Assembly (NCBI GenBank): GCA_012799995.1
Contig: JAAZKE010000042.1
Coordinates: 1 to 49,763, forward strand
Direction of reading: 5' to 3'
Length of the DNA: 49,763 bases
From: Chloroflexota bacterium
GTDB taxonomy: Bacteria; Chloroflexota; Anaerolineae; Anaerolineales; Anaerolineaceae
Positions 1-49,763 of this stretch are shown here, piece after piece (positions within the stretch are counted from its first letter, which is position 1; each line of letters opens with the position of its first letter). A program made the position numbers and the translations under genes. The notes beneath the pieces are model-generated. The model ran no database searches, was not told the DNA's origin, and worked only from the letters and a program-made list of their open reading frames with translations.

Positions 1-72
1 CTCATGAACGCTGAGCCCATCGTTGACGAGACCGATAGCTTGTTTCTTTTCCTCTATACTGTATTTTGTCAT
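1..72 (-). CDS. Transposase OrfA, N-terminal fragment (runs off left edge)
   Basis: Twenty-four codons are visible, starting MTKYSIEEKKQAIGLV. This matches the opening of the helix-turn-helix OrfA protein of IS3-family elements, which binds the element ends and is joined to the DDE integrase OrfB by frameshifting. The start follows an AGGAGG ribosome site about 10 bases upstream. The reading frame is open to the window edge, so the gene may be intact beyond it. The call rests on the N-terminal style together with the inverted-repeat-like end at 126. Confidence 0.65.
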   Translation of the reverse strand, partial: MTKYSIEEKKQAIGLVNDGLSVHE

Positions 73-126
73 AAAAACTGCACCTCCTCTCTTGAATTTA
101 TTGCCCAATTTTTGGGGTGCAGTTCA
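1..126 (-). mobile_element. End of an IS3-family (IS150-like) insertion sequence, cut by window edge
   Basis: Read on the minus strand, the element begins at 126 with TGAACTGCACCCC, which resembles the terminal inverted repeat of IS150-type IS3 elements (5'-TG start, GCACCC core). It continues through a leader of about 50 bases into the start of a transposase-like reading frame at 72. A strong ribosome site (AGGAGG) lies about 10 bases before that ATG. The other end is outside the window, so element length, the second inverted repeat and the target duplication cannot be checked. The bases just outside (127-129, aac) would be the first target-site copy if the usual 3-bp duplication applies. 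Confidence 0.7.
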
Positions 127-222
127 AACAGCTGGGGATCTTTTTTATTTAACAATAGATTTGAACATCGGAAAAGATCATATATTTCGGTAACTTTTGT
201 TGGGAATAGATACAATTTCACT

Positions 223-1266
223 ATGAAAAAGACCCTTTGGCTGCTGATCTTTGCAGCTGTCGTTCTGTGCGCTAGTTGGGTGCAGGCATCCGCCGAAAGG
301 GTGATTGTCATCGAAGAAGCCGGTGAGATCAACTCGCTGACCCAGGCGCTGGCTTCTTTGCCGGACGATGCTGGCGAGGTAACGCTTCAGATCGCCAGCC
401 AACTCATGGCTGAAGAGGATGCGCGCGTGATCGTTCCATCAGACAAGGGAATCACCTCACTGACGATCGAAACCCCACCCGGGGTTGAGGATGTTTCTTT
501 GTTACAAGTGGTCGAACTGTACGCCAACGGAATTCCTCTGACAATTGGGGAAGGAATCGTAATGCCGAACGGCAGCATTTTTGGCGGCGCTTTCGCTGAT
601 CTATATTCAAGCGCAACGGTGGAGTCAACCAACCTGAAGATCTTTGGCTTTGCTGCCTACGTCTACGGTGGCGGAAAAGCGTTCGATGGCAGCCGCAGCG
701 TAGTCCGCGGTCTGGCTGAGGTCGAAATCGGGCCAAACAGCCGCATCTACTGGGAAGTTTTTGGCGGCGGGCTGGCAACAGGCAAAGACAGTTTTACATC
801 TGTACAGGCAACTTCGGTTTCAATCCATGGCAAAGCGGATTATGCGCTGGGCGGCGGATCTGCGCAGGATGGCGGGGCAACCAGAGTGGAAACGCAGTCG
901 CAAATCAGGCTCTATCCGGAAGGCTCTGTTTTGATCGCGCTTTTTGGTGGCGGCTGCGCCCAGGGAGCAGGCAGCCTGGTGCAGTCCGCGGGCGCCAAAC
1001 TGACAGTATCCGGCACAGCCGGGTGGGTTTTTGGCGGAGACTTCGCCTATCAGGCAGGGGAAACCGTTATGAATGGCCTGGCATTTGTCGAGCTGACCAA
1101 AGAGGGAACTGCGCGTGAGCTTTACGGCGGCAGCTTCGCCACCGACGAAAACAGTAAAGCGAGTGTAAACGAAACAACTGTACAGGTATTCGGAACCACA
1201 CAAATCAGTTCTCCGCTTGGAATGGAAGCCAATGGTGGAGAAACAAAAGTGATTTCGCAACCATAA
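223..1266 (+). CDS. Secreted glycine-rich tandem-repeat protein, function unknown
   Basis: The start at 223 is chosen because it opens a clean signal peptide (MKKTLWLLIFAAVVLCASW, cleavage probably after QASA near residue 24). The frame is open further upstream to position 4, but that part lies inside the insertion-sequence end and has no ribosome site. The mature protein has a non-repetitive N-terminal region (about residues 25-120). Seven repeat units follow to the C-terminus (residue 347), each opening with GG or GGG followed by a small residue and Ala, with unit lengths alternating about 29 and 32 residues. Regular short hydrophobic stretches between glycines suggest a beta-solenoid. It has no membrane anchor, sortase signal or catalytic motif. 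Related GGG-turn repeats occur in surface proteins of gut Firmicutes, but I cannot name the family. The ribosome site is weak, and expression after the upstream insertion is uncertain. Confidence 0.75.
   Translation: MKKTLWLLIFAAVVLCASWVQASAERVIVIEEAGEINSLTQALASLPDDAGEVTLQIASQLMAEEDARVIVPSDKGITSLTIETPPGVEDVSLLQVVELYANGIPLTIGEGIVMPNGSIFGGAFADLYSSATVESTNLKIFGFAAYVYGGGKAFDGSRSVVRGLAEVEIGPNSRIYWEVFGGGLATGKDSFTSVQATSVSIHGKADYALGGGSAQDGGATRVETQSQIRLYPEGSVLIALFGGGCAQGAGSLVQSAGAKLTVSGTAGWVFGGDFAYQAGETVMNGLAFVELTKEGTARELYGGSFATDENSKASVNETTVQVFGTTQISSPLGMEANGGETKVISQP
583..1263 (+). repeat. Seven protein-level repeats alternating about 29 and 32 residues
   Basis: Units begin at residues 121, 149, 181, 210, 242, 271 and 302 of the secreted protein. 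Their lengths are 28, 32, 29, 32, 29 and 31 residues, with the last running to the end. Each starts GGA, GGG, GGD or GGS, has Ala at about position 5, and ends in an aromatic or hydrophobic pair just before the next glycine turn. The DNA is not repetitive at nucleotide level, so the units are old or under divergent selection rather than recently duplicated. Confidence 0.7.
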
Positions 1267-1316
1267 AGTTGAATCGTACGTATAAAAGATGAAAATTATA
1301 GAATTGAAAGGTACCT

Positions 1317-2000
1317 ATGGAATACAAAATTGAAGGCACACCATTTCCAGTAGTCCAGTGTACGCTGGCCAACAACGAACGGATGATCTCCGAGAGCGGG
1401 GCAATGGCATGGATGACCCCCAACATTCTGATGGAAACCACTTCCCGCGGCGGGCTTGGAAAGATTTTAGGCAGAATGGTCTCCGGTGAGTCTCTTTTCC
1501 TCAACACCTATACCTCCAATGGCGTTGGGATGATCGCATTTGCTTCTTCCTTCCCGGGTTCAATCCTGACATTTGATATCTCACCGCAGAACGAGGTCAT
1601 CGTACAGAAATCCGGCTTTCTGGCTTCCGAAGCCGGCGTCGAACTGTCGATGTTCTTCAACCGTAAATTCAAGACCGGTCTTTTCGGCGGTGAAGGTTTC
1701 ATCATGCAGCGACTGTCCGGCCATGGGAAAGCGTTTGTCGAAATTGACGGCTACTGCAAAGTCTTTGAACTGCGTCCTGGCGAGAAAATGCTGATTGACT
1801 CCGGATACCTCGCTGCGATGGAAACCACCTGTACCATGGACGTCAAAACGGTCACCGGCGGACTCAAATCAATGGTTTTCGGCGGTGAAGGGCTCTTCAA
1901 CACCGAAGTCACTGGCCCGGGAAAAGTTTATCTGCAGACGCAACCGATTAGCACACTGGCAAAGGCGCTCAGCCCTTTCTTCACTAAGTCTTCAGATTAA
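1317..2000 (+). CDS. AIM24/TIGR00266 family protein
   Basis: This 227-residue protein belongs to the AIM24 (DUF124, TIGR00266) beta-sandwich family. Supporting features are the N-terminal Y-I-GTPFPVVQ segment, the conserved GES-F glycine/serine turn (SGESLFLNTY, about residue 56) and the late GGEGLFN motif (about residue 195) that closes these proteins. The length is normal for bacterial members. The molecular role of bacterial members is not established; the yeast relative acts in mitochondrial inner-membrane organisation. There is no signal peptide or membrane segment, so it is probably cytoplasmic. The ATG follows GAAAGGT by a few bases. It lies 50 bases after the repeat protein on the same strand and may be cotranscribed with it. 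Its stop codon sits inside a perfect inverted repeat. Confidence 0.85.
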   Translation: MEYKIEGTPFPVVQCTLANNERMISESGAMAWMTPNILMETTSRGGLGKILGRMVSGESLFLNTYTSNGVGMIAFASSFPGSILTFDISPQNEVIVQKSGFLASEAGVELSMFFNRKFKTGLFGGEGFIMQRLSGHGKAFVEIDGYCKVFELRPGEKMLIDSGYLAAMETTCTMDVKTVTGGLKSMVFGGEGLFNTEVTGPGKVYLQTQPISTLAKALSPFFTKSSD

Positions 2001-2011
2001 TCTGAAGACTT
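1986..2011 (+). terminator. Perfect 26-bp inverted repeat overlapping the AIM24 stop codon
   Basis: Positions 1986-1998 are the exact reverse complement of 1999-2011, so the sequence is a dyad with no fixed loop. The TAA stop of the AIM24 gene lies at its centre. The right arm is followed by AT-rich DNA (gaataataaatttt) but no uninterrupted T run, so it may be an RNA 3'-end structure or a protein-binding dyad rather than a classical intrinsic terminator. Confidence 0.5.
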
Positions 2012-2034
2012 GAATAATAAATTTTCTAAATACA

Positions 2035-2064
2035 GAAAAATGTGACGTTTTTGTCACATTTTTC
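2035..2064. terminator. Strong A/T-flanked hairpin, bidirectional terminator
   Basis: A 12-bp stem (GAAAAATGTGAC at 2035-2046 with GTCACATTTTTC at 2053-2064) closes a 6-base loop. It carries A-rich bases on the left and T-rich bases on the right. It separates the AIM24 transcript from the T-box leader that follows. Confidence 0.75.
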
Positions 2065-2124
2065 TATTTTCCTCTCTAACACCATCATTGATTTGGTAAG
2101 ATTCTTCAATCTTTATAAATTTAA

Positions 2125-2380
2125 CAAGCGTTGAAGGGAACGAGTAAACCGTCACCACCTGTACCAGAGAGAGATGAAAGGTGCGAAATCTCACAGACTA
2201 CGGTTGAAAATCATCCCAGAGCTTCGGGAACCAACATCACAAGCGATCAGTAATTTCCGACAGCAGCCCACTGTTACCCGGGTATCCCGATTCTTCGGGA
2301 GCAGATTGTCCGAATAAATCGGAAATTTAGGTGGTACAGCGGAAAAGTTTTCGCCCTAAACGCGGCGATTTTTTATTTTA
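2125..2380 (+). promoter_or_regulatory. T-box riboswitch, isoleucine specifier (AUC), controlling ilvBNCD
   Basis: Stem I spans about 2131-2226: GAAGGGA at the base pairs with TCCC and CTTC on the 3' side, the 5' strand carries the GAGTA element, and the distal part has the AGAGAG bulge. The specifier loop on the 3' strand reads TTGAAAATCA, giving codon ATC (2210-2212), isoleucine, followed by the usual purine. A stem with a TTCT loop lies near 2287-2300. The T-box itself is AGGTGGTACAGCGG (2329-2342). Its TGGT would pair with the ACCA end of a tRNA with discriminator A. TTAGG (2327-2331) pairs with CCTAA (2354-2358) in the antiterminator. The competing terminator is TCGCC (2351-2355) with GGCGA (2364-2368) followed by a T run. 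Uncharged tRNA-Ile should therefore permit read-through into ilvB. A probable promoter lies in the AT-rich stretch 2088-2121, but its boxes are ambiguous. Confidence 0.93.
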
Positions 2381-2394
2381 AGAAAGGGAATGCT

Positions 2395-4125
2395 ATGAGC
2401 CAGGAGAATAAACCAGTAAAGATGACCGGAGCCCAAATCGTCATTGAATGTTTGCTGGAACAAAACGTGGACGTGATTTTCGGTTATCCCGGCGGAACGA
2501 TTTTGAACATTTATGATGCGCTTTTTGATTACTCAGACAGGATCAGACATATTTTGACCGCGCATGAACAGGGCGCAGCACATGCAGCTGATGGCTATGC
2601 CCGGGCAACCGGAAAAACCGGCGTTGCCTTTGCCACTTCCGGTCCGGGAGCAGCAAACCTGATCACTGGAATCGCCACCGCCTATATGGATTCTTCCCCG
2701 GTCGTTTTTATTACGGCCAATGTTGCTTATCACCTGTTGGGGAAAGATTCTTTTCAGGAAATGGATATTACCGGCATCACCATGCCGATTACCAAATGTA
2801 ACTATCAGGTACACGATGTTGAAAAACTGGCAGACATTATGCGGGAAGCATTTGCAGTGGCGGAGAGCGGCAGAAAAGGGCCAGTACTCATTGACATTAT
2901 GAAGAATGTCACCGCTGAACGAACGTTTTACACACCGCTGGAAAAATCGTTTCATAAGGATTCGGGACATCTAGGATCACTTTACAAACGTAATTGCAGC
3001 GTGGTTGTGATGCCAGAGCCTGATCAGGATCACATCGATGAAATGGTCAATATGATTCGTCAGGCTGAAAGGCCGATGATCATCACCGGTGGCGGTGCTA
3101 TTGCTGCGGGCGCTTCTGAAGAACTGAAAAAACTGGCAGAGAAGCTGGACGCCCCGGTTGCGTCCACCCTGATGGGGCTGGGCGGATTCCCATCTGATCA
3201 CCCACTCTTCACCGGCTTGCTGGGAATGCATGGCACCCGTTATTCAAACATCACCTGTATCAACTGCGATCTGTTAATCACAGTCGGCACGCGGCTGAAC
3301 GATCGCGTTGCACTCAATCCGTCAAGATTCATTGACGCGAAGAAGCTGATTCAAATCGACATCGACAACTCTGAATTGAACAAAAACGTGGTCGCTGACC
3401 TCACTTTGCTGGGTGATGCGAAGAAAATTCTGAAACAGGTTAATCATCAACTGGAACAGGACCCGCAGCGGGAAAACACCTGGTTCAAGAAGTACGCCCC
3501 TGAAATTCCGCTATATGGCGCAAACACCGGAAAAAACTTCACCGCACCGAATGTTTTGAACAGCGTTTCCAAAATCACCGATGGCAACGTTCTGATGGTC
3601 ACCGACGTCGGGCAACATCAAATGTGGACAGCACAGACCTTCCCCTATAAATTCCCGCGACAGTTAATCACCTCCGGCGGATTCGGCACGATGGGGTTCG
3701 GAATGGGTGCAGCGATGGGCGCAAAAATCGGTCGCCCGGACATGACAGTGGTCGAGATCACCGGTGATGGCTGCTTCCGTATGAACAGCAATGAGCTTAG
3801 CACCACCCAATATTATGACATTCCCATCATCACCATCATCCTGAACAATGGCACGCTGGGGATGGTGCGCCAATGGCAAACACTGATGTTCAAGAAGCGC
3901 TATTCACAGACAACCCTGGACCGCGGCCCGGACTTTGTCAAACTGGCAGAGGCATACGGCATTCGCGGGTATCAGGTGGACAACCTGGAAGATTTTGAAA
4001 AAGCTTTCAGCGAAGCATATAAGAGCGGAGAATCGGCTGTAATTGACTGCACCATTGAAATGGATGACAAAGTCACCCCGATGGTGCCAACCGGAAACCA
4101 CCTCTCTGAATTCCTGATCGATTAA
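2395..4125 (+). CDS. ilvB: Acetolactate synthase, large catalytic subunit
   Basis: This enzyme catalyses the first common step of valine, leucine and isoleucine synthesis, condensing pyruvate with pyruvate or 2-ketobutyrate using ThDP, Mg2+ and FAD. At 576 residues it has the normal three-domain layout. The N-terminal pyrimidine-binding domain has FGYPGG at residues 29-34 and the catalytic Glu58 in HEQGAAHAADGYARATG. The central domain has the RLNDR motif. The C-terminal domain has the ThDP motif GDG (457-459) followed 25 residues later by NN (484-485). The start follows AAAGGGA at a good distance and lies just after the T-box terminator. It is the first gene of ilvBNCD and is paired with the regulatory subunit 10 bases downstream. 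Confidence 0.97.
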   Translation: MSQENKPVKMTGAQIVIECLLEQNVDVIFGYPGGTILNIYDALFDYSDRIRHILTAHEQGAAHAADGYARATGKTGVAFATSGPGAANLITGIATAYMDSSPVVFITANVAYHLLGKDSFQEMDITGITMPITKCNYQVHDVEKLADIMREAFAVAESGRKGPVLIDIMKNVTAERTFYTPLEKSFHKDSGHLGSLYKRNCSVVVMPEPDQDHIDEMVNMIRQAERPMIITGGGAIAAGASEELKKLAEKLDAPVASTLMGLGGFPSDHPLFTGLLGMHGTRYSNITCINCDLLITVGTRLNDRVALNPSRFIDAKKLIQIDIDNSELNKNVVADLTLLGDAKKILKQVNHQLEQDPQRENTWFKKYAPEIPLYGANTGKNFTAPNVLNSVSKITDGNVLMVTDVGQHQMWTAQTFPYKFPRQLITSGGFGTMGFGMGAAMGAKIGRPDMTVVEITGDGCFRMNSNELSTTQYYDIPIITIILNNGTLGMVRQWQTLMFKKRYSQTTLDRGPDFVKLAEAYGIRGYQVDNLEDFEKAFSEAYKSGESAVIDCTIEMDDKVTPMVPTGNHLSEFLID

Positions 4126-4135
4126 AGGAGCTGCC

Positions 4136-4666
4136 ATGACAGAAAAACACTCAAACGAACAAAAAGACCAGTTCATGGTCGGAATGTTAGTGGAAAACTA
4201 CCCGGGCGTTTTATCCCAGGTGATCCGCCTGTTTTCTCGCAAGGGATATAATATTCAAAGCGTCGCAGTCGATACAACTGACAATCCGGATATTACCCGC
4301 ATTACCATCATCACCTATGGTGATGAAATGGCAGCTCAGTTTATTTTGCGACAGCTGCATAAGCAGGTAGCTGTGATCGCGGCAAAACTGCTGGATCGAT
4401 CCAGTTGTGTTCAACGCGGTCTGGTGATGGTGAAGCTTGCCAGCGATACCAAGGAAAAGCGTGACGAAATCATTCAGGTTGTCAACATCTTCCGCGGTCA
4501 GATTGTCGATATCAATCAGGAATGTTTGACGGTCTCAATCACCGGAGATCTGGAAAAAATTGAGGCATTCATCAAGCTGGCAGAACATTTTGGTATTTTG
4601 GAAATTGTCCAATCCGGTATCGTTGCACTGGATCGGGGAAAAACAACTATTTTTGATAACAATTAG
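4136..4666 (+). CDS. ilvN: Acetolactate synthase, small regulatory subunit
   Basis: This 176-residue ACT-domain subunit activates the catalytic subunit and normally confers feedback inhibition by valine. The N-terminal ACT domain (about residues 13-85) contains [22 protein letters not shown], the effector-binding glycine loop, and is followed by the C-terminal ALS_ss_C domain (about 95-170). The length is that of the long IlvH/IlvN type. The start follows AAAGGAG. It lies 10 bases after ilvB and 8 bases before ilvC, consistent with translational coupling in one transcript. Confidence 0.96.
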
Positions 4667-4674
4667 GAGTTATT

Positions 4675-5676
4675 ATGGCAAAACTGTATTATGCAAAAGA
4701 TTGTAATTTGAACCTGTTAAAAGATAAGAAACTGGCAATCATCGGTTATGGCAGCCAGGGGCATGCACATGCTTTAAACCTGCGTGACAGCGGTCTGCAG
4801 GTGATCATCGGTTTACCCGAATCATCCAAAAGCCGCAAGCGCGCTGAAGCTGCGGGATTTAAAGTGATGACTCCTGCTGAGGCTGCAGAAGCGGCTGAAA
4901 TCGTCATGATCCTGGTGCCGGATGAAAAACAGGCTGACCTCTATCATAAGGATGTCGAAAAACACATGACCGCCGGAAAAAGCCTGGTGTTCGCGCATGG
5001 ATTCAACATTCACTACGGTCAGATCGTTCCGCCCGCAGATGTTGACGTCTTCATGATCGCCCCCAAAGGCCCAGGCCACACTGTACGCTCGCAGTATGAA
5101 GAAGGCAAAGGCGTACCGAGTTTGATTGCAGTGTACCAGGACGTCAGCGGTCAGGCAACCCAGAAAGCACTCGCCTGGGCAGCAGGAATCGGCGCGGCCC
5201 GTGCTGGAATTCTGGAAACCACGTTCAAAGAAGAGACCGAAACCGACCTGTTCGGTGAACAGGCAGTTCTGTGCGGCGGCGTTTGCGCGCTGATGATCGC
5301 CGGATTTGAAACCCTCATTGAAGCCGGTTATCAGCCTGAATCTGCTTACTTTGAATGTGTCCACGAGATGAAACTGATCATCGACCTGGTAAACAAAGGT
5401 GGAATCGGTATGATGAACTACTCAATTTCAGACACCGCTGAATACGGCGAATACGTTGCCGGTTCCAAAATCATTACAGATGACACGAAAAAAGCCATGA
5501 AACAACTGCTGCGCGAAATCCAGGATGGATCGTTCGCAGGCAGATGGATCCTTGAAAACAAAACCGGCCGAACTTTCTTCAATGCCAATCGCCGCATGCT
5601 GAAAGAACACAAGATCGAGCAGGTTGGCGCGGAACTGCGCGAAAAGATGCTCTGGACCAAGCAGGAGCTGGAATGA
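4675..5676 (+). CDS. ilvC: Ketol-acid reductoisomerase, class I
   Basis: This enzyme isomerises and reduces acetolactate or acetohydroxybutyrate to the dihydroxy acid, using Mg2+ and a nicotinamide cofactor. The protein is 333 residues, the short class I form. The N-terminal Rossmann fold has GYGSQG (24-29). The C-terminal knotted helical domain carries the metal-binding residues around [12 protein letters not shown] and [14 protein letters not shown]. The cofactor-selecting loop reads [12 protein letters not shown] (46-57); family members usually have Arg, Lys or His where Pro48 stands and Gly where Ser50 stands, so cofactor preference may differ (see findings). A TTAGGAG site precedes the ATG. 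Its TGA overlaps the ilvD start (ATGA). Confidence 0.97.
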
Positions 5677-7331
5677 TTTCGCATCAGGTGACCAGAGGCG
5701 ATGATCGGGCGCCGCACCGCAGCCTGTTCAAAGCCATGGGATATACCGATGAGGAATTATCGCGCCCCTTAATTGGCGTATGTAATTCCTTTAACGAGAT
5801 CATCCCCGGTCATATTCACCTCAATCGCATCGCTGAAGCGGTGAAAGCGGGCATTCGCATGAATGGCGGCACACCGGTTGAATTTGGTGCGATTGGTGTC
5901 TGTGATGGCATCGCCATGGGGCATGAAGGCATGCACTATTCGCTGCCTTCACGCGAATTGATCGCAGATTCCTGTGAGACGATGGTTCACGCCCATTCAC
6001 TGGACGGCATGGTTTACATCCCCAACTGCGACAAGATCGTACCCGGCATGTTAATGGCTGCCTGCCGTACCAATATCCCTTCAATTTTTGTCTCCGGTGG
6101 TCCGATGGAATCGCGAACGATCAACGGACAGGCGCTTGACCTCAATTCCGTTTTTGAAGCGGTGGGTGCGCATAAAGCCGGCAAAATCGGTGACGATGAA
6201 CTGCAATTTGTTGAGGACAATGCCTGCCCGGGTTGTGGATCGTGTTCCGGCATGTTCACTGCCAATTCAATGAACTGCCTCACCGAAGCGCTGGGGTTGG
6301 CATTGCCCGGGAATGGGACAATTCTCGCGATGCGCGCGGAGCGCATCCGCCTGGCAAAAATGACCGGCATGCAGGCAGTCGAACTGGTGCGGAAAAACAT
6401 CAGACCGCTAGACATTGTAACGGAGTCCTCGCTGACCAACGCCTTCACGATGGACATGGCGCTGGGCTGTTCCAGCAACTCAGTTCTGCATCTTACCGCC
6501 ATCGGCAGTGAATGCGGGCTGAAGCTCCAACTGGAAGGCCTGAATAAAATCTCTGAAAACACGCCAAATCTGTGCCGTCTGGCACCTGCCGGGACGCACC
6601 ACATTCAGGATTTCGATGATGCCGGTGGAGTGCAGGCGCTGTTGGCTGAACTGCTGGCACATGGCGTCATCAATGGCAACGTGTTGACCTGCACAGGCAA
6701 GACCCTACAACAGAATCTGTGCGGCGTAGTGAATCGTCCCAACGATGTGATCCGCCCCTTTGATGACCCCTACTCGCAAACCGGCGGATTGGCGATTCTG
6801 TTTGGCAACCTGGCGCCCGATGGAGGTGTGGTTAAACGCTCCGCAGTAGCTGATGAAATGCTGGTGAACGAGGGTTCTGCCAGAGTCTTCGATTCCGAAA
6901 GTGCTGCGATTGAAGCTATTTACGCAGGCGAAATCAAACCCGGTGACGTGGTGGTGATCCGCTATGAAGGGCCACGTGGCGGTCCCGGCATGCGCGAAAT
7001 GCTTTCCCCTACCTCAGCAATTGCCGGCATGGGGTTGGATAAGCAGGTTGCACTCATCACCGACGGGCGCTTCTCAGGTGCCACCCGTGGTGCCTGTATC
7101 GGGCATATTTCTCCGGAAGCTGCTGATGGCGGGTTGATTGCGCTGTTGCAGGATGGTGATCGCATCAAAATTGACATCCCCAACTACTCTATATCAGTTG
7201 ATCTCAGCGATGAAGAGATTGCAAAAAGACGCGCTGAGTGGACCCCGCCGGAACCGAAAATCCTTACTGGATATCTCAGCCGCTATGCCCGCATGGTCAC
7301 CTCCGCATCGGAAGGCGCTGTGCTGAAATAA
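5673..7331 (+). CDS. ilvD: Dihydroxy-acid dehydratase
   Basis: This enzyme dehydrates 2,3-dihydroxy-isovalerate and 2,3-dihydroxy-3-methylvalerate to the keto acids, the third step of the shared pathway. At 552 residues it is full length. Cys119 in NCDK and the Cys cluster [19 protein letters not shown] (185-202) mark the iron-sulfur site, and [14 protein letters not shown] and [13 protein letters not shown] lie in the C-terminal half. Where [2Fe-2S] enzymes have a first ligand in the TPCN segment, this protein has IPGHIHL, as in the E. coli enzyme. That suggests the oxygen-labile [4Fe-4S] class. The start codon overlaps the ilvC stop by four bases. A strong terminator follows, so the operon ends here; no leuABCD or ilvE is attached. 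Confidence 0.97.
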
Positions 7332-7360
7332 CCGCTTTCATCCTGAACATTTTGATCTGA

Positions 7361-7400
7361 AAACAGCCCGATGGTAAGAATCCTCGGGCTGTTTTATTTC
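7361..7400 (+). terminator. Intrinsic terminator of the ilv operon
   Basis: AACAGCCCGA (7362-7371) pairs with TCGGGCTGTT (7384-7393) in a perfect 10-bp stem, followed by TTATTTC. It lies about 30 bases after the ilvD stop. Confidence 0.9.
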
Positions 7401-7428
7401 ACGATGTGTTCATATCTGCAAGCCGAAC

Positions 7429-7458
7429 TTGCGAATCAGCTGTCATTCTCTGTATAAT
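7429..7458 (+). promoter_or_regulatory. Sigma-70-type promoter for the phosphohexomutase gene
   Basis: TTGCGA (7429-7434) and a consensus TATAAT (7453-7458) are 18 bases apart, with the TATAAT preceded by TG. Transcription would start near 7465, about 50 bases before the ATG. Confidence 0.65.
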
Positions 7459-7515
7459 ATATATGCTTTCATAAAGCAGAAATAATCAGCAAAACGAAAC
7501 GAAATCAGAGGTGAC

Positions 7516-9006
7516 ATGGTCAATTATTCAGCATTGCAAAATGGCAGCGATGTCCGCGGAATCGCCATGGAGGGAGTCGAAGGGGAACCAGTCAATCTGT
7601 CGCCGGAAGCGGTTTCTGACATTGCTTATGCCTTTGTAAAATGGCTGGGAAAACGGTTGGGCAAAAGCCCTTCAACACTGAAAATTGCAGTTGGCAAAGA
7701 TTCCAGATTATCAGGCCCTTCGTTGACTGAGGCAGCGCTGGCGGGCATCACGGATGGCGGTGCGAGCGCGGAAGATTGTGGGCTGGCATCCACACCGGCT
7801 ATGTTTATGGCGACGATCTTCCCTGAGGCAGGTTTTGATGGCGCGATTATGATCACCGCCAGTCACCTTCCCTGGAACCGCAATGGCATGAAGTTTTTCG
7901 CCAATGGGACAGGGTTGGAAAAATTTGATATCAGCGCGCTGCTGGAAACTGCCATCGAAGAAAAAAGCGTCATGCAGCGCAGCGAGCAAAAACAGTTTGA
8001 TATTATGACGCCATATGCCGCACATCTGCGGGAAATCATTAAAACAGGAATCAAAGTAAAAAGGGATCGTCCGCTGGAAGGGTTCAAGATCGCAGTTGAT
8101 GCCGGCAATGGGGCTGGAGGGTTCTTTGCCAGAGATGTGCTGGAAGTGCTGGGTGCGGATATCTCCGCCAGTCGCTATCTTGAACCGGATGGACACTTCC
8201 CTAATCATGCGCCCAACCCAGAGAACAGCCAGGTGATGGAAATTGCCCGGCAGATGGTACTGGAGAATGGCTGCGATCTTGGGATCGTCTTTGACACTGA
8301 TGTGGATCGCTCCGCTGCGGTGGACGAAACCGGTTCAATTTTGAGCCGCAATCGCCTGATTGGGCTGCTGGCAAAGATTGTTTCCGAGTCAAACCCCGGA
8401 TGCACAATCGTGACAGATTCCGTCACTTCAGACCATCTGACACGCTTTATTGAAGGACTTGGCTGCGTCCATCATCGCTTTAAGCGCGGTTATCGCAATG
8501 TAATTAATGAAGCGATTCGGCTGAATAACCAGGGAGTGAATGCGCCGTTGGCAATTGAAACTTCGGGACATTGCGCAATCCGTGACAATTACTTCCTCGA
8601 TGACGGTGCGTATGTTGCAGCGCTGCTGGTAATTGAAACCGTCAACGCCCGTCATAACGGGCAAACGTTGTCCGCGATGATTAAAGAGCTTAAAGATCCG
8701 CTGGAGGCGGTTGAATATCGGTTGAAAATCAACGCTGATGATTACAAACGCTATGCAGATGATGTCCTGCGAGAAGTCAAAGCTTATCTTCCGACTCAGG
8801 CCGCCTGGCGCATGGCTCCTGACAATTATGAGGGCGTGCGTGTTACAGTACCAGTACATAAAGGCTGGTTTTTACTGCGGATGTCACTGCACGACCCATT
8901 GATGCCACTAAATATCGAAAGCGATTTAGAGAGCGGTGTTGACAGGATTTACACAGAATTGAAATCTTTCCTCAAATCATTTCCCAAGCTTGAGCTGCCA
9001 AAATAA
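7516..9006 (+). CDS. Alpha-D-phosphohexomutase (phosphoglucomutase/phosphomannomutase family)
   Basis: This enzyme interconverts sugar 1- and 6-phosphates through a phosphoserine. The four family signatures are in order: the active-site loop TASHLPWNRNGMKFF with phosphoserine Ser116; the metal loop DTDVDRSA with Asp260, Asp262 and Asp264; the sugar-binding loop ETSGHCAI; and the phosphate loop NYEGVRVTVP near the C-terminus. The length (496) is normal. The metal loop has DVDRS rather than the common D-D-R. Substrate (glucose, mannose or both) cannot be fixed from sequence. Glycogen (glgC, glgP) and GDP-mannose (gmd) genes in the window make both plausible. The ATG follows GAGGTGAC. The gene is monocistronic, with its own promoter and terminator. 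Confidence 0.93.
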   Translation: MVNYSALQNGSDVRGIAMEGVEGEPVNLSPEAVSDIAYAFVKWLGKRLGKSPSTLKIAVGKDSRLSGPSLTEAALAGITDGGASAEDCGLASTPAMFMATIFPEAGFDGAIMITASHLPWNRNGMKFFANGTGLEKFDISALLETAIEEKSVMQRSEQKQFDIMTPYAAHLREIIKTGIKVKRDRPLEGFKIAVDAGNGAGGFFARDVLEVLGADISASRYLEPDGHFPNHAPNPENSQVMEIARQMVLENGCDLGIVFDTDVDRSAAVDETGSILSRNRLIGLLAKIVSESNPGCTIVTDSVTSDHLTRFIEGLGCVHHRFKRGYRNVINEAIRLNNQGVNAPLAIETSGHCAIRDNYFLDDGAYVAALLVIETVNARHNGQTLSAMIKELKDPLEAVEYRLKINADDYKRYADDVLREVKAYLPTQAAWRMAPDNYEGVRVTVPVHKGWFLLRMSLHDPLMPLNIESDLESGVDRIYTELKSFLKSFPKLELPK

Positions 9007-9046
9007 ATATCCGATCTGAGATTCGAACCCTGATTTAAATATGATA

Positions 9047-9068
9047 GAGCTGCAGAATTCTGCAGCTC
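9047..9068. terminator. Perfect 22-bp palindrome between convergent genes, bidirectional terminator
   Basis: Positions 9047-9057 are the exact reverse complement of 9058-9068 (GAGCTGCAGAA with TTCTGCAGCTC). The right side is followed by CATTTTCTTTC, giving a usable T-rich tail on the plus strand. Read on the minus strand, AT-rich DNA follows. It sits 40 bases after the phosphohexomutase stop and 10 bases after the galE stop on the other strand. Confidence 0.75.
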
Positions 9069-9077
9069 CATTTTCTT

Positions 9078-10100
9078 TCAGTCCTTATGAGAGTAGTCTA
9101 AAATCGATTCGCGCAGTTTACCCCATTCCAGCGCAGTGCGAATCCCGTCATCAATGGTCAGTTCGGTCTGCCATCCCAGCAGTTTCTTCGCCCGGTCCGC
9201 ATTGGCAAACGCCCCGGCAACATCCCCCGGACGGGGATCAGAAAATCGAACGTTCAACTTTTGACCATAGACCCGTTCAAATGCCGCCACCAGTTCAATC
9301 ACGGTAACGCCGGTACCGCGGCCAAGGTTGATCACCAGATAGTTCGTATCCGGGTCATCGTTGCGCTCAAAAGCCTCGTCAAATTCAGTCAATGCCTTCA
9401 CATGCGCCTGTGCCAGATCCCAGACGTGGATGTAATCTCTGACACCCGAGCCATCGCGGGTTGGCCAGTTCGCACCGGTAATCGTAAAAGCTTCCTGTTT
9501 CCCCATCGCGGTATCCACCAGTTTTCCAAGCACATGGGAGGGAAACTGAACATGAATTCCCGAGCGCATTTTCGGATCAGCCCCAATTGGGTTGAAATAG
9601 CGCAACGCGATCCCTCTCATGCCATAAGCATCACAGGTATCACCCAGCACCATCTCCATAATATATTTGGTGCGCGAATAGGGACTGTTTGGCGCCAGTG
9701 GGGACTCTTCAGTCACCATGAAGTTATCGACTTTATCATAAATCGCTGCCGAAGAACTGAACACAATCCGTTTGCAGCCCAATTCGTTCAAATAATGGAA
9801 AAGCTCATTCGATTTCGAGACGTTCTCGCGATAGTATTCGTAAGGTTTACTGACTGACTCCGGGACAACAATCAACGCAGCACAGTGGAGGGTAGCATAA
9901 ATATCAGGATGTTCTTTAAAAATCTGCCTGAGCAGTTGCCTGTCAGCGATATCCCCCTGATAAAAAATCCTCCCTTTGGTGAATTCAGGACGTCCGGTTA
10001 CCAGTGAATCCAGAATCACGGCTTGATGCCCGGCATCCTGCAAGGCGGAAACCACGGTTGAACCAATGTAGCCTGCACCACCGGTCACTAAAAATTTCAT
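9078..10100 (-). CDS. galE: UDP-glucose 4-epimerase
   Basis: This extended short-chain dehydrogenase interconverts UDP-glucose and UDP-galactose with bound NAD+. Residues 6-14 give the nucleotide motif TGGAGYIGS, Ser116-118 provide the catalytic serine, and the Y-x3-K pair is Tyr141 and Lys145 in YSRTK. The C-terminal half has the RYFNPIGADP and GSGVRDYIHVWDLA motifs typical of GalE. At 340 residues it is full length. Its ATG overlaps the stop of the upstream glycosyltransferase by one base (TAATG), with GAGGAAA as ribosome site inside that gene, so the two are translationally coupled. It probably supplies galactose donors for the envelope glycans built by neighbours. Confidence 0.95.
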   Translation of the reverse strand: MKFLVTGGAGYIGSTVVSALQDAGHQAVILDSLVTGRPEFTKGRIFYQGDIADRQLLRQIFKEHPDIYATLHCAALIVVPESVSKPYEYYRENVSKSNELFHYLNELGCKRIVFSSSAAIYDKVDNFMVTEESPLAPNSPYSRTKYIMEMVLGDTCDAYGMRGIALRYFNPIGADPKMRSGIHVQFPSHVLGKLVDTAMGKQEAFTITGANWPTRDGSGVRDYIHVWDLAQAHVKALTEFDEAFERNDDPDTNYLVINLGRGTGVTVIELVAAFERVYGQKLNVRFSDPRPGDVAGAFANADRAKKLLGWQTELTIDDGIRTALEWGKLRESILDYSHKD

Positions 10101-11068
10101 TATATTTCCTCTTCCCCTTCTGTTTCAACTTTCCCTGAACCCAGATATTTCGATTTGATGACAAATACCGGCCGGTTTTTTACTTCCTGGAAAATATAGC
10201 CAACATATACACCAATGAAACCCAACAGGATCATCAAGACGCCTGCCACAATCAGCAGCATGAACATCAGGGATGACCAGCCAGGCGCGAGCAGATGGCT
10301 CCGTCCGCTCACCCAGAAGGATAAAACATAAATTGCTTCGAATAATGCCAGAAAGAGAAAAACCACGCCAACGCTCATGCCGATGTAGAGCGGTGCCAGT
10401 GAAAAGGAAAAAACTGCATCCGAAGCCAGACGGAACATCTTTTTCAGCGAATATTTGGATTCTCCCGCCAGCCGTGGCGCGGTGGTAAAGGGCAAAATCA
10501 CCGATCGGAATCCCAGCCATGAGATCATCCCCCGCAGAAAACGATGATACTCCGGCATCCCCAGCAGATTCTCCAGCACCTGGCGCGAGATCAGGCGAAA
10601 ATCCGCCCCACCCGGCAGAGTGTTAGTGTCACTGATCTTGTTCAGCAGACGATAAAACAAGCCGGAAGTGGAACGTTTGAACCAACTCTCTTTGCCGGAA
10701 TCAACCCGCTGCGTCATCACGATGTCATAGCCACTCTCCGCCAGCGCCAGCATTTCGGTAATCAACGTCGGCGGATGCTGTCCATCACCATCCATGGTGA
10801 TTACAAAATCCCCGTTGGCATTTTCGAGCCCGGCACACAGAGCCGCCTGATGGCCGAAATTTCGGCTCAATTCAATAATGCCCAAACGCTCATCCTGCCG
10901 TGCCAGCGATTCCAGTTTCAATTGAGTACCATCTTTGGAGCCATCATTGACAAAAATGATCTCAAAATCATATCCCAATGGATCGATTGACGCAGTCAAT
11001 TCCGCGTAAAAACGTTCGACCACAGATTCTTCGTTGTAAAGGGGGATAACCAGGGAGACGGTTTTCAT
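10100..11068 (-). CDS. Polyprenyl-phosphate glycosyltransferase, GT2 family (GtrB/DPM1-like)
   Basis: Residues 1-215 form a GT-A domain with SLVIPLYNEE at the N-terminus, FVNDGSKDGT (39-48) and the metal motif DGDGQHP (93-99). The segment TLPGGADFRLISRQV is typical of the GtrB/ArnC group, which transfer a sugar from UDP or GDP donors to undecaprenyl phosphate. Two membrane helices (about 228-251 and 264-291) anchor it. A GTG at 11116 would add 16 residues, but it lies only a few bases after a consensus TATAAT (11124-11119, minus strand), so I start at the ATG at 11068, immediately before MKTVSLVIP. The one-base overlap with galE suggests joint expression. Confidence 0.9.
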   Translation of the reverse strand: MKTVSLVIPLYNEESVVERFYAELTASIDPLGYDFEIIFVNDGSKDGTQLKLESLARQDERLGIIELSRNFGHQAALCAGLENANGDFVITMDGDGQHPPTLITEMLALAESGYDIVMTQRVDSGKESWFKRSTSGLFYRLLNKISDTNTLPGGADFRLISRQVLENLLGMPEYHRFLRGMISWLGFRSVILPFTTAPRLAGESKYSLKKMFRLASDAVFSFSLAPLYIGMSVGVVFLFLALFEAIYVLSFWVSGRSHLLAPGWSSLMFMLLIVAGVLMILLGFIGVYVGYIFQEVKNRPVFVIKSKYLGSGKVETEGEEEI

Positions 11069-11163
11069 AAACCAGCTGTTTTCTTTTTTCCCGTTTCGTA
11101 AGTAAAAATTCTTCACCCATTATACTATGCCAGGGTGGTCAAGACGCTGCGCTCCTGACACAC

Positions 11164-13410
11164 TCAGGATTTTGCCTGCGACTTGCGGATTTTCGAAAGT
11201 GAGACAATCAGCCGTTTGGTGGCACCATTTTTAAAGCGCACCTGCACGACTTCCTCGCCATCTTCAATCACGCTTTCCATAACCGTCCCCTCACCCCACA
11301 TCGGATGTTCCACCACATCCTGCGCTTCAAATTTGCGTTCGACAATCGCTTTGGCAGCGGCAGCCGTAGTCGCTTTATAGGCAGGAAATGCCTGCCGAAT
11401 GGAATCCGCCCACTGCGGACGGCTCTCCCAACGCGAAGCGGGTATATAAGACATCCGTTCACCCGAAAGTCCGGAAAATGAGGCAGCGGTGGAAATAACA
11501 AGCTCATTGGGAAGATAGGAGAGGAATCGAGATGGAATATTGATTTCCGGCGAACCGTAAGTCATCCGTCTGACAGCACGAACCAGCGTCAGGTTATTGC
11601 GAGCGCGTGTTATCCCCACGTAAAACAGCCGGCGTTCCTCCGCCATTTCCTCTGGGTCGTCCAGGCTGCGGGCATGCGGTAGAATGCCATCGTCCAGTCC
11701 CACGATGAAGATATTGTTAAACTCCAACCCTTTTACGGCATGCAGTGTCATCAGCGTCGGCACATTGGTAGTTTCGGAGATCGTATCCTGGTCAGAAACC
11801 AGCGCCAAATTCTGCAGGAACTCCGCCAGCCCGCGTTCCTGATACTCGAACGCCATCCGCTTGAGCTCTTCCACGTTTTCCCATCGGTCAATCTCCGCGT
11901 CATCCTCTTCGCGGATGAACGGCTCATAACCGGTATCGCGGATGATCGTATCCATCAGGTCAGTGATCTGATCATCGCGCTCCCATTGTTCGCGCCAGGC
12001 GACCACCCGCGCGCCGAAATCTGCCAGGGGCAGCGCTGCCCGCCCCATCTCCGGATAGAAGACAGAATCGGGGCCGTACCTTCCCAAATCCAGCAGCACT
12101 TCACCGATCGTTCGGCTACTCTCAAGCGCAGACAGACGAAGGTTTGAAATCGCTTTCTCTCCAATTCCGCGCGTTGGCACGTTGATGATCCGAAGAAGGC
12201 TCACTTCATCCAGCGGGTTGTAAACCACCCGTAAGAAGGCGATCATATCCTTCACTTCGCGCCGCCCGTAGAAGCGCTGCGCACCGACCAGTCGATACCC
12301 CATCCCGCGATAGAGAAACGCATCTTCGAGCAGGCGGGACTGGGCATTAGTGCGGTAAAGAATCGCGAAATCCTCCCCTTTGGCATTGCCATTAGCGATC
12401 AGCTGGGAAATCGTATCCACTACGTAACGCGCTTCCATCCGATCATCTTCCGCTTCATACACGATCACCTTGTTGCCTTTGCCCCGATCAGAAAAAAGCT
12501 TTTTCGGCGTACGGTTCTGGTTATGATCGATGACAGCGCGGGCTGCGTCCAGCACGTTTTGTGTGGATCGGTAATTCTGCTCCAACAAAATCTTCTGAAG
12601 GTCCGGAAAATCCTTCTCAAACTGCAGTACATTGCGATAATCAGCGCCACGCCAGCGATAAATCGACTGATCTTCGTCGCCAACCGCAAACAGATTGCCA
12701 TTGACACTGGAAAATTGTTTCAACAGTTCATATTGAACGGTATTGGTATCCTGAAATTCATCCACCAGCACATGGCGGAAGCGGTTGCCATACTTTTGCC
12801 GTACGTCTTCATTATCGTGCAGCAGCTTCCAGCAATACAGCAGCATATCATCAAAATCGACCGCATTGCTCTTCTGCAGCAACAGCTGATATTGTTCATA
12901 GATGCGGAAGATTGTTTCCTCCCGGTAATTACTGCGCACGAAATCAGCTGGAAATTGCAGGTTATTTTTGGCTTTGGAGATTTCGCCCTGCACGCTGCCG
13001 GGGCGGAAGGTTTTATCGTTCAAATTGAGATCACGGATTACACGTTTGATCAACGACTGCTGGTCATCTGAATCCATAATGACGAAGTTATGGTCAAAGG
13101 GCAGATATTCAGCTTCACGACGCAGGATTCTGCCGCATATCGCATGGAATGTACCCAGCCACATTGTGCCTTTCAGTTGCAGTTCCAGCAGATCTTCAAC
13201 GCGATCCTGCATCTCCCGGGCTGCTTTATTGGTAAAGGTAACCGCCATAATTTCATAAGGGCGCACCGACTTTTCACGAATCAGATAGACAATCCGTTGC
13301 GTCAGTACGCGCGTTTTGCCGGAGCCAGGCCCCGCCAATACCAGCGTCGCGCCATCGGGAGCAGTCACTGCTTCATATTGCCGTGGATTTAATGTGTCAA
13401 GATAGTTCAT
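11164..13410 (-). CDS. pcrA: ATP-dependent DNA helicase PcrA/UvrD
   Basis: This superfamily 1A 3'-5' helicase acts in excision repair, replication restart and removal of RecA filaments. Seen in order: the Q-motif region LNPRQYEAV, Walker A AGPGSGKT (26-33), motif Ia AVTFTNKAAREM, motif II VDEFQDTN, motif III GDEDQSIYRWRGAD, motif IV EQNYRST, motif V TLHAVKGLEF and motif VI EERRLFYVGITRA. A C-terminal Tudor-like segment (DVVEHPMWGEGTVM) is typical of PcrA. I choose ATG 13410 over GTG 13416 because AAGGGTGG lies at a better distance from the ATG. The first codons lie inside the end of mutY (14-bp overlap), so the two repair proteins are coupled. Confidence 0.95.
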   Translation of the reverse strand: MNYLDTLNPRQYEAVTAPDGATLVLAGPGSGKTRVLTQRIVYLIREKSVRPYEIMAVTFTNKAAREMQDRVEDLLELQLKGTMWLGTFHAICGRILRREAEYLPFDHNFVIMDSDDQQSLIKRVIRDLNLNDKTFRPGSVQGEISKAKNNLQFPADFVRSNYREETIFRIYEQYQLLLQKSNAVDFDDMLLYCWKLLHDNEDVRQKYGNRFRHVLVDEFQDTNTVQYELLKQFSSVNGNLFAVGDEDQSIYRWRGADYRNVLQFEKDFPDLQKILLEQNYRSTQNVLDAARAVIDHNQNRTPKKLFSDRGKGNKVIVYEAEDDRMEARYVVDTISQLIANGNAKGEDFAILYRTNAQSRLLEDAFLYRGMGYRLVGAQRFYGRREVKDMIAFLRVVYNPLDEVSLLRIINVPTRGIGEKAISNLRLSALESSRTIGEVLLDLGRYGPDSVFYPEMGRAALPLADFGARVVAWREQWERDDQITDLMDTIIRDTGYEPFIREEDDAEIDRWENVEELKRMAFEYQERGLAEFLQNLALVSDQDTISETTNVPTLMTLHAVKGLEFNNIFIVGLDDGILPHARSLDDPEEMAEERRLFYVGITRARNNLTLVRAVRRMTYGSPEINIPSRFLSYLPNELVISTAASFSGLSGERMSYIPASRWESRPQWADSIRQAFPAYKATTAAAAKAIVERKFEAQDVVEHPMWGEGTVMESVIEDGEEVVQVRFKNGATKRLIVSLSKIRKSQAKS

Positions 13411-14470
13411 TTCCACCCTTTTCCATCAATTTCCGGCTGATCTGCCGGTCAATTTTTCCCATCGGGTAATCCATCAATGATGCAATCGGCACCCAGCGCA
13501 GCTGTTGCGCTTCTTTTGCCAGCGGTTCATCCAGCGCAGTACACAGGAAGGCATGCAAGGTGACGCGAAAATGGGTATAGGCATGTCTGTAAACACCAAA
13601 TTCAGCGTTAATCTCAATGCGCGCGCCCAGTTCTTCCATAATCTCGCGCTCCAGGCAGACTTCCAGCGACTCACCCTTTTCCTGCTTGCCTCCCGGAAAC
13701 TCCCATAAACCTGCCAGTAACCCTTTCGCAGGTCGCTGACAGATCAACACCAGATCGGGATCTCGCAGCATGACAGCAGCGGTGACCACATAGTGCGGGA
13801 TTGCTTCTTTTTTGAGAATCACCGGACGCGTGTCAACCGTTCCATTCCGGTAAGCCAGACAGTCTCGTTGCAGCGGACAAATGCCGCAGTCAGGTCGTTG
13901 GGGAACGCACACCAGCGATCCCAGATCCATCAGCGCTTCATGATAGTCACCCACATTCCCGGATGGCAGATTCTCTTCAGCCAGTTGTTGCAGTGCCTGC
14001 TCTGCCTGTTTCGTTCCCAACGGCAGTGCCAGGTCAAACAACCGCGCATAAATCCGACGAATATTGCCATCCAGTGCGGTTGTTCGTTCATTATAGCCAA
14101 TCGAAGCGATCGCCCCAGCTGTATAGGGCCCTACACCCGGCAGGCACTCAAGCACTCGCGAATCGTGCGGGATGATTCCCTGATATTTTTCCATCACCAG
14201 CCTGGCTGCTTTATGGAGGGAACGCGCCCGGCTGTAATAACCCAAACCTTCCCACATCCGCAACACCTCCTGCTCGTCGGCTTCCGCCAGGCTTTTCAAG
14301 TCCGGGAAACGCTCCATCCACCGATTGAAATAGGGGATGACGGTGTTTACACGGGTCTGTTGCAGCATAATCTCTGACACCCACACAGAATAGGGTGAGC
14401 GTCCTGCCCGCCAGGGAAGGTCACGTTTGTGCTTATAAAACCAATCGAGAAGATGCAGCTGAAATGTCAC
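13397..14470 (-). CDS. mutY: Adenine DNA glycosylase MutY with an intact C-terminal Nudix box
   Basis: MutY removes adenine mispaired with 8-oxoguanine. The N-terminal HhH-GPD domain has catalytic Glu33 (EIMLQQT), the hairpin LPGVGPYTAGAI and catalytic Asp134 in ALDGN. The [4Fe-4S] cluster is C188-x6-C195-x2-C198-x5-C204. The C-terminal MutT-like domain (about 228-345) carries a complete Nudix signature: G261-x5-E267-x7-REIMEE (275-280)-LG. In classical MutY this domain only recognises 8-oxoG and its Nudix catalytic residues are lost, so the intact box is notable. At 357 residues it is the usual length. It sits in a minus-strand run between a NIPSNAP-like gene and pcrA. Confidence 0.95.
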   Translation of the reverse strand: MTFQLHLLDWFYKHKRDLPWRAGRSPYSVWVSEIMLQQTRVNTVIPYFNRWMERFPDLKSLAEADEQEVLRMWEGLGYYSRARSLHKAARLVMEKYQGIIPHDSRVLECLPGVGPYTAGAIASIGYNERTTALDGNIRRIYARLFDLALPLGTKQAEQALQQLAEENLPSGNVGDYHEALMDLGSLVCVPQRPDCGICPLQRDCLAYRNGTVDTRPVILKKEAIPHYVVTAAVMLRDPDLVLICQRPAKGLLAGLWEFPGGKQEKGESLEVCLEREIMEELGARIEINAEFGVYRHAYTHFRVTLHAFLCTALDEPLAKEAQQLRWVPIASLMDYPMGKIDRQISRKLMEKGGNELS

Positions 14471-14503
14471 TGATCAGGTTCGGATTTGACCCGGTACGGG
14501 TCG

Positions 14504-14806
14504 TCAGAACTGAAAACCCTGCCGTGCAACCACCAATTTTGAGCTGAAGTTCAGGATAAAACGTTGCAGCTTTTCCTTCAGCTCCAACCATTCCGGTTTT
14601 GACAGGCGGCGTTCAGCCTCTGCCTCGTCCGGTAACAGCGCAGCAATCAAAACCTGAGGCTGCTCTCCGTAAAGGGTTGCCCAGGCATCGCTCAATTCAA
14701 ACCCCAGCCGATTCATATTCGGGATAAACTCGCGCACCAGAAAGTCAAAATATTCCTGCTCATGGTTCGGCAGAATATCCCAGGTCATGATCAGTTTAAG
14801 CGGCAC
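14504..14806 (-). CDS. Small NIPSNAP-like / dimeric alpha-beta barrel protein, function unknown
   Basis: One hundred residues with the alternating beta-alpha pattern of a ferredoxin-like dimeric alpha-beta barrel: a first strand LKLIMTWDI, a helix around EQEYFDFLVREFIPNMNRLG, a strand of YGEQPQVLIAALL and a long final helix. The resemblance to NIPSNAP or antibiotic-monooxygenase-like folds is by eye only. There are no cysteines, signal peptide or membrane segment. Its start lies within the last codons of the upstream MBL gene (11-bp overlap), and mutY follows 33 bases later. I do not recognise a function. Confidence 0.7.
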   Translation of the reverse strand: MPLKLIMTWDILPNHEQEYFDFLVREFIPNMNRLGFELSDAWATLYGEQPQVLIAALLPDEAEAERRLSKPEWLELKEKLQRFILNFSSKLVVARQGFQF

Positions 14807-15479
14807 CCGATTCTCCGTTCTCCACCGCTTCTACTTCAGAACCGCTCAAGGGGTGATTCAGGATGACGATTTTTGTTTCTTCCGGCAGTTGATTCAGGTT
14901 GGGAATTTTCAAAGTGTCAAGCACGTTTTCGGTCTGAGAAATGCCCATTTCTTTCAGGAATTTGCCAATCGGATCAAGTTCAATTTTGGACAATGGATCA
15001 AAATAGTGCATTGGCAACACGATATTCGGCTTCATCTGGCTGATCAGCTCCACCGCTTTGGAGGTGTTGAGCGCTCCGCCCCCGCCAATCGGCACCATCA
15101 ATACATGTACGGTTCCGAATTCTTCAATTTCCGAGTTGGTAGGAATGCGGTTGATATTCCCCAGATGACCAACGAAGATGCCATTGTATTCAATGACGTA
15201 GATCGTATTCTTTTTACCTTCAAAATCACCGCTGCGGATGCCATTGATAAAAATATTGTTGATTTCGTATTCGCCCGGGCCGTCAATCACAAACGGATCG
15301 CCCTTGATTGCCGGGAGATAGCTGTGCCCGGGAAGCGTAGAACTGCACGTTACAATATCTGCTTTCAACTTGAGTGGCTCAAACCCTACTACCGAATGAT
15401 TATATGGGTCGCAGACCACACTTCCCATCCCTCTTTCGCTGATTCTGAAACAGGAATGACCGTACCAGGTTATATCCAT
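14796..15479 (-). CDS. MBL-fold (UlaG-like) protein with a degenerate metal site
   Basis: This 227-residue protein opens with MDITWYGHSCFRI, the hallmark of the UlaG/YtnP-like branch of the metallo-beta-lactamase fold. It also contains FVIDGPGEYEI, the VGHLGNIN segment and PMHYFDP, which correspond to later metal-ligand regions. The central motif, expected near residues 44-52 as an H-x-H-x-D/G-H pattern, reads TCSSTLPGH; two of the three histidines are replaced by Ser and Leu. It may be a non-catalytic or altered-metal member. The ATG follows GGAGGAT. It is first in the minus-strand run that continues with the NIPSNAP-like gene, mutY and pcrA, and has a promoter at 15507-15536. Confidence 0.85.
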   Translation of the reverse strand: MDITWYGHSCFRISERGMGSVVCDPYNHSVVGFEPLKLKADIVTCSSTLPGHSYLPAIKGDPFVIDGPGEYEINNIFINGIRSGDFEGKKNTIYVIEYNGIFVGHLGNINRIPTNSEIEEFGTVHVLMVPIGGGGALNTSKAVELISQMKPNIVLPMHYFDPLSKIELDPIGKFLKEMGISQTENVLDTLKIPNLNQLPEETKIVILNHPLSGSEVEAVENGESGAA

Positions 15480-15506
15480 CTATCCTCCAAACAATCTATC
15501 CTGCTT

Positions 15507-15536
15507 ATTATACCCGTTTCGGCTTGATCGCGTCAG
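15507..15536 (-). promoter_or_regulatory. Promoter of the MBL-NIPSNAP-mutY-pcrA run
   Basis: On the minus strand, CTGACG (15536-15531) and consensus TATAAT (15512-15507) are separated by 18 bases. Transcription would start about 20 bases before the MBL ATG. The -10 is perfect; the -35 matches four of six positions. Confidence 0.5.
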
Positions 15537-15609
15537 TTTATTGGCACAAATCTGAGAAGCCTATCTGGAAATACCCGGAACCTCTCTTTTTCAGAATATC
15601 AAGATTGGT

Positions 15610-15641
15610 AAAAAAGAAAAGCCCAGCAAAATCGCTGAGCG
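15610..15641 (-). terminator. Intrinsic terminator after the UPF0316 gene
   Basis: On the minus strand GCTCAGC (15640-15634) pairs with GCTGGGC (15627-15621), with one G-T pair, over a 6-base loop, followed by TTTTCTTTTTT. It ends the UPF0316 transcript before the MBL promoter. Confidence 0.8.
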
Positions 15642-15667
15642 TGTCAATTGCAATCCGCAAGGCGGTA

Positions 15668-16186
15668 TTATTTCCGCCAGAAACCACCACGATTGACCGG
15701 CATAAAATCGTCCGCGGTGATAAAGGCGTTTTCATCGATCTTGCTGACGATGCTTTCGATATCCGATACATGCTTCCGTTTGACATTGACAAAGATCTGC
15801 ATCACATCGCCATCTTTTCCGCGGGCTGGAGCTGTGGTTACACCATAGCCATACCTGCGGATTTCATTGGTGATTTTTTCGCTGTCTCCTCGGGAGATGA
15901 TCGCTATGCGCTTGAAGCCAACTGCCAGCTTGTTCTCAATGAACATGCCCAACAAGTTGCCGGTGGCGAAGCCAGATGCGTAACAAAAGATAGTAAAGGG
16001 ATGATTATCGCCCCTTAGAACATTGCTGACAGCAAGAATAAAGATCGCTGACTGGAAAAATCCCAAAACCCAAACAATCAGTCGTTGCCCTCTTACGACA
16101 AATAACACCCGCAGGGTATCCATTGTCATGTCCAATAGCCGGAGGAAAAAGATAAGGATTCCTCCAAGCAAAATTTCTGTAGTCAT
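15668..16186 (-). CDS. UPF0316 / DUF2179 family membrane protein
   Basis: This 172-residue protein has three predicted N-terminal membrane helices (about residues 4-20, 35-57 and 65-85) with the conserved LLDMTMDTLRVLFVVRGQR loop. A cytoplasmic DUF2179-type domain follows (about 100-168; IISRGDSEKITNEIRRYGYGVT). The layout matches the YebE/UPF0316 family (DUF5698 followed by DUF2179). The soluble domain is thought to be sensor-like, but no molecular role is established. The start follows AAAGGAATAAAC. It lies downstream of glgP on the same strand, separated by a hairpin at 16241-16276. Confidence 0.88.
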   Translation of the reverse strand: MTTEILLGGILIFFLRLLDMTMDTLRVLFVVRGQRLIVWVLGFFQSAIFILAVSNVLRGDNHPFTIFCYASGFATGNLLGMFIENKLAVGFKRIAIISRGDSEKITNEIRRYGYGVTTAPARGKDGDVMQIFVNVKRKHVSDIESIVSKIDENAFITADDFMPVNRGGFWRK

Positions 16187-16240
16187 TGTTTATTCCTTTA
16201 TTTCATTTCAATTTATTCTGCCACAAGCGGCAGCCCAACA

Positions 16241-16276
16241 AACACATCCGGCTAAGTCATTTTTAGCCGGTGTGTT
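16241..16276 (-). terminator. Hairpin between glgP and the UPF0316 gene
   Basis: ACACATCCGGCTAA (16242-16255) pairs with TTAGCCGGTGTGT (16263-16275) in a stem with one mismatch. On the minus strand the following bases are TTTGTTGG, a weak tail, so termination after glgP may be partial. The better T run is on the plus strand, where no gene is upstream. Confidence 0.6.
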
Positions 16277-16315
16277 TTTCACTCTATATAACGTTCCTCA
16301 GGGATGGAAGGTTGC

Positions 16316-18481
16316 CTACTGCTGACTTTCTTTCATCGCTGGTACGTACATCTCATGTACGTAATCGCTGACCATTCTGCGGGTTGAGAACTGAGGCGCC
16401 AACGTTCGAATCGCATCTTTTACCCGCGTCATCCAACCAGTCGGGATTCCGCTGATGGTTCTGCCGGAATAATAGAGCGGCAGAATCTGTTCCTCAAGGA
16501 TTTCGTATAGGCTCAGAGCATCCATCTCATCCTGTTTTTCATTGGATTCGTACTCTTTACCATCGCCAATCGCCCAACCGTTCTTGCCGTTGTACCCTTC
16601 ATGCCACCACCCGTCGAGGATGGAGAAGTTCAAGCCACCATTCAGAGCCGCTTTCATACCAGAGGTTCCTGAAGCTTCGTTGGGACGGCGCGGGGTATTC
16701 AACCAGACATCAACGCCCTGCACCAGATGACGGGCAATTTCCATGTTGTAGTCCTCAATGAAAACCAGCCGTCCGCCAGAGCGATGATCTTTGATCGCAC
16801 GGTAGATTTTCTGAATGATCATCTTGCCGGGTTCATCAGCAGGATGAGCTTTTCCGGAGAACAGCACCTGCACCGGTTGATTAACGTTGTTGAGAATGCT
16901 CATCAGACGTTCATAGTCGTGGAACAGCAGATATCCTCGTTTATAAGTTGGGAACCTGCGGGCGAAGCCGATCGTCAGCGCATCAGAATCGAGCAGCACG
17001 CCGCCCGCCAACACCTGAATCGGATGCACTGTCCCTTCAGACCATTGTTCGCGCGCCTTGTCATTGATGAAGCGCAGCAGCTTGCGCTTTTGATGGCGTT
17101 TGACTGCCCAGATTTCTTCATCCGGAATGGCTTTCACCCGTTCCCAAATACCGGGGTCATCCGGATTTTCACGCCATTCCCGTCCCAGATACTGGTCAAA
17201 GAGAATCGCCATTCTACGCGAAATCCAACTAAAAGTATGTACGCCATTGGTAATATGCTTGATCGGCACTTCATCGACGTGCTTTTCCGGCCACAGGAAC
17301 TGCCACATCTTCCGGGACACCATCCCATGCAGCTCCGATACGCCGTTGGAGCGCTCGGACAAGCGTAGCGCCAAAATCGGCATTGTGAACTGATCACCAT
17401 ACGGGCTGGCTTCCTTTGCCAGATCGATGAACTGATCACGCGTAAGCCCAAGCTCCGGCCAAATCTGGCTGAAATACTTTTCAACCAGCCAAACCGGGAA
17501 TTTGTCATTCCCAGCCGGCACAGGGGTATGGGTGGTGAAGACGTTGCCTTTTTTCACAATCTCAACGGCTTCTTCGAAGGTCTTTCCTTCAACAACCAGT
17601 TCGCGACAGCGCTCGATTGCAAGAAATGCTGAATGGCCTTCGTTCATATGCCATACCACCGGGTTGTAGCCCAATCGGCGCATCACGTGAACGCCACCAA
17701 TCCCCAGCAGGATCTCCTGCGTGATGCGGGTTTTCAAATCGGAGGTATACAACTTGGCAGTCAGCTGCTGATCAAAAGAAGAATTGTCTTCCACGTTGGT
17801 ATCCAGCAGGTAAAGCGGAATCCGTCCCACCTGGATTTCCCAGACACGCGCGACAATATTTCTGCCCGGCAATGGTACCGAAACGGTGATGTTTTTCCCA
17901 TTTTCATCGAGCAGCGGAATCATCGGCAACTTGCTGAAATCGAGGTAGAAGTTCGAAGTCTCTTGCCAGCCGTCCTCGGTAATTTTCTGTACAAAGTAGC
18001 CCTGATTATAGATAAAGCCGATTGCCGCCAAAGGCAACCCCATATCGCTGGCTTCTTTCAGGTGATCACCTGCCAGAATTCCCAGCCCACCGGCGTATGC
18101 CGGAATGGATTCGTGCAGCCCAAACTCAAACGAAAGGTAGGCAATGGATTTTTTCGGATCCATATCAGGATAATGGGTCTGATACCAGGTCCCTTCACTG
18201 AGCATATATTGATCAAAATCTTCAACAACACGGTCGTAGATCGCCAGATACTGTTTGTCATTCGCGACCTGATTTAAGTTCGCCCGTGATACATTCTGCA
18301 GAAAAGCAACCGGGTCATGTAACTCCACATTCCATAATACCGGGTCGATTTTGGAAAACAGCGAGACCGCTTCCGGATGCCAGCTCCACCAGATATTGTA
18401 GGCAAGGTCGTTTAAACGCTCTATGCGTTTTGGCAACGCAGTTGTCTGCGGGATCAAGCGAATAATTTTTTCTGATGACAT
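16316..18481 (-). CDS. glgP: Alpha-glucan (glycogen) phosphorylase, short GT35 type
   Basis: This enzyme releases glucose 1-phosphate from glycogen or maltodextrin using pyridoxal phosphate. The protein is 721 residues and belongs to the short phosphorylase form, which lacks the N-terminal allosteric segment of the 800-residue enzymes. The conserved N-terminal NDLAYNIWWSWHPEA, the AYAGGLGILAGDHLKEASD glycine loop and WHMNEGHSAFLA are present. The PLP region EASGTSGMKAALNGGLNFSI has the Schiff-base lysine at 610. AGGAAT precedes the ATG, and a promoter lies at 18505-18533. The product can be fed to the phosphohexomutase at 7516; glgC for glycogen synthesis is at 35574 under separate control. 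Confidence 0.95.
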   Translation of the reverse strand: MSSEKIIRLIPQTTALPKRIERLNDLAYNIWWSWHPEAVSLFSKIDPVLWNVELHDPVAFLQNVSRANLNQVANDKQYLAIYDRVVEDFDQYMLSEGTWYQTHYPDMDPKKSIAYLSFEFGLHESIPAYAGGLGILAGDHLKEASDMGLPLAAIGFIYNQGYFVQKITEDGWQETSNFYLDFSKLPMIPLLDENGKNITVSVPLPGRNIVARVWEIQVGRIPLYLLDTNVEDNSSFDQQLTAKLYTSDLKTRITQEILLGIGGVHVMRRLGYNPVVWHMNEGHSAFLAIERCRELVVEGKTFEEAVEIVKKGNVFTTHTPVPAGNDKFPVWLVEKYFSQIWPELGLTRDQFIDLAKEASPYGDQFTMPILALRLSERSNGVSELHGMVSRKMWQFLWPEKHVDEVPIKHITNGVHTFSWISRRMAILFDQYLGREWRENPDDPGIWERVKAIPDEEIWAVKRHQKRKLLRFINDKAREQWSEGTVHPIQVLAGGVLLDSDALTIGFARRFPTYKRGYLLFHDYERLMSILNNVNQPVQVLFSGKAHPADEPGKMIIQKIYRAIKDHRSGGRLVFIEDYNMEIARHLVQGVDVWLNTPRRPNEASGTSGMKAALNGGLNFSILDGWWHEGYNGKNGWAIGDGKEYESNEKQDEMDALSLYEILEEQILPLYYSGRTISGIPTGWMTRVKDAIRTLAPQFSTRRMVSDYVHEMYVPAMKESQQ

Positions 18482-18504
18482 AAAATAAATTCCTATAATT
18501 TCAC

Positions 18505-18533
18505 TTTATAAATAATTCTTTCCAGTCAGTCAG
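18505..18533 (-). promoter_or_regulatory. Promoter of glgP
   Basis: Minus-strand CTGACT (18533-18528) and TATAAA (18510-18505) are 17 bases apart, just upstream of the glgP ribosome site. The rest of 18534-18691 holds no recognisable gene. Confidence 0.5.
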
Positions 18534-18691
18534 GCATCTACAGCCGTTAACCTCCCGGTCAGATAAATTCACAGTCAATGATACCCGACTTTATCAAGAT
18601 TTTAGCTGTTTAATGACATCAACTCCCCTTGTATCACCCTCATTCCGAAGGGTTAAGTGAAAACCAATGCTTCAAAATTAGGCGCTTAAGG

Positions 18692-18733
18692 AAAAAGCGC
18701 CGGCTCTTTTTCAAGGGTACCGACGCTTTTTTC
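18692..18733 (-). terminator. Intrinsic terminator of gpmI
   Basis: The minus strand has AAAAAGCGTCGG (18731-18720) pairing with CCGGCGCTTTTT (18703-18692), 12 pairs with one G-T, around a loop of 16 bases. It lies 14 bases after the gpmI stop. A-rich and T-rich flanks could let it act in both directions. Confidence 0.8.
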
Positions 18734-18745
18734 AGCAGTAAAGAT

Positions 18746-20317
18746 TTACTCAATAATGGAGGGAAGCCAGCTCTTCGGAGCCTGATATCCCATTATCTTC
18801 AACAGGGTTGGCGCAACATTCGCCAGACCATATTCACCCGGTTTAATTTTGTAGTCAGTATCACGGTCATAGATGATAAACGGGACGGGGTTCAGCGAAT
18901 GCGCGGTTTTTGGTTGTTTAACACCGGCTTTGGTCACTTCGATCATATTGTCCGAGTTCCCATGATCGGCTGTGACCAGCAACGTGAAATCAAAGGAATC
19001 TATCAGTTTCATCAGTCTGGATAACGCCAGATCAACCGTCTCGACTGCGATGATTGTTGGGTCAATCATACCGGTGTGACCAACCATATCACCATTCGGG
19101 TAATTGACGCGAATGAAATCATATTGACCTGAGGTGATTGCATCCAACACGTGATCAGTTATCTCCGCAGATTTCATCCACGGGCGCTGGTCAAACGAAA
19201 CCATATCGGAAGGAATTTCCACAAATGTCTCCAACTCCTCGCTGGTTTTTCCACTGCGGTTCCCGTTCCAGAAATAAGTCACATGCCCATATTTCTGTGT
19301 CTCGGAAACAGCATATTGACGTACACCATGCGAGACAAGCACCTCTGACAAGGTATCTTTGATCGCCGGCGGCGAAACCAGGAAATTTTTCGGCAGCTTC
19401 AAGTCACCGTCGTATTGGAGCATCCCGGCATAAAAGACATTCGGAACACGCACACGGTCAAATTTATCGAAGTCGGAGTAATCGAATGCCATGCTGATCT
19501 CGATGGCGCGATCACCACGGAAATTGAATAGTACCACGCTGTCGTTATCTTGAATTGGCCCAACAGGAATCATTTCGTCTGCGATAACGAACGCAGGCAG
19601 GTCCTGATCGATCACTTCATATTCTTTGCGGTAGGTCTCAATCGCTTCTTTGGCGCTGGAGAACTGACGTCCGATACCGAGCACATGCGTTTCCCAACCG
19701 AGTTTGACCATATTCCAATCTGCCTGATAGCGATCCATGGTCACTTTCATACGGCCGCCACCCGAGGCGATTCGCGCATCAAAGGTCGAATCGCTGAGAG
19801 AATGCAGCGTATTCTCCAGATCTTCAACGTAGGTCAGCGCTGAGGTCGCAGGAACGTCGCGCCCATCCAGCAGAATGTGAACCCGTACCCGCTTAATCCC
19901 TTCTACCTTAGCCTGTGCGATCATCGCTTTCAGGTGACTGATATTGGAATGGACGTTACCATCGGAGAGCAGCCCGATAAAATGAAGGGTGGAATTATTG
20001 CTGACGTTATTGGCAACAATCTGTTGCCAGCTGTGCGAGCGAAACATTGAACCATCTTCAATGCTGTTGTTCACCAGTTTGGCGCCCTGGGCATAAATCT
20101 GTCCACAACCCAATGCGTTATGCCCAACTTCACTGTTGCCCATGTCGTCATCCGTAGGCAGACCCACGGCTGTCCCATGTGCTTTCAGCTGAGTATGCGG
20201 ACAATTTTCCATCAGCCAGTCTAAAACCGGCGTGTTAGCCCTGAATACGGCATCCCCTTCATCATGTTTGCCGATGCCGATACCATCCATAATAACAAGA
20301 ACGATTGGTTTCCTCAT
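18746..20317 (-). CDS. gpmI: 2,3-bisphosphoglycerate-independent phosphoglycerate mutase
   Basis: This glycolytic enzyme interconverts 3- and 2-phosphoglycerate using two Mn2+ and a phosphoserine. It is an alkaline-phosphatase-superfamily protein of 523 residues. MDGIGIG gives the first metal Asp (Asp11), GNSEVGHNALGCG carries the nucleophile Ser62, and late motifs are NGDMVGHTG and TADHGNSDNM. A longer reading frame begins at 20386, but those 23 residues overlap the LCP gene and look unlike the family, so I use ATG 20317. An AGGAG lies about 14 bases upstream, rather far. The gene is 25 bases downstream of the LCP gene, so it is probably cotranscribed. Confidence 0.95.
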   Translation of the reverse strand: MRKPIVLVIMDGIGIGKHDEGDAVFRANTPVLDWLMENCPHTQLKAHGTAVGLPTDDDMGNSEVGHNALGCGQIYAQGAKLVNNSIEDGSMFRSHSWQQIVANNVSNNSTLHFIGLLSDGNVHSNISHLKAMIAQAKVEGIKRVRVHILLDGRDVPATSALTYVEDLENTLHSLSDSTFDARIASGGGRMKVTMDRYQADWNMVKLGWETHVLGIGRQFSSAKEAIETYRKEYEVIDQDLPAFVIADEMIPVGPIQDNDSVVLFNFRGDRAIEISMAFDYSDFDKFDRVRVPNVFYAGMLQYDGDLKLPKNFLVSPPAIKDTLSEVLVSHGVRQYAVSETQKYGHVTYFWNGNRSGKTSEELETFVEIPSDMVSFDQRPWMKSAEITDHVLDAITSGQYDFIRVNYPNGDMVGHTGMIDPTIIAVETVDLALSRLMKLIDSFDFTLLVTADHGNSDNMIEVTKAGVKQPKTAHSLNPVPFIIYDRDTDYKIKPGEYGLANVAPTLLKIMGYQAPKSWLPSIIE

Positions 20318-20342
20318 AAAAGCGCTTCTGCTCCTGTCTGAT

Positions 20343-21905
20343 TTACATTGGATTACTGTTGACCCAGGCGTCGGTGATCGTAACAACCAGATCGACCGGG
20401 TTACCTGGTTGATAATTCAAGGTAATCGCGTTCGGAGGAATCGCCATGATGTCCGCCAGAAATTTTGCAGTGAACGGCTTCCCGTTGATGATCTCAAGTG
20501 TGTTGGTGTAGGAATTATTTCCCTGCCCAATCGAATCAATGGTGATCCCGTACTGTTGAAGATACTGAACAGTGCGATCCAGAATATCCGGACTGGATGA
20601 CCCATTCAACAAGGTAATATGCGTCTGTTCCTGCGCAATCAGCTGCGCAGGATCATCACCGATCGTCGCGGGCGATGCTGCGATACTGGTACTGAAAATC
20701 ACGTCTCGCGCCTCACGGATCTTATCAGGAATGGGTATCAGAATATCCTGCGTCCCGTCTGACGTTTTGCCATATTGCACCTGATAAGGCGGAGCGATCA
20801 CACTTCTCAGAATCTGATATTCCTCCATATCGACCACTGTCCAGGCAAGCTTCATGACATCTTGGAAAGTAAGGTTGGTTCTCAACGCTTTCTGCATGCT
20901 CGCATAGAGCTGATCGGCATTTCCCAACAGCTGCGGCAACTGCCACACCAGCTGTTCATACAATGCCATAATCACATCCTGTTGCCGCTGCGCACGTTCA
21001 AAGTCGCCGCCTTCTGAATAGCGGTGTCGCGCATAAGCCAGCGCAGTTGGGCCGTCAAGGTCCTGCACGCCGGGCAATAAGGTGACTGTGTTGTTCGGGC
21101 CGATTGGGTCAACCGTGATTTTTTCCTTCACATGGATGGCCAGCTTGTCGATTGAATCGATAAAATCGGAAAATCCTTCGAAAGAAATCACCGCATAGTA
21201 TTGAATGTCAATTCCGAGCAGCAACTCAACCGTTTCCATCGCCAGTTGCGGGCCGCCGCCGGGCAGATTTTCAGCCTCTCCAAGGAAGTAAGCAGTGTTA
21301 ATCCTGCCATAGTCATGGTTGGGGATTGCAACCCACAAGTCGCGCGGGATTGAGAGCATCCCGGCACGTTCGGTCACCGGATCATATGTGAGCAACATCA
21401 TCGAGTCGGTTCGGGCGTATTTCTCGCCGGCTTCCCAGTCACGATAGTCCAACCCCATCGCGAGGCAGGTTACACGCGATTTCCCATCCCAGGGCTCGCC
21501 CTTGGGAACGGAAATATCACTCATCACCACATCTTCTTCTTTTTCGGGTTTTTCGGGATCCTCGGTTGAAATCACTTCAACCTTACCGGCGCTGTTGACA
21601 ATTGGAGCGCCCGGCAGGTCAATGATCGTCATCGCTTTGGTATACCGGTTCACCGCTGAATACACCAGCGTGCCAAGTACCAGCCCGATCACCAGGAAAA
21701 CTCCCAGGATCACGTAACGTTTATTGTCTTTTTTAGGCTTTGGCGCCTTATTCTTCTGGTTCGGATTCGCCATCATGGCGTGCGGATCCGGATAGCGAGA
21801 CGGTTGGTTCGCGGGATGCTGAGAAGGCTGCCAACCCTCCGGTCGATTTCCCTGTGGAGGTTGACCTTGGGGTGGTTGATTTTGTGGAGGTTGATTGTAG
21901 TTCAT
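20343..21905 (-). CDS. LytR-CpsA-Psr (LCP) family cell-envelope glycan ligase with LytR_C domain
   Basis: LCP proteins transfer lipid-linked glycopolymers to peptidoglycan on the outer face of the membrane. The N-terminus is a cytoplasmic Pro/Gln-rich tail of about 60 residues (repeated QPPQG), followed by one membrane helix (64-84). The LCP domain starts near residue 140. It contains the RTDSMMLLTYD motif (Arg165), SIPRDLWV and the YARHRYSEGGDFERAQRQQ segment with the pyrophosphate-binding arginines. A C-terminal LytR_C domain is marked by THITLLNGSSSPDILDRTVQYL. AGGAG precedes the ATG. The upstream neighbours are a Trm112-like protein and a VanW protein, and gpmI follows; the first two together suggest an envelope cluster. 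Confidence 0.93.
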   Translation of the reverse strand: MNYNQPPQNQPPQGQPPQGNRPEGWQPSQHPANQPSRYPDPHAMMANPNQKNKAPKPKKDNKRYVILGVFLVIGLVLGTLVYSAVNRYTKAMTIIDLPGAPIVNSAGKVEVISTEDPEKPEKEEDVVMSDISVPKGEPWDGKSRVTCLAMGLDYRDWEAGEKYARTDSMMLLTYDPVTERAGMLSIPRDLWVAIPNHDYGRINTAYFLGEAENLPGGGPQLAMETVELLLGIDIQYYAVISFEGFSDFIDSIDKLAIHVKEKITVDPIGPNNTVTLLPGVQDLDGPTALAYARHRYSEGGDFERAQRQQDVIMALYEQLVWQLPQLLGNADQLYASMQKALRTNLTFQDVMKLAWTVVDMEEYQILRSVIAPPYQVQYGKTSDGTQDILIPIPDKIREARDVIFSTSIAASPATIGDDPAQLIAQEQTHITLLNGSSSPDILDRTVQYLQQYGITIDSIGQGNNSYTNTLEIINGKPFTAKFLADIMAIPPNAITLNYQPGNPVDLVVTITDAWVNSNPM

Positions 21906-21920
21906 AGAGGGGCTCCTGAA

Positions 21921-22136
21921 TCATTCTTTCGGTGGAACTTCAAGCTGCTCAACCGGTGTATTAATCCATTTGGAACCTTCATCGATTAACATAACCGGGA
22001 TATCGCGTAAAACGGGATATTTCCGTCCGCAGTCTTCGCAAACCAGCCAGCTGTCACGATACACCGAGAGAGTTCCTTTTTTTTCTTTTACACAAACCGG
22101 GCAGCGCAAAATATCAAGTAAATCTTGTTTGATCAT
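21921..22136 (-). CDS. Trm112-like zinc-ribbon protein
   Basis: This small protein of 71 residues opens MIKQDLLDILRCPVC. Cysteine pairs C12/C15 and C33/C36 make a single zinc ribbon, and RKYPVLRDIPVMLIDE is the conserved core of the Trm112/YcaR family. Eukaryotic Trm112 activates methyltransferases; bacterial members are mostly unassigned. The ATG at 22136 has GGAG at proper spacing, whereas the in-frame GTG at 22139 would crowd it. It lies 15 bases before the LCP gene on the same strand. Confidence 0.88.
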   Translation of the reverse strand: MIKQDLLDILRCPVCVKEKKGTLSVYRDSWLVCEDCGRKYPVLRDIPVMLIDEGSKWINTPVEQLEVPPKE

Positions 22137-22235
22137 CACTTCTCCGTAATATTCTTATCCATTTCTGTCGCAAAATTGTACCATATTGGTCGAGGTTCCC
22201 CGCCTGCCTGTCGCAGTGTCACCTTTTCTGAATCG

Positions 22236-24089
22236 TCAGCGTTTTTCCGGCGGCATACCGGAAGTGCCGGGCCCATACTCAAACACCGCCTGCCAGGGCT
22301 CGTATTTCGTTACAAAGCGATCCTGCAGGTGCACCTGCCCATTTTCGTAGACCGTTCGGACAACGTCCACATCAGCTCCATCCACCTCCCAGTCAACCTG
22401 TTTGACTTCGCCAGTAGCGAGCGCCGGGTTTTCCCGATAGACTGGCGGTTCCGGCTGAACGACATTGGTTAAGCCGCTGGTTTTCGTCTCAACATAACGG
22501 TTCACTTTGGTTGAGTAGAACTTCCACTGGATGCTTGAGGCGGACGGGTTGACATAGGTTTCCATCAAGATCCAATAGGGGGTGTCATTCTTGAATTTCA
22601 TGTCCAGCACCGGGACGTAAACGGACGCATCTAACCCTGCCAGACCTGGGTCAATATTGCCATTGGCGAGCCGTTCATAGTAGAAGACCCGGTAAGCATG
22701 TTGATGTCGTTCCACGATCGGCAGCCCATAGTTGTAAGCTGTGCGGAACAGGGTGGTGCTTACCTGGCAGATGCCGCCGCCAACACCTTCGATCGTCTGT
22801 CCACCATAAATAACCGGCGCTTCGGCATACCCATTGTCAATATCGATGTTCCCAAGATATTCAGCCATTGAAAAAGTCTGTCCCGGTTCAACCAACAAGC
22901 CATGAAAACTGCCGGCGCCGATGGTGATGTTCTGAACGCGCGGCGCAGAGGAGCCATAAAAGTAAGTGTATTGGCTGATTGCCAGTTCCGTGATGCCCAG
23001 TTCCTGAGCGGTTGCGTTAGCAAACACTTTTGGTTCGGAAACTGTCATCACCACCTCGGCATCGTGTCGACCCTGCTTTATCGATTCGGCGATATTGACA
23101 AGGCTCGCTTCCAGATCGATTTCGCGCCCTACCACGGCTTCTGCCAATGGGTCCAACTGTCTGGTCTGGTCATTAAAAATGAAGCGCGCGTTCTGCGGTT
23201 TTTGATATAAATCAACGCCAACCGTAACCAGCCGGTTGTAAAAAGGCTCGCGTTTGGGAAGCATCTCAATCTGCACCTGGCTTCCGTCAATTTGCGGTTG
23301 GAAGTTAATCCAGCCTGCCAGCTGATCCGCAGATAACCGATCAACTTCCCGGGCGACATCGTTTTCGCGCACGTAAAGCACAAAATCCTGCCCCAGCAGG
23401 GATTCCAGCACCTGTTTCTGTTCTGCCAGATTGGCTGCGGTCGTCTCCAAAACAGTCACGGGCAGCTCGATCTCAGCCGTCCGCAGCTGTTGACCGAGGA
23501 TATGCAGCTGCGTCATCGTCAGCTCCCGGTCAAGCTCCCGCCCGCTCTTTCCAGGTGAAATTACCACTTCCGAACCCTGCAGCGTGATGACCGGTTGCTC
23601 CAGTGGCTGGTCAATGTAGCCTGCCAGACTGGAAATAAAGTTGAACGCCACCCGTTCATCAAAGAGCATCACCGGTTCATAGTGCTTCATAAACAGCAAT
23701 GCGGAAATGCGTTCATAAAGGTTCTGCAGGAGTGTGCCGGATCTGCCATAGCGCCAGACGTTGTCAACCGTCGCATCCAACTGAATTTGCATGCCTAACT
23801 CCTCAGGAATGGCATGCCAGACATCCGCGCCATATTTAAAGGCAAATGCCGATTCAAACGGATAGCGCAGGCCAGTCTGCAGTACGGACCGGGCTTCCTC
23901 GCGTGTAAGCCCGCCAATTTGAATGCCGGATACGGTCACGCCGGCATATATTTTCTCTTTATAGCTGTCAGAATAGATGAATCCGGAAACGAGGGTTAAG
24001 ATGATCCCGATTAATAACCCGCTCACCAGAATAAACAGCAGTTTCGCTCCTGCGTTCCCTTTCCCCTGTTCTGCTCGCTCTGACGTCAT
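22236..24089 (-). CDS. VanW family protein with peptidoglycan-binding-like and G5-like domains
   Basis: This 617-residue protein has a short cytoplasmic N-terminus and one membrane helix (about 17-38). Two PG_binding_4-type domains follow outside the membrane (about 65-210 and 230-370; SGIQIGGLTREEA and GREIDLEASLVNI are typical). The VanW domain (about 375-480) contains PGQTFSMAEYLGNID, YGGQTIEGVGGGICQVSTT and the RHQHAYRV region. The C-terminus (about 560-617) resembles a G5-like beta domain. The family was named from a vancomycin-resistance cluster but has no proven activity; resistance is not implied here. Its ATG is two bases after the stop of the upstream membrane protein, so the two are probably made together. 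Confidence 0.9.
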   Translation of the reverse strand: MTSERAEQGKGNAGAKLLFILVSGLLIGIILTLVSGFIYSDSYKEKIYAGVTVSGIQIGGLTREEARSVLQTGLRYPFESAFAFKYGADVWHAIPEELGMQIQLDATVDNVWRYGRSGTLLQNLYERISALLFMKHYEPVMLFDERVAFNFISSLAGYIDQPLEQPVITLQGSEVVISPGKSGRELDRELTMTQLHILGQQLRTAEIELPVTVLETTAANLAEQKQVLESLLGQDFVLYVRENDVAREVDRLSADQLAGWINFQPQIDGSQVQIEMLPKREPFYNRLVTVGVDLYQKPQNARFIFNDQTRQLDPLAEAVVGREIDLEASLVNIAESIKQGRHDAEVVMTVSEPKVFANATAQELGITELAISQYTYFYGSSAPRVQNITIGAGSFHGLLVEPGQTFSMAEYLGNIDIDNGYAEAPVIYGGQTIEGVGGGICQVSTTLFRTAYNYGLPIVERHQHAYRVFYYERLANGNIDPGLAGLDASVYVPVLDMKFKNDTPYWILMETYVNPSASSIQWKFYSTKVNRYVETKTSGLTNVVQPEPPVYRENPALATGEVKQVDWEVDGADVDVVRTVYENGQVHLQDRFVTKYEPWQAVFEYGPGTSGMPPEKR

Positions 24090-24091
24090 GC

Positions 24092-25630
24092 TTACTCTTT
24101 TCCCAATGGTTCAATTTTTTCGGATAAATTGAACCCATAAAAATATACAATGCGATCCTGTAATTCCAACCGATCTTCCGCAGCTCCCAGTTGGCTGACT
24201 AACAACGACTCAGTCAACCCATAGGGTTTGTATTTCCCAACAATCAGCGTCTGGGCGCCGAAAGCTGGTTGATACCAGCGCTCATCCGCAGACCAGGCGT
24301 AGGAAATGATCCCACCATTCTCAGCTGTAATCGGAGCCGCCTGCACCAGGTCATCGGCGTAATAATTCAACGCGTGGGATTCCCAATAAGTTGCATAAAC
24401 ATGGCTGATTCCACGATCCTTCAGACTGTCCGCCAACTCAACCAAACCCTTGTCAATTACAGGCGATGACCGATAGTGGAAGGAAAAATTCCCGGCTGAA
24501 AAGATCAGCAACGGCAGCAGCAACAGCCAGGAAGTCCGACCATGGGGATTCAAAGACATCGAATTGATCCGGATTCCGGTTAGCACCAGCCCGCTATAGA
24601 AGGCCGGGCTCAAATATCGATACGCCGGCTCAGCATGGGTCACTTCAGTCAAAACAAAGCTGCCGAAGACAAATATAAACGAAAGCAGCATCGTTTTAAT
24701 GGTCAAATTTTGTTTAAAAAAGCTCGGCAAAAAGGATAAAACGCACCCCATCACTAAGAAAGAAGCCGGCAGCCCTGCCCAGGCAAAGATTGACTGCGCA
24801 AGCCCTTCGCGCAGCAGTGCCAGCTTGAAACCGAACAGCTGCAACCAGGTATCGACCCCATTGATCACGTACTTCCCCACTTCGGCAGGGGAAATAAGCG
24901 ATGAGCCCGTGGACTGCAGCTGGAGAAATCCTGCCCGCTGCATTTGATTTAGTGCAACCAGGGCAGCTCCGCTGATCATAACCGTCCCGAGTCGCAGGAA
25001 CATCAGTTTTTGTTTCGGTTCGCTGAAAAAATGCAATCCGCCCGCTATAATGCAGGGAATTGCAAAATAGTACAGCACAAATCCGTCCCCGAAAACACCG
25101 GCAAACAGCAAAATTCCATAGCCAGTTGCCCAAAACGAAGCAGAGCAGGATTTGCCTTTGCTTAGTTCATACAGGCTGAGGAACAGCGCCAGAATCACCA
25201 GTATGGCAATGTTATGCATTCCGACTGTCAGCATCGGATGTCTCAACGCAACTGGAACAGCAATCATCGCTGCCACAACCAACCCGCCCGGCAGCAACTT
25301 CTCCGGCGACAATTGCCGGATCAGATACATGCTGACAATACCGATCAGTACCAGGCTGAGCGGGCCGATGAGATACAGCGTCACTTTGCGGCTGACCACA
25401 CTCCGGAGGAGTGCTGCCCAAAGGATGTCGGTTGTCAAGCCGGAGAAGAACCCGCCACTCCAGTGCCGCAACAGCAGGTTCCCTTTGAGCACATCCTCTG
25501 CCGCCCGCACAAAATACATGTTGTCAGAATTCACCGGGAAAGCAAAGGCGTAAAAATAAATCAGATAGAACAGTCCTCCAACTGCGAGAAGCAGGCTGCC
25601 CAGGGCAGCAAACAGACGATTACATTTCAT
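24092..25630 (-). CDS. Polytopic membrane protein, possible GT-C glycosyltransferase
   Basis: This protein of 512 residues has about ten predicted membrane helices and a soluble C-terminal region of about 120 residues. After the first helix comes an extracytoplasmic loop with acidic residues (NSDNMYFVRAAEDVLKG), the position where GT-C enzymes that use polyprenyl-phosphate sugars keep their catalytic Asp or Glu. The overall layout (long helical bundle, then a soluble tail with tyrosine-rich ISHVYATYWESHALNYYADD) fits that class. No signature confirms it and I do not recognise the family. The start lacks a clear ribosome site. It is transcribed away from gmd and placed two bases before the VanW gene. 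Confidence 0.6.
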   Translation of the reverse strand: MKCNRLFAALGSLLLAVGGLFYLIYFYAFAFPVNSDNMYFVRAAEDVLKGNLLLRHWSGGFFSGLTTDILWAALLRSVVSRKVTLYLIGPLSLVLIGIVSMYLIRQLSPEKLLPGGLVVAAMIAVPVALRHPMLTVGMHNIAILVILALFLSLYELSKGKSCSASFWATGYGILLFAGVFGDGFVLYYFAIPCIIAGGLHFFSEPKQKLMFLRLGTVMISGAALVALNQMQRAGFLQLQSTGSSLISPAEVGKYVINGVDTWLQLFGFKLALLREGLAQSIFAWAGLPASFLVMGCVLSFLPSFFKQNLTIKTMLLSFIFVFGSFVLTEVTHAEPAYRYLSPAFYSGLVLTGIRINSMSLNPHGRTSWLLLLPLLIFSAGNFSFHYRSSPVIDKGLVELADSLKDRGISHVYATYWESHALNYYADDLVQAAPITAENGGIISYAWSADERWYQPAFGAQTLIVGKYKPYGLTESLLVSQLGAAEDRLELQDRIVYFYGFNLSEKIEPLGKE

Positions 25631-25753
25631 ATTGGATCAAGTATAGTATGATCTGCTCTGAATCGCGGTTGCCCTTATTACGATTCAACCGGCCTGAGAA
25701 GCGGCAGCAGAAGGGGGCTGTGATAAAATTCTGATCACGGAGAAAGGAAATTC

Positions 25754-26824
25754 ATGGAAAAAGCACTGATTACTGGAATCACCGGGCAGGACGGATCATA
25801 TCTTGCGGAACTGTTGTTAGAGAAAGGGTATGAAGTGCATGGCATCATTCGTCGCGCCAGCACCTTCAACACCCGGCGGATCGATCACCTCTATAACCTC
25901 TCACAGGATCCCGATAATCCGCTGCCGTTATTTCTCCACTACGGCGATATGACCACATCCGAATCGCTGTTGGACATCCTCTACAACGTAGCTCCTGATG
26001 AAATCTACAATCTCGCAGCCCAGAGCCAGGTGCGTGTCAGTTTTGATATCCCGGAATACACCGGCGATTCGACCGGGCTGGGGACGATCCGACTGTTGGA
26101 AGCGATGCGCAAGACCAACAGCAAAGCACGTTTTTATCAGGCTTCGACCAGTGAATTATTCGGCAGCGCCAAGCCGCCGCAAAATGAAAATACCCCATTT
26201 ATGCCACAAAGCCCTTACGCAGCGGCAAAACTATACGCATATTGGATCACGCGCAACTATCGTGACGGTTATAAGATGTTTGCCAGCAACGGCATCCTTT
26301 TCAATCACGAATCGCCGCGCCGTGGCGAAACCTTCGTCACGCGCAAGATCACGCGTGCCGTTGCCATGATCATCGCCGGGTTGCAGCGCTCACTTTATTT
26401 GGGGAATCTGGACGCCAAACGCGATTGGGGCTACGCGCCTGAATTCGTGGAAGCGATGTGGAAGATTCTCCATCATGACAACCCGGATGATTTCGTGCTG
26501 GGTACCGGTGAAGCGCATACAGTACGGGAATTCCTCGATGAAGCTTTTGGCTATGTCAATCTGGACTGGCACGATTACGTCCGCATAGATAGCCGCTACT
26601 ACCGACCCAATGAAGTTGACTTTCTGTTAGCTGACCCCAGCAAAGCGAAGAAAGAGTTGGGTTGGGAACCACAGGTAAAGTTCCACGAGTTGGTTCGCAT
26701 CATGGTCGATGCTGACCTGGAAGCGCTGGGGTTGGAATGCCCCGGCGAAGGACGCAACATCCTGCGAAAGAGATTCAGCTCCTGGCACCGTTGGGAGGAC
26801 CAGGTCATCAGCATGGAAAGATAG
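25754..26824 (+). CDS. gmd: GDP-mannose 4,6-dehydratase
   Basis: This enzyme converts GDP-mannose to GDP-4-keto-6-deoxymannose, the precursor of GDP-fucose, GDP-rhamnose or GDP-perosamine. This extended SDR has [20 protein letters not shown] at the N-terminus, [29 protein letters not shown], the catalytic STSELFG threonine/serine and glutamate, and Y-x3-K in [27 protein letters not shown] and the [21 protein letters not shown] tail are diagnostic. It is full length at 356 residues. GGAGAAAGGA precedes the ATG, and a weak extended -10 (TGTGATAAAAT) lies near 25720. No reductase or epimerase (fcl, rmd) is adjacent, so the final sugar is unknown. polA follows after 12 bases. Confidence 0.95.
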
Positions 26825-26836
26825 GAAATCGAACTC

Positions 26837-29629
26837 ATGACGGAACGACTTTTCCTGCTCGATGGCCACGCGCTTGTATATCGCTCGTATTTTGCGCTGA
26901 CATCCGGCGTCAATGCCGCGCGCTGGCAGACTTCCAAAGGGGAACCGACCGCCGGGCTTTACGGATTTGCATCCATCTTGATCCGCATCCTGAAAAAAGA
27001 CAAACCCGATCATATCGCGATCGCATTTGATACCGGCCGCACTTTTCGCAACGACCTGTTCGAAGACTACAAAGCCACCCGCGCCAAAATGCCGGATGAC
27101 CTGCGCCCGCAGGTAGAGCGCATGCGCGAACTGACTGATCGTTTTGGCTTCCCACGACTGGAGATGGAAGGCTATGAAGCGGACGACGTGCTCGGATCGG
27201 TTTCAAAGCTTGCCGCTGATCAGGGATATGATGTCACCATCATCACCGGTGACCGGGACCTGTTCCAATTGGTCCAGCCAGGCATCAAAATCAGTTTGTC
27301 CGGTGGAAAACTGGCTGATTCCAAACTCTTTGACGTCGCAGCGGTGAAAGAGGCTTTGGGGGTCTTGCCCGACCAGGTGATTGACTATAAAGCGCTCGTC
27401 GGCGATCCGTCAGACAACTACGGTGGTGTCGCCGGTGTCGGACCGAAGACTGCTGTCACTTTGCTCGATTCCTATCAGACACTTGATGGCATTTACGATC
27501 ACCTTGAAGACATCAAAGGCACGTTGCGTGAGAAACTGGAAAAAGACCGCGCCAATGCCTATCTCAGCCGCGATTTGGCAACCATCCGCACTGATTTGCA
27601 GCTGCCTGATTTCAACGTAGAAAAGTGCGCCACCAACAAGATCAACTTTGCAGAAGTTGAAGCATTTTTCAACGAAATGGAGTTCAAGAGTCTGATTCCT
27701 GAAATCCGTCAGCTTCGGGCAGTTATTTCCCCGCAGTCAACCGGTCAGATTTCGCTCTTTCAAACAGAAACAACGGATGATCCTGCCAACATGGATGGCG
27801 AATCAGCACCGACCGAAACGATCATCATCGACAATGAAGATGCGCTAAACAGGATGCTCGCCAGCCTTTCCTCGGCGGAGATGCTTGCACTTGACACCGA
27901 AACGACCAGCACCGACCCAATGAACTGTCATCTGGTAGGAGTGTCTCTTTCCAGTGATACCGGCAAAGGCTATTATCTGCCGGTTGGCCATCTGACCGGA
28001 GAGAAGCAACTGCCATTGGAAACAGTCCAAAAAGCGTTGAAACCGCTGTTTGCCAACACGAAAAGCGTTAAGGCCGGGCATAACATCAAATACGATATGA
28101 TCGTGCTCGCCAATAATGGGATGCCGGTAACCGGCAAACTGTATGACACCATGATCGCAGCCTGGGTAGCTGACCCTGCCTCTACCCGACTTGGTTTGAA
28201 AGCGATGGCCAATGACCGTCTCGGGGTCAGCATGCAGACGATTGACACGCTAATCGGCAAAGGGAAGAACCAGCTGACGATGGCACAGGTGACTGTGAAA
28301 GACGCTGCCCCGTATGCCGCTGCTGATGCTGATATGACTCTGCGCCTGGTTCCGGTCACCCAACAGGTGCTCCAAAACGAAGGCACCACCAAAATACTGG
28401 ATGAGCTGGAGTTGCCGTTGATCCCGATTCTGGCGGAAATGGAAATGAACGGCATCCGTGTTGATCGTGATTTTCTGGCGGAGATGTCCAAAACGTTGCA
28501 AGAACGGCTCAGCGAGACTGAAAATGCTGTATACGAGCATATTGGATATACCTTTAATTTGAACTCGCCCCAACAGCTTTCGAAAGCACTTTTCGAGGAT
28601 TTGGGGCTGGATGTTCCCGGTGTGAAACGCAAGACCGCGTCTGGTCATTATTCCACCGCAGCCGATGTGCTGGAAGAAATGCAGGACGCTCACCCGGTGA
28701 TCGACCTGGTTCTGGAATACCGCGAACTCTCGAAACTGAAGAGTACCTATGTGGATGCGTTGCCTCTGTCAATCAACCCCAAAACCGGCAAAGTTCATAC
28801 TTCGTTCAATCAAACCGGTGCCGTGACAGGTCGGTTGGCTTCGAACAACCCGAACTTACAGAATATCCCGATTCGTACCGAGCTGGGACAGAAAGTGCGC
28901 AACGCCTTTGTTGCTGATCCCGACAATGTGCTGCTTTCGGTGGATTACAGTCAGATTGAGTTGCGCATCGTTGCTGATATGGCACAGGACGAAGGGATGC
29001 TCAAAGCGTTCCGCGCCGGACAGGACATTCACAGCGCTACTGCTGCTGCAATTTACGGTATCCCGATCGAAAACGTAACCAAAGAGATGCGTCGACATGC
29101 CAAAGCGATCAATTTTGGCCTGATTTATGGCATGAGTCCGTTTGGTCTCAGCCGTTCTGCCAATCTCTCGCGGAAGGATGCTGAAGCGTTTGTCGCTGCC
29201 TACTTCAGGCAATTCCCCGGCATCAAGAAATTCCTCGATGGCATTAAACTTCAGGCTGCGGAACAGGGGTACGTTTCCACCATGATGGGGCGCAAACGCT
29301 ACTTCCCAACCCTCGGCAGCCAACGGAATTACAACCTGCGTGCCCGCGAAGAACGCGAAGCGATCAATGCCCCTGTACAGGGGACTGCTGCCGACATCAT
29401 GAAGAAAGCCATGATTGACGTGTATGCGATGCTGAAGAAAACCATGCCAGAAGTGAAGATGTTATTGCAGGTACACGATGAGCTCCTGCTTGAATGTCCG
29501 TTGGAGCAGCTGGAAAAGGCACGCGTATCGGTTCAAAAAGTGATGGAAAACGCCGTCAAACTTTCAATTCCATTGTTAACAGAAGCCAAATCGGGCGAAA
29601 ACTGGGGCGAGATGACCCCATTCGCCTGA
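26837..29629 (+). CDS. polA: DNA polymerase I with 5' nuclease and intact proofreading domain
   Basis: This 930-residue protein has all three PolI domains. The 5' nuclease (about 1-290) has LFLLDGHALVYRSYFAL, ITGDRDLFQLV and GVAGVGPKTA. The 3'-5' exonuclease (about 335-515) keeps its acidic residues: D353 and E355 in LDTETT, Asp in GHNIKYD, and Y-x3-D in YAAADADM, so proofreading should be active. The polymerase has motif A DYSQIELR (Asp703), motif B RRHAKAINFGLIYG and motif C VHDE (Asp881). It acts in gap filling and Okazaki-fragment maturation. The ATG lies 12 bases after gmd with only a weak ribosome site (AGGAAATCG). Confidence 0.96.
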   Translation: MTERLFLLDGHALVYRSYFALTSGVNAARWQTSKGEPTAGLYGFASILIRILKKDKPDHIAIAFDTGRTFRNDLFEDYKATRAKMPDDLRPQVERMRELTDRFGFPRLEMEGYEADDVLGSVSKLAADQGYDVTIITGDRDLFQLVQPGIKISLSGGKLADSKLFDVAAVKEALGVLPDQVIDYKALVGDPSDNYGGVAGVGPKTAVTLLDSYQTLDGIYDHLEDIKGTLREKLEKDRANAYLSRDLATIRTDLQLPDFNVEKCATNKINFAEVEAFFNEMEFKSLIPEIRQLRAVISPQSTGQISLFQTETTDDPANMDGESAPTETIIIDNEDALNRMLASLSSAEMLALDTETTSTDPMNCHLVGVSLSSDTGKGYYLPVGHLTGEKQLPLETVQKALKPLFANTKSVKAGHNIKYDMIVLANNGMPVTGKLYDTMIAAWVADPASTRLGLKAMANDRLGVSMQTIDTLIGKGKNQLTMAQVTVKDAAPYAAADADMTLRLVPVTQQVLQNEGTTKILDELELPLIPILAEMEMNGIRVDRDFLAEMSKTLQERLSETENAVYEHIGYTFNLNSPQQLSKALFEDLGLDVPGVKRKTASGHYSTAADVLEEMQDAHPVIDLVLEYRELSKLKSTYVDALPLSINPKTGKVHTSFNQTGAVTGRLASNNPNLQNIPIRTELGQKVRNAFVADPDNVLLSVDYSQIELRIVADMAQDEGMLKAFRAGQDIHSATAAAIYGIPIENVTKEMRRHAKAINFGLIYGMSPFGLSRSANLSRKDAEAFVAAYFRQFPGIKKFLDGIKLQAAEQGYVSTMMGRKRYFPTLGSQRNYNLRAREEREAINAPVQGTAADIMKKAMIDVYAMLKKTMPEVKMLLQVHDELLLECPLEQLEKARVSVQKVMENAVKLSIPLLTEAKSGENWGEMTPFA

Positions 29630-29663
29630 ACGACAATACCAAATCTGCTGAAAGCAAACCGCC

Positions 29664-30302
29664 ATGGTAATTGAAGAAGCCAAACTGATAGAAAGGGCGA
29701 TTAAAGGAAATCTGGATGCTTTTAACCGGCTGGTATTGATGTACCAATCGATCGTTTTCAATACCGCACTCAGGATTCTGTATGACGTGGATCTGGCGGA
29801 TGATCTGACGCAAACCGCCTTTATCTCCGCCTGGCAGCATATTGGCTCGTTCAAAGGAGACTCATTCAAGCCCTGGATCGTCCGTATTACGATTAACGCC
29901 TGCTATGATGAGCTGCGCCGCCAGCGCCGCCATCCCAATGTGCCGCTTGAACCCGTTTCAATTGAAAAAGACGAGGAATATGAGGACGCTCCGTGGATGA
30001 TAGACCAGTCCCCGCAGCCGTCTGAGGTATATCAGGCCGGGGAACGCATCGCTCAACTGGAAGCCTGTCTGAAAAAGCTGCCCGAGGATTACCGCTCGGT
30101 ATTGGTGATGATTGACGTACAGGAAATGAACTATCAGGAAGTTTCGGATGTGCTGGATAAACCGCTCGGCACGATCAAAAGCCGACTGTTTCGCGCCCGG
30201 ATAAAACTGCGCGATTGTCTGCGGAATCACAGCGAACTTTTTGGGTTTGGCAATCGTTATAATGACAGGGGACCCGTGCAGGACGACGAAGAAGATGAAT
30301 AA
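29664..30302 (+). CDS. ECF-type RNA polymerase sigma factor
   Basis: This 212-residue sigma-70-family factor of the extracytoplasmic-function kind has sigma region 2 at about residues 12-80 (LVLMYQSIVFNTALRILYD, DDLTQTAFISAWQHI). An acidic linker follows (EKDEEYEDAP). Region 4 is at about 130-190 (LPEDYRSVLVMIDVQEMNYQEVSDVLDKPLGTIKSRLFRAR), with the helix-turn-helix. There is no region 3. The stop codon overlaps the start of a membrane-bound anti-sigma gene, the usual arrangement for a stress-responsive pair. The nearest upstream gene is polA, 34 bases away, with no clear promoter or strong ribosome site between, so read-through expression is likely in part. Confidence 0.9.
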   Translation: MVIEEAKLIERAIKGNLDAFNRLVLMYQSIVFNTALRILYDVDLADDLTQTAFISAWQHIGSFKGDSFKPWIVRITINACYDELRRQRRHPNVPLEPVSIEKDEEYEDAPWMIDQSPQPSEVYQAGERIAQLEACLKKLPEDYRSVLVMIDVQEMNYQEVSDVLDKPLGTIKSRLFRARIKLRDCLRNHSELFGFGNRYNDRGPVQDDEEDE

Positions 30303-31080
30303 GAAAGACCTTTCCTATATAAATGGCTATCTGGATAACGCGCTGACTGAGAAGGAGATGCTGGAATTTGCCGATAGAATGGCAGCTGATCCCGAAATTC
30401 GGGCTGAATTATCTGATATCGCGCTTGTCAAACGTGTAATTAAGGAACTACCGGTTCAAAAGCCACCGCGAAATTACATCCTCACCCGGGCTATGGCAGC
30501 GGAGAGCCGCAAACCGGGGATTCTGGAGCGCTTCTTCCCCATGTTCAGAACCGCCGGCGTTATGGCAAGCCTGGCATTGATCTTTACATTCATATTCCCA
30601 TTCTTCGCAGCAACCAGTCAGATTTCACCGCGGAGTGCTGCTCCGGTCGCCGTTCAAAAATCGATAACTGAGAGCGATCTGGAAGATGCCGCGCCAATGG
30701 CTGCAGCAGACCTGAAGCCTGAAACGTCCCCTTCTCTGAATGAAATTGGTTTGGGCGGCGACACTGATTCGCTCACCAAAGCTTCCAAAGGCTTCCGTGG
30801 TGGCAGCCCGAAAATGGAATATCTGGTCACTGCTGAACGCATGATCCCTGATGATCCGTATGAAATGGCGCCTGACTATCAGCTGGATTCAGCGACGACA
30901 GATGAAATGCTTCCCGGCAGCAACGCAGAACTGGAAGTTCAGCAGCTGATCCGGGCAGATCAGCCTTCCCGCGCCGGTCTTTCCGGTCTTGAGATAACAA
31001 GAATTATCGCATTAGCCGTAGTAGCAATTTGTATTCTCTGGATTTTGCTCACGTTCGTCCAACGAAAATGGGCGCTCTGA
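30295..31080 (+). CDS. Putative anti-sigma factor with two membrane helices
   Basis: I use ATG 30295, which overlaps the sigma-factor stop by 8 bases; this leaves 261 residues. The N-terminal 60 residues (SYINGYLDNALTEKEMLEFADRMAADPE) look like the small helical anti-sigma domain but lack the His-Cys-Cys zinc motif of ZAS proteins. One membrane helix lies at about 86-106. It is followed by a disordered Ala/Pro/Ser-rich extracytoplasmic region and a second helix at about 236-256 ending in a basic tail (QRKWAL). Identification as anti-sigma rests on position and layout. An alternative start further upstream (TTG 30241) would run deep into the sigma gene. Confidence 0.75.
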   Translation: MNKKDLSYINGYLDNALTEKEMLEFADRMAADPEIRAELSDIALVKRVIKELPVQKPPRNYILTRAMAAESRKPGILERFFPMFRTAGVMASLALIFTFIFPFFAATSQISPRSAAPVAVQKSITESDLEDAAPMAAADLKPETSPSLNEIGLGGDTDSLTKASKGFRGGSPKMEYLVTAERMIPDDPYEMAPDYQLDSATTDEMLPGSNAELEVQQLIRADQPSRAGLSGLEITRIIALAVVAICILWILLTFVQRKWAL

Positions 31081-31110
31081 TACCCCAGGGGTTCTGACGA
31101 TTTATATAAA

Positions 31111-31143
31111 AAAACTGCCAGTCATGCGACTGGCAGTTTTTTG
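31111..31143. terminator. Bidirectional terminator between anti-sigma and RNase Z-like genes
   Basis: AAAACTGCCAGTC (31111-31123) pairs perfectly with GACTGGCAGTTTT (31128-31140) around a 4-base loop, with A and T runs on either side. It serves both convergent genes. Confidence 0.92.
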
Positions 31144-31144
31144 T

Positions 31145-31894
31145 TCAAAGAATCACTTCCATTCCGTCCAGTCCCATAACCATGCTTGGACAGATCTCTC
31201 TGCCGGTTGCAACTGCTGTGCTGCGGCGATGGATCGTCGAATAAGCGTTGCCGCCAAAATGGATCAGCAATGTCTGTTTAGCGCCGGCTTCTTTTGCCAA
31301 CGTCGCCGCCTGTACCGGGTTCATGTGTCCAAATAACTTGCCGGTCTTTTCCGGCAGGAAACCGGATTCAGTGATCAATAAATCCGCCCCACGTGCTAGT
31401 TTGACCGCATTCTCACAATAGCTGGTATCGAGCACAAAAGCGATCACCTTTTCATCAATCGTCAGGCGATATCCCGTATCCGGCACGACATGCTCAAGGG
31501 GTAAGGCTTCTACTTCAAAGGGGAACTGATGCTGTGCCAGGTCTTCTGCTGATATGATCTCTACCTCGTAAGGATGTGCGGTGTAGTCGGTAGTATACGG
31601 TGGCTTGAGCAGGGCTTTCAGGGCTTCTGTGCTTTCCAGCGGTGCGATAATGCGCAGCGGTTGTTTGAATTCAAAATAATCCAGCACATGCAGCCCAATG
31701 ACATGATCCAAATGCAGGTGGGTGATGAACAGATAAACCGGTTTATCAAAGTCGACGATCTCTTTGATTTTATAAATACCATATCCGCTGTCCAGAATGA
31801 CAACGAAATTATCGGTTTGAACCAGCGTGCAAGTGGTGCTGCCGATTGGGGTATCGAACCAGCCATTTGTTCCGAGCAGTGTAACTTTGATCAT
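31145..31894 (-). CDS. MBL-fold hydrolase, RNase Z-like
   Basis: This 249-residue metallo-beta-lactamase-fold protein has a complete metal motif THLHLDH (about residues 59-65), and further ligand regions at LPLEHVVPDTGYRL, VLDTSYCEN and the LIHFGG segment. The opening LLGTNGWFDTPIGSTTC and GHMNPVQAA match the RNase Z/ElaC-like branch, in which enzymes trim tRNA 3' ends or hydrolyse phosphodiesters. It is shorter than classical RNase Z and lacks an obvious exosite arm, so its substrate is open. The ATG follows GGAGAAAAC. The gene stands alone, with its stop just before the shared terminator. Confidence 0.85.
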   Translation of the reverse strand: MIKVTLLGTNGWFDTPIGSTTCTLVQTDNFVVILDSGYGIYKIKEIVDFDKPVYLFITHLHLDHVIGLHVLDYFEFKQPLRIIAPLESTEALKALLKPPYTTDYTAHPYEVEIISAEDLAQHQFPFEVEALPLEHVVPDTGYRLTIDEKVIAFVLDTSYCENAVKLARGADLLITESGFLPEKTGKLFGHMNPVQAATLAKEAGAKQTLLIHFGGNAYSTIHRRSTAVATGREICPSMVMGLDGMEVIL

Positions 31895-32016
31895 AAGTTT
31901 TCTCCGTTTTCAGAGTAAAAATGCATCATTCAGCGCAATTCTTGAACAGAGAGCACTGAACGAATGTGCATCAGTTACTACGGATTATAATGAGAAAGGC
32001 AACGAAAGGACGAATA

Positions 32017-32862
32017 ATGGAAGAATTTCCCGAAATAAAAAAAGTGCGCTTGATCGCAGAGCAGGCAGGGCTGATCCTGCTTTCAACACTCAACCAGGCC
32101 CACGAAGTTCGAACCAAGGGATTTCAGGACGTAGTTACTGAAGCGGATCATCGCTCAGAAGCTTTCATCCTTTCACAGTTACAATCGTACTATCCAACCC
32201 ACGCAATCCTGACTGAGGAGAGCGGTTTTCATCATCACAGCGACCCCGAGGCTACCATCCAGAACAGCCTTGGCTCCGAAGATATCTGGTTTATCGACCC
32301 GCTGGATGGGACAATGAATTTCGCCCATAACGTGCCCTTTTTCTGCACTTCGATCGGCTATGCGCATAAAGGAGAACTGGTTTTGGGGGTTATCCATGAC
32401 CCGGTTCGCCGGGAAACTTTCTACGCAGTCAAAGGGAAAGGGGCTTTTTGCAACGACACTCCTATCCAGGTCAGCTCACCCGTTGATATCCGTGAAGCGC
32501 TGTTGGCAACCGGATTTAACCCCAGAATTCTTGAGCATGGACGTGACAACATCCCGGTCTTCGCCAAATTCATGGAACTGACCGCCGGTGTGCGCCGCAT
32601 GGGTTCGGCAGCGCTTGAAATGGCATACGTTGCCAGCGGCAGACTGGACGGGATGTGGGAGCTGGCGCTCCATGCCTGGGATGTAGCCGCCGGCATTGTG
32701 ATTGCCCGTGAAGCGGGTGCACTGGTCACTGACTTGAAAGGGAATGAAGCTTGTTTTAAGCCACCGTTTGAGTTCTTGATGGCTGTTCCGGAAATGCATG
32801 CGAAATTCCTGGAGATTTATCAATCCGTGCCGCAACCCTGGGATATGCACGATGAAAATTGA
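32017..32862 (+). CDS. Inositol monophosphatase family protein
   Basis: This 281-residue Mg2+-dependent sugar-phosphate phosphatase has DVVTEADHRSE, the metal Glu in LTEESGFH, the signature IDPLDGTMNFAHNVPFFC, and the C-terminal LHAWDVAAGIVIAREAGALVTD motif. Family members hydrolyse inositol-1-phosphate, fructose-1,6-bisphosphate or 3'-phosphoadenosine phosphates; the substrate here is not set by sequence. The ATG at 32017 follows GAAAGGACG, and a consensus TATAAT at 31986-31991 is a likely -10 without a clear -35. The frame is open upstream to 31966, but those residues would precede the ribosome site. The 3' end overlaps the GtrA gene by 11 bases. Confidence 0.92.
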   Translation: MEEFPEIKKVRLIAEQAGLILLSTLNQAHEVRTKGFQDVVTEADHRSEAFILSQLQSYYPTHAILTEESGFHHHSDPEATIQNSLGSEDIWFIDPLDGTMNFAHNVPFFCTSIGYAHKGELVLGVIHDPVRRETFYAVKGKGAFCNDTPIQVSSPVDIREALLATGFNPRILEHGRDNIPVFAKFMELTAGVRRMGSAALEMAYVASGRLDGMWELALHAWDVAAGIVIAREAGALVTDLKGNEACFKPPFEFLMAVPEMHAKFLEIYQSVPQPWDMHDEN

Positions 32863-33241
32863 TAAAGTTTTCCTGCGCACTCTGATTCTGTATGGCATCA
32901 TCGGCGGCATCAGCGCCGGGTTGGACGCGCTCAGTTTCCTGGTGCTCTACAAAAGCTTGGGCATCAATGAATTCGTCAGTAATATCATCAGCGTACATCT
33001 GGGAATTTTTCTCAGTTTCTTTCTCAACAGTCGATATAACTTCCGTAAAACTGACCAGATCAAACGGCGTTTTCTGTCTTTCTACATTACCGGCCTGTTC
33101 GGCCTTGGACTTTCCTCCTTTTTGCTTTATATCGGTAACCTGTTGGGAATGGATGTGATGCTCACCAAAATTATTTCCATCGTCATCGTCGCACTCGTCC
33201 AGTTTCTCATCAACCGGGTTTTCGCCTTCGGCGACCGCTGA
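32852..33241 (+). CDS. GtrA-like membrane protein
   Basis: This 129-residue protein with four predicted membrane helices (about 10-32, 38-57, 72-92 and 98-120) fits the GtrA/DPMS2 family. These proteins help flip or handle polyprenyl-phosphate sugars alongside GtrB-type transferases. The motifs LYGIIGGISAGLDALSF and FFLNSRYNFR, and the terminal FLINRVFAFGD are typical. It starts at ATG 32852 inside the phosphatase gene, 11 bases before its stop. GT2 partners are elsewhere in the window (10100-11068 and 37563-38306). Confidence 0.9.
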   Translation: MKIDKVFLRTLILYGIIGGISAGLDALSFLVLYKSLGINEFVSNIISVHLGIFLSFFLNSRYNFRKTDQIKRRFLSFYITGLFGLGLSSFLLYIGNLLGMDVMLTKIISIVIVALVQFLINRVFAFGDR

Positions 33242-33256
33242 TCCTTTTATCCTCTC

Positions 33257-35458
33257 ATGTATCGTCTCGTTATTTTCGCTGGGATATTAACGGGATTGTT
33301 GCTTTCAGACCGTCTCGGCTTGACGCTCTTAACATGGCTTGCGCTGAGCGTGTTTTTTGCCCTTGGCGCTGTAGTTCATTCCCTTGACATCAAGAAAACG
33401 GAAACTGTTCCCGGTTTTTCGCTCAATCAGGCACTGCTTTTGTTCCTGGCATTTTTCTGCATGGCGGGAGTGCGCATCGCTTTTGGCGAGCTGCCAACGC
33501 CCAAAAATCACCTGAACTCCTGGCAGGAGAAGTCAGTCAGTTTCAATGCGGTGATCGACCGTCCGCCAGTGATTGGCTCAGAACGTACACAACTATCGCT
33601 AACGCTTAAAGGTGGGAACCAAAAGGAAACCCAACCGGATCGTGGAAGAACGTTGATCGTTTTCACCGACCGGGTAGAAGGCTATCGCTATGGAGATTTG
33701 CTCAGCGTCAGCGGGAATCTCACGCGATTATCAGCTGAAAATCCCAATTCTTATGGTGCTTACCTCGACCGCAGCGGATATGATGCGCTGATTTATAACC
33801 CGACGGTGGCTGTTTTGGCGACCGATCAGGGCAATCCGCTGCTGTCAGCTGTCTACAGGATTCGAGGACAGCTGCTCAAAAAAGTGTATCAAATTTATCC
33901 GGCTCCGGAAAATTCTTTGATGGCAGGCATCCTCCTGGGGGATGAAAGCCAGATTCCCAAACAGATGGAAGAGGATTTCCGCCGAACCGGAACCGCCCAT
34001 ATCATCGCCATCAGCGGCATGAACTTTTCACTGCTGCTGTGGATGTTGGCTGCATTGTTGAATTTCTTCCCCAACCGCTGGTGGCGGCCATTAACATTGA
34101 TCCCGTTCATTGTGATTTACACCTTGATGACCGGTGCCCGGCCAGCGATCATGCGTGCGGCTGTCATGGCAGGGATGGCGTTGTTTGCCCGCAGCATTGG
34201 GCGCAGACAGGCAGGTGTCGATGGATTGATTCTGACCGTAATCGTGATGGGATTCTTCAACCCAAAACTGTTCTTTGACGTCGGCTTTCAGCTCTCTGTT
34301 TTCGCCACGCTTGGGATTTTGCTCTTCAACGAGCCGATTTCCGCTTTCTTTGATCAGCAGCTTAAGCGGGTTTTGAGTGAATCCCGCGCTGAAACGCTAC
34401 TTAAGGTGTTGCGTGAAATTTTGATCACCTCGTTATCTGCTCAACTGCTCACCACCTGGATCATCGCAGCCGCCTTCAATCAGTTTTCACCGCTCTCCCT
34501 GATCGTAAACATGGCAGTAGCCCCCTTCCAGACGCTGTTGATGGCTGGCGGGATCATTTCGCTTTTGGGTGCGGTCATCTTCCCACCATTAGGGCAGCTG
34601 CTGGGAATGCTCACGAATATCTTCCCGGCGCTGACGATTCGTATTATCGCATTGTTCGCTTGCATTCCATGGGCATCGATACGCGTAGTTCTCCCGTGGG
34701 GCAGCGCGTGGATTCTGATCAGCATCATTCTGGGAGCCTGGTGGATGCGAGCCTCTCTCAAGAAACCAAAACGCAGCTTTTTGTTGAATTTTGGGTTAAT
34801 CGTACTCACCTTGGTGACCGTGATGGTCTGGAAAATTGCGCTTGAATCTCGTGACACTTCTCTTACTATTAAAATTTCTGCGTCCAAAGACAGCAGCACT
34901 ATTGAAATCCGCACACCGACTTTGAAACGTATCGTTCTGGCGCAGGGGATCAATGGTCACACTGCGCAGCAGCTGCTGCGAGATACATGGGGTGATCCGG
35001 AAAAGACTGTTCTGGCGGTACTGGAGCTGGATAATGGCTGGATGGCAGACAGTCTTAAATCCGCTTCATATGATGACAACCTAGTACTTTTTTGCAACGA
35101 TCAACAGCTGTCCCCATCAACAGCTGAATTTTCACTGGATGGACTACAGGCGCAGTTAGAAGGTTTCCACCTCAGCCTCGCCGCCAGTCACCTGCGCCGA
35201 AACGCCTGGCTGATTGAGTATGACGCTTTGAGCGTGCTGATCCCGAACGGAATTCAACCCTCAAGATTTGAATCACCGTTGAATCTAAAAGCAGTTGATT
35301 TTCTGCTGCTCACCGAAACAGAATCCAAAGAGAACTGGCTGAGCTATCTGTCAGCTCAGAAAACATCTGGGAACCCAATCGAAATACTCACCATTTCATC
35401 TGCTTCAACCCTCACAATGCAATCAGATGGCAGCCAGGTTTATTTTTTTCGAGATTAG
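33257..35458 (+). CDS. comEC: ComEC/Rec2-type DNA-uptake channel with degenerate hydrolase domain
   Basis: ComEC forms the inner-membrane channel for single-stranded DNA uptake. The 733-residue protein begins with an N-terminal membrane/DUF4131-like region (about 1-200), then the Competence domain (about 205-490). That domain has the diagnostic GTAHIIAISGMNFSLLLWML and TGARPAIMRAAVMA stretches and several helices. The last 200 residues sit where other ComECs have an MBL nuclease-like domain. Here the H-x-x-D-H metal motif is absent and the region reads as a degraded fold. The ribosome site is weak. It lies 15 bases after gtrA on the same strand. No comEA is nearby. Confidence 0.9.
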   Translation: MYRLVIFAGILTGLLLSDRLGLTLLTWLALSVFFALGAVVHSLDIKKTETVPGFSLNQALLLFLAFFCMAGVRIAFGELPTPKNHLNSWQEKSVSFNAVIDRPPVIGSERTQLSLTLKGGNQKETQPDRGRTLIVFTDRVEGYRYGDLLSVSGNLTRLSAENPNSYGAYLDRSGYDALIYNPTVAVLATDQGNPLLSAVYRIRGQLLKKVYQIYPAPENSLMAGILLGDESQIPKQMEEDFRRTGTAHIIAISGMNFSLLLWMLAALLNFFPNRWWRPLTLIPFIVIYTLMTGARPAIMRAAVMAGMALFARSIGRRQAGVDGLILTVIVMGFFNPKLFFDVGFQLSVFATLGILLFNEPISAFFDQQLKRVLSESRAETLLKVLREILITSLSAQLLTTWIIAAAFNQFSPLSLIVNMAVAPFQTLLMAGGIISLLGAVIFPPLGQLLGMLTNIFPALTIRIIALFACIPWASIRVVLPWGSAWILISIILGAWWMRASLKKPKRSFLLNFGLIVLTLVTVMVWKIALESRDTSLTIKISASKDSSTIEIRTPTLKRIVLAQGINGHTAQQLLRDTWGDPEKTVLAVLELDNGWMADSLKSASYDDNLVLFCNDQQLSPSTAEFSLDGLQAQLEGFHLSLAASHLRRNAWLIEYDALSVLIPNGIQPSRFESPLNLKAVDFLLLTETESKENWLSYLSAQKTSGNPIEILTISSASTLTMQSDGSQVYFFRD

Positions 35459-35492
35459 TTCAATATCATTCTGAAAAATTCCCGTAAAATAG

Positions 35493-35521
35493 TTGGAAGT
35501 ATTTTCATTCTTTGATAGAAT
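35493..35521 (+). promoter_or_regulatory. Promoter of glgC
   Basis: TTGGAA (35493-35498) and TAGAAT (35516-35521) are 17 bases apart, upstream of an AGGAGG ribosome site and the glgC ATG. Confidence 0.7.
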
Positions 35522-35573
35522 ACAGGTTAATTTATCAATCCCTTTTTATAGATAGGAACAGGAGGTGTAGTAT

Positions 35574-36851
35574 ATGTCACCAATTGATAATCTTTTAGCC
35601 GTAATTCTTGGTGGTGGCCGTGGTACCAGGCTGTTTCCTCTTACCCAAATGCGCTCCAAACCAGCCGTTCCGATCGCGGGACAATATCGGCTGATTGATA
35701 TCCCGATCAGCAATTGTATTAATTCCGGAATTTTCAAAATTTCCGTCCTTACCCAGTTTAATTCGGTATCGCTGCATCGACATATTTCCGATACCTACCA
35801 TTTTGATTCATTCCATACGGGTTGGGTTCAAATCTGGGCTGCTGAGCAGCGCGCCGACGTCAATGACTGGTATCAGGGTACGGCAGACGCCGTTCGTAAA
35901 CAGCTGAGTGAAATCATCACCGCCCGCACAGATTATGTGCTGATCCTCTCCGGCGACCATCTCTATCGCTGCAACTATGCTGAGATGCTCGATTTTCACA
36001 TCAAGAACAAAGCCGACGTAACGATCGCAACACAACCGGTGCTGAAAGATGAAGCGGGACGCTTTGGTATTTTGAAGCGCGATGAAAATTGCAAGATCAC
36101 CAGTTTCAGCGAAAAACCGAAGGATCCGGAAATTTTGAAAAACCTCGTCAGCCTGGATGACGAAGAACGACCGTACCTTGGCTCGATGGGGATTTACCTG
36201 TTCAACCGTGACCTGCTGGTCGGGCTCTTGAACACGCTCGATTATTCTGACTTTGGCAAACATATCATCCCCTATGCGATCGACAAATATGACGTTTATG
36301 GCTGGGTTTTTGACGATTACTGGGAAGATATCGGGACAATTCGATCGTTTTATGAGACCAACCTGATGCTCACGGACGAAAACCCAAAATTCGATTTCTA
36401 TGATCCGCTTAACCCGATCTACACTGTGAACCGCACCATGCCGACAACCAAAATAGTGGATACCCGAATCTCGCACTCATTAATCGGCAAAGGGTGTTTC
36501 CTCAAGGGAGATTCCATTGAGCGCTCAATCATCGGGTTGCGCAGTTATATCGACACTGGAACCACCATAAAAAATACGATTATGATGGGCGTTGACGATG
36601 ATGTCTTTGAAAAAATGATACAGGATGAAAAATATTTTGATATTCCACTGGGAATTGGAAAGAACTGTGACATCGATACAGCGATCATCGACAAGAATGC
36701 GCGCATCGGCGAGAACGTGGTGATTAAACCCTTCCCGCCGCATTTTGAAATGGACGATCCCGATCCGATCAAGAAGTACTACGTTCGCGATGGCATTGTG
36801 ATCATTCCAAAAAATACAACCATCAAGTCAAATACTGTCATTCAACCTTAA
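35574..36851 (+). CDS. glgC: Glucose-1-phosphate adenylyltransferase
   Basis: This enzyme makes ADP-glucose, the first committed step of glycogen synthesis. It has 425 residues with an N-terminal nucleotidyltransferase domain (AVILGGGRGTRLFPLTQMRSKPAVP, WYQGTADAVRKQL, LILSGDHLYRCNY, FSEKPK) and a C-terminal left-handed beta-helix domain (about 300-425, ISHSLIGKGCFLKG). The C-terminal PPHFEMDDPDP loop resembles cyanobacterial and plant-type enzymes. The ATG follows a strong AGGAGG. It is monocistronic with its own promoter and terminator. Together with glgP (16316) and the phosphohexomutase (7516) it points to a glycogen store. Confidence 0.95.
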   Translation: MSPIDNLLAVILGGGRGTRLFPLTQMRSKPAVPIAGQYRLIDIPISNCINSGIFKISVLTQFNSVSLHRHISDTYHFDSFHTGWVQIWAAEQRADVNDWYQGTADAVRKQLSEIITARTDYVLILSGDHLYRCNYAEMLDFHIKNKADVTIATQPVLKDEAGRFGILKRDENCKITSFSEKPKDPEILKNLVSLDDEERPYLGSMGIYLFNRDLLVGLLNTLDYSDFGKHIIPYAIDKYDVYGWVFDDYWEDIGTIRSFYETNLMLTDENPKFDFYDPLNPIYTVNRTMPTTKIVDTRISHSLIGKGCFLKGDSIERSIIGLRSYIDTGTTIKNTIMMGVDDDVFEKMIQDEKYFDIPLGIGKNCDIDTAIIDKNARIGENVVIKPFPPHFEMDDPDPIKKYYVRDGIVIIPKNTTIKSNTVIQP

Positions 36852-36872
36852 ACAGAGGTATTATGGAAGAGG

Positions 36873-36907
36873 AAACGGTATGGATCAGAATCCATACCGT
36901 TTTTATT
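36873..36907 (+). terminator. Intrinsic terminator of glgC
   Basis: AAACGGTATGGA (36873-36884) pairs with TCCATACCGTTT (36891-36902), a perfect 12-bp stem with a 6-base loop, followed by TTATTT. It may also serve the convergent rnhB. Confidence 0.9.
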
Positions 36908-36927
36908 TAATCACCAGAAGAAACTAT

Positions 36928-37566
36928 CTAATCAAACAAACGCAATTCACGCGCAACCGGTCGGAACGTCTTGCGGTGCAGGCTACAGCAGCCATAATTC
37001 TCCAGAGCCTCTGCATGAATCCGGGTGCCATATCCTTTATGACGCGAAAATCCATACTGCGGAAAGAGCACTTCCGCCTGTTCGCACATCCAGCGATCCC
37101 GGGTAACTTTTGCCAATATGGATGCGGCAGCGATACTCAGCGACAGGTTGTCGCCATGCGATGGGCATTGTTGCGGCAGGGAAACCTCTTTCAATCGCAC
37201 AAAATCAACCAGCAACGATTGCGGTGCAGGAGTGAGCTGCTCAAGCGCGCGCATCATCGCGGTTTGTGTCGCCTTCAAAATGCCCATCTGGTCGATTTCC
37301 TGGTTGGATGCTTCCTCCACTGCCCAGCAGATTGACTGTTCCTGAATCACGACAGCCATCCGCTCCCGTTCGCGAGCAGTCATCTGTTTGCTGTCACGGA
37401 CACCTGCAAGTCGGTCTGCGATTTCAGGATCATTCGGCAAAATCACCGCTCCCGCCATAACCGGGCCAGCCCAGGCGCCGCGGCCGGCTTCATCCACCCC
37501 GGCAACCAAAAGCAAGCCCTGTTTCCAGAAGGCCTGCTCCAAAATTAAACCTGGAGTTTGTTTCAT
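36928..37566 (-). CDS. rnhB: Ribonuclease HII
   Basis: This enzyme cleaves RNA in RNA-DNA hybrids and single ribonucleotides in DNA. The 212-residue protein has the first catalytic motif VDEAGRGAWAGPV (Asp25, Glu26), the further carboxylate in LLVDFV, the SLSIAAASILAKVTRDR segment and the GY-G-R-H motif near the C-terminus. Length and order are typical. Its ATG overlaps the stop of the upstream glycosyltransferase by four bases (ATGA), so the two are cotranscribed. Confidence 0.95.
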   Translation of the reverse strand: MKQTPGLILEQAFWKQGLLLVAGVDEAGRGAWAGPVMAGAVILPNDPEIADRLAGVRDSKQMTARERERMAVVIQEQSICWAVEEASNQEIDQMGILKATQTAMMRALEQLTPAPQSLLVDFVRLKEVSLPQQCPSHGDNLSLSIAAASILAKVTRDRWMCEQAEVLFPQYGFSRHKGYGTRIHAEALENYGCCSLHRKTFRPVARELRLFD

Positions 37567-38306
37567 TGGGGAATTTTGTATAAACCGGCGCGACCGTTCC
37601 TGCGAATTTGCAACAGCTCTTTGAACATACGGAACGAGTCTTTTAAAACGTTCACTTTGCTTTGTCCATCATAATACCAGTGGACCGGGACTTCCTGAAT
37701 ATCAAAGCCGTTTTTGCGGGCGATATACAACAGCTCTACATCAAACGCCCAGCCATTTAAGCGCTGCAGCGGGAATATCTTTTCAGCAGCATCGGCGCTG
37801 AAACACTTAAACCCGCACTGTGTATCCATGATTCCGGGTACCGCCAGAATCTGAACAATATTATTAAAAATGCGACCTGTGAAATGGCGGTAAGAGGGCT
37901 CGTTATACCGTACTGCCCCTTTGACTTCGCGCGATCCAATCGCGATCGAATAATTCGCTCGCTGCGGAGGAATGAAGTGCAGAATTTCTTCCACCGGCAT
38001 CGAAAAGTCCACATCTGCGAAAAAGCGGTACTGCCCACGCGCTGCCAACATGCCGGTCTTGACTGCCAACCCCTTACCAACCCCTTCAGTTTGCAGCAAT
38101 TTCAACCAGGGGTATTTCTTTTGATATTCCTCAACGATTTCAACGGTTCGGTCACTGCTGCCATTTTCCACAACAATTACCTCAACTGTAAAATCATGAT
38201 TGCTGAGAAAGGCGTTGACTTTTTCCAGGCAATCTGAAATGCGCTCCTGTTCGTTATGGGCTGGCAGGATTATAGATAAAAGAATGTCATTTTCTGGGTC
38301 AATCAT
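37563..38306 (-). CDS. GT2-family glycosyltransferase, ALG5 / dolichyl-phosphate glucosyltransferase-like
   Basis: This 247-residue soluble GT-A enzyme has LLSIILPAHNEQERI at the start, IVVENGSSDRTVEI, the metal motif ADVDFSMP, GSREVKGA and CGFKCFSADAAEKIF. The whole pattern matches ALG5-like enzymes that move glucose (or a similar sugar) from UDP to a polyprenyl phosphate. It has no membrane helix, unlike the GtrB-type enzyme at 10100. It runs into rnhB with a four-base overlap, and a tRNA gene lies upstream on the same strand. Confidence 0.9.
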   Translation of the reverse strand: MIDPENDILLSIILPAHNEQERISDCLEKVNAFLSNHDFTVEVIVVENGSSDRTVEIVEEYQKKYPWLKLLQTEGVGKGLAVKTGMLAARGQYRFFADVDFSMPVEEILHFIPPQRANYSIAIGSREVKGAVRYNEPSYRHFTGRIFNNIVQILAVPGIMDTQCGFKCFSADAAEKIFPLQRLNGWAFDVELLYIARKNGFDIQEVPVHWYYDGQSKVNVLKDSFRMFKELLQIRRNGRAGLYKIPQ

Positions 38307-38371
38307 CTTTTTCCGGTCTCTCTATTGAATCTTATCATAGAAGTCGGTTGGGAAATTTCGTTTAAACAAAG

Positions 38372-38444
38372 TCGGGGTGCGCGGACTCGAACCGCGGACC
38401 CCCGCGTCCCAAACGCGGTGCGCTACCAACTGCGCTACACCCCG
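38372..38444 (-). tRNA. tRNA-Pro (anticodon UGG)
   Basis: Read on the minus strand, the 73-base cloverleaf has acceptor CGGGGTG/CACCCCG, D-arm GCGC/GCGC with AGTTGGTA in the loop, anticodon stem CCGCG/CGCGG around the loop TTTGGGA (anticodon TGG), a 5-base variable loop and T-arm CGCGG-TTCGAGT-CCGCG. The discriminator is A, and CCA is not encoded. All stems pair perfectly. Confidence 0.97.
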
Positions 38445-38455
38445 AAAACATATAG

Positions 38456-38484
38456 AGTATACCCGCGGCACGAAAAATTCGCAA
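38456..38484 (-). promoter_or_regulatory. Promoter of tRNA-Pro
   Basis: Minus-strand TTGCGA (38484-38479) and TATACT (38461-38456) with exactly 17 bases between, ending 11 bases before the mature tRNA 5' end. A GC-rich discriminator region is not evident. Confidence 0.8.
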
Positions 38485-38590
38485 GCATTGTAATTCCATC
38501 ATTTGTCTTGAATTCTCCAACGCATCGACAATTGTCAGTATAATTTAAAGATAGCATTAAGAAACTAAAAAATCACATCCAGGAGAAGCT

Positions 38591-39604
38591 ATGAAACAAT
38601 CAATTCAAGTCGTCATTCCAATGGCAGGTTTTGGATCACGGCTGCGGCCACTTACCTGGAGCAAACCCAAGCCGTTGATCCATCTTGCTGGACGAACCTC
38701 TCTGGATTTCCTTCTGGATGAGTTCAAGAGTCTGGAAAAAGACTTCACCATTGAGTACATCTTCATCATTTCACCAAACGGCTGGCAGATCAAAGACCAC
38801 ATGGAGGCCAATTATCCGGATGTATTGTGCCGATATGTAGTGCAGGAAAAGATGAAAGGACAATCGCACGCAATTCTGTTGGCGAAACACCTGATCTCCG
38901 GGCCAATGATCATGACTTTTTCAGACACCTTGATGGCGGGCGATTTGAGTTTCCTGAAAGATGCCACACAGGATGGCATCGCCTGGGTACAATGGAATCC
39001 TGAACCACAGCGTTTTGGCGTGGCGATTGAGGATGAAAACAAAAGAATCGTCCAGTTGATCGAAAAACCGGCAACCGACGAGCATAAACAGGTCATCATT
39101 GGTTTTTACTATTTCAAAGAAGGAAAAGCGTTAATCTCTGCCATTGAAGAGCAGATCCGCGAGAATGTGTCCCTCAAAGGGGAATTCTATATCGCAGATG
39201 CGATCAACATCATGCTGAAATACGGCGCCCACTTCACCACCCATGAAACCGATTTGTGGCTGGACAGTGGCGTGCCCGGGACGGTTTTATCATCCAATCA
39301 GTACTATCTTGATCATGGCTTTGACAATACCGCAGAGGCGAAAAAACGCCAGAATGTCACGATTGTCGGCAATGTATTTATCGCAGCGGATGCTGAGGTT
39401 GAAAATGCGGTTATCGGTCCATCGGTTTCAATTGCATCCGGTTGTATCATTCGAAACAGTGTAATTTCCAATGCTGTTATTGGGAAAAACACGTCGATTC
39501 ACAATAAAATCATCAAAGATTCATTAATCGGAGACAACGTCAAATTGGAATCAGTCGCAGAAAAACTTTTTATCGGTGACAATTCGACTTCATTTTCCGC
39601 ATAA
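38591..39604 (+). CDS. Sugar-1-phosphate nucleotidyltransferase (RmlA-like) with beta-helix tail
   Basis: This 337-residue protein has an N-terminal nucleotidyltransferase domain (VVIPMAGFGSRLRPLTWSKP, about 6-25; FSDTLMAGDL; IEKPATDE). Its C-terminal third (about 255-335) shows the hexapeptide pattern of a left-handed beta-helix (VTIVGNVFIAADAEVENAVIG). It would join a sugar 1-phosphate to a nucleotide, giving UDP-, dTDP- or GDP-sugar; the specificity is not readable. AGGAGAAG precedes the ATG, and a TATAAT lies at 38539-38544. The next gene, an aminotransferase, starts 27 bases later, but this does not fix its role. Confidence 0.88.
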   Translation: MKQSIQVVIPMAGFGSRLRPLTWSKPKPLIHLAGRTSLDFLLDEFKSLEKDFTIEYIFIISPNGWQIKDHMEANYPDVLCRYVVQEKMKGQSHAILLAKHLISGPMIMTFSDTLMAGDLSFLKDATQDGIAWVQWNPEPQRFGVAIEDENKRIVQLIEKPATDEHKQVIIGFYYFKEGKALISAIEEQIRENVSLKGEFYIADAINIMLKYGAHFTTHETDLWLDSGVPGTVLSSNQYYLDHGFDNTAEAKKRQNVTIVGNVFIAADAEVENAVIGPSVSIASGCIIRNSVISNAVIGKNTSIHNKIIKDSLIGDNVKLESVAEKLFIGDNSTSFSA

Positions 39605-39631
39605 TTTGCATCGCAATTCAAGAGGTTCACC

Positions 39632-40780
39632 ATGTTTGAAAAACTTTCTACTCGTTCTAAAAATCTAAAGCCATCCGCAATCCGAAGGTTCTTCGCAGTG
39701 CCGGATGACGTGGTCTCTCTGGGGATTGGCGAGCCGGATTTCGATTCACCCCCGTCAGTTATCAAAGCCAGTCATGCAGCACTGGATGCTGGTAAAACCC
39801 ACTACACAGCCAATTCCGGTACAGCAGAATTGCGCCAGTTGGTGAGCGAAGATCTGGAGAAGCGCTATGGTGTGCGCTATAACCCGGATGCTGAGATCAT
39901 TATTACCGTGGGCGGGTCGGAAGCGTTATACCTTGCCATGGCTTCAATCGTTGATCCGGGCGATGAAGTGATCATTCTGACGCCCTGTTTCGTCTCTTAC
40001 CAGGCGATGGTAGAACTATCCGGCGGAATTTGTGTTGAGGTACCCTGCAAATTTGAAAATAACTTTGACCTTGATATTGATGCGGTAAAAGCCGCAATCA
40101 CCCCAAAAACAAAAGCGATTTTATTTGGATTCCCCTGTAACCCAACCGGTGCTGTGGCATCGCGTGAACAGCTGCAAGAACTAGCTAACCTGGCTGTGCA
40201 GCAGGACATCGCGCTGGTCAGCGATGAGCTGTATGACCAACTGATTTATGGCGTCGAGCATGTCAGTGTGCCATCCCTACCCGGTGCTTTTGACCGCACC
40301 ATCCTGATCGGTGGCTTTTCCAAGAACTACGCCATGACTGGTTTCCGCATTGGATTTCTCGCTGCTCCAGCCGCAATCATGAACAGCTGCTACAAGATTC
40401 ATCAATATCTGATCATGTCTGCCCCGACCATCGCACAGTACGGCGCAGCAGCCGGAATTCGCGAATCACAGGCTGACGTGATCCGCATGCGCGATGAATA
40501 TAATCGCAGAAGGAAATTTGTAGTGGAGAGTTTGCGCGCAGCCGGGTTGCCGACAGTCGAACCTAAAGGCGCTTTTTACGTATTCCCCAAAATTGCTGAC
40601 ACCGGTTTGACCAGCGAGGCATTCGCACTGAGCCTGTTGGATAAATTCAAGGTCGCAGTCGTACCTGGCAATGGCTTTGGCGCCGGTGGAGAGGGATTCG
40701 TTCGCATTTCCTACGCTACTTCTTACGAAAAACTGGAAATAGCAATGGAGCGCATCCATCAGTTTATGAAATCGCTATAG
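39632..40780 (+). CDS. Class I/II aminotransferase (PatA/AspC-like)
   Basis: This 382-residue fold-type I PLP enzyme has the opening SLGIGEPDFDSPP, the GGSEALYLAM segment, FPCNPTGAV with the substrate-side Asn, the Asp in LVSDELYD, the PLP lysine in GGFSKNYAMTGFRIGF, and the C-terminal arginine in FVRISYATS. It is close in style to PatA/aspartate or aromatic aminotransferases of the I-gamma subgroup; the donor amino acid cannot be told. It follows the nucleotidyltransferase by 27 bases and is closed by a terminator. Functionally it could pair with glutamate dehydrogenase downstream. Confidence 0.92.
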   Translation: MFEKLSTRSKNLKPSAIRRFFAVPDDVVSLGIGEPDFDSPPSVIKASHAALDAGKTHYTANSGTAELRQLVSEDLEKRYGVRYNPDAEIIITVGGSEALYLAMASIVDPGDEVIILTPCFVSYQAMVELSGGICVEVPCKFENNFDLDIDAVKAAITPKTKAILFGFPCNPTGAVASREQLQELANLAVQQDIALVSDELYDQLIYGVEHVSVPSLPGAFDRTILIGGFSKNYAMTGFRIGFLAAPAAIMNSCYKIHQYLIMSAPTIAQYGAAAGIRESQADVIRMRDEYNRRRKFVVESLRAAGLPTVEPKGAFYVFPKIADTGLTSEAFALSLLDKFKVAVVPGNGFGAGGEGFVRISYATSYEKLEIAMERIHQFMKSL

Positions 40781-40808
40781 ATTATCCATTTTCGACTTAT
40801 ACAATAAG

Positions 40809-40834
40809 CTCCGGGATTCATTCCGGGGTTTTTC
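40809..40834 (+). terminator. Intrinsic terminator after the aminotransferase
   Basis: CTCCGG (40809-40814) pairs with CCGGGG (40823-40828), one G-T pair, with an 8-base loop and a run of five T before C. Confidence 0.75.
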
Positions 40835-40919
40835 TTCGATAAAGAATATATAAATTCGTTTTCTGCAAATTCATTTTTTTTATTTAGGATGAAAAGTCCC
40901 CAAAAACCATTGGCTAATC

Positions 40920-40947
40920 TTGCATTTCAGACAAAACAGGCTATACT
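40920..40947 (+). promoter_or_regulatory. Promoter of glutamate dehydrogenase
   Basis: TTGCAT (40920-40925) and TATACT (40942-40947) are 16 bases apart. Transcription would begin near 40954, leaving a leader of about 115 bases that starts with a hairpin. Confidence 0.7.
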
Positions 40948-40953
40948 AAGTAT

Positions 40954-40978
40954 GGTAAATGTAAAATTTATATTTACC
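40954..40978 (+). other. Hairpin at the predicted 5' end of the gdh transcript
   Basis: GGTAAATGTA (40954-40963) pairs with TATATTTACC (40969-40978), with one G-T pair, over a 5-base loop. It begins about where transcription should start, so the RNA would carry a stem at its extreme 5' end, as in RNA-stabilising leaders. The remaining 90 bases to the ATG show no recognised riboswitch. Confidence 0.5.
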
Positions 40979-41068
40979 TTGATATCCGTTGCAGTTAAAA
41001 AGCATCATTAAGTAATCTTTCTAGTGAAAGCAGATGAATCATAGAAACCAAAAAGGAGAAAAGCTAGT

Positions 41069-42355
41069 ATGACCAAAGAAATCAATCCATTTGAATTAGC
41101 TCAGAAGCAGTTTGACCACGTTGCAGATATGTTGGATTTACCCGAGGACGTTCGTGCTTATTTGCGCTGGCCTCGAAAAGAATTCCATGTCCGTGTTCCA
41201 TTGAGAATGGACAATGGCGAGTTGAAAATTTTCAACGGCTACAGAGTTCAGCACAACAATGCCCTTGGCCCGAACAAAGGTGGTTTGCGCTTTTTTGCTG
41301 GTGAAACCGTTGACACAGTACGTGCCCTGGCAACCTGGATGACTTGGAAATGCGCAGTCGCCAACATCCCGCTTGGCGGTGGTAAGGGCGGTGTCGATGT
41401 CGATCCCGCTTCCCTCAGCACCCCCGAAAAAGAACGTCTGATTCGCGGTTATGTTCGCCTGCTCTGGAAGAACATGGGACCACGCCAAGATGTCCCAGCA
41501 CCCGATATGGGAACCAATGCCCAGATGATGTGCTGGTTCATGGATGAATATTCCAACCAGGTTGGTCAGTATGTTCCTGGTGTCGTCACTGGTAAACCAG
41601 TTGGCGCTGGCGGTTCACTGGGTCGTAACCAGGCAACTGGTTTTGGCATTGTGGTTTGCATCCGCGAAACACTGAAAAGACTCGGCATGAACGGAAAAGG
41701 CATGACCGCCGCGATTCAGGGTTTCGGCAACGTTGCTCAGTCTACTGCTATCAACTTCATCAACATGCTCGGTGGTATCGTCAAATGCGTATCCTGCTGG
41801 GATCGTGCTGACAAAGCCAGCTATACCTTCTACAAAAAAGAAGGGATTGACCCGAACTTCCTGCTCAGCATCACTGACCAGTACGGAACGATCGACAAAG
41901 TAAAAGCCAAAGAAGCCGGCTACGAAGTTCTTGATGGCGATTCCTGGTTGAGTATGGACGTCGATATCCTGATCCCGGCAGCACTCGAAGGTCAGATCCG
42001 CGCCGATAACGTTGAAAAGATCAGCAAACAGGTAAAAATCCTGGCTGAAGCCGCCAACGGCCCGACCATGACCGAAGCTGACGAAGTGATCAAGAAACGC
42101 AAGATTTTCCTGATTCCGGACTTCCTCTGCAACAGCGGTGGCGTGACCTGTTCCTATTTCGAGGGCGTTCAGAACGATGCGAACTTCTACTGGAGTGAAG
42201 CTGAAGTACTGTCCAAGCTTGACGAGAAAATGACCGCTGCTTACAGCTCAGTTTATGAGATGGCTCAGCAGAAGAAAGTCTACATGCGCGATGCAGCTTA
42301 CATGGTTGCTATCCAGCGTGTTGTGGATGCGATGAAACTGCGCGGCTGGGTATAA
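41069..42355 (+). CDS. Glutamate dehydrogenase (Glu/Leu/Phe/Val dehydrogenase family)
   Basis: This enzyme interconverts glutamate and 2-oxoglutarate plus ammonia with NAD(P). The 428-residue protein is the hexameric short type: PNKGGLRFF with the substrate Lys, MTWKCAVANIPLGGGKGG with the catalytic Lys, the Asp in APDMGTN, and the Rossmann motif IQGFGNVAQ. EAANGPTMTEAD and FLCNSGGVTCSYFEG are in place. An AAGGAGAA ribosome site, its own promoter and a terminator make it a single-gene unit, consistent with high expression. Coenzyme choice is not clear from sequence. In a peptide-using organism it would act mainly in glutamate breakdown, which is inference. Confidence 0.95.
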   Translation: MTKEINPFELAQKQFDHVADMLDLPEDVRAYLRWPRKEFHVRVPLRMDNGELKIFNGYRVQHNNALGPNKGGLRFFAGETVDTVRALATWMTWKCAVANIPLGGGKGGVDVDPASLSTPEKERLIRGYVRLLWKNMGPRQDVPAPDMGTNAQMMCWFMDEYSNQVGQYVPGVVTGKPVGAGGSLGRNQATGFGIVVCIRETLKRLGMNGKGMTAAIQGFGNVAQSTAINFINMLGGIVKCVSCWDRADKASYTFYKKEGIDPNFLLSITDQYGTIDKVKAKEAGYEVLDGDSWLSMDVDILIPAALEGQIRADNVEKISKQVKILAEAANGPTMTEADEVIKKRKIFLIPDFLCNSGGVTCSYFEGVQNDANFYWSEAEVLSKLDEKMTAAYSSVYEMAQQKKVYMRDAAYMVAIQRVVDAMKLRGWV

Positions 42356-42384
42356 CTCGTTCTATAGCATTTTTTGCTGATTCT

Positions 42385-42416
42385 AACGGCATGCCTTTTG
42401 GCATGCCGTTTTGTTT
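42385..42416 (+). terminator. Intrinsic terminator of glutamate dehydrogenase
   Basis: AACGGCATGCC (42385-42395) pairs perfectly with GGCATGCCGTT (42400-42410) around TTTT, followed by TTGTTTA. Confidence 0.93.
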
Positions 42417-42431
42417 ATAGATGAAAGATCG

Positions 42432-42470
42432 AAAAGGAAGCGCCTGAACAATTTTCAGACGCTTCCTTTT
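42432..42470. terminator. Second hairpin, terminator of the PspC gene on the minus strand
   Basis: AAAAGGAAGCG (42432-42442) pairs with CGCTTCCTTTT (42460-42470). The helix is extended inward by CTGAA/TTCAG after one mismatch. It lies 46 bases after the PspC stop and has T-rich sequence in both directions. Confidence 0.85.
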
Positions 42471-42516
42471 GCAGAAAAAAGAATTTATTTATGGAGGAAA
42501 GCTACATTTTGAACGT

Positions 42517-42744
42517 TCAGTTTCCCTGGATGGTCATGTCACTTGGGGGAGTCGGCTCCAACGGAATGATCAACGCGCAGATCGCGTAAATCAACATGAA
42601 CGGGAAACAAGCTGTGGCTATCGAAAGGACTACCAGAATTACCCGCACCAGGTTCGCGTCAATCTTGAAATAGCTGCCCAAACCGCCACACACACCAGCG
42701 ATCATTCGATCATTTACACTTCGATACAATTTTTTTGTGTTCAT
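42517..42744 (-). CDS. PspC-domain membrane protein
   Basis: This 75-residue protein consists of a single PspC domain: KKLYRSVNDRMIAGVCGGLGSYFKID followed by one long hydrophobic helix (about 33-61) and a short tail. PspC-type proteins sense or buffer envelope stress in the phage-shock response of proteobacteria; small stand-alone members in other phyla are less studied. I use the second ATG (42744) because GAGGAG lies at proper spacing from it and abuts the first (42750). There is no pspA or pspB nearby. Confidence 0.88.
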   Translation of the reverse strand: MNTKKLYRSVNDRMIAGVCGGLGSYFKIDANLVRVILVVLSIATACFPFMLIYAICALIIPLEPTPPSDMTIQGN

Positions 42745-42828
42745 TTTCATCTCCTCATCTAACTCTATATACGAAAGGAATAATATTCGGTTTCACCTGT
42801 CTGTAGATTCGGATAATGGTTGCGATGA

Positions 42829-44769
42829 TTATTCCTGACTCGCGTAAATGTCTTTCCATTGTGAAACTGAACAGTTTTCTGTTGAGCGGCTCAGCGATTC
42901 GATATTCCACATCAGGCTGCGAACACCAATGCCATTTCTAATCCCGCACAGCTGCAAATTGGAAACCCCAATTTCATTATAAAAAAATAACGGTATCACC
43001 GGCAGATCTTCCATCAAAAGCCCTGCTGATTCGCCCGTTTCTGCCATGTTTTTCTCCCTATCCGAGGTTTCAGTCTGACAGGCGATGTCATAAGCGTCTG
43101 AATTGTATCCGCCCGGATTTGTGCCGATCCAGCCATTGTCTTCGCCCGGAATCTGGGTGGATGAAAAAAGTGCGCAGGGGGTCTGCAGTCCGCTGGCCCA
43201 GGCTAACAAGGCAGCTTGATACTTCCTGCCAAACAGCAACCCATCCGGACCAGGGAGGTAGAGCGCAGCAGCCGGTTTTTCGGAATACGTCAATTCGATC
43301 CCGCAGGCACCCAACTGTTCCTTCAGCACTTCAAAGGTGCGGATACGTCGTTTCCCTTCAATTCCCTCAACCGCAAATGAGAAAGGCGTCCCATCCGGAA
43401 TCTCTTTTATCCCGCTTGCAATTCGCGGAGTTGTCGGATCTTCGTCATTATCCAACCAGCCTGCTTCTGTCAACAACGCAGGCCCATCCAATGGCACTTC
43501 CAATGGAAGCTGGAGCATTTCCTGACCAGTCAGTAGTTCCTGGGGATAGAAGCCTTTGACCGGTTCAGACTGCCCGTATAGCACCTCTCTAATCAGGCTT
43601 TCCCGATCCAGACATGCCAGCATCCCCTGACGAGTGCGCTGATCAGCAAACAGTGGCACAGCCTCCGAATCAAGCGAATCCAGGTTCAGGCTAAGCTGCT
43701 CCCACGAAAGAGAGGGGCTGATATGGGCCGCCATTTTCCCATCGCGAACGTCCTCAAGGATCGCCTCGGTGTCCGGTTGCAGATCGACTGATAGATCAAT
43801 CACATCGCAGCTTCCGTCTCGCAGCGCCGCTAAATTGTTATCGCCGGGTTTGCCGAAAAATCGATAAACGACCTTGTCAAAATAAGGCTCAATTCCCTCT
43901 TCTAAACCATAGTAGTAGGGGTTGCGTTCCAAAATGATCTGCCCATTCCCTTGCCATGAACTGATTTGGTAAGCGCCCCAACCGAGAGGAGTCCGATTGA
44001 CAGATTCATTTTCATTTAAATCGGCAATCGGGATCGTTTCCATTTGATGTTCAGGCAACGGAATCCAGAAGACATCCGCTGCTTTGGTTGGAATATAACC
44101 GGGAATTCCTTTCCATAGAACGGTAGTATCGTCAACAGCTTCGTATGACTCGGTTAAGACGCGCGGAATATCGGCAGTAGTGAGTTCAGGGCTCGCACTG
44201 AGTTTATAGGAAAAGACGCTGTCCTGAGCGGTCAACGGTTCGCCATCCGACCAGTGCAAATTCGCTTTCAGCTTGAACAGGATTTGCACCTGTACCGCGG
44301 TAGCCCTTTCTCCATTGCCGCTTTCAGGCTGGAAAAGTTCCGGTTGTCCACGTCCATCCATAACAGTCATACCCTCAGTCAGCGGAATATCTTCAACTGT
44401 CCAGTCAACTGATTCGAAAATAACCGGTGTTTCAACACCGTCCATCCAGTCAAACGGGCCATCGTAGATCGCTTCTAAAACCGACCAGCCGGAGCGTGTT
44501 GAGCTGTGATAAATAAACAGGCTCTGCGGTTCACTGCCGGCACAAACGGTCAGCGTTTTATCTGGGTCTTCTGGAGGAAGTGTTGCCTGCAGCGGTTCTA
44601 CTGTGGGAGTATTTCCAATTGCAGCCATCTCCGTGAGGATCACTTCAACACTGCGGGGTTCGGCGGTAGGAACCATCAGCGTCTCCTGCACAGGCATGTT
44701 GCAGGCTGTCACTAAAGTAAGCGTAAGAAGCGCTGAAATCAACAAGGTTTTCCGATTATTTTTCATCAT
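42829..44769 (-). CDS. Peptide/solute-binding lipoprotein (SBP_bac_5 family)
   Basis: This 646-residue extracytoplasmic binding protein has a lipoprotein signal (LLISALLTLTLVTAC, Cys23 as lipid anchor). A Thr/Pro-rich linker follows, then the family-5 fold: LKANLHWSDGEPLTAQDSVFSYK is the signature segment, then NPYYYG and the DQRTRQGMLACLDRESLI hinge region. It is long for the family, and the C-terminal region contains several extra cysteines. No permease or ATPase genes are next to it, so it must share the opp transporter at the right edge or another system. AGGA and a TATAAT at 44792-44787 precede the ATG. Confidence 0.88.
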   Translation of the reverse strand: MMKNNRKTLLISALLTLTLVTACNMPVQETLMVPTAEPRSVEVILTEMAAIGNTPTVEPLQATLPPEDPDKTLTVCAGSEPQSLFIYHSSTRSGWSVLEAIYDGPFDWMDGVETPVIFESVDWTVEDIPLTEGMTVMDGRGQPELFQPESGNGERATAVQVQILFKLKANLHWSDGEPLTAQDSVFSYKLSASPELTTADIPRVLTESYEAVDDTTVLWKGIPGYIPTKAADVFWIPLPEHQMETIPIADLNENESVNRTPLGWGAYQISSWQGNGQIILERNPYYYGLEEGIEPYFDKVVYRFFGKPGDNNLAALRDGSCDVIDLSVDLQPDTEAILEDVRDGKMAAHISPSLSWEQLSLNLDSLDSEAVPLFADQRTRQGMLACLDRESLIREVLYGQSEPVKGFYPQELLTGQEMLQLPLEVPLDGPALLTEAGWLDNDEDPTTPRIASGIKEIPDGTPFSFAVEGIEGKRRIRTFEVLKEQLGACGIELTYSEKPAAALYLPGPDGLLFGRKYQAALLAWASGLQTPCALFSSTQIPGEDNGWIGTNPGGYNSDAYDIACQTETSDREKNMAETGESAGLLMEDLPVIPLFFYNEIGVSNLQLCGIRNGIGVRSLMWNIESLSRSTENCSVSQWKDIYASQE

Positions 44770-44855
44770 TTTTTCCTGACCAGTTGATTATACCTTAGCA
44801 GTTTCTCGGAACGTTTCATACCGCAATCCTTCACGATTATAAAGGATCATAAGTG

Positions 44856-44886
44856 AAGAAAGGTGCCCTAACTGGGCACCTTTCTT
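44856..44886 (-). terminator. Terminator of the 5'-nucleotidase gene
   Basis: AAGAAAGGTGCCC (44856-44868) pairs with GGGCACCTTTCTT (44874-44886), a perfect 13-bp stem. On the minus strand it follows the 5'-nucleotidase stop by 20 bases. Confidence 0.88.
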
Positions 44887-44905
44887 ATTGAATCTACCTA
44901 AAATA

Positions 44906-47062
44906 TTAAGGAACTGTCATCAGCAGTTGACCATCCTGCTCCACTGCCTGTGCATCCCATAACTGCGACAGGTCGCCGGCGGTCATGTAGTATGAACTTT
45001 CCTGATCGCGCATCACATCAACAATTATCTCTGAATTGTTGATACGCAACGTCAACTTAACAGGGCTCAGCTGTGGTTCTACTGTTGGCAGATATGTTGC
45101 AAACGGTTCGGGTGTTTCTGCCCCTTCAGTAGCCGCTCCGGCTTCAAACTCACGGCTGAGAATGAGTGGACTACGGGTGTTTTCGAAGACCCCCACAAAA
45201 TCCTGCAACCGATAATAAGTCGTCCCATCTACCTCAACCGAAGCAACCGTGAAGTCAGCGCCGTTCATGGAAACATTATCCACGATATTCATCAGATACG
45301 CGCCATCCTCTATGTTCAGGCTGTCAGCATAAGGCGGTTCCAACAGTCCGGCATTGACCAGATCAATCAGCTCCGTACGCATCGGATTGTCCAGTTGGAG
45401 ATCGACTCCCACAATTTTCCAGTTGTTATCCACTTCCGGCGTGATCGTGCCCTGCTCGCTGATATAGGCTACCAGCATATCACGAATGGAATTCGACGAT
45501 TCCCACTCCCGTTTTCCTGCCACCAATCCTGCCGATTTCAACGCGGAAGAATAGCGGTAGTTATTGACTGCCAACGTGAGCTGCTGATCATCCTCCAGCG
45601 GTTCCCCTTTGAAAAGGACGTTCTGAATACGCTCCCCTTTGGGTTTGGAAAGGTCGATTTCATAATCAACTCCGGCAAACATGTCATACAAATAACCGGG
45701 ATATTCCGGATCAAAGCTGATCGAGAGATCACCCGGCTGCCACTGGTTGTAGGTCTCGGCTGACCATTCCATGTAGGCTTTGAGTTCCTTACCCGTCACC
45801 GGCACGCGATAGAGCGTGTTATCAAATTTATAGATTCCAAAAATGGTGCCATAGGTGATTTCACCGGCTTTGATGTCGCTGGTATCAGCGAACAACGCCG
45901 CAGCACTGACATCCGCACCAGAGTTCATCAGTTGCACTTTATTGATCAGGTCCATCACTGCGGTGTCTTCCAGTTTCCCCTGCGGAATGCCGTTGATTTC
46001 ATTCTTGGGTTGGAAGTCAACAGCAGCTGTTCCAAACACGCCATATCCTTCATCAGAACCTTCACCGGATCCGCCGCCCGTAATGAAGGCAACCGTGCGA
46101 TCCTGTGCTTCCTTCACGATGGGGAGCGCACGCAGTTCAGCCGAGGGGGCGTAATCCGCCATATCCACAATCGCGACCTGGCTGTCGATGATTTCATTAT
46201 CCGCATTCAACGTCAGGTCAAAGCGGGCAACATCCCGTCCGGCATTTCGCGTTCCGCCAATCACCGTTTCACCCTGCTTCTCGTTGACAATGATATGCAT
46301 ATGAGCAACCTGCAGCACGTCTACTTCCGGGTTCTCGTCCAGGATCTTCTGTGCAGCGTCGCTGCCACCCTCTTCATCAAACTCCGCAAACAAGCCGGTG
46401 TGGCAGGATACGATGATCACATCAGCCTGATCGCCAATCTCCTCGATAACGCGCGAAACGGTGTCCGAAACAGCATCAAATTGCAGCGATTCTACTTTTT
46501 CGCCATCCCAGATCGGGGCGTTAGGATTGGTCACACCAATAATCGCCACCTTCACTCCGTCTCGTTCCAGGATTACGAAATCCCCCACGAACAGCGAACC
46601 GGTGGAACGCTCTATGACATTAGCTGCCAGGAAAGGAAAGTCCGCTTGTTCCTGTAGCCGTTTTACCAGGTCCAGCCCAAAATTGAACTCATGGTTACCA
46701 ATCGTCATCACGTCATATTCCATGAAATTCATAGCAGCAATCACCGGGTGTTCGGATTCCTCTTTGTTGTAGAGGTCATCCGTCAGGATCGTCCCTTGAA
46801 TGGTATCGCCCGCATCAATCAGGATCGTATTGGGATTTTCGGCACGAACCTCTTGAACATAGGTATAGACCCGAGCCATGCCGTTGTTTTCGGTCTCTTT
46901 ATTATTTTCGAAAGAGAAACCCCAAATATTACTGTGCAGGTCGGAGGTAGCAAGGATGGTAATTACCTTATCACCTTCGGCAGCGCTGACCGGTTGCAAA
47001 CAGATAGTCAACAACAGGAACAGAACCAATATCCCTGTCTGGATAGAAAATCGTCCTTTCAT
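44906..47062 (-). CDS. Secreted 5'-nucleotidase / cyclic-nucleotide phosphodiesterase family enzyme
   Basis: This 718-residue exported metallophosphoesterase has a signal peptide of about 27 residues (ending QPVSAA). Metal motifs are ATSDLHSN, DAGDTIQGT, GNHEFNFG and AHMHIIV. A 5'-nucleotidase C-terminal domain (about 350-530) contains the substrate Phe/Tyr region YGTIFGIYKFDNTLYRVPVTG. The last 70 residues (LTLRINNSEIIVDV... and the YYMTAGDLSQLWDAQ segment) resemble the copper-amine-oxidase N-terminal-like domain found at the ends of surface proteins. The family releases nucleosides and phosphate from nucleotides or UDP-sugars outside the cell. A good AGGAGG site and a TATAAT (47106-47101) precede it. 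Confidence 0.9.
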   Translation of the reverse strand: MKGRFSIQTGILVLFLLLTICLQPVSAAEGDKVITILATSDLHSNIWGFSFENNKETENNGMARVYTYVQEVRAENPNTILIDAGDTIQGTILTDDLYNKEESEHPVIAAMNFMEYDVMTIGNHEFNFGLDLVKRLQEQADFPFLAANVIERSTGSLFVGDFVILERDGVKVAIIGVTNPNAPIWDGEKVESLQFDAVSDTVSRVIEEIGDQADVIIVSCHTGLFAEFDEEGGSDAAQKILDENPEVDVLQVAHMHIIVNEKQGETVIGGTRNAGRDVARFDLTLNADNEIIDSQVAIVDMADYAPSAELRALPIVKEAQDRTVAFITGGGSGEGSDEGYGVFGTAAVDFQPKNEINGIPQGKLEDTAVMDLINKVQLMNSGADVSAAALFADTSDIKAGEITYGTIFGIYKFDNTLYRVPVTGKELKAYMEWSAETYNQWQPGDLSISFDPEYPGYLYDMFAGVDYEIDLSKPKGERIQNVLFKGEPLEDDQQLTLAVNNYRYSSALKSAGLVAGKREWESSNSIRDMLVAYISEQGTITPEVDNNWKIVGVDLQLDNPMRTELIDLVNAGLLEPPYADSLNIEDGAYLMNIVDNVSMNGADFTVASVEVDGTTYYRLQDFVGVFENTRSPLILSREFEAGAATEGAETPEPFATYLPTVEPQLSPVKLTLRINNSEIIVDVMRDQESSYYMTAGDLSQLWDAQAVEQDGQLLMTVP

Positions 47063-47178
47063 AAAAGCCTCCTATAACTGTAAAACTGCTTGTTTCATTT
47101 ATTATAGGAAACTACTGCCAAATCTCAGATAACAGAATGTAAAGAATCAGCATATCATTGATCACAATATCAGGGATG

Positions 47179-47203
47179 AAAAACCCGCTTGAAGCGGGTT
47201 TTT
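47179..47203 (-). terminator. Terminator of the opp operon segment
   Basis: AAAAACCCGC (47179-47188) pairs perfectly with GCGGGTTTTT (47194-47203) over a 5-base loop, 24 bases after the oppC stop on the minus strand. Confidence 0.92.
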
Positions 47204-47226
47204 ATCCTGTTTCACTTTAACTTGGT

Positions 47227-48264
47227 TTATGTTTTTCCGCGCATCTGCGGATCAAGCGCATCGCGCAGTCCATCGCCCAGGAAGTTGAAGGCGAACATGG
47301 TGATCGCCAGCATCAATGCCGGGAATACGGTCTGGTTCGGATAGGTGCGCACCACTTTTGAACCATCGGAGATCATGCTCCCCCAGGAAGGCGTCGGCGG
47401 ATTTACGCCCAGACCGATGAACGACAAGAAGGCTTCTGTATTAATGTAGCCAGGAATTGCCAGCGTTTCGCTCACAACCAGCGGACCAATGATATTGGGC
47501 AGGATGTGCTTGAACATAATTCGTCTATCGTTGGAGCCAATGGAACGGGCAGCTTCGATAAACTCCTTCTCTTTCACCGACAACACCTGACCTCGTGTCA
47601 GCCGCGCCATCGTTTCCCAGGCAGTCATCCCAATGCCAATAAAGATGAAAAGCATCCCTCCCAGGTTGTTATCGATTACGGAAAGTGCCGCTCCGATCGA
47701 GCCAGGCAAGGGCTTGGCCAGCGACGTCCGGAAAAATGTCATCAACAGGATCGTGAACAACAATCCAGGGAATGCATAAAGGATATCGACAATCCGCATC
47801 ATCACGTTGTCTACCCGTCCGCCGAAAAATCCCGAAATGCTGCCATAAACCACGCCAATCAGCAGGCTGATCAACGGGCCAATAATCGCGATAATCAGTG
47901 AAACCCGTGAACCGTAAATGATCCGGCTGAGCAGGTCACGACCGACATAGTCCGCCCCCAGCAGGTACTTATTGGGGTTATCGGCTGGGAATTTTGCGTA
48001 GGGCTGCATCACTGTGAACACCTTCGTCAACCACGGCGGCACAGCGTTCTGCTCAGAGAGCGTTTGTTTGGCATAGTCAAACGGTGCCAGGTGATCTGCG
48101 AATATCATCATCAAGTAAAGCAGGATAATGATCACGCCGCCGACCATTGCTGCGCGATTCCGCAACAACCGACGAACAGCATCCTTCCCTAAAGATTCAG
48201 ATTTCAGCGAGATTGGGTTTCCCGCACTGGGTTTTTTAATTGATTTTTCAAGATCGATGGTCAT
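47227..48264 (-). CDS. oppC: Oligopeptide ABC transporter permease OppC
   Basis: This inner-membrane subunit of a peptide importer has 345 residues. The N-terminal OppC_N segment has one helix (about 40-60). The binding-protein-dependent transport domain follows (about 120-335) with five further helices and the EAA loop EAARSIGSNDRRIMFKHILPN that contacts the ATPase. The motif LLGADYVGRDLLSRIIYGSRVSL is characteristic of the family. GGAGAG precedes the ATG, and oppB ends 33 bases upstream. The ATPase genes (oppD, oppF) are not in the window after it; a terminator follows directly. Confidence 0.93.
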   Translation of the reverse strand: MTIDLEKSIKKPSAGNPISLKSESLGKDAVRRLLRNRAAMVGGVIIILLYLMMIFADHLAPFDYAKQTLSEQNAVPPWLTKVFTVMQPYAKFPADNPNKYLLGADYVGRDLLSRIIYGSRVSLIIAIIGPLISLLIGVVYGSISGFFGGRVDNVMMRIVDILYAFPGLLFTILLMTFFRTSLAKPLPGSIGAALSVIDNNLGGMLFIFIGIGMTAWETMARLTRGQVLSVKEKEFIEAARSIGSNDRRIMFKHILPNIIGPLVVSETLAIPGYINTEAFLSFIGLGVNPPTPSWGSMISDGSKVVRTYPNQTVFPALMLAITMFAFNFLGDGLRDALDPQMRGKT

Positions 48265-48297
48265 TTTTCTCTCCGTGTCTCATTTTCACATGGTTTT

Positions 48298-49353
48298 TTA
48301 TTCATATCGAATTCTCGGATCAAGTGCGCCATACACAAGATCCACAATCAGGTTACAAAAGACCAGGAAAATGGCATAGATGAGCACAGTGCCCATAATG
48401 ACGGGATAATCGCGGTTGGTAATGCTGTTGACAAAATATCGTCCCATGCCGGGAATACCGAAAATCGTCTCAGTTACAAACGTGCCGGTCAACAGCGATG
48501 CAAACATCGGGCCTAAAATAGTCACCACAGGAATCAACGCATTCTTGAGTGCGTGCCTGGTGGTGATCAGTCCCTCACGCAACCCTTTTGCACGGGCGGT
48601 GCGAATATAATCCTCGCGCACTACCTGCAGCAGACTGGCACGGGTCAGACGGGCGATAGATGCGGACGAAGAAAGTCCCAGCGCAAACATCGGCATGATT
48701 GCATACTGCCAGAAACTCCAATCCAGCTTCTTGGGGAAAAACCCAAGTGTAAAGGGCGGCTTTGCGCCCCAACCGGTGACTGGCAACCAGCGCAGCGTCA
48801 CGCCAAAAATCCAGACCAGAATTGGTCCCAGCACAATGACTGGCACGGAAACCCCAAAAATCGCCAGGGTCATGGAAGTGTAATCCAGCCAGGTATTTTG
48901 TTTCAAGGCAGCGATGATCCCAAGCGGCATACCGATAAAAACTGCAACGACAAACGCCAAAAACCCGAGCTGCATCGAAATTGGCAGCTGGTCACGCAAC
49001 ATATCGTTGACGGTTCGAGATCGCGAGGAATAAGACGGGCCGAAATTGATCCAATGGACATAGTGCTTCCCAACCTTGAACTTGAACAGCGCGTCATCAT
49101 CAATCGTATTCGGGAATTTTTCGGTGCTGATTCTGGGAACCAGAATCGCCTTCATATATTGCAGGTACTGAATATACAGTGGTTGATCCAGATGGTAACG
49201 TCGTTCCAGGTTGGCAATAATCTCTTTTGGCAGCGGTTTTTCTTTATCAAACGGACCACCGGGGACTGCGTGCATGAGACCAAAGGTAATGATCGACACC
49301 ACAATCAAAACCGCGATCATATACAACAGTCTTCTAAGAATATATCTTCCCAT
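48298..49353 (-). CDS. oppB: Oligopeptide ABC transporter permease OppB
   Basis: This partner permease of OppC has 351 residues, with six membrane helices. The N-terminal motif MGRYILRRLLYMIAVLIVVS and P-G-x-P element (AVPGGPFD) are characteristic, as is the EAA loop RTARAKGLREGLITTRHALKNALIP. An insertion of about 30 residues around LFKFKVGKHYVHWINFGPSY is somewhat longer than in E. coli OppB and is common in other phyla. GGAGGAAAATG gives a strong start. Two hairpins separate it from the upstream binding-protein gene. Confidence 0.94.
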   Translation of the reverse strand: MGRYILRRLLYMIAVLIVVSIITFGLMHAVPGGPFDKEKPLPKEIIANLERRYHLDQPLYIQYLQYMKAILVPRISTEKFPNTIDDDALFKFKVGKHYVHWINFGPSYSSRSRTVNDMLRDQLPISMQLGFLAFVVAVFIGMPLGIIAALKQNTWLDYTSMTLAIFGVSVPVIVLGPILVWIFGVTLRWLPVTGWGAKPPFTLGFFPKKLDWSFWQYAIMPMFALGLSSSASIARLTRASLLQVVREDYIRTARAKGLREGLITTRHALKNALIPVVTILGPMFASLLTGTFVTETIFGIPGMGRYFVNSITNRDYPVIMGTVLIYAIFLVFCNLIVDLVYGALDPRIRYE

Positions 49354-49536
49354 TCATTTTCCTCCGGAGCTGATCTGACAATTATTCGTCATTTCAACTA
49401 TCTGCCAGCACAGCTCTTGATTCTCATGTTTTTATAAACATGACCAAATACGATCTGTTTCGTATTCATTCATCTTTATAAAAGCACTTGATCTCTCTTT
49501 GAGATGTGACTTTTGATCCATCTCATCTCTTTATAA

Positions 49537-49558
49537 GGAGGGGGTTTTCACCCCCTCC
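49537..49558 (-). terminator. GC-rich hairpin between oppA' and oppB, partial terminator
   Basis: GGAGGGGG (49537-49544) pairs perfectly with CCCCCTCC (49551-49558) over a 6-base loop. On the minus strand it is followed by TTATAAAG, a poor T tail, so it may attenuate or protect rather than stop transcription. Confidence 0.65.
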
Positions 49559-49575
49559 CAACTTTTTGCCATAGC

Positions 49576-49609
49576 CCTCCTGCATCTGTCTGTGTCATGA
49601 AGCAGGAGG
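49576..49609 (-). other. Second stem-loop just after the oppA stop
   Basis: CCTCCTGC (49576-49583) pairs with GCAGGAGG (49602-49609) over an 18-base loop, 18 bases after the oppA stop on the minus strand. Together with the following hairpin it would shield the 3' end of the oppA message. The remaining bases 49359-49536 hold no gene; a weak dyad is at 49425-49442. Confidence 0.6.
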
Positions 49610-49627
49610 TTGCTATTCATTCAATTT

Positions 49628-49763
49628 TTACGGCTGGCGTTCTTCGCCTTCAGGGAGAAAATCCCATTTGTTGAAGGATTCTTTACCACCCATCACTGAG
49701 AAGGTGCGTTCGATGTTGATCTTCGACATCTGTACGCTCGTGTACCAGTAGATCGGCGCCATC
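49628..49763 (-). CDS. Peptide-binding protein OppA, C-terminal end (runs off right edge)
   Basis: The last 44 codons are visible, with PIYWYTSVQMSKINIERTFS typical of the C-terminus of family-5 peptide-binding proteins, where a conserved I-P-I/L-Y-W/Y segment lines the final strand. It ends EGEERQP before TAA. It is the first visible gene of the transporter run oppA-oppB-oppC. The family is assigned from a short stretch and the neighbours. Confidence 0.85.
   Translation of the reverse strand, partial: MAPIYWYTSVQMSKINIERTFSVMGGKESFNKWDFLPEGEERQP

What the first reader, a model, noticed from the sequence alone, without database searches (positions are those of the whole stretch)
223..1266. 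Secreted protein with seven repeats that alternate 29 and 32 residues
Units begin with a GG/GGG turn and alternate in length in strict order (28, 32, 29, 32, 29, 31). This suggests a two-rung beta-solenoid in which odd and even coils differ, for example with a 3-residue bulge on one side. No known domain name fits, and the DNA shows no recent duplication.
Basis: seen in the sequence. Interest (0 to 1): 0.6.

Follow-up and report, generated by a model that had tools for sequence, protein, structure and literature searches.

The report
Secreted beta-solenoid with alternating coils
This gene of a filamentous gut and sludge bacterium (Flexilinea) makes a secreted, rod-like protein whose coils alternate between a shorter and a longer form in all 13 full-length relatives aligned; the family has no name in the databases searched, it is probably a structural or adhesive surface protein, and nobody has tested what it does.

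Summary
P0001 (window 223-1266, 347 aa, signal peptide) has seven units starting at F/Y/L-GG, spaced 28, 32, 29, 32, 29, 31 residues. Eight of the 13 aligned proteins, P0001 included, show exactly this; the other five show 27, 31, 29, 31, 29, 31. Units two apart resemble each other far more than neighbours, and strict odd/even is the best of 35 possible splits. AlphaFold2 (13 sequences, pLDDT 95, pTM 0.89) gives a regular all-beta repeat, with a 2-residue turn in odd units and a 4-residue turn in even ones. The long coil is optional: paralogue subfamily B has only 27-29-residue units with 2-residue turns, one B protein has lost exactly one unit, and subfamily C carries an extra one. All 14 sampled Flexilinea genomes have the family; no genome of another genus matched the A-family profile. 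There is no Pfam, NCBIfam, PHROGs or PDB sequence hit, and no significant Foldseek hit (best PDB E 0.02, TM about 0.25). No Lys, Arg, His or Glu is invariant, which argues against the known beta-helix enzymes. Best reading: a non-catalytic, acidic, secreted scaffold or adhesin. New variant of a known kind; function untested.

The parts
223..294 (+). signal peptide (residues 1-24, cleavage expected after ...VQASA)
   Evidence: sequence inspection; AF2 helix 2-17; hydrophobic N-terminus in the orthologues that are complete at the N-terminus
295..579 (+). N-terminal cap and short lead-in coil (residues 25-119): conserved SLxxALxxLPxxAGxVT...PxDKGITxLTI...ANGIP
   Evidence: alignment A1; AF2; shared with paralogue subfamilies B and C; B version has a non-significant profile match to the N-terminus of pectin methylesterase 5c1c, E 0.3
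580..663 (+). unit 1, odd/short, 28 aa, 2-residue turn
664..759 (+). unit 2, even/long, 32 aa, 4-residue turn
760..846 (+). unit 3, odd/short, 29 aa
847..942 (+). unit 4, even/long, 32 aa
943..1029 (+). unit 5, odd/short, 29 aa
1030..1122 (+). unit 6, even/long, 31 aa; invariant D273
1123..1215 (+). unit 7, odd type with 2-residue turn, residues 301-331; invariant S304, D308, S311
1216..1263 (+). partial eighth unit (residues 332-347), resembles the first half of an even unit (LGMEANGGETKV)
   Evidence: sequence; AF2 strands 334-336 and 340-345
1317..2000 (+). neighbouring AIM24/TIGR00266 family gene, same strand, 50 bp downstream; adjacent in 9 of 14 genus genomes, elsewhere in the genome in 5

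Best explanation
P0001 is an exported, acidic beta-solenoid: an N-terminal cap, then seven stacked coils of about 30 residues that alternate between a short type (2-residue corner turn) and a long type (4-residue corner turn, flanking strands one residue longer). The F/Y-GG(G)xA motif of every coil is probably a buried tight bend that holds the stack together, and the alternating corner lets neighbouring coils interlock or gives a ridge every second coil. It most likely works without catalysis, as a rigid secreted scaffold or adhesin in the cell surface layer or matrix of filamentous Flexilinea. Shown: the repeat, its alternation, its conservation in the aligned homologues, a confident all-beta repeat model, a signal-peptide-like N-terminus. 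Inferred: closed right-handed solenoid, buried GGG, the surface or matrix role.
For: Confident regular model, pLDDT 95.1, pTM 0.89, with the strand pattern recurring unit by unit. Large indels between relatives are one whole unit: B-type protein L027 lacks one 27-residue unit, and C carries a roughly 30-residue unit that A lacks; this fits one coil per unit. Foldseek neighbours of both models are mainly beta-helices and beta-solenoids, though none is significant. In P0001 the mature chain has pI 4.3 with 47 Gly in 323 residues; the only charged invariants are D273 and D308, and no Lys, Arg, His or Glu is invariant. Present in 14 of 14 genus genomes, with paralogue B carrying a helical N-terminus and a Pro-rich linker, an arrangement that would suit display.
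Against: No experiment. Model coordinates could not be inspected, so handedness and closure are inferred. No anchor (lipobox, LPXTG, transmembrane segment) was seen in P0001 by eye, so how it would be held at the surface is unknown. Invariant D273, S304, D308 and S311 cluster in units 6-7 and could be a binding or catalytic site. The long-turn residues vary except for a common Gly, which speaks against a conserved binding ridge.
Confidence: 0.55

Rival explanations
1. It is a degraded or divergent carbohydrate-active beta-helix (pectate lyase, pectin methylesterase, polygalacturonase type) or a carbohydrate-binding module with a site at units 6-7.
For: N-terminal cap resembles the start of pectin methylesterase in the B profile (5c1c, E 0.3) and pectin methylesterase is the top Foldseek neighbour of the B model; for P0001, GH136 is first. 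D273, S304, D308 and S311 are invariant and close in the repeat register.
Against: All those scores are non-significant; no Pfam family for these enzymes hits any member of A1 or A2; no invariant Lys, Arg, His or Glu, so the catalytic sets of PME, pectate lyase and GH28 (as known to me) cannot be conserved.
Confidence: 0.2
2. The repeated unit is half a coil: two units (about 61 residues) make one large coil, so alternation reflects two sides of one rung.
For: The strongest self-similarity is between unit pairs 2-3 and 4-5, i.e. a 61-residue period.
Against: Indels of a single unit occur in relatives, and subfamily B has short units without alternation.
Confidence: 0.08
3. Ice-binding or antifreeze-like flat beta-solenoid.
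For: MpAFP 3p4g is the second PDB hit by E-value and has a probability of 0.63, E 0.025; one orthologue grazes the grass antifreeze beta-roll model at E 0.073.
Against: The strand face reads mixed charged and polar by eye, with no regular TxT array (sequences); TM-score 0.27; named sources of relatives include goat gut samples.
Confidence: 0.03
4. All-beta repeat but not a solenoid (for example a beta-prism or a row of hairpins).
For: Superpositions on known beta-helices are poor (rmsd 12-15 A, TM about 0.25).
Against: Nearest neighbours of both models are mainly beta-helices; whole-unit indels fit a stack.
Confidence: 0.1

Closest known systems
Pectin-lyase-like right-handed beta-helix proteins (pectin methylesterase, pectate lyase, polygalacturonase, GH136)
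   Same: secreted; predicted all-beta coils; N-terminal cap with a short helix and TIxEAL-like motif; nearest Foldseek neighbours
   Different: no significant sequence or structure match; coils of about 30 residues; GGG bend; no conserved catalytic set; strict short/long alternation
Chlamydial polymorphic membrane proteins (Pmp repeat region, PF02415; PMC10715098)
   Same: coils built around a buried GG motif (GGA[IVL], with GGG variants) in a predicted beta-helix; surface proteins
   Different: no FxxN partner motif in P0001, no autotransporter barrel, no PF02415 hit, fixed short turns instead of variable omega-loops
MpAFP RTX-like antifreeze beta-helix (3p4g)
   Same: extended beta-solenoid, Foldseek probability 0.63
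   Different: E 0.025, TM 0.27; no obvious nonapeptide calcium repeat in P0001 by eye

Membership tests
beta-solenoid (structural class) | tandem coils of similar length with the same strand pattern | tested here: met
   E---EEE----E11--E5 and E---EEE---E12----E5-6 in strict order, pLDDT about 98 over the units
beta-solenoid (structural class) | parallel stacking of successive coils, handedness | not testable with these tools
   coordinates not released; Foldseek neighbours are mainly right-handed beta-helices but non-significant
pectin-lyase-like enzymes (PME, PL, GH28) | significant profile match | tested here: not met
   no Pfam or PDB-sequence match
pectin-lyase-like enzymes (PME, PL, GH28) | conserved catalytic Lys/Arg/Asp/His set | tested here: not met
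   invariant columns contain only D273 and D308 among charged residues; D206 is 12 of 13
Chlamydial Pmp repeat (PF02415) | profile match and paired FxxN/GGA[IVL] | tested here: not met
   no PF02415 hit at E 10; no FxxN in the sequence by inspection
Chlamydial Pmp repeat (PF02415) | C-terminal autotransporter barrel | tested here: not met
   protein ends at unit 8; no PF03797 hit
Flexilinea solenoid family defined here (A, B, C) | profile-profile similarity over cap and repeats | tested here: met
   A-B E 4e-20, A-C E 2e-25

The most novel reading that the evidence does not exclude
A previously undescribed class of beta-solenoid with a period of two coils (about 61 residues), in which a 2-residue and a 4-residue corner alternate regularly, found in this survey only in the genus Flexilinea.
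Probability: 0.3. Interest if true: 0.5.

Novelty: new variant of a known kind. Interest (0 to 1): 0.32.

Why it matters
It adds an unnamed, apparently genus-specific secreted family to a common but poorly studied group of filamentous Chloroflexota from animal guts and anaerobic sludge. It also offers a natural experiment on repeat design: the same cap and coil occur with alternating coils (A), with only short coils (B) and mixed (C), and whole coils are gained or lost. If the alternation is truly regular in three dimensions it would be a useful template for beta-solenoid design.

Tried and rejected
Family searches of P0001, A1 and A2 members in Pfam, and of A1 members in NCBIfam and PHROGs: only sub-threshold or isolated matches. 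Abhydrolase_5 hits two A1 members (best E 4.7e-5); the one followed up scores 16.8 bits against a cut-off of 27 over residues 179-271, inside the Gly-rich repeats, so it was rejected. PDB sequence search of P0001, A1 and A2: nothing usable. Plasmid, phage and viral-contig searches: no relatives. Two scans of 84,980 species genomes: the first pattern set found no relative, the alignment-based one found 12 loci, labelled Flexilinea, Leptolinea or uncultured Anaerolineaceae/Chloroflexi; these scans depend on short motifs and can miss remote relatives. A match of another genus (G032) to profile A2 covers only the N-terminal helical part (5-60), so it was not counted. AIM24 as an obligate partner: rejected, the genes are apart in five genomes. 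Promoter scan: no forward-strand site near the start; upstream alignment uninformative.

Full report
OBSERVATION. Window 223-1266 encodes 347 residues starting MKKTLWLLIFAAVVLCASWVQASA, a typical export signal (by inspection). The longer frame from base 4 is not supported: bases 1-127 are the end of a mobile element (identical in contig C24).

CHANCE. Unit-to-unit alignment score is 25.9 against 1.9 +/- 1.5 after shuffling within units. With the GG start of each unit held fixed it is still 7.9 standard deviations above shuffles. Length order alone is weak (three short and three long lengths alternate in 2 of 20 orders), but sequence type gives the same partition: same parity 34.1, different parity 21.3, and odd/even ranks first of 35 splits. 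The strongest pairs are 3-5 (50.7) and 2-4 (44.9), suggesting ancient duplication of a 61-residue pair. DNA shows no recent duplication.

RELATIVES. The genome is a 2.3 Mb assembly. A search of 101 genomes (P0001's own, its genus and other relatives) found the family in 14 of 14 genomes of one genus and none elsewhere; profile A1 in 396 class genomes matched only that genus; profile A3 in 147 family genomes likewise. Named records identify the genus as Flexilinea, Anaerolineaceae (F. flocculi TC1 and MAGs; some MAGs are labelled Leptolinea). Of 13 aligned proteins, P0001 included, eight have exactly the spacings 28, 32, 29, 32, 29, 31 and five have 27, 31, 29, 31, 29, 31. Alternation therefore survived single-residue deletions in units 1, 2 and 4.

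STRUCTURE. AF2 with 13 sequences: pLDDT 95.1, pTM 0.89. Odd units read E---EEE----, an 11-residue strand (with a two-residue break in units 1 and 5), a 2-residue turn, then E5 or so; even units read E---EEE---, a 12-residue strand, a 4-residue turn, then E5-6. So the three extra residues are turn +2, strands +1 each, preceding turn -1. Foldseek finds nothing significant (best PDB E 0.021, TM 0.24); the neighbours are mainly beta-helices or beta-solenoids. I could not inspect coordinates.

PARALOGUES AS CONTROLS. Subfamily B (own genome C87, P0002) has the same cap after a helical N-terminus and Pro-rich linker; its units are 29, 29 and 27 with 2-residue turns only. L027 lacks exactly one 27-residue unit (one MAG, so an assembly error is not excluded). 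Subfamily C (about 580 aa) has two cap-plus-repeat domains with mixed lengths, and relative to A carries one extra unit. A-B and A-C are homologous by profile comparison (E 4e-20 and 2e-25). Conclusion: one unit is most likely one coil, and strict alternation is an elaboration in subfamily A.

FUNCTION. Mature P0001 is acidic (pI 4.3) and Gly-rich. Invariant residues are mostly Gly and small or aromatic core positions; charged invariants are only D273 and D308. This does not fit the catalytic sets of pectin-lyase-like enzymes (from general knowledge), although the cap of subfamily B has a weak, non-significant resemblance to pectin methylesterase by sequence (E 0.3) and by fold. The long turns share only a Gly, so they look structural rather than ligand-specific. 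I therefore favour a secreted rigid scaffold or adhesin; a polysaccharide-binding site around units 6-7 remains possible. The downstream AIM24 gene is adjacent in 9 of 14 genomes and separate in 5, so it is not an obligate partner.

CLOSEST KNOWN. Pectin-lyase-like beta-helices (membership not met), chlamydial Pmp repeats with buried GGA motifs in AF2 models (PMC10715098; membership not met), MpAFP (non-significant). No library of predicted cellular structures was on hand, so novelty of the fold is not established.

Noticed in passing
window 1-127: End of an insertion sequence: the identical 127 bases also begin contig C24, and the reverse strand from base 72 reads MTKYSIEEKKQAIGLVNDGLSVHE, like the start of an IS3-type OrfA (family by recall). 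The contig breaks inside this element; its end lies 96 bp before the solenoid gene start.
   Followed up: partly
L027, 1201-2154 (-): A subfamily B paralogue lacking exactly one 27-residue coil, in frame, compared with the nine other aligned B sequences.
   Followed up: partly
L018, L017, L030 and G005:C141: 580-residue relatives with two cap-plus-repeat domains joined by a Pro/Gln-rich linker; full-length matches to profile A3 in five of the 14 genus genomes, two copies in G005.
   Followed up: partly
L002, 1120-2178: Own-genome paralogue with a predicted N-terminal helix (ATKQALE repeats), Pro-rich linker and C-terminal GCY conserved in the aligned B proteins.
   Followed up: yes
window 2122-2361: T-box leader (Rfam RF00230, 107.6 bits) upstream of an acetolactate synthase, ketol-acid reductoisomerase, dihydroxy-acid dehydratase gene run.
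   Followed up: no
G012:C10:41285-41869: A second, divergent AIM24 copy in one genome of the genus.
   Followed up: no
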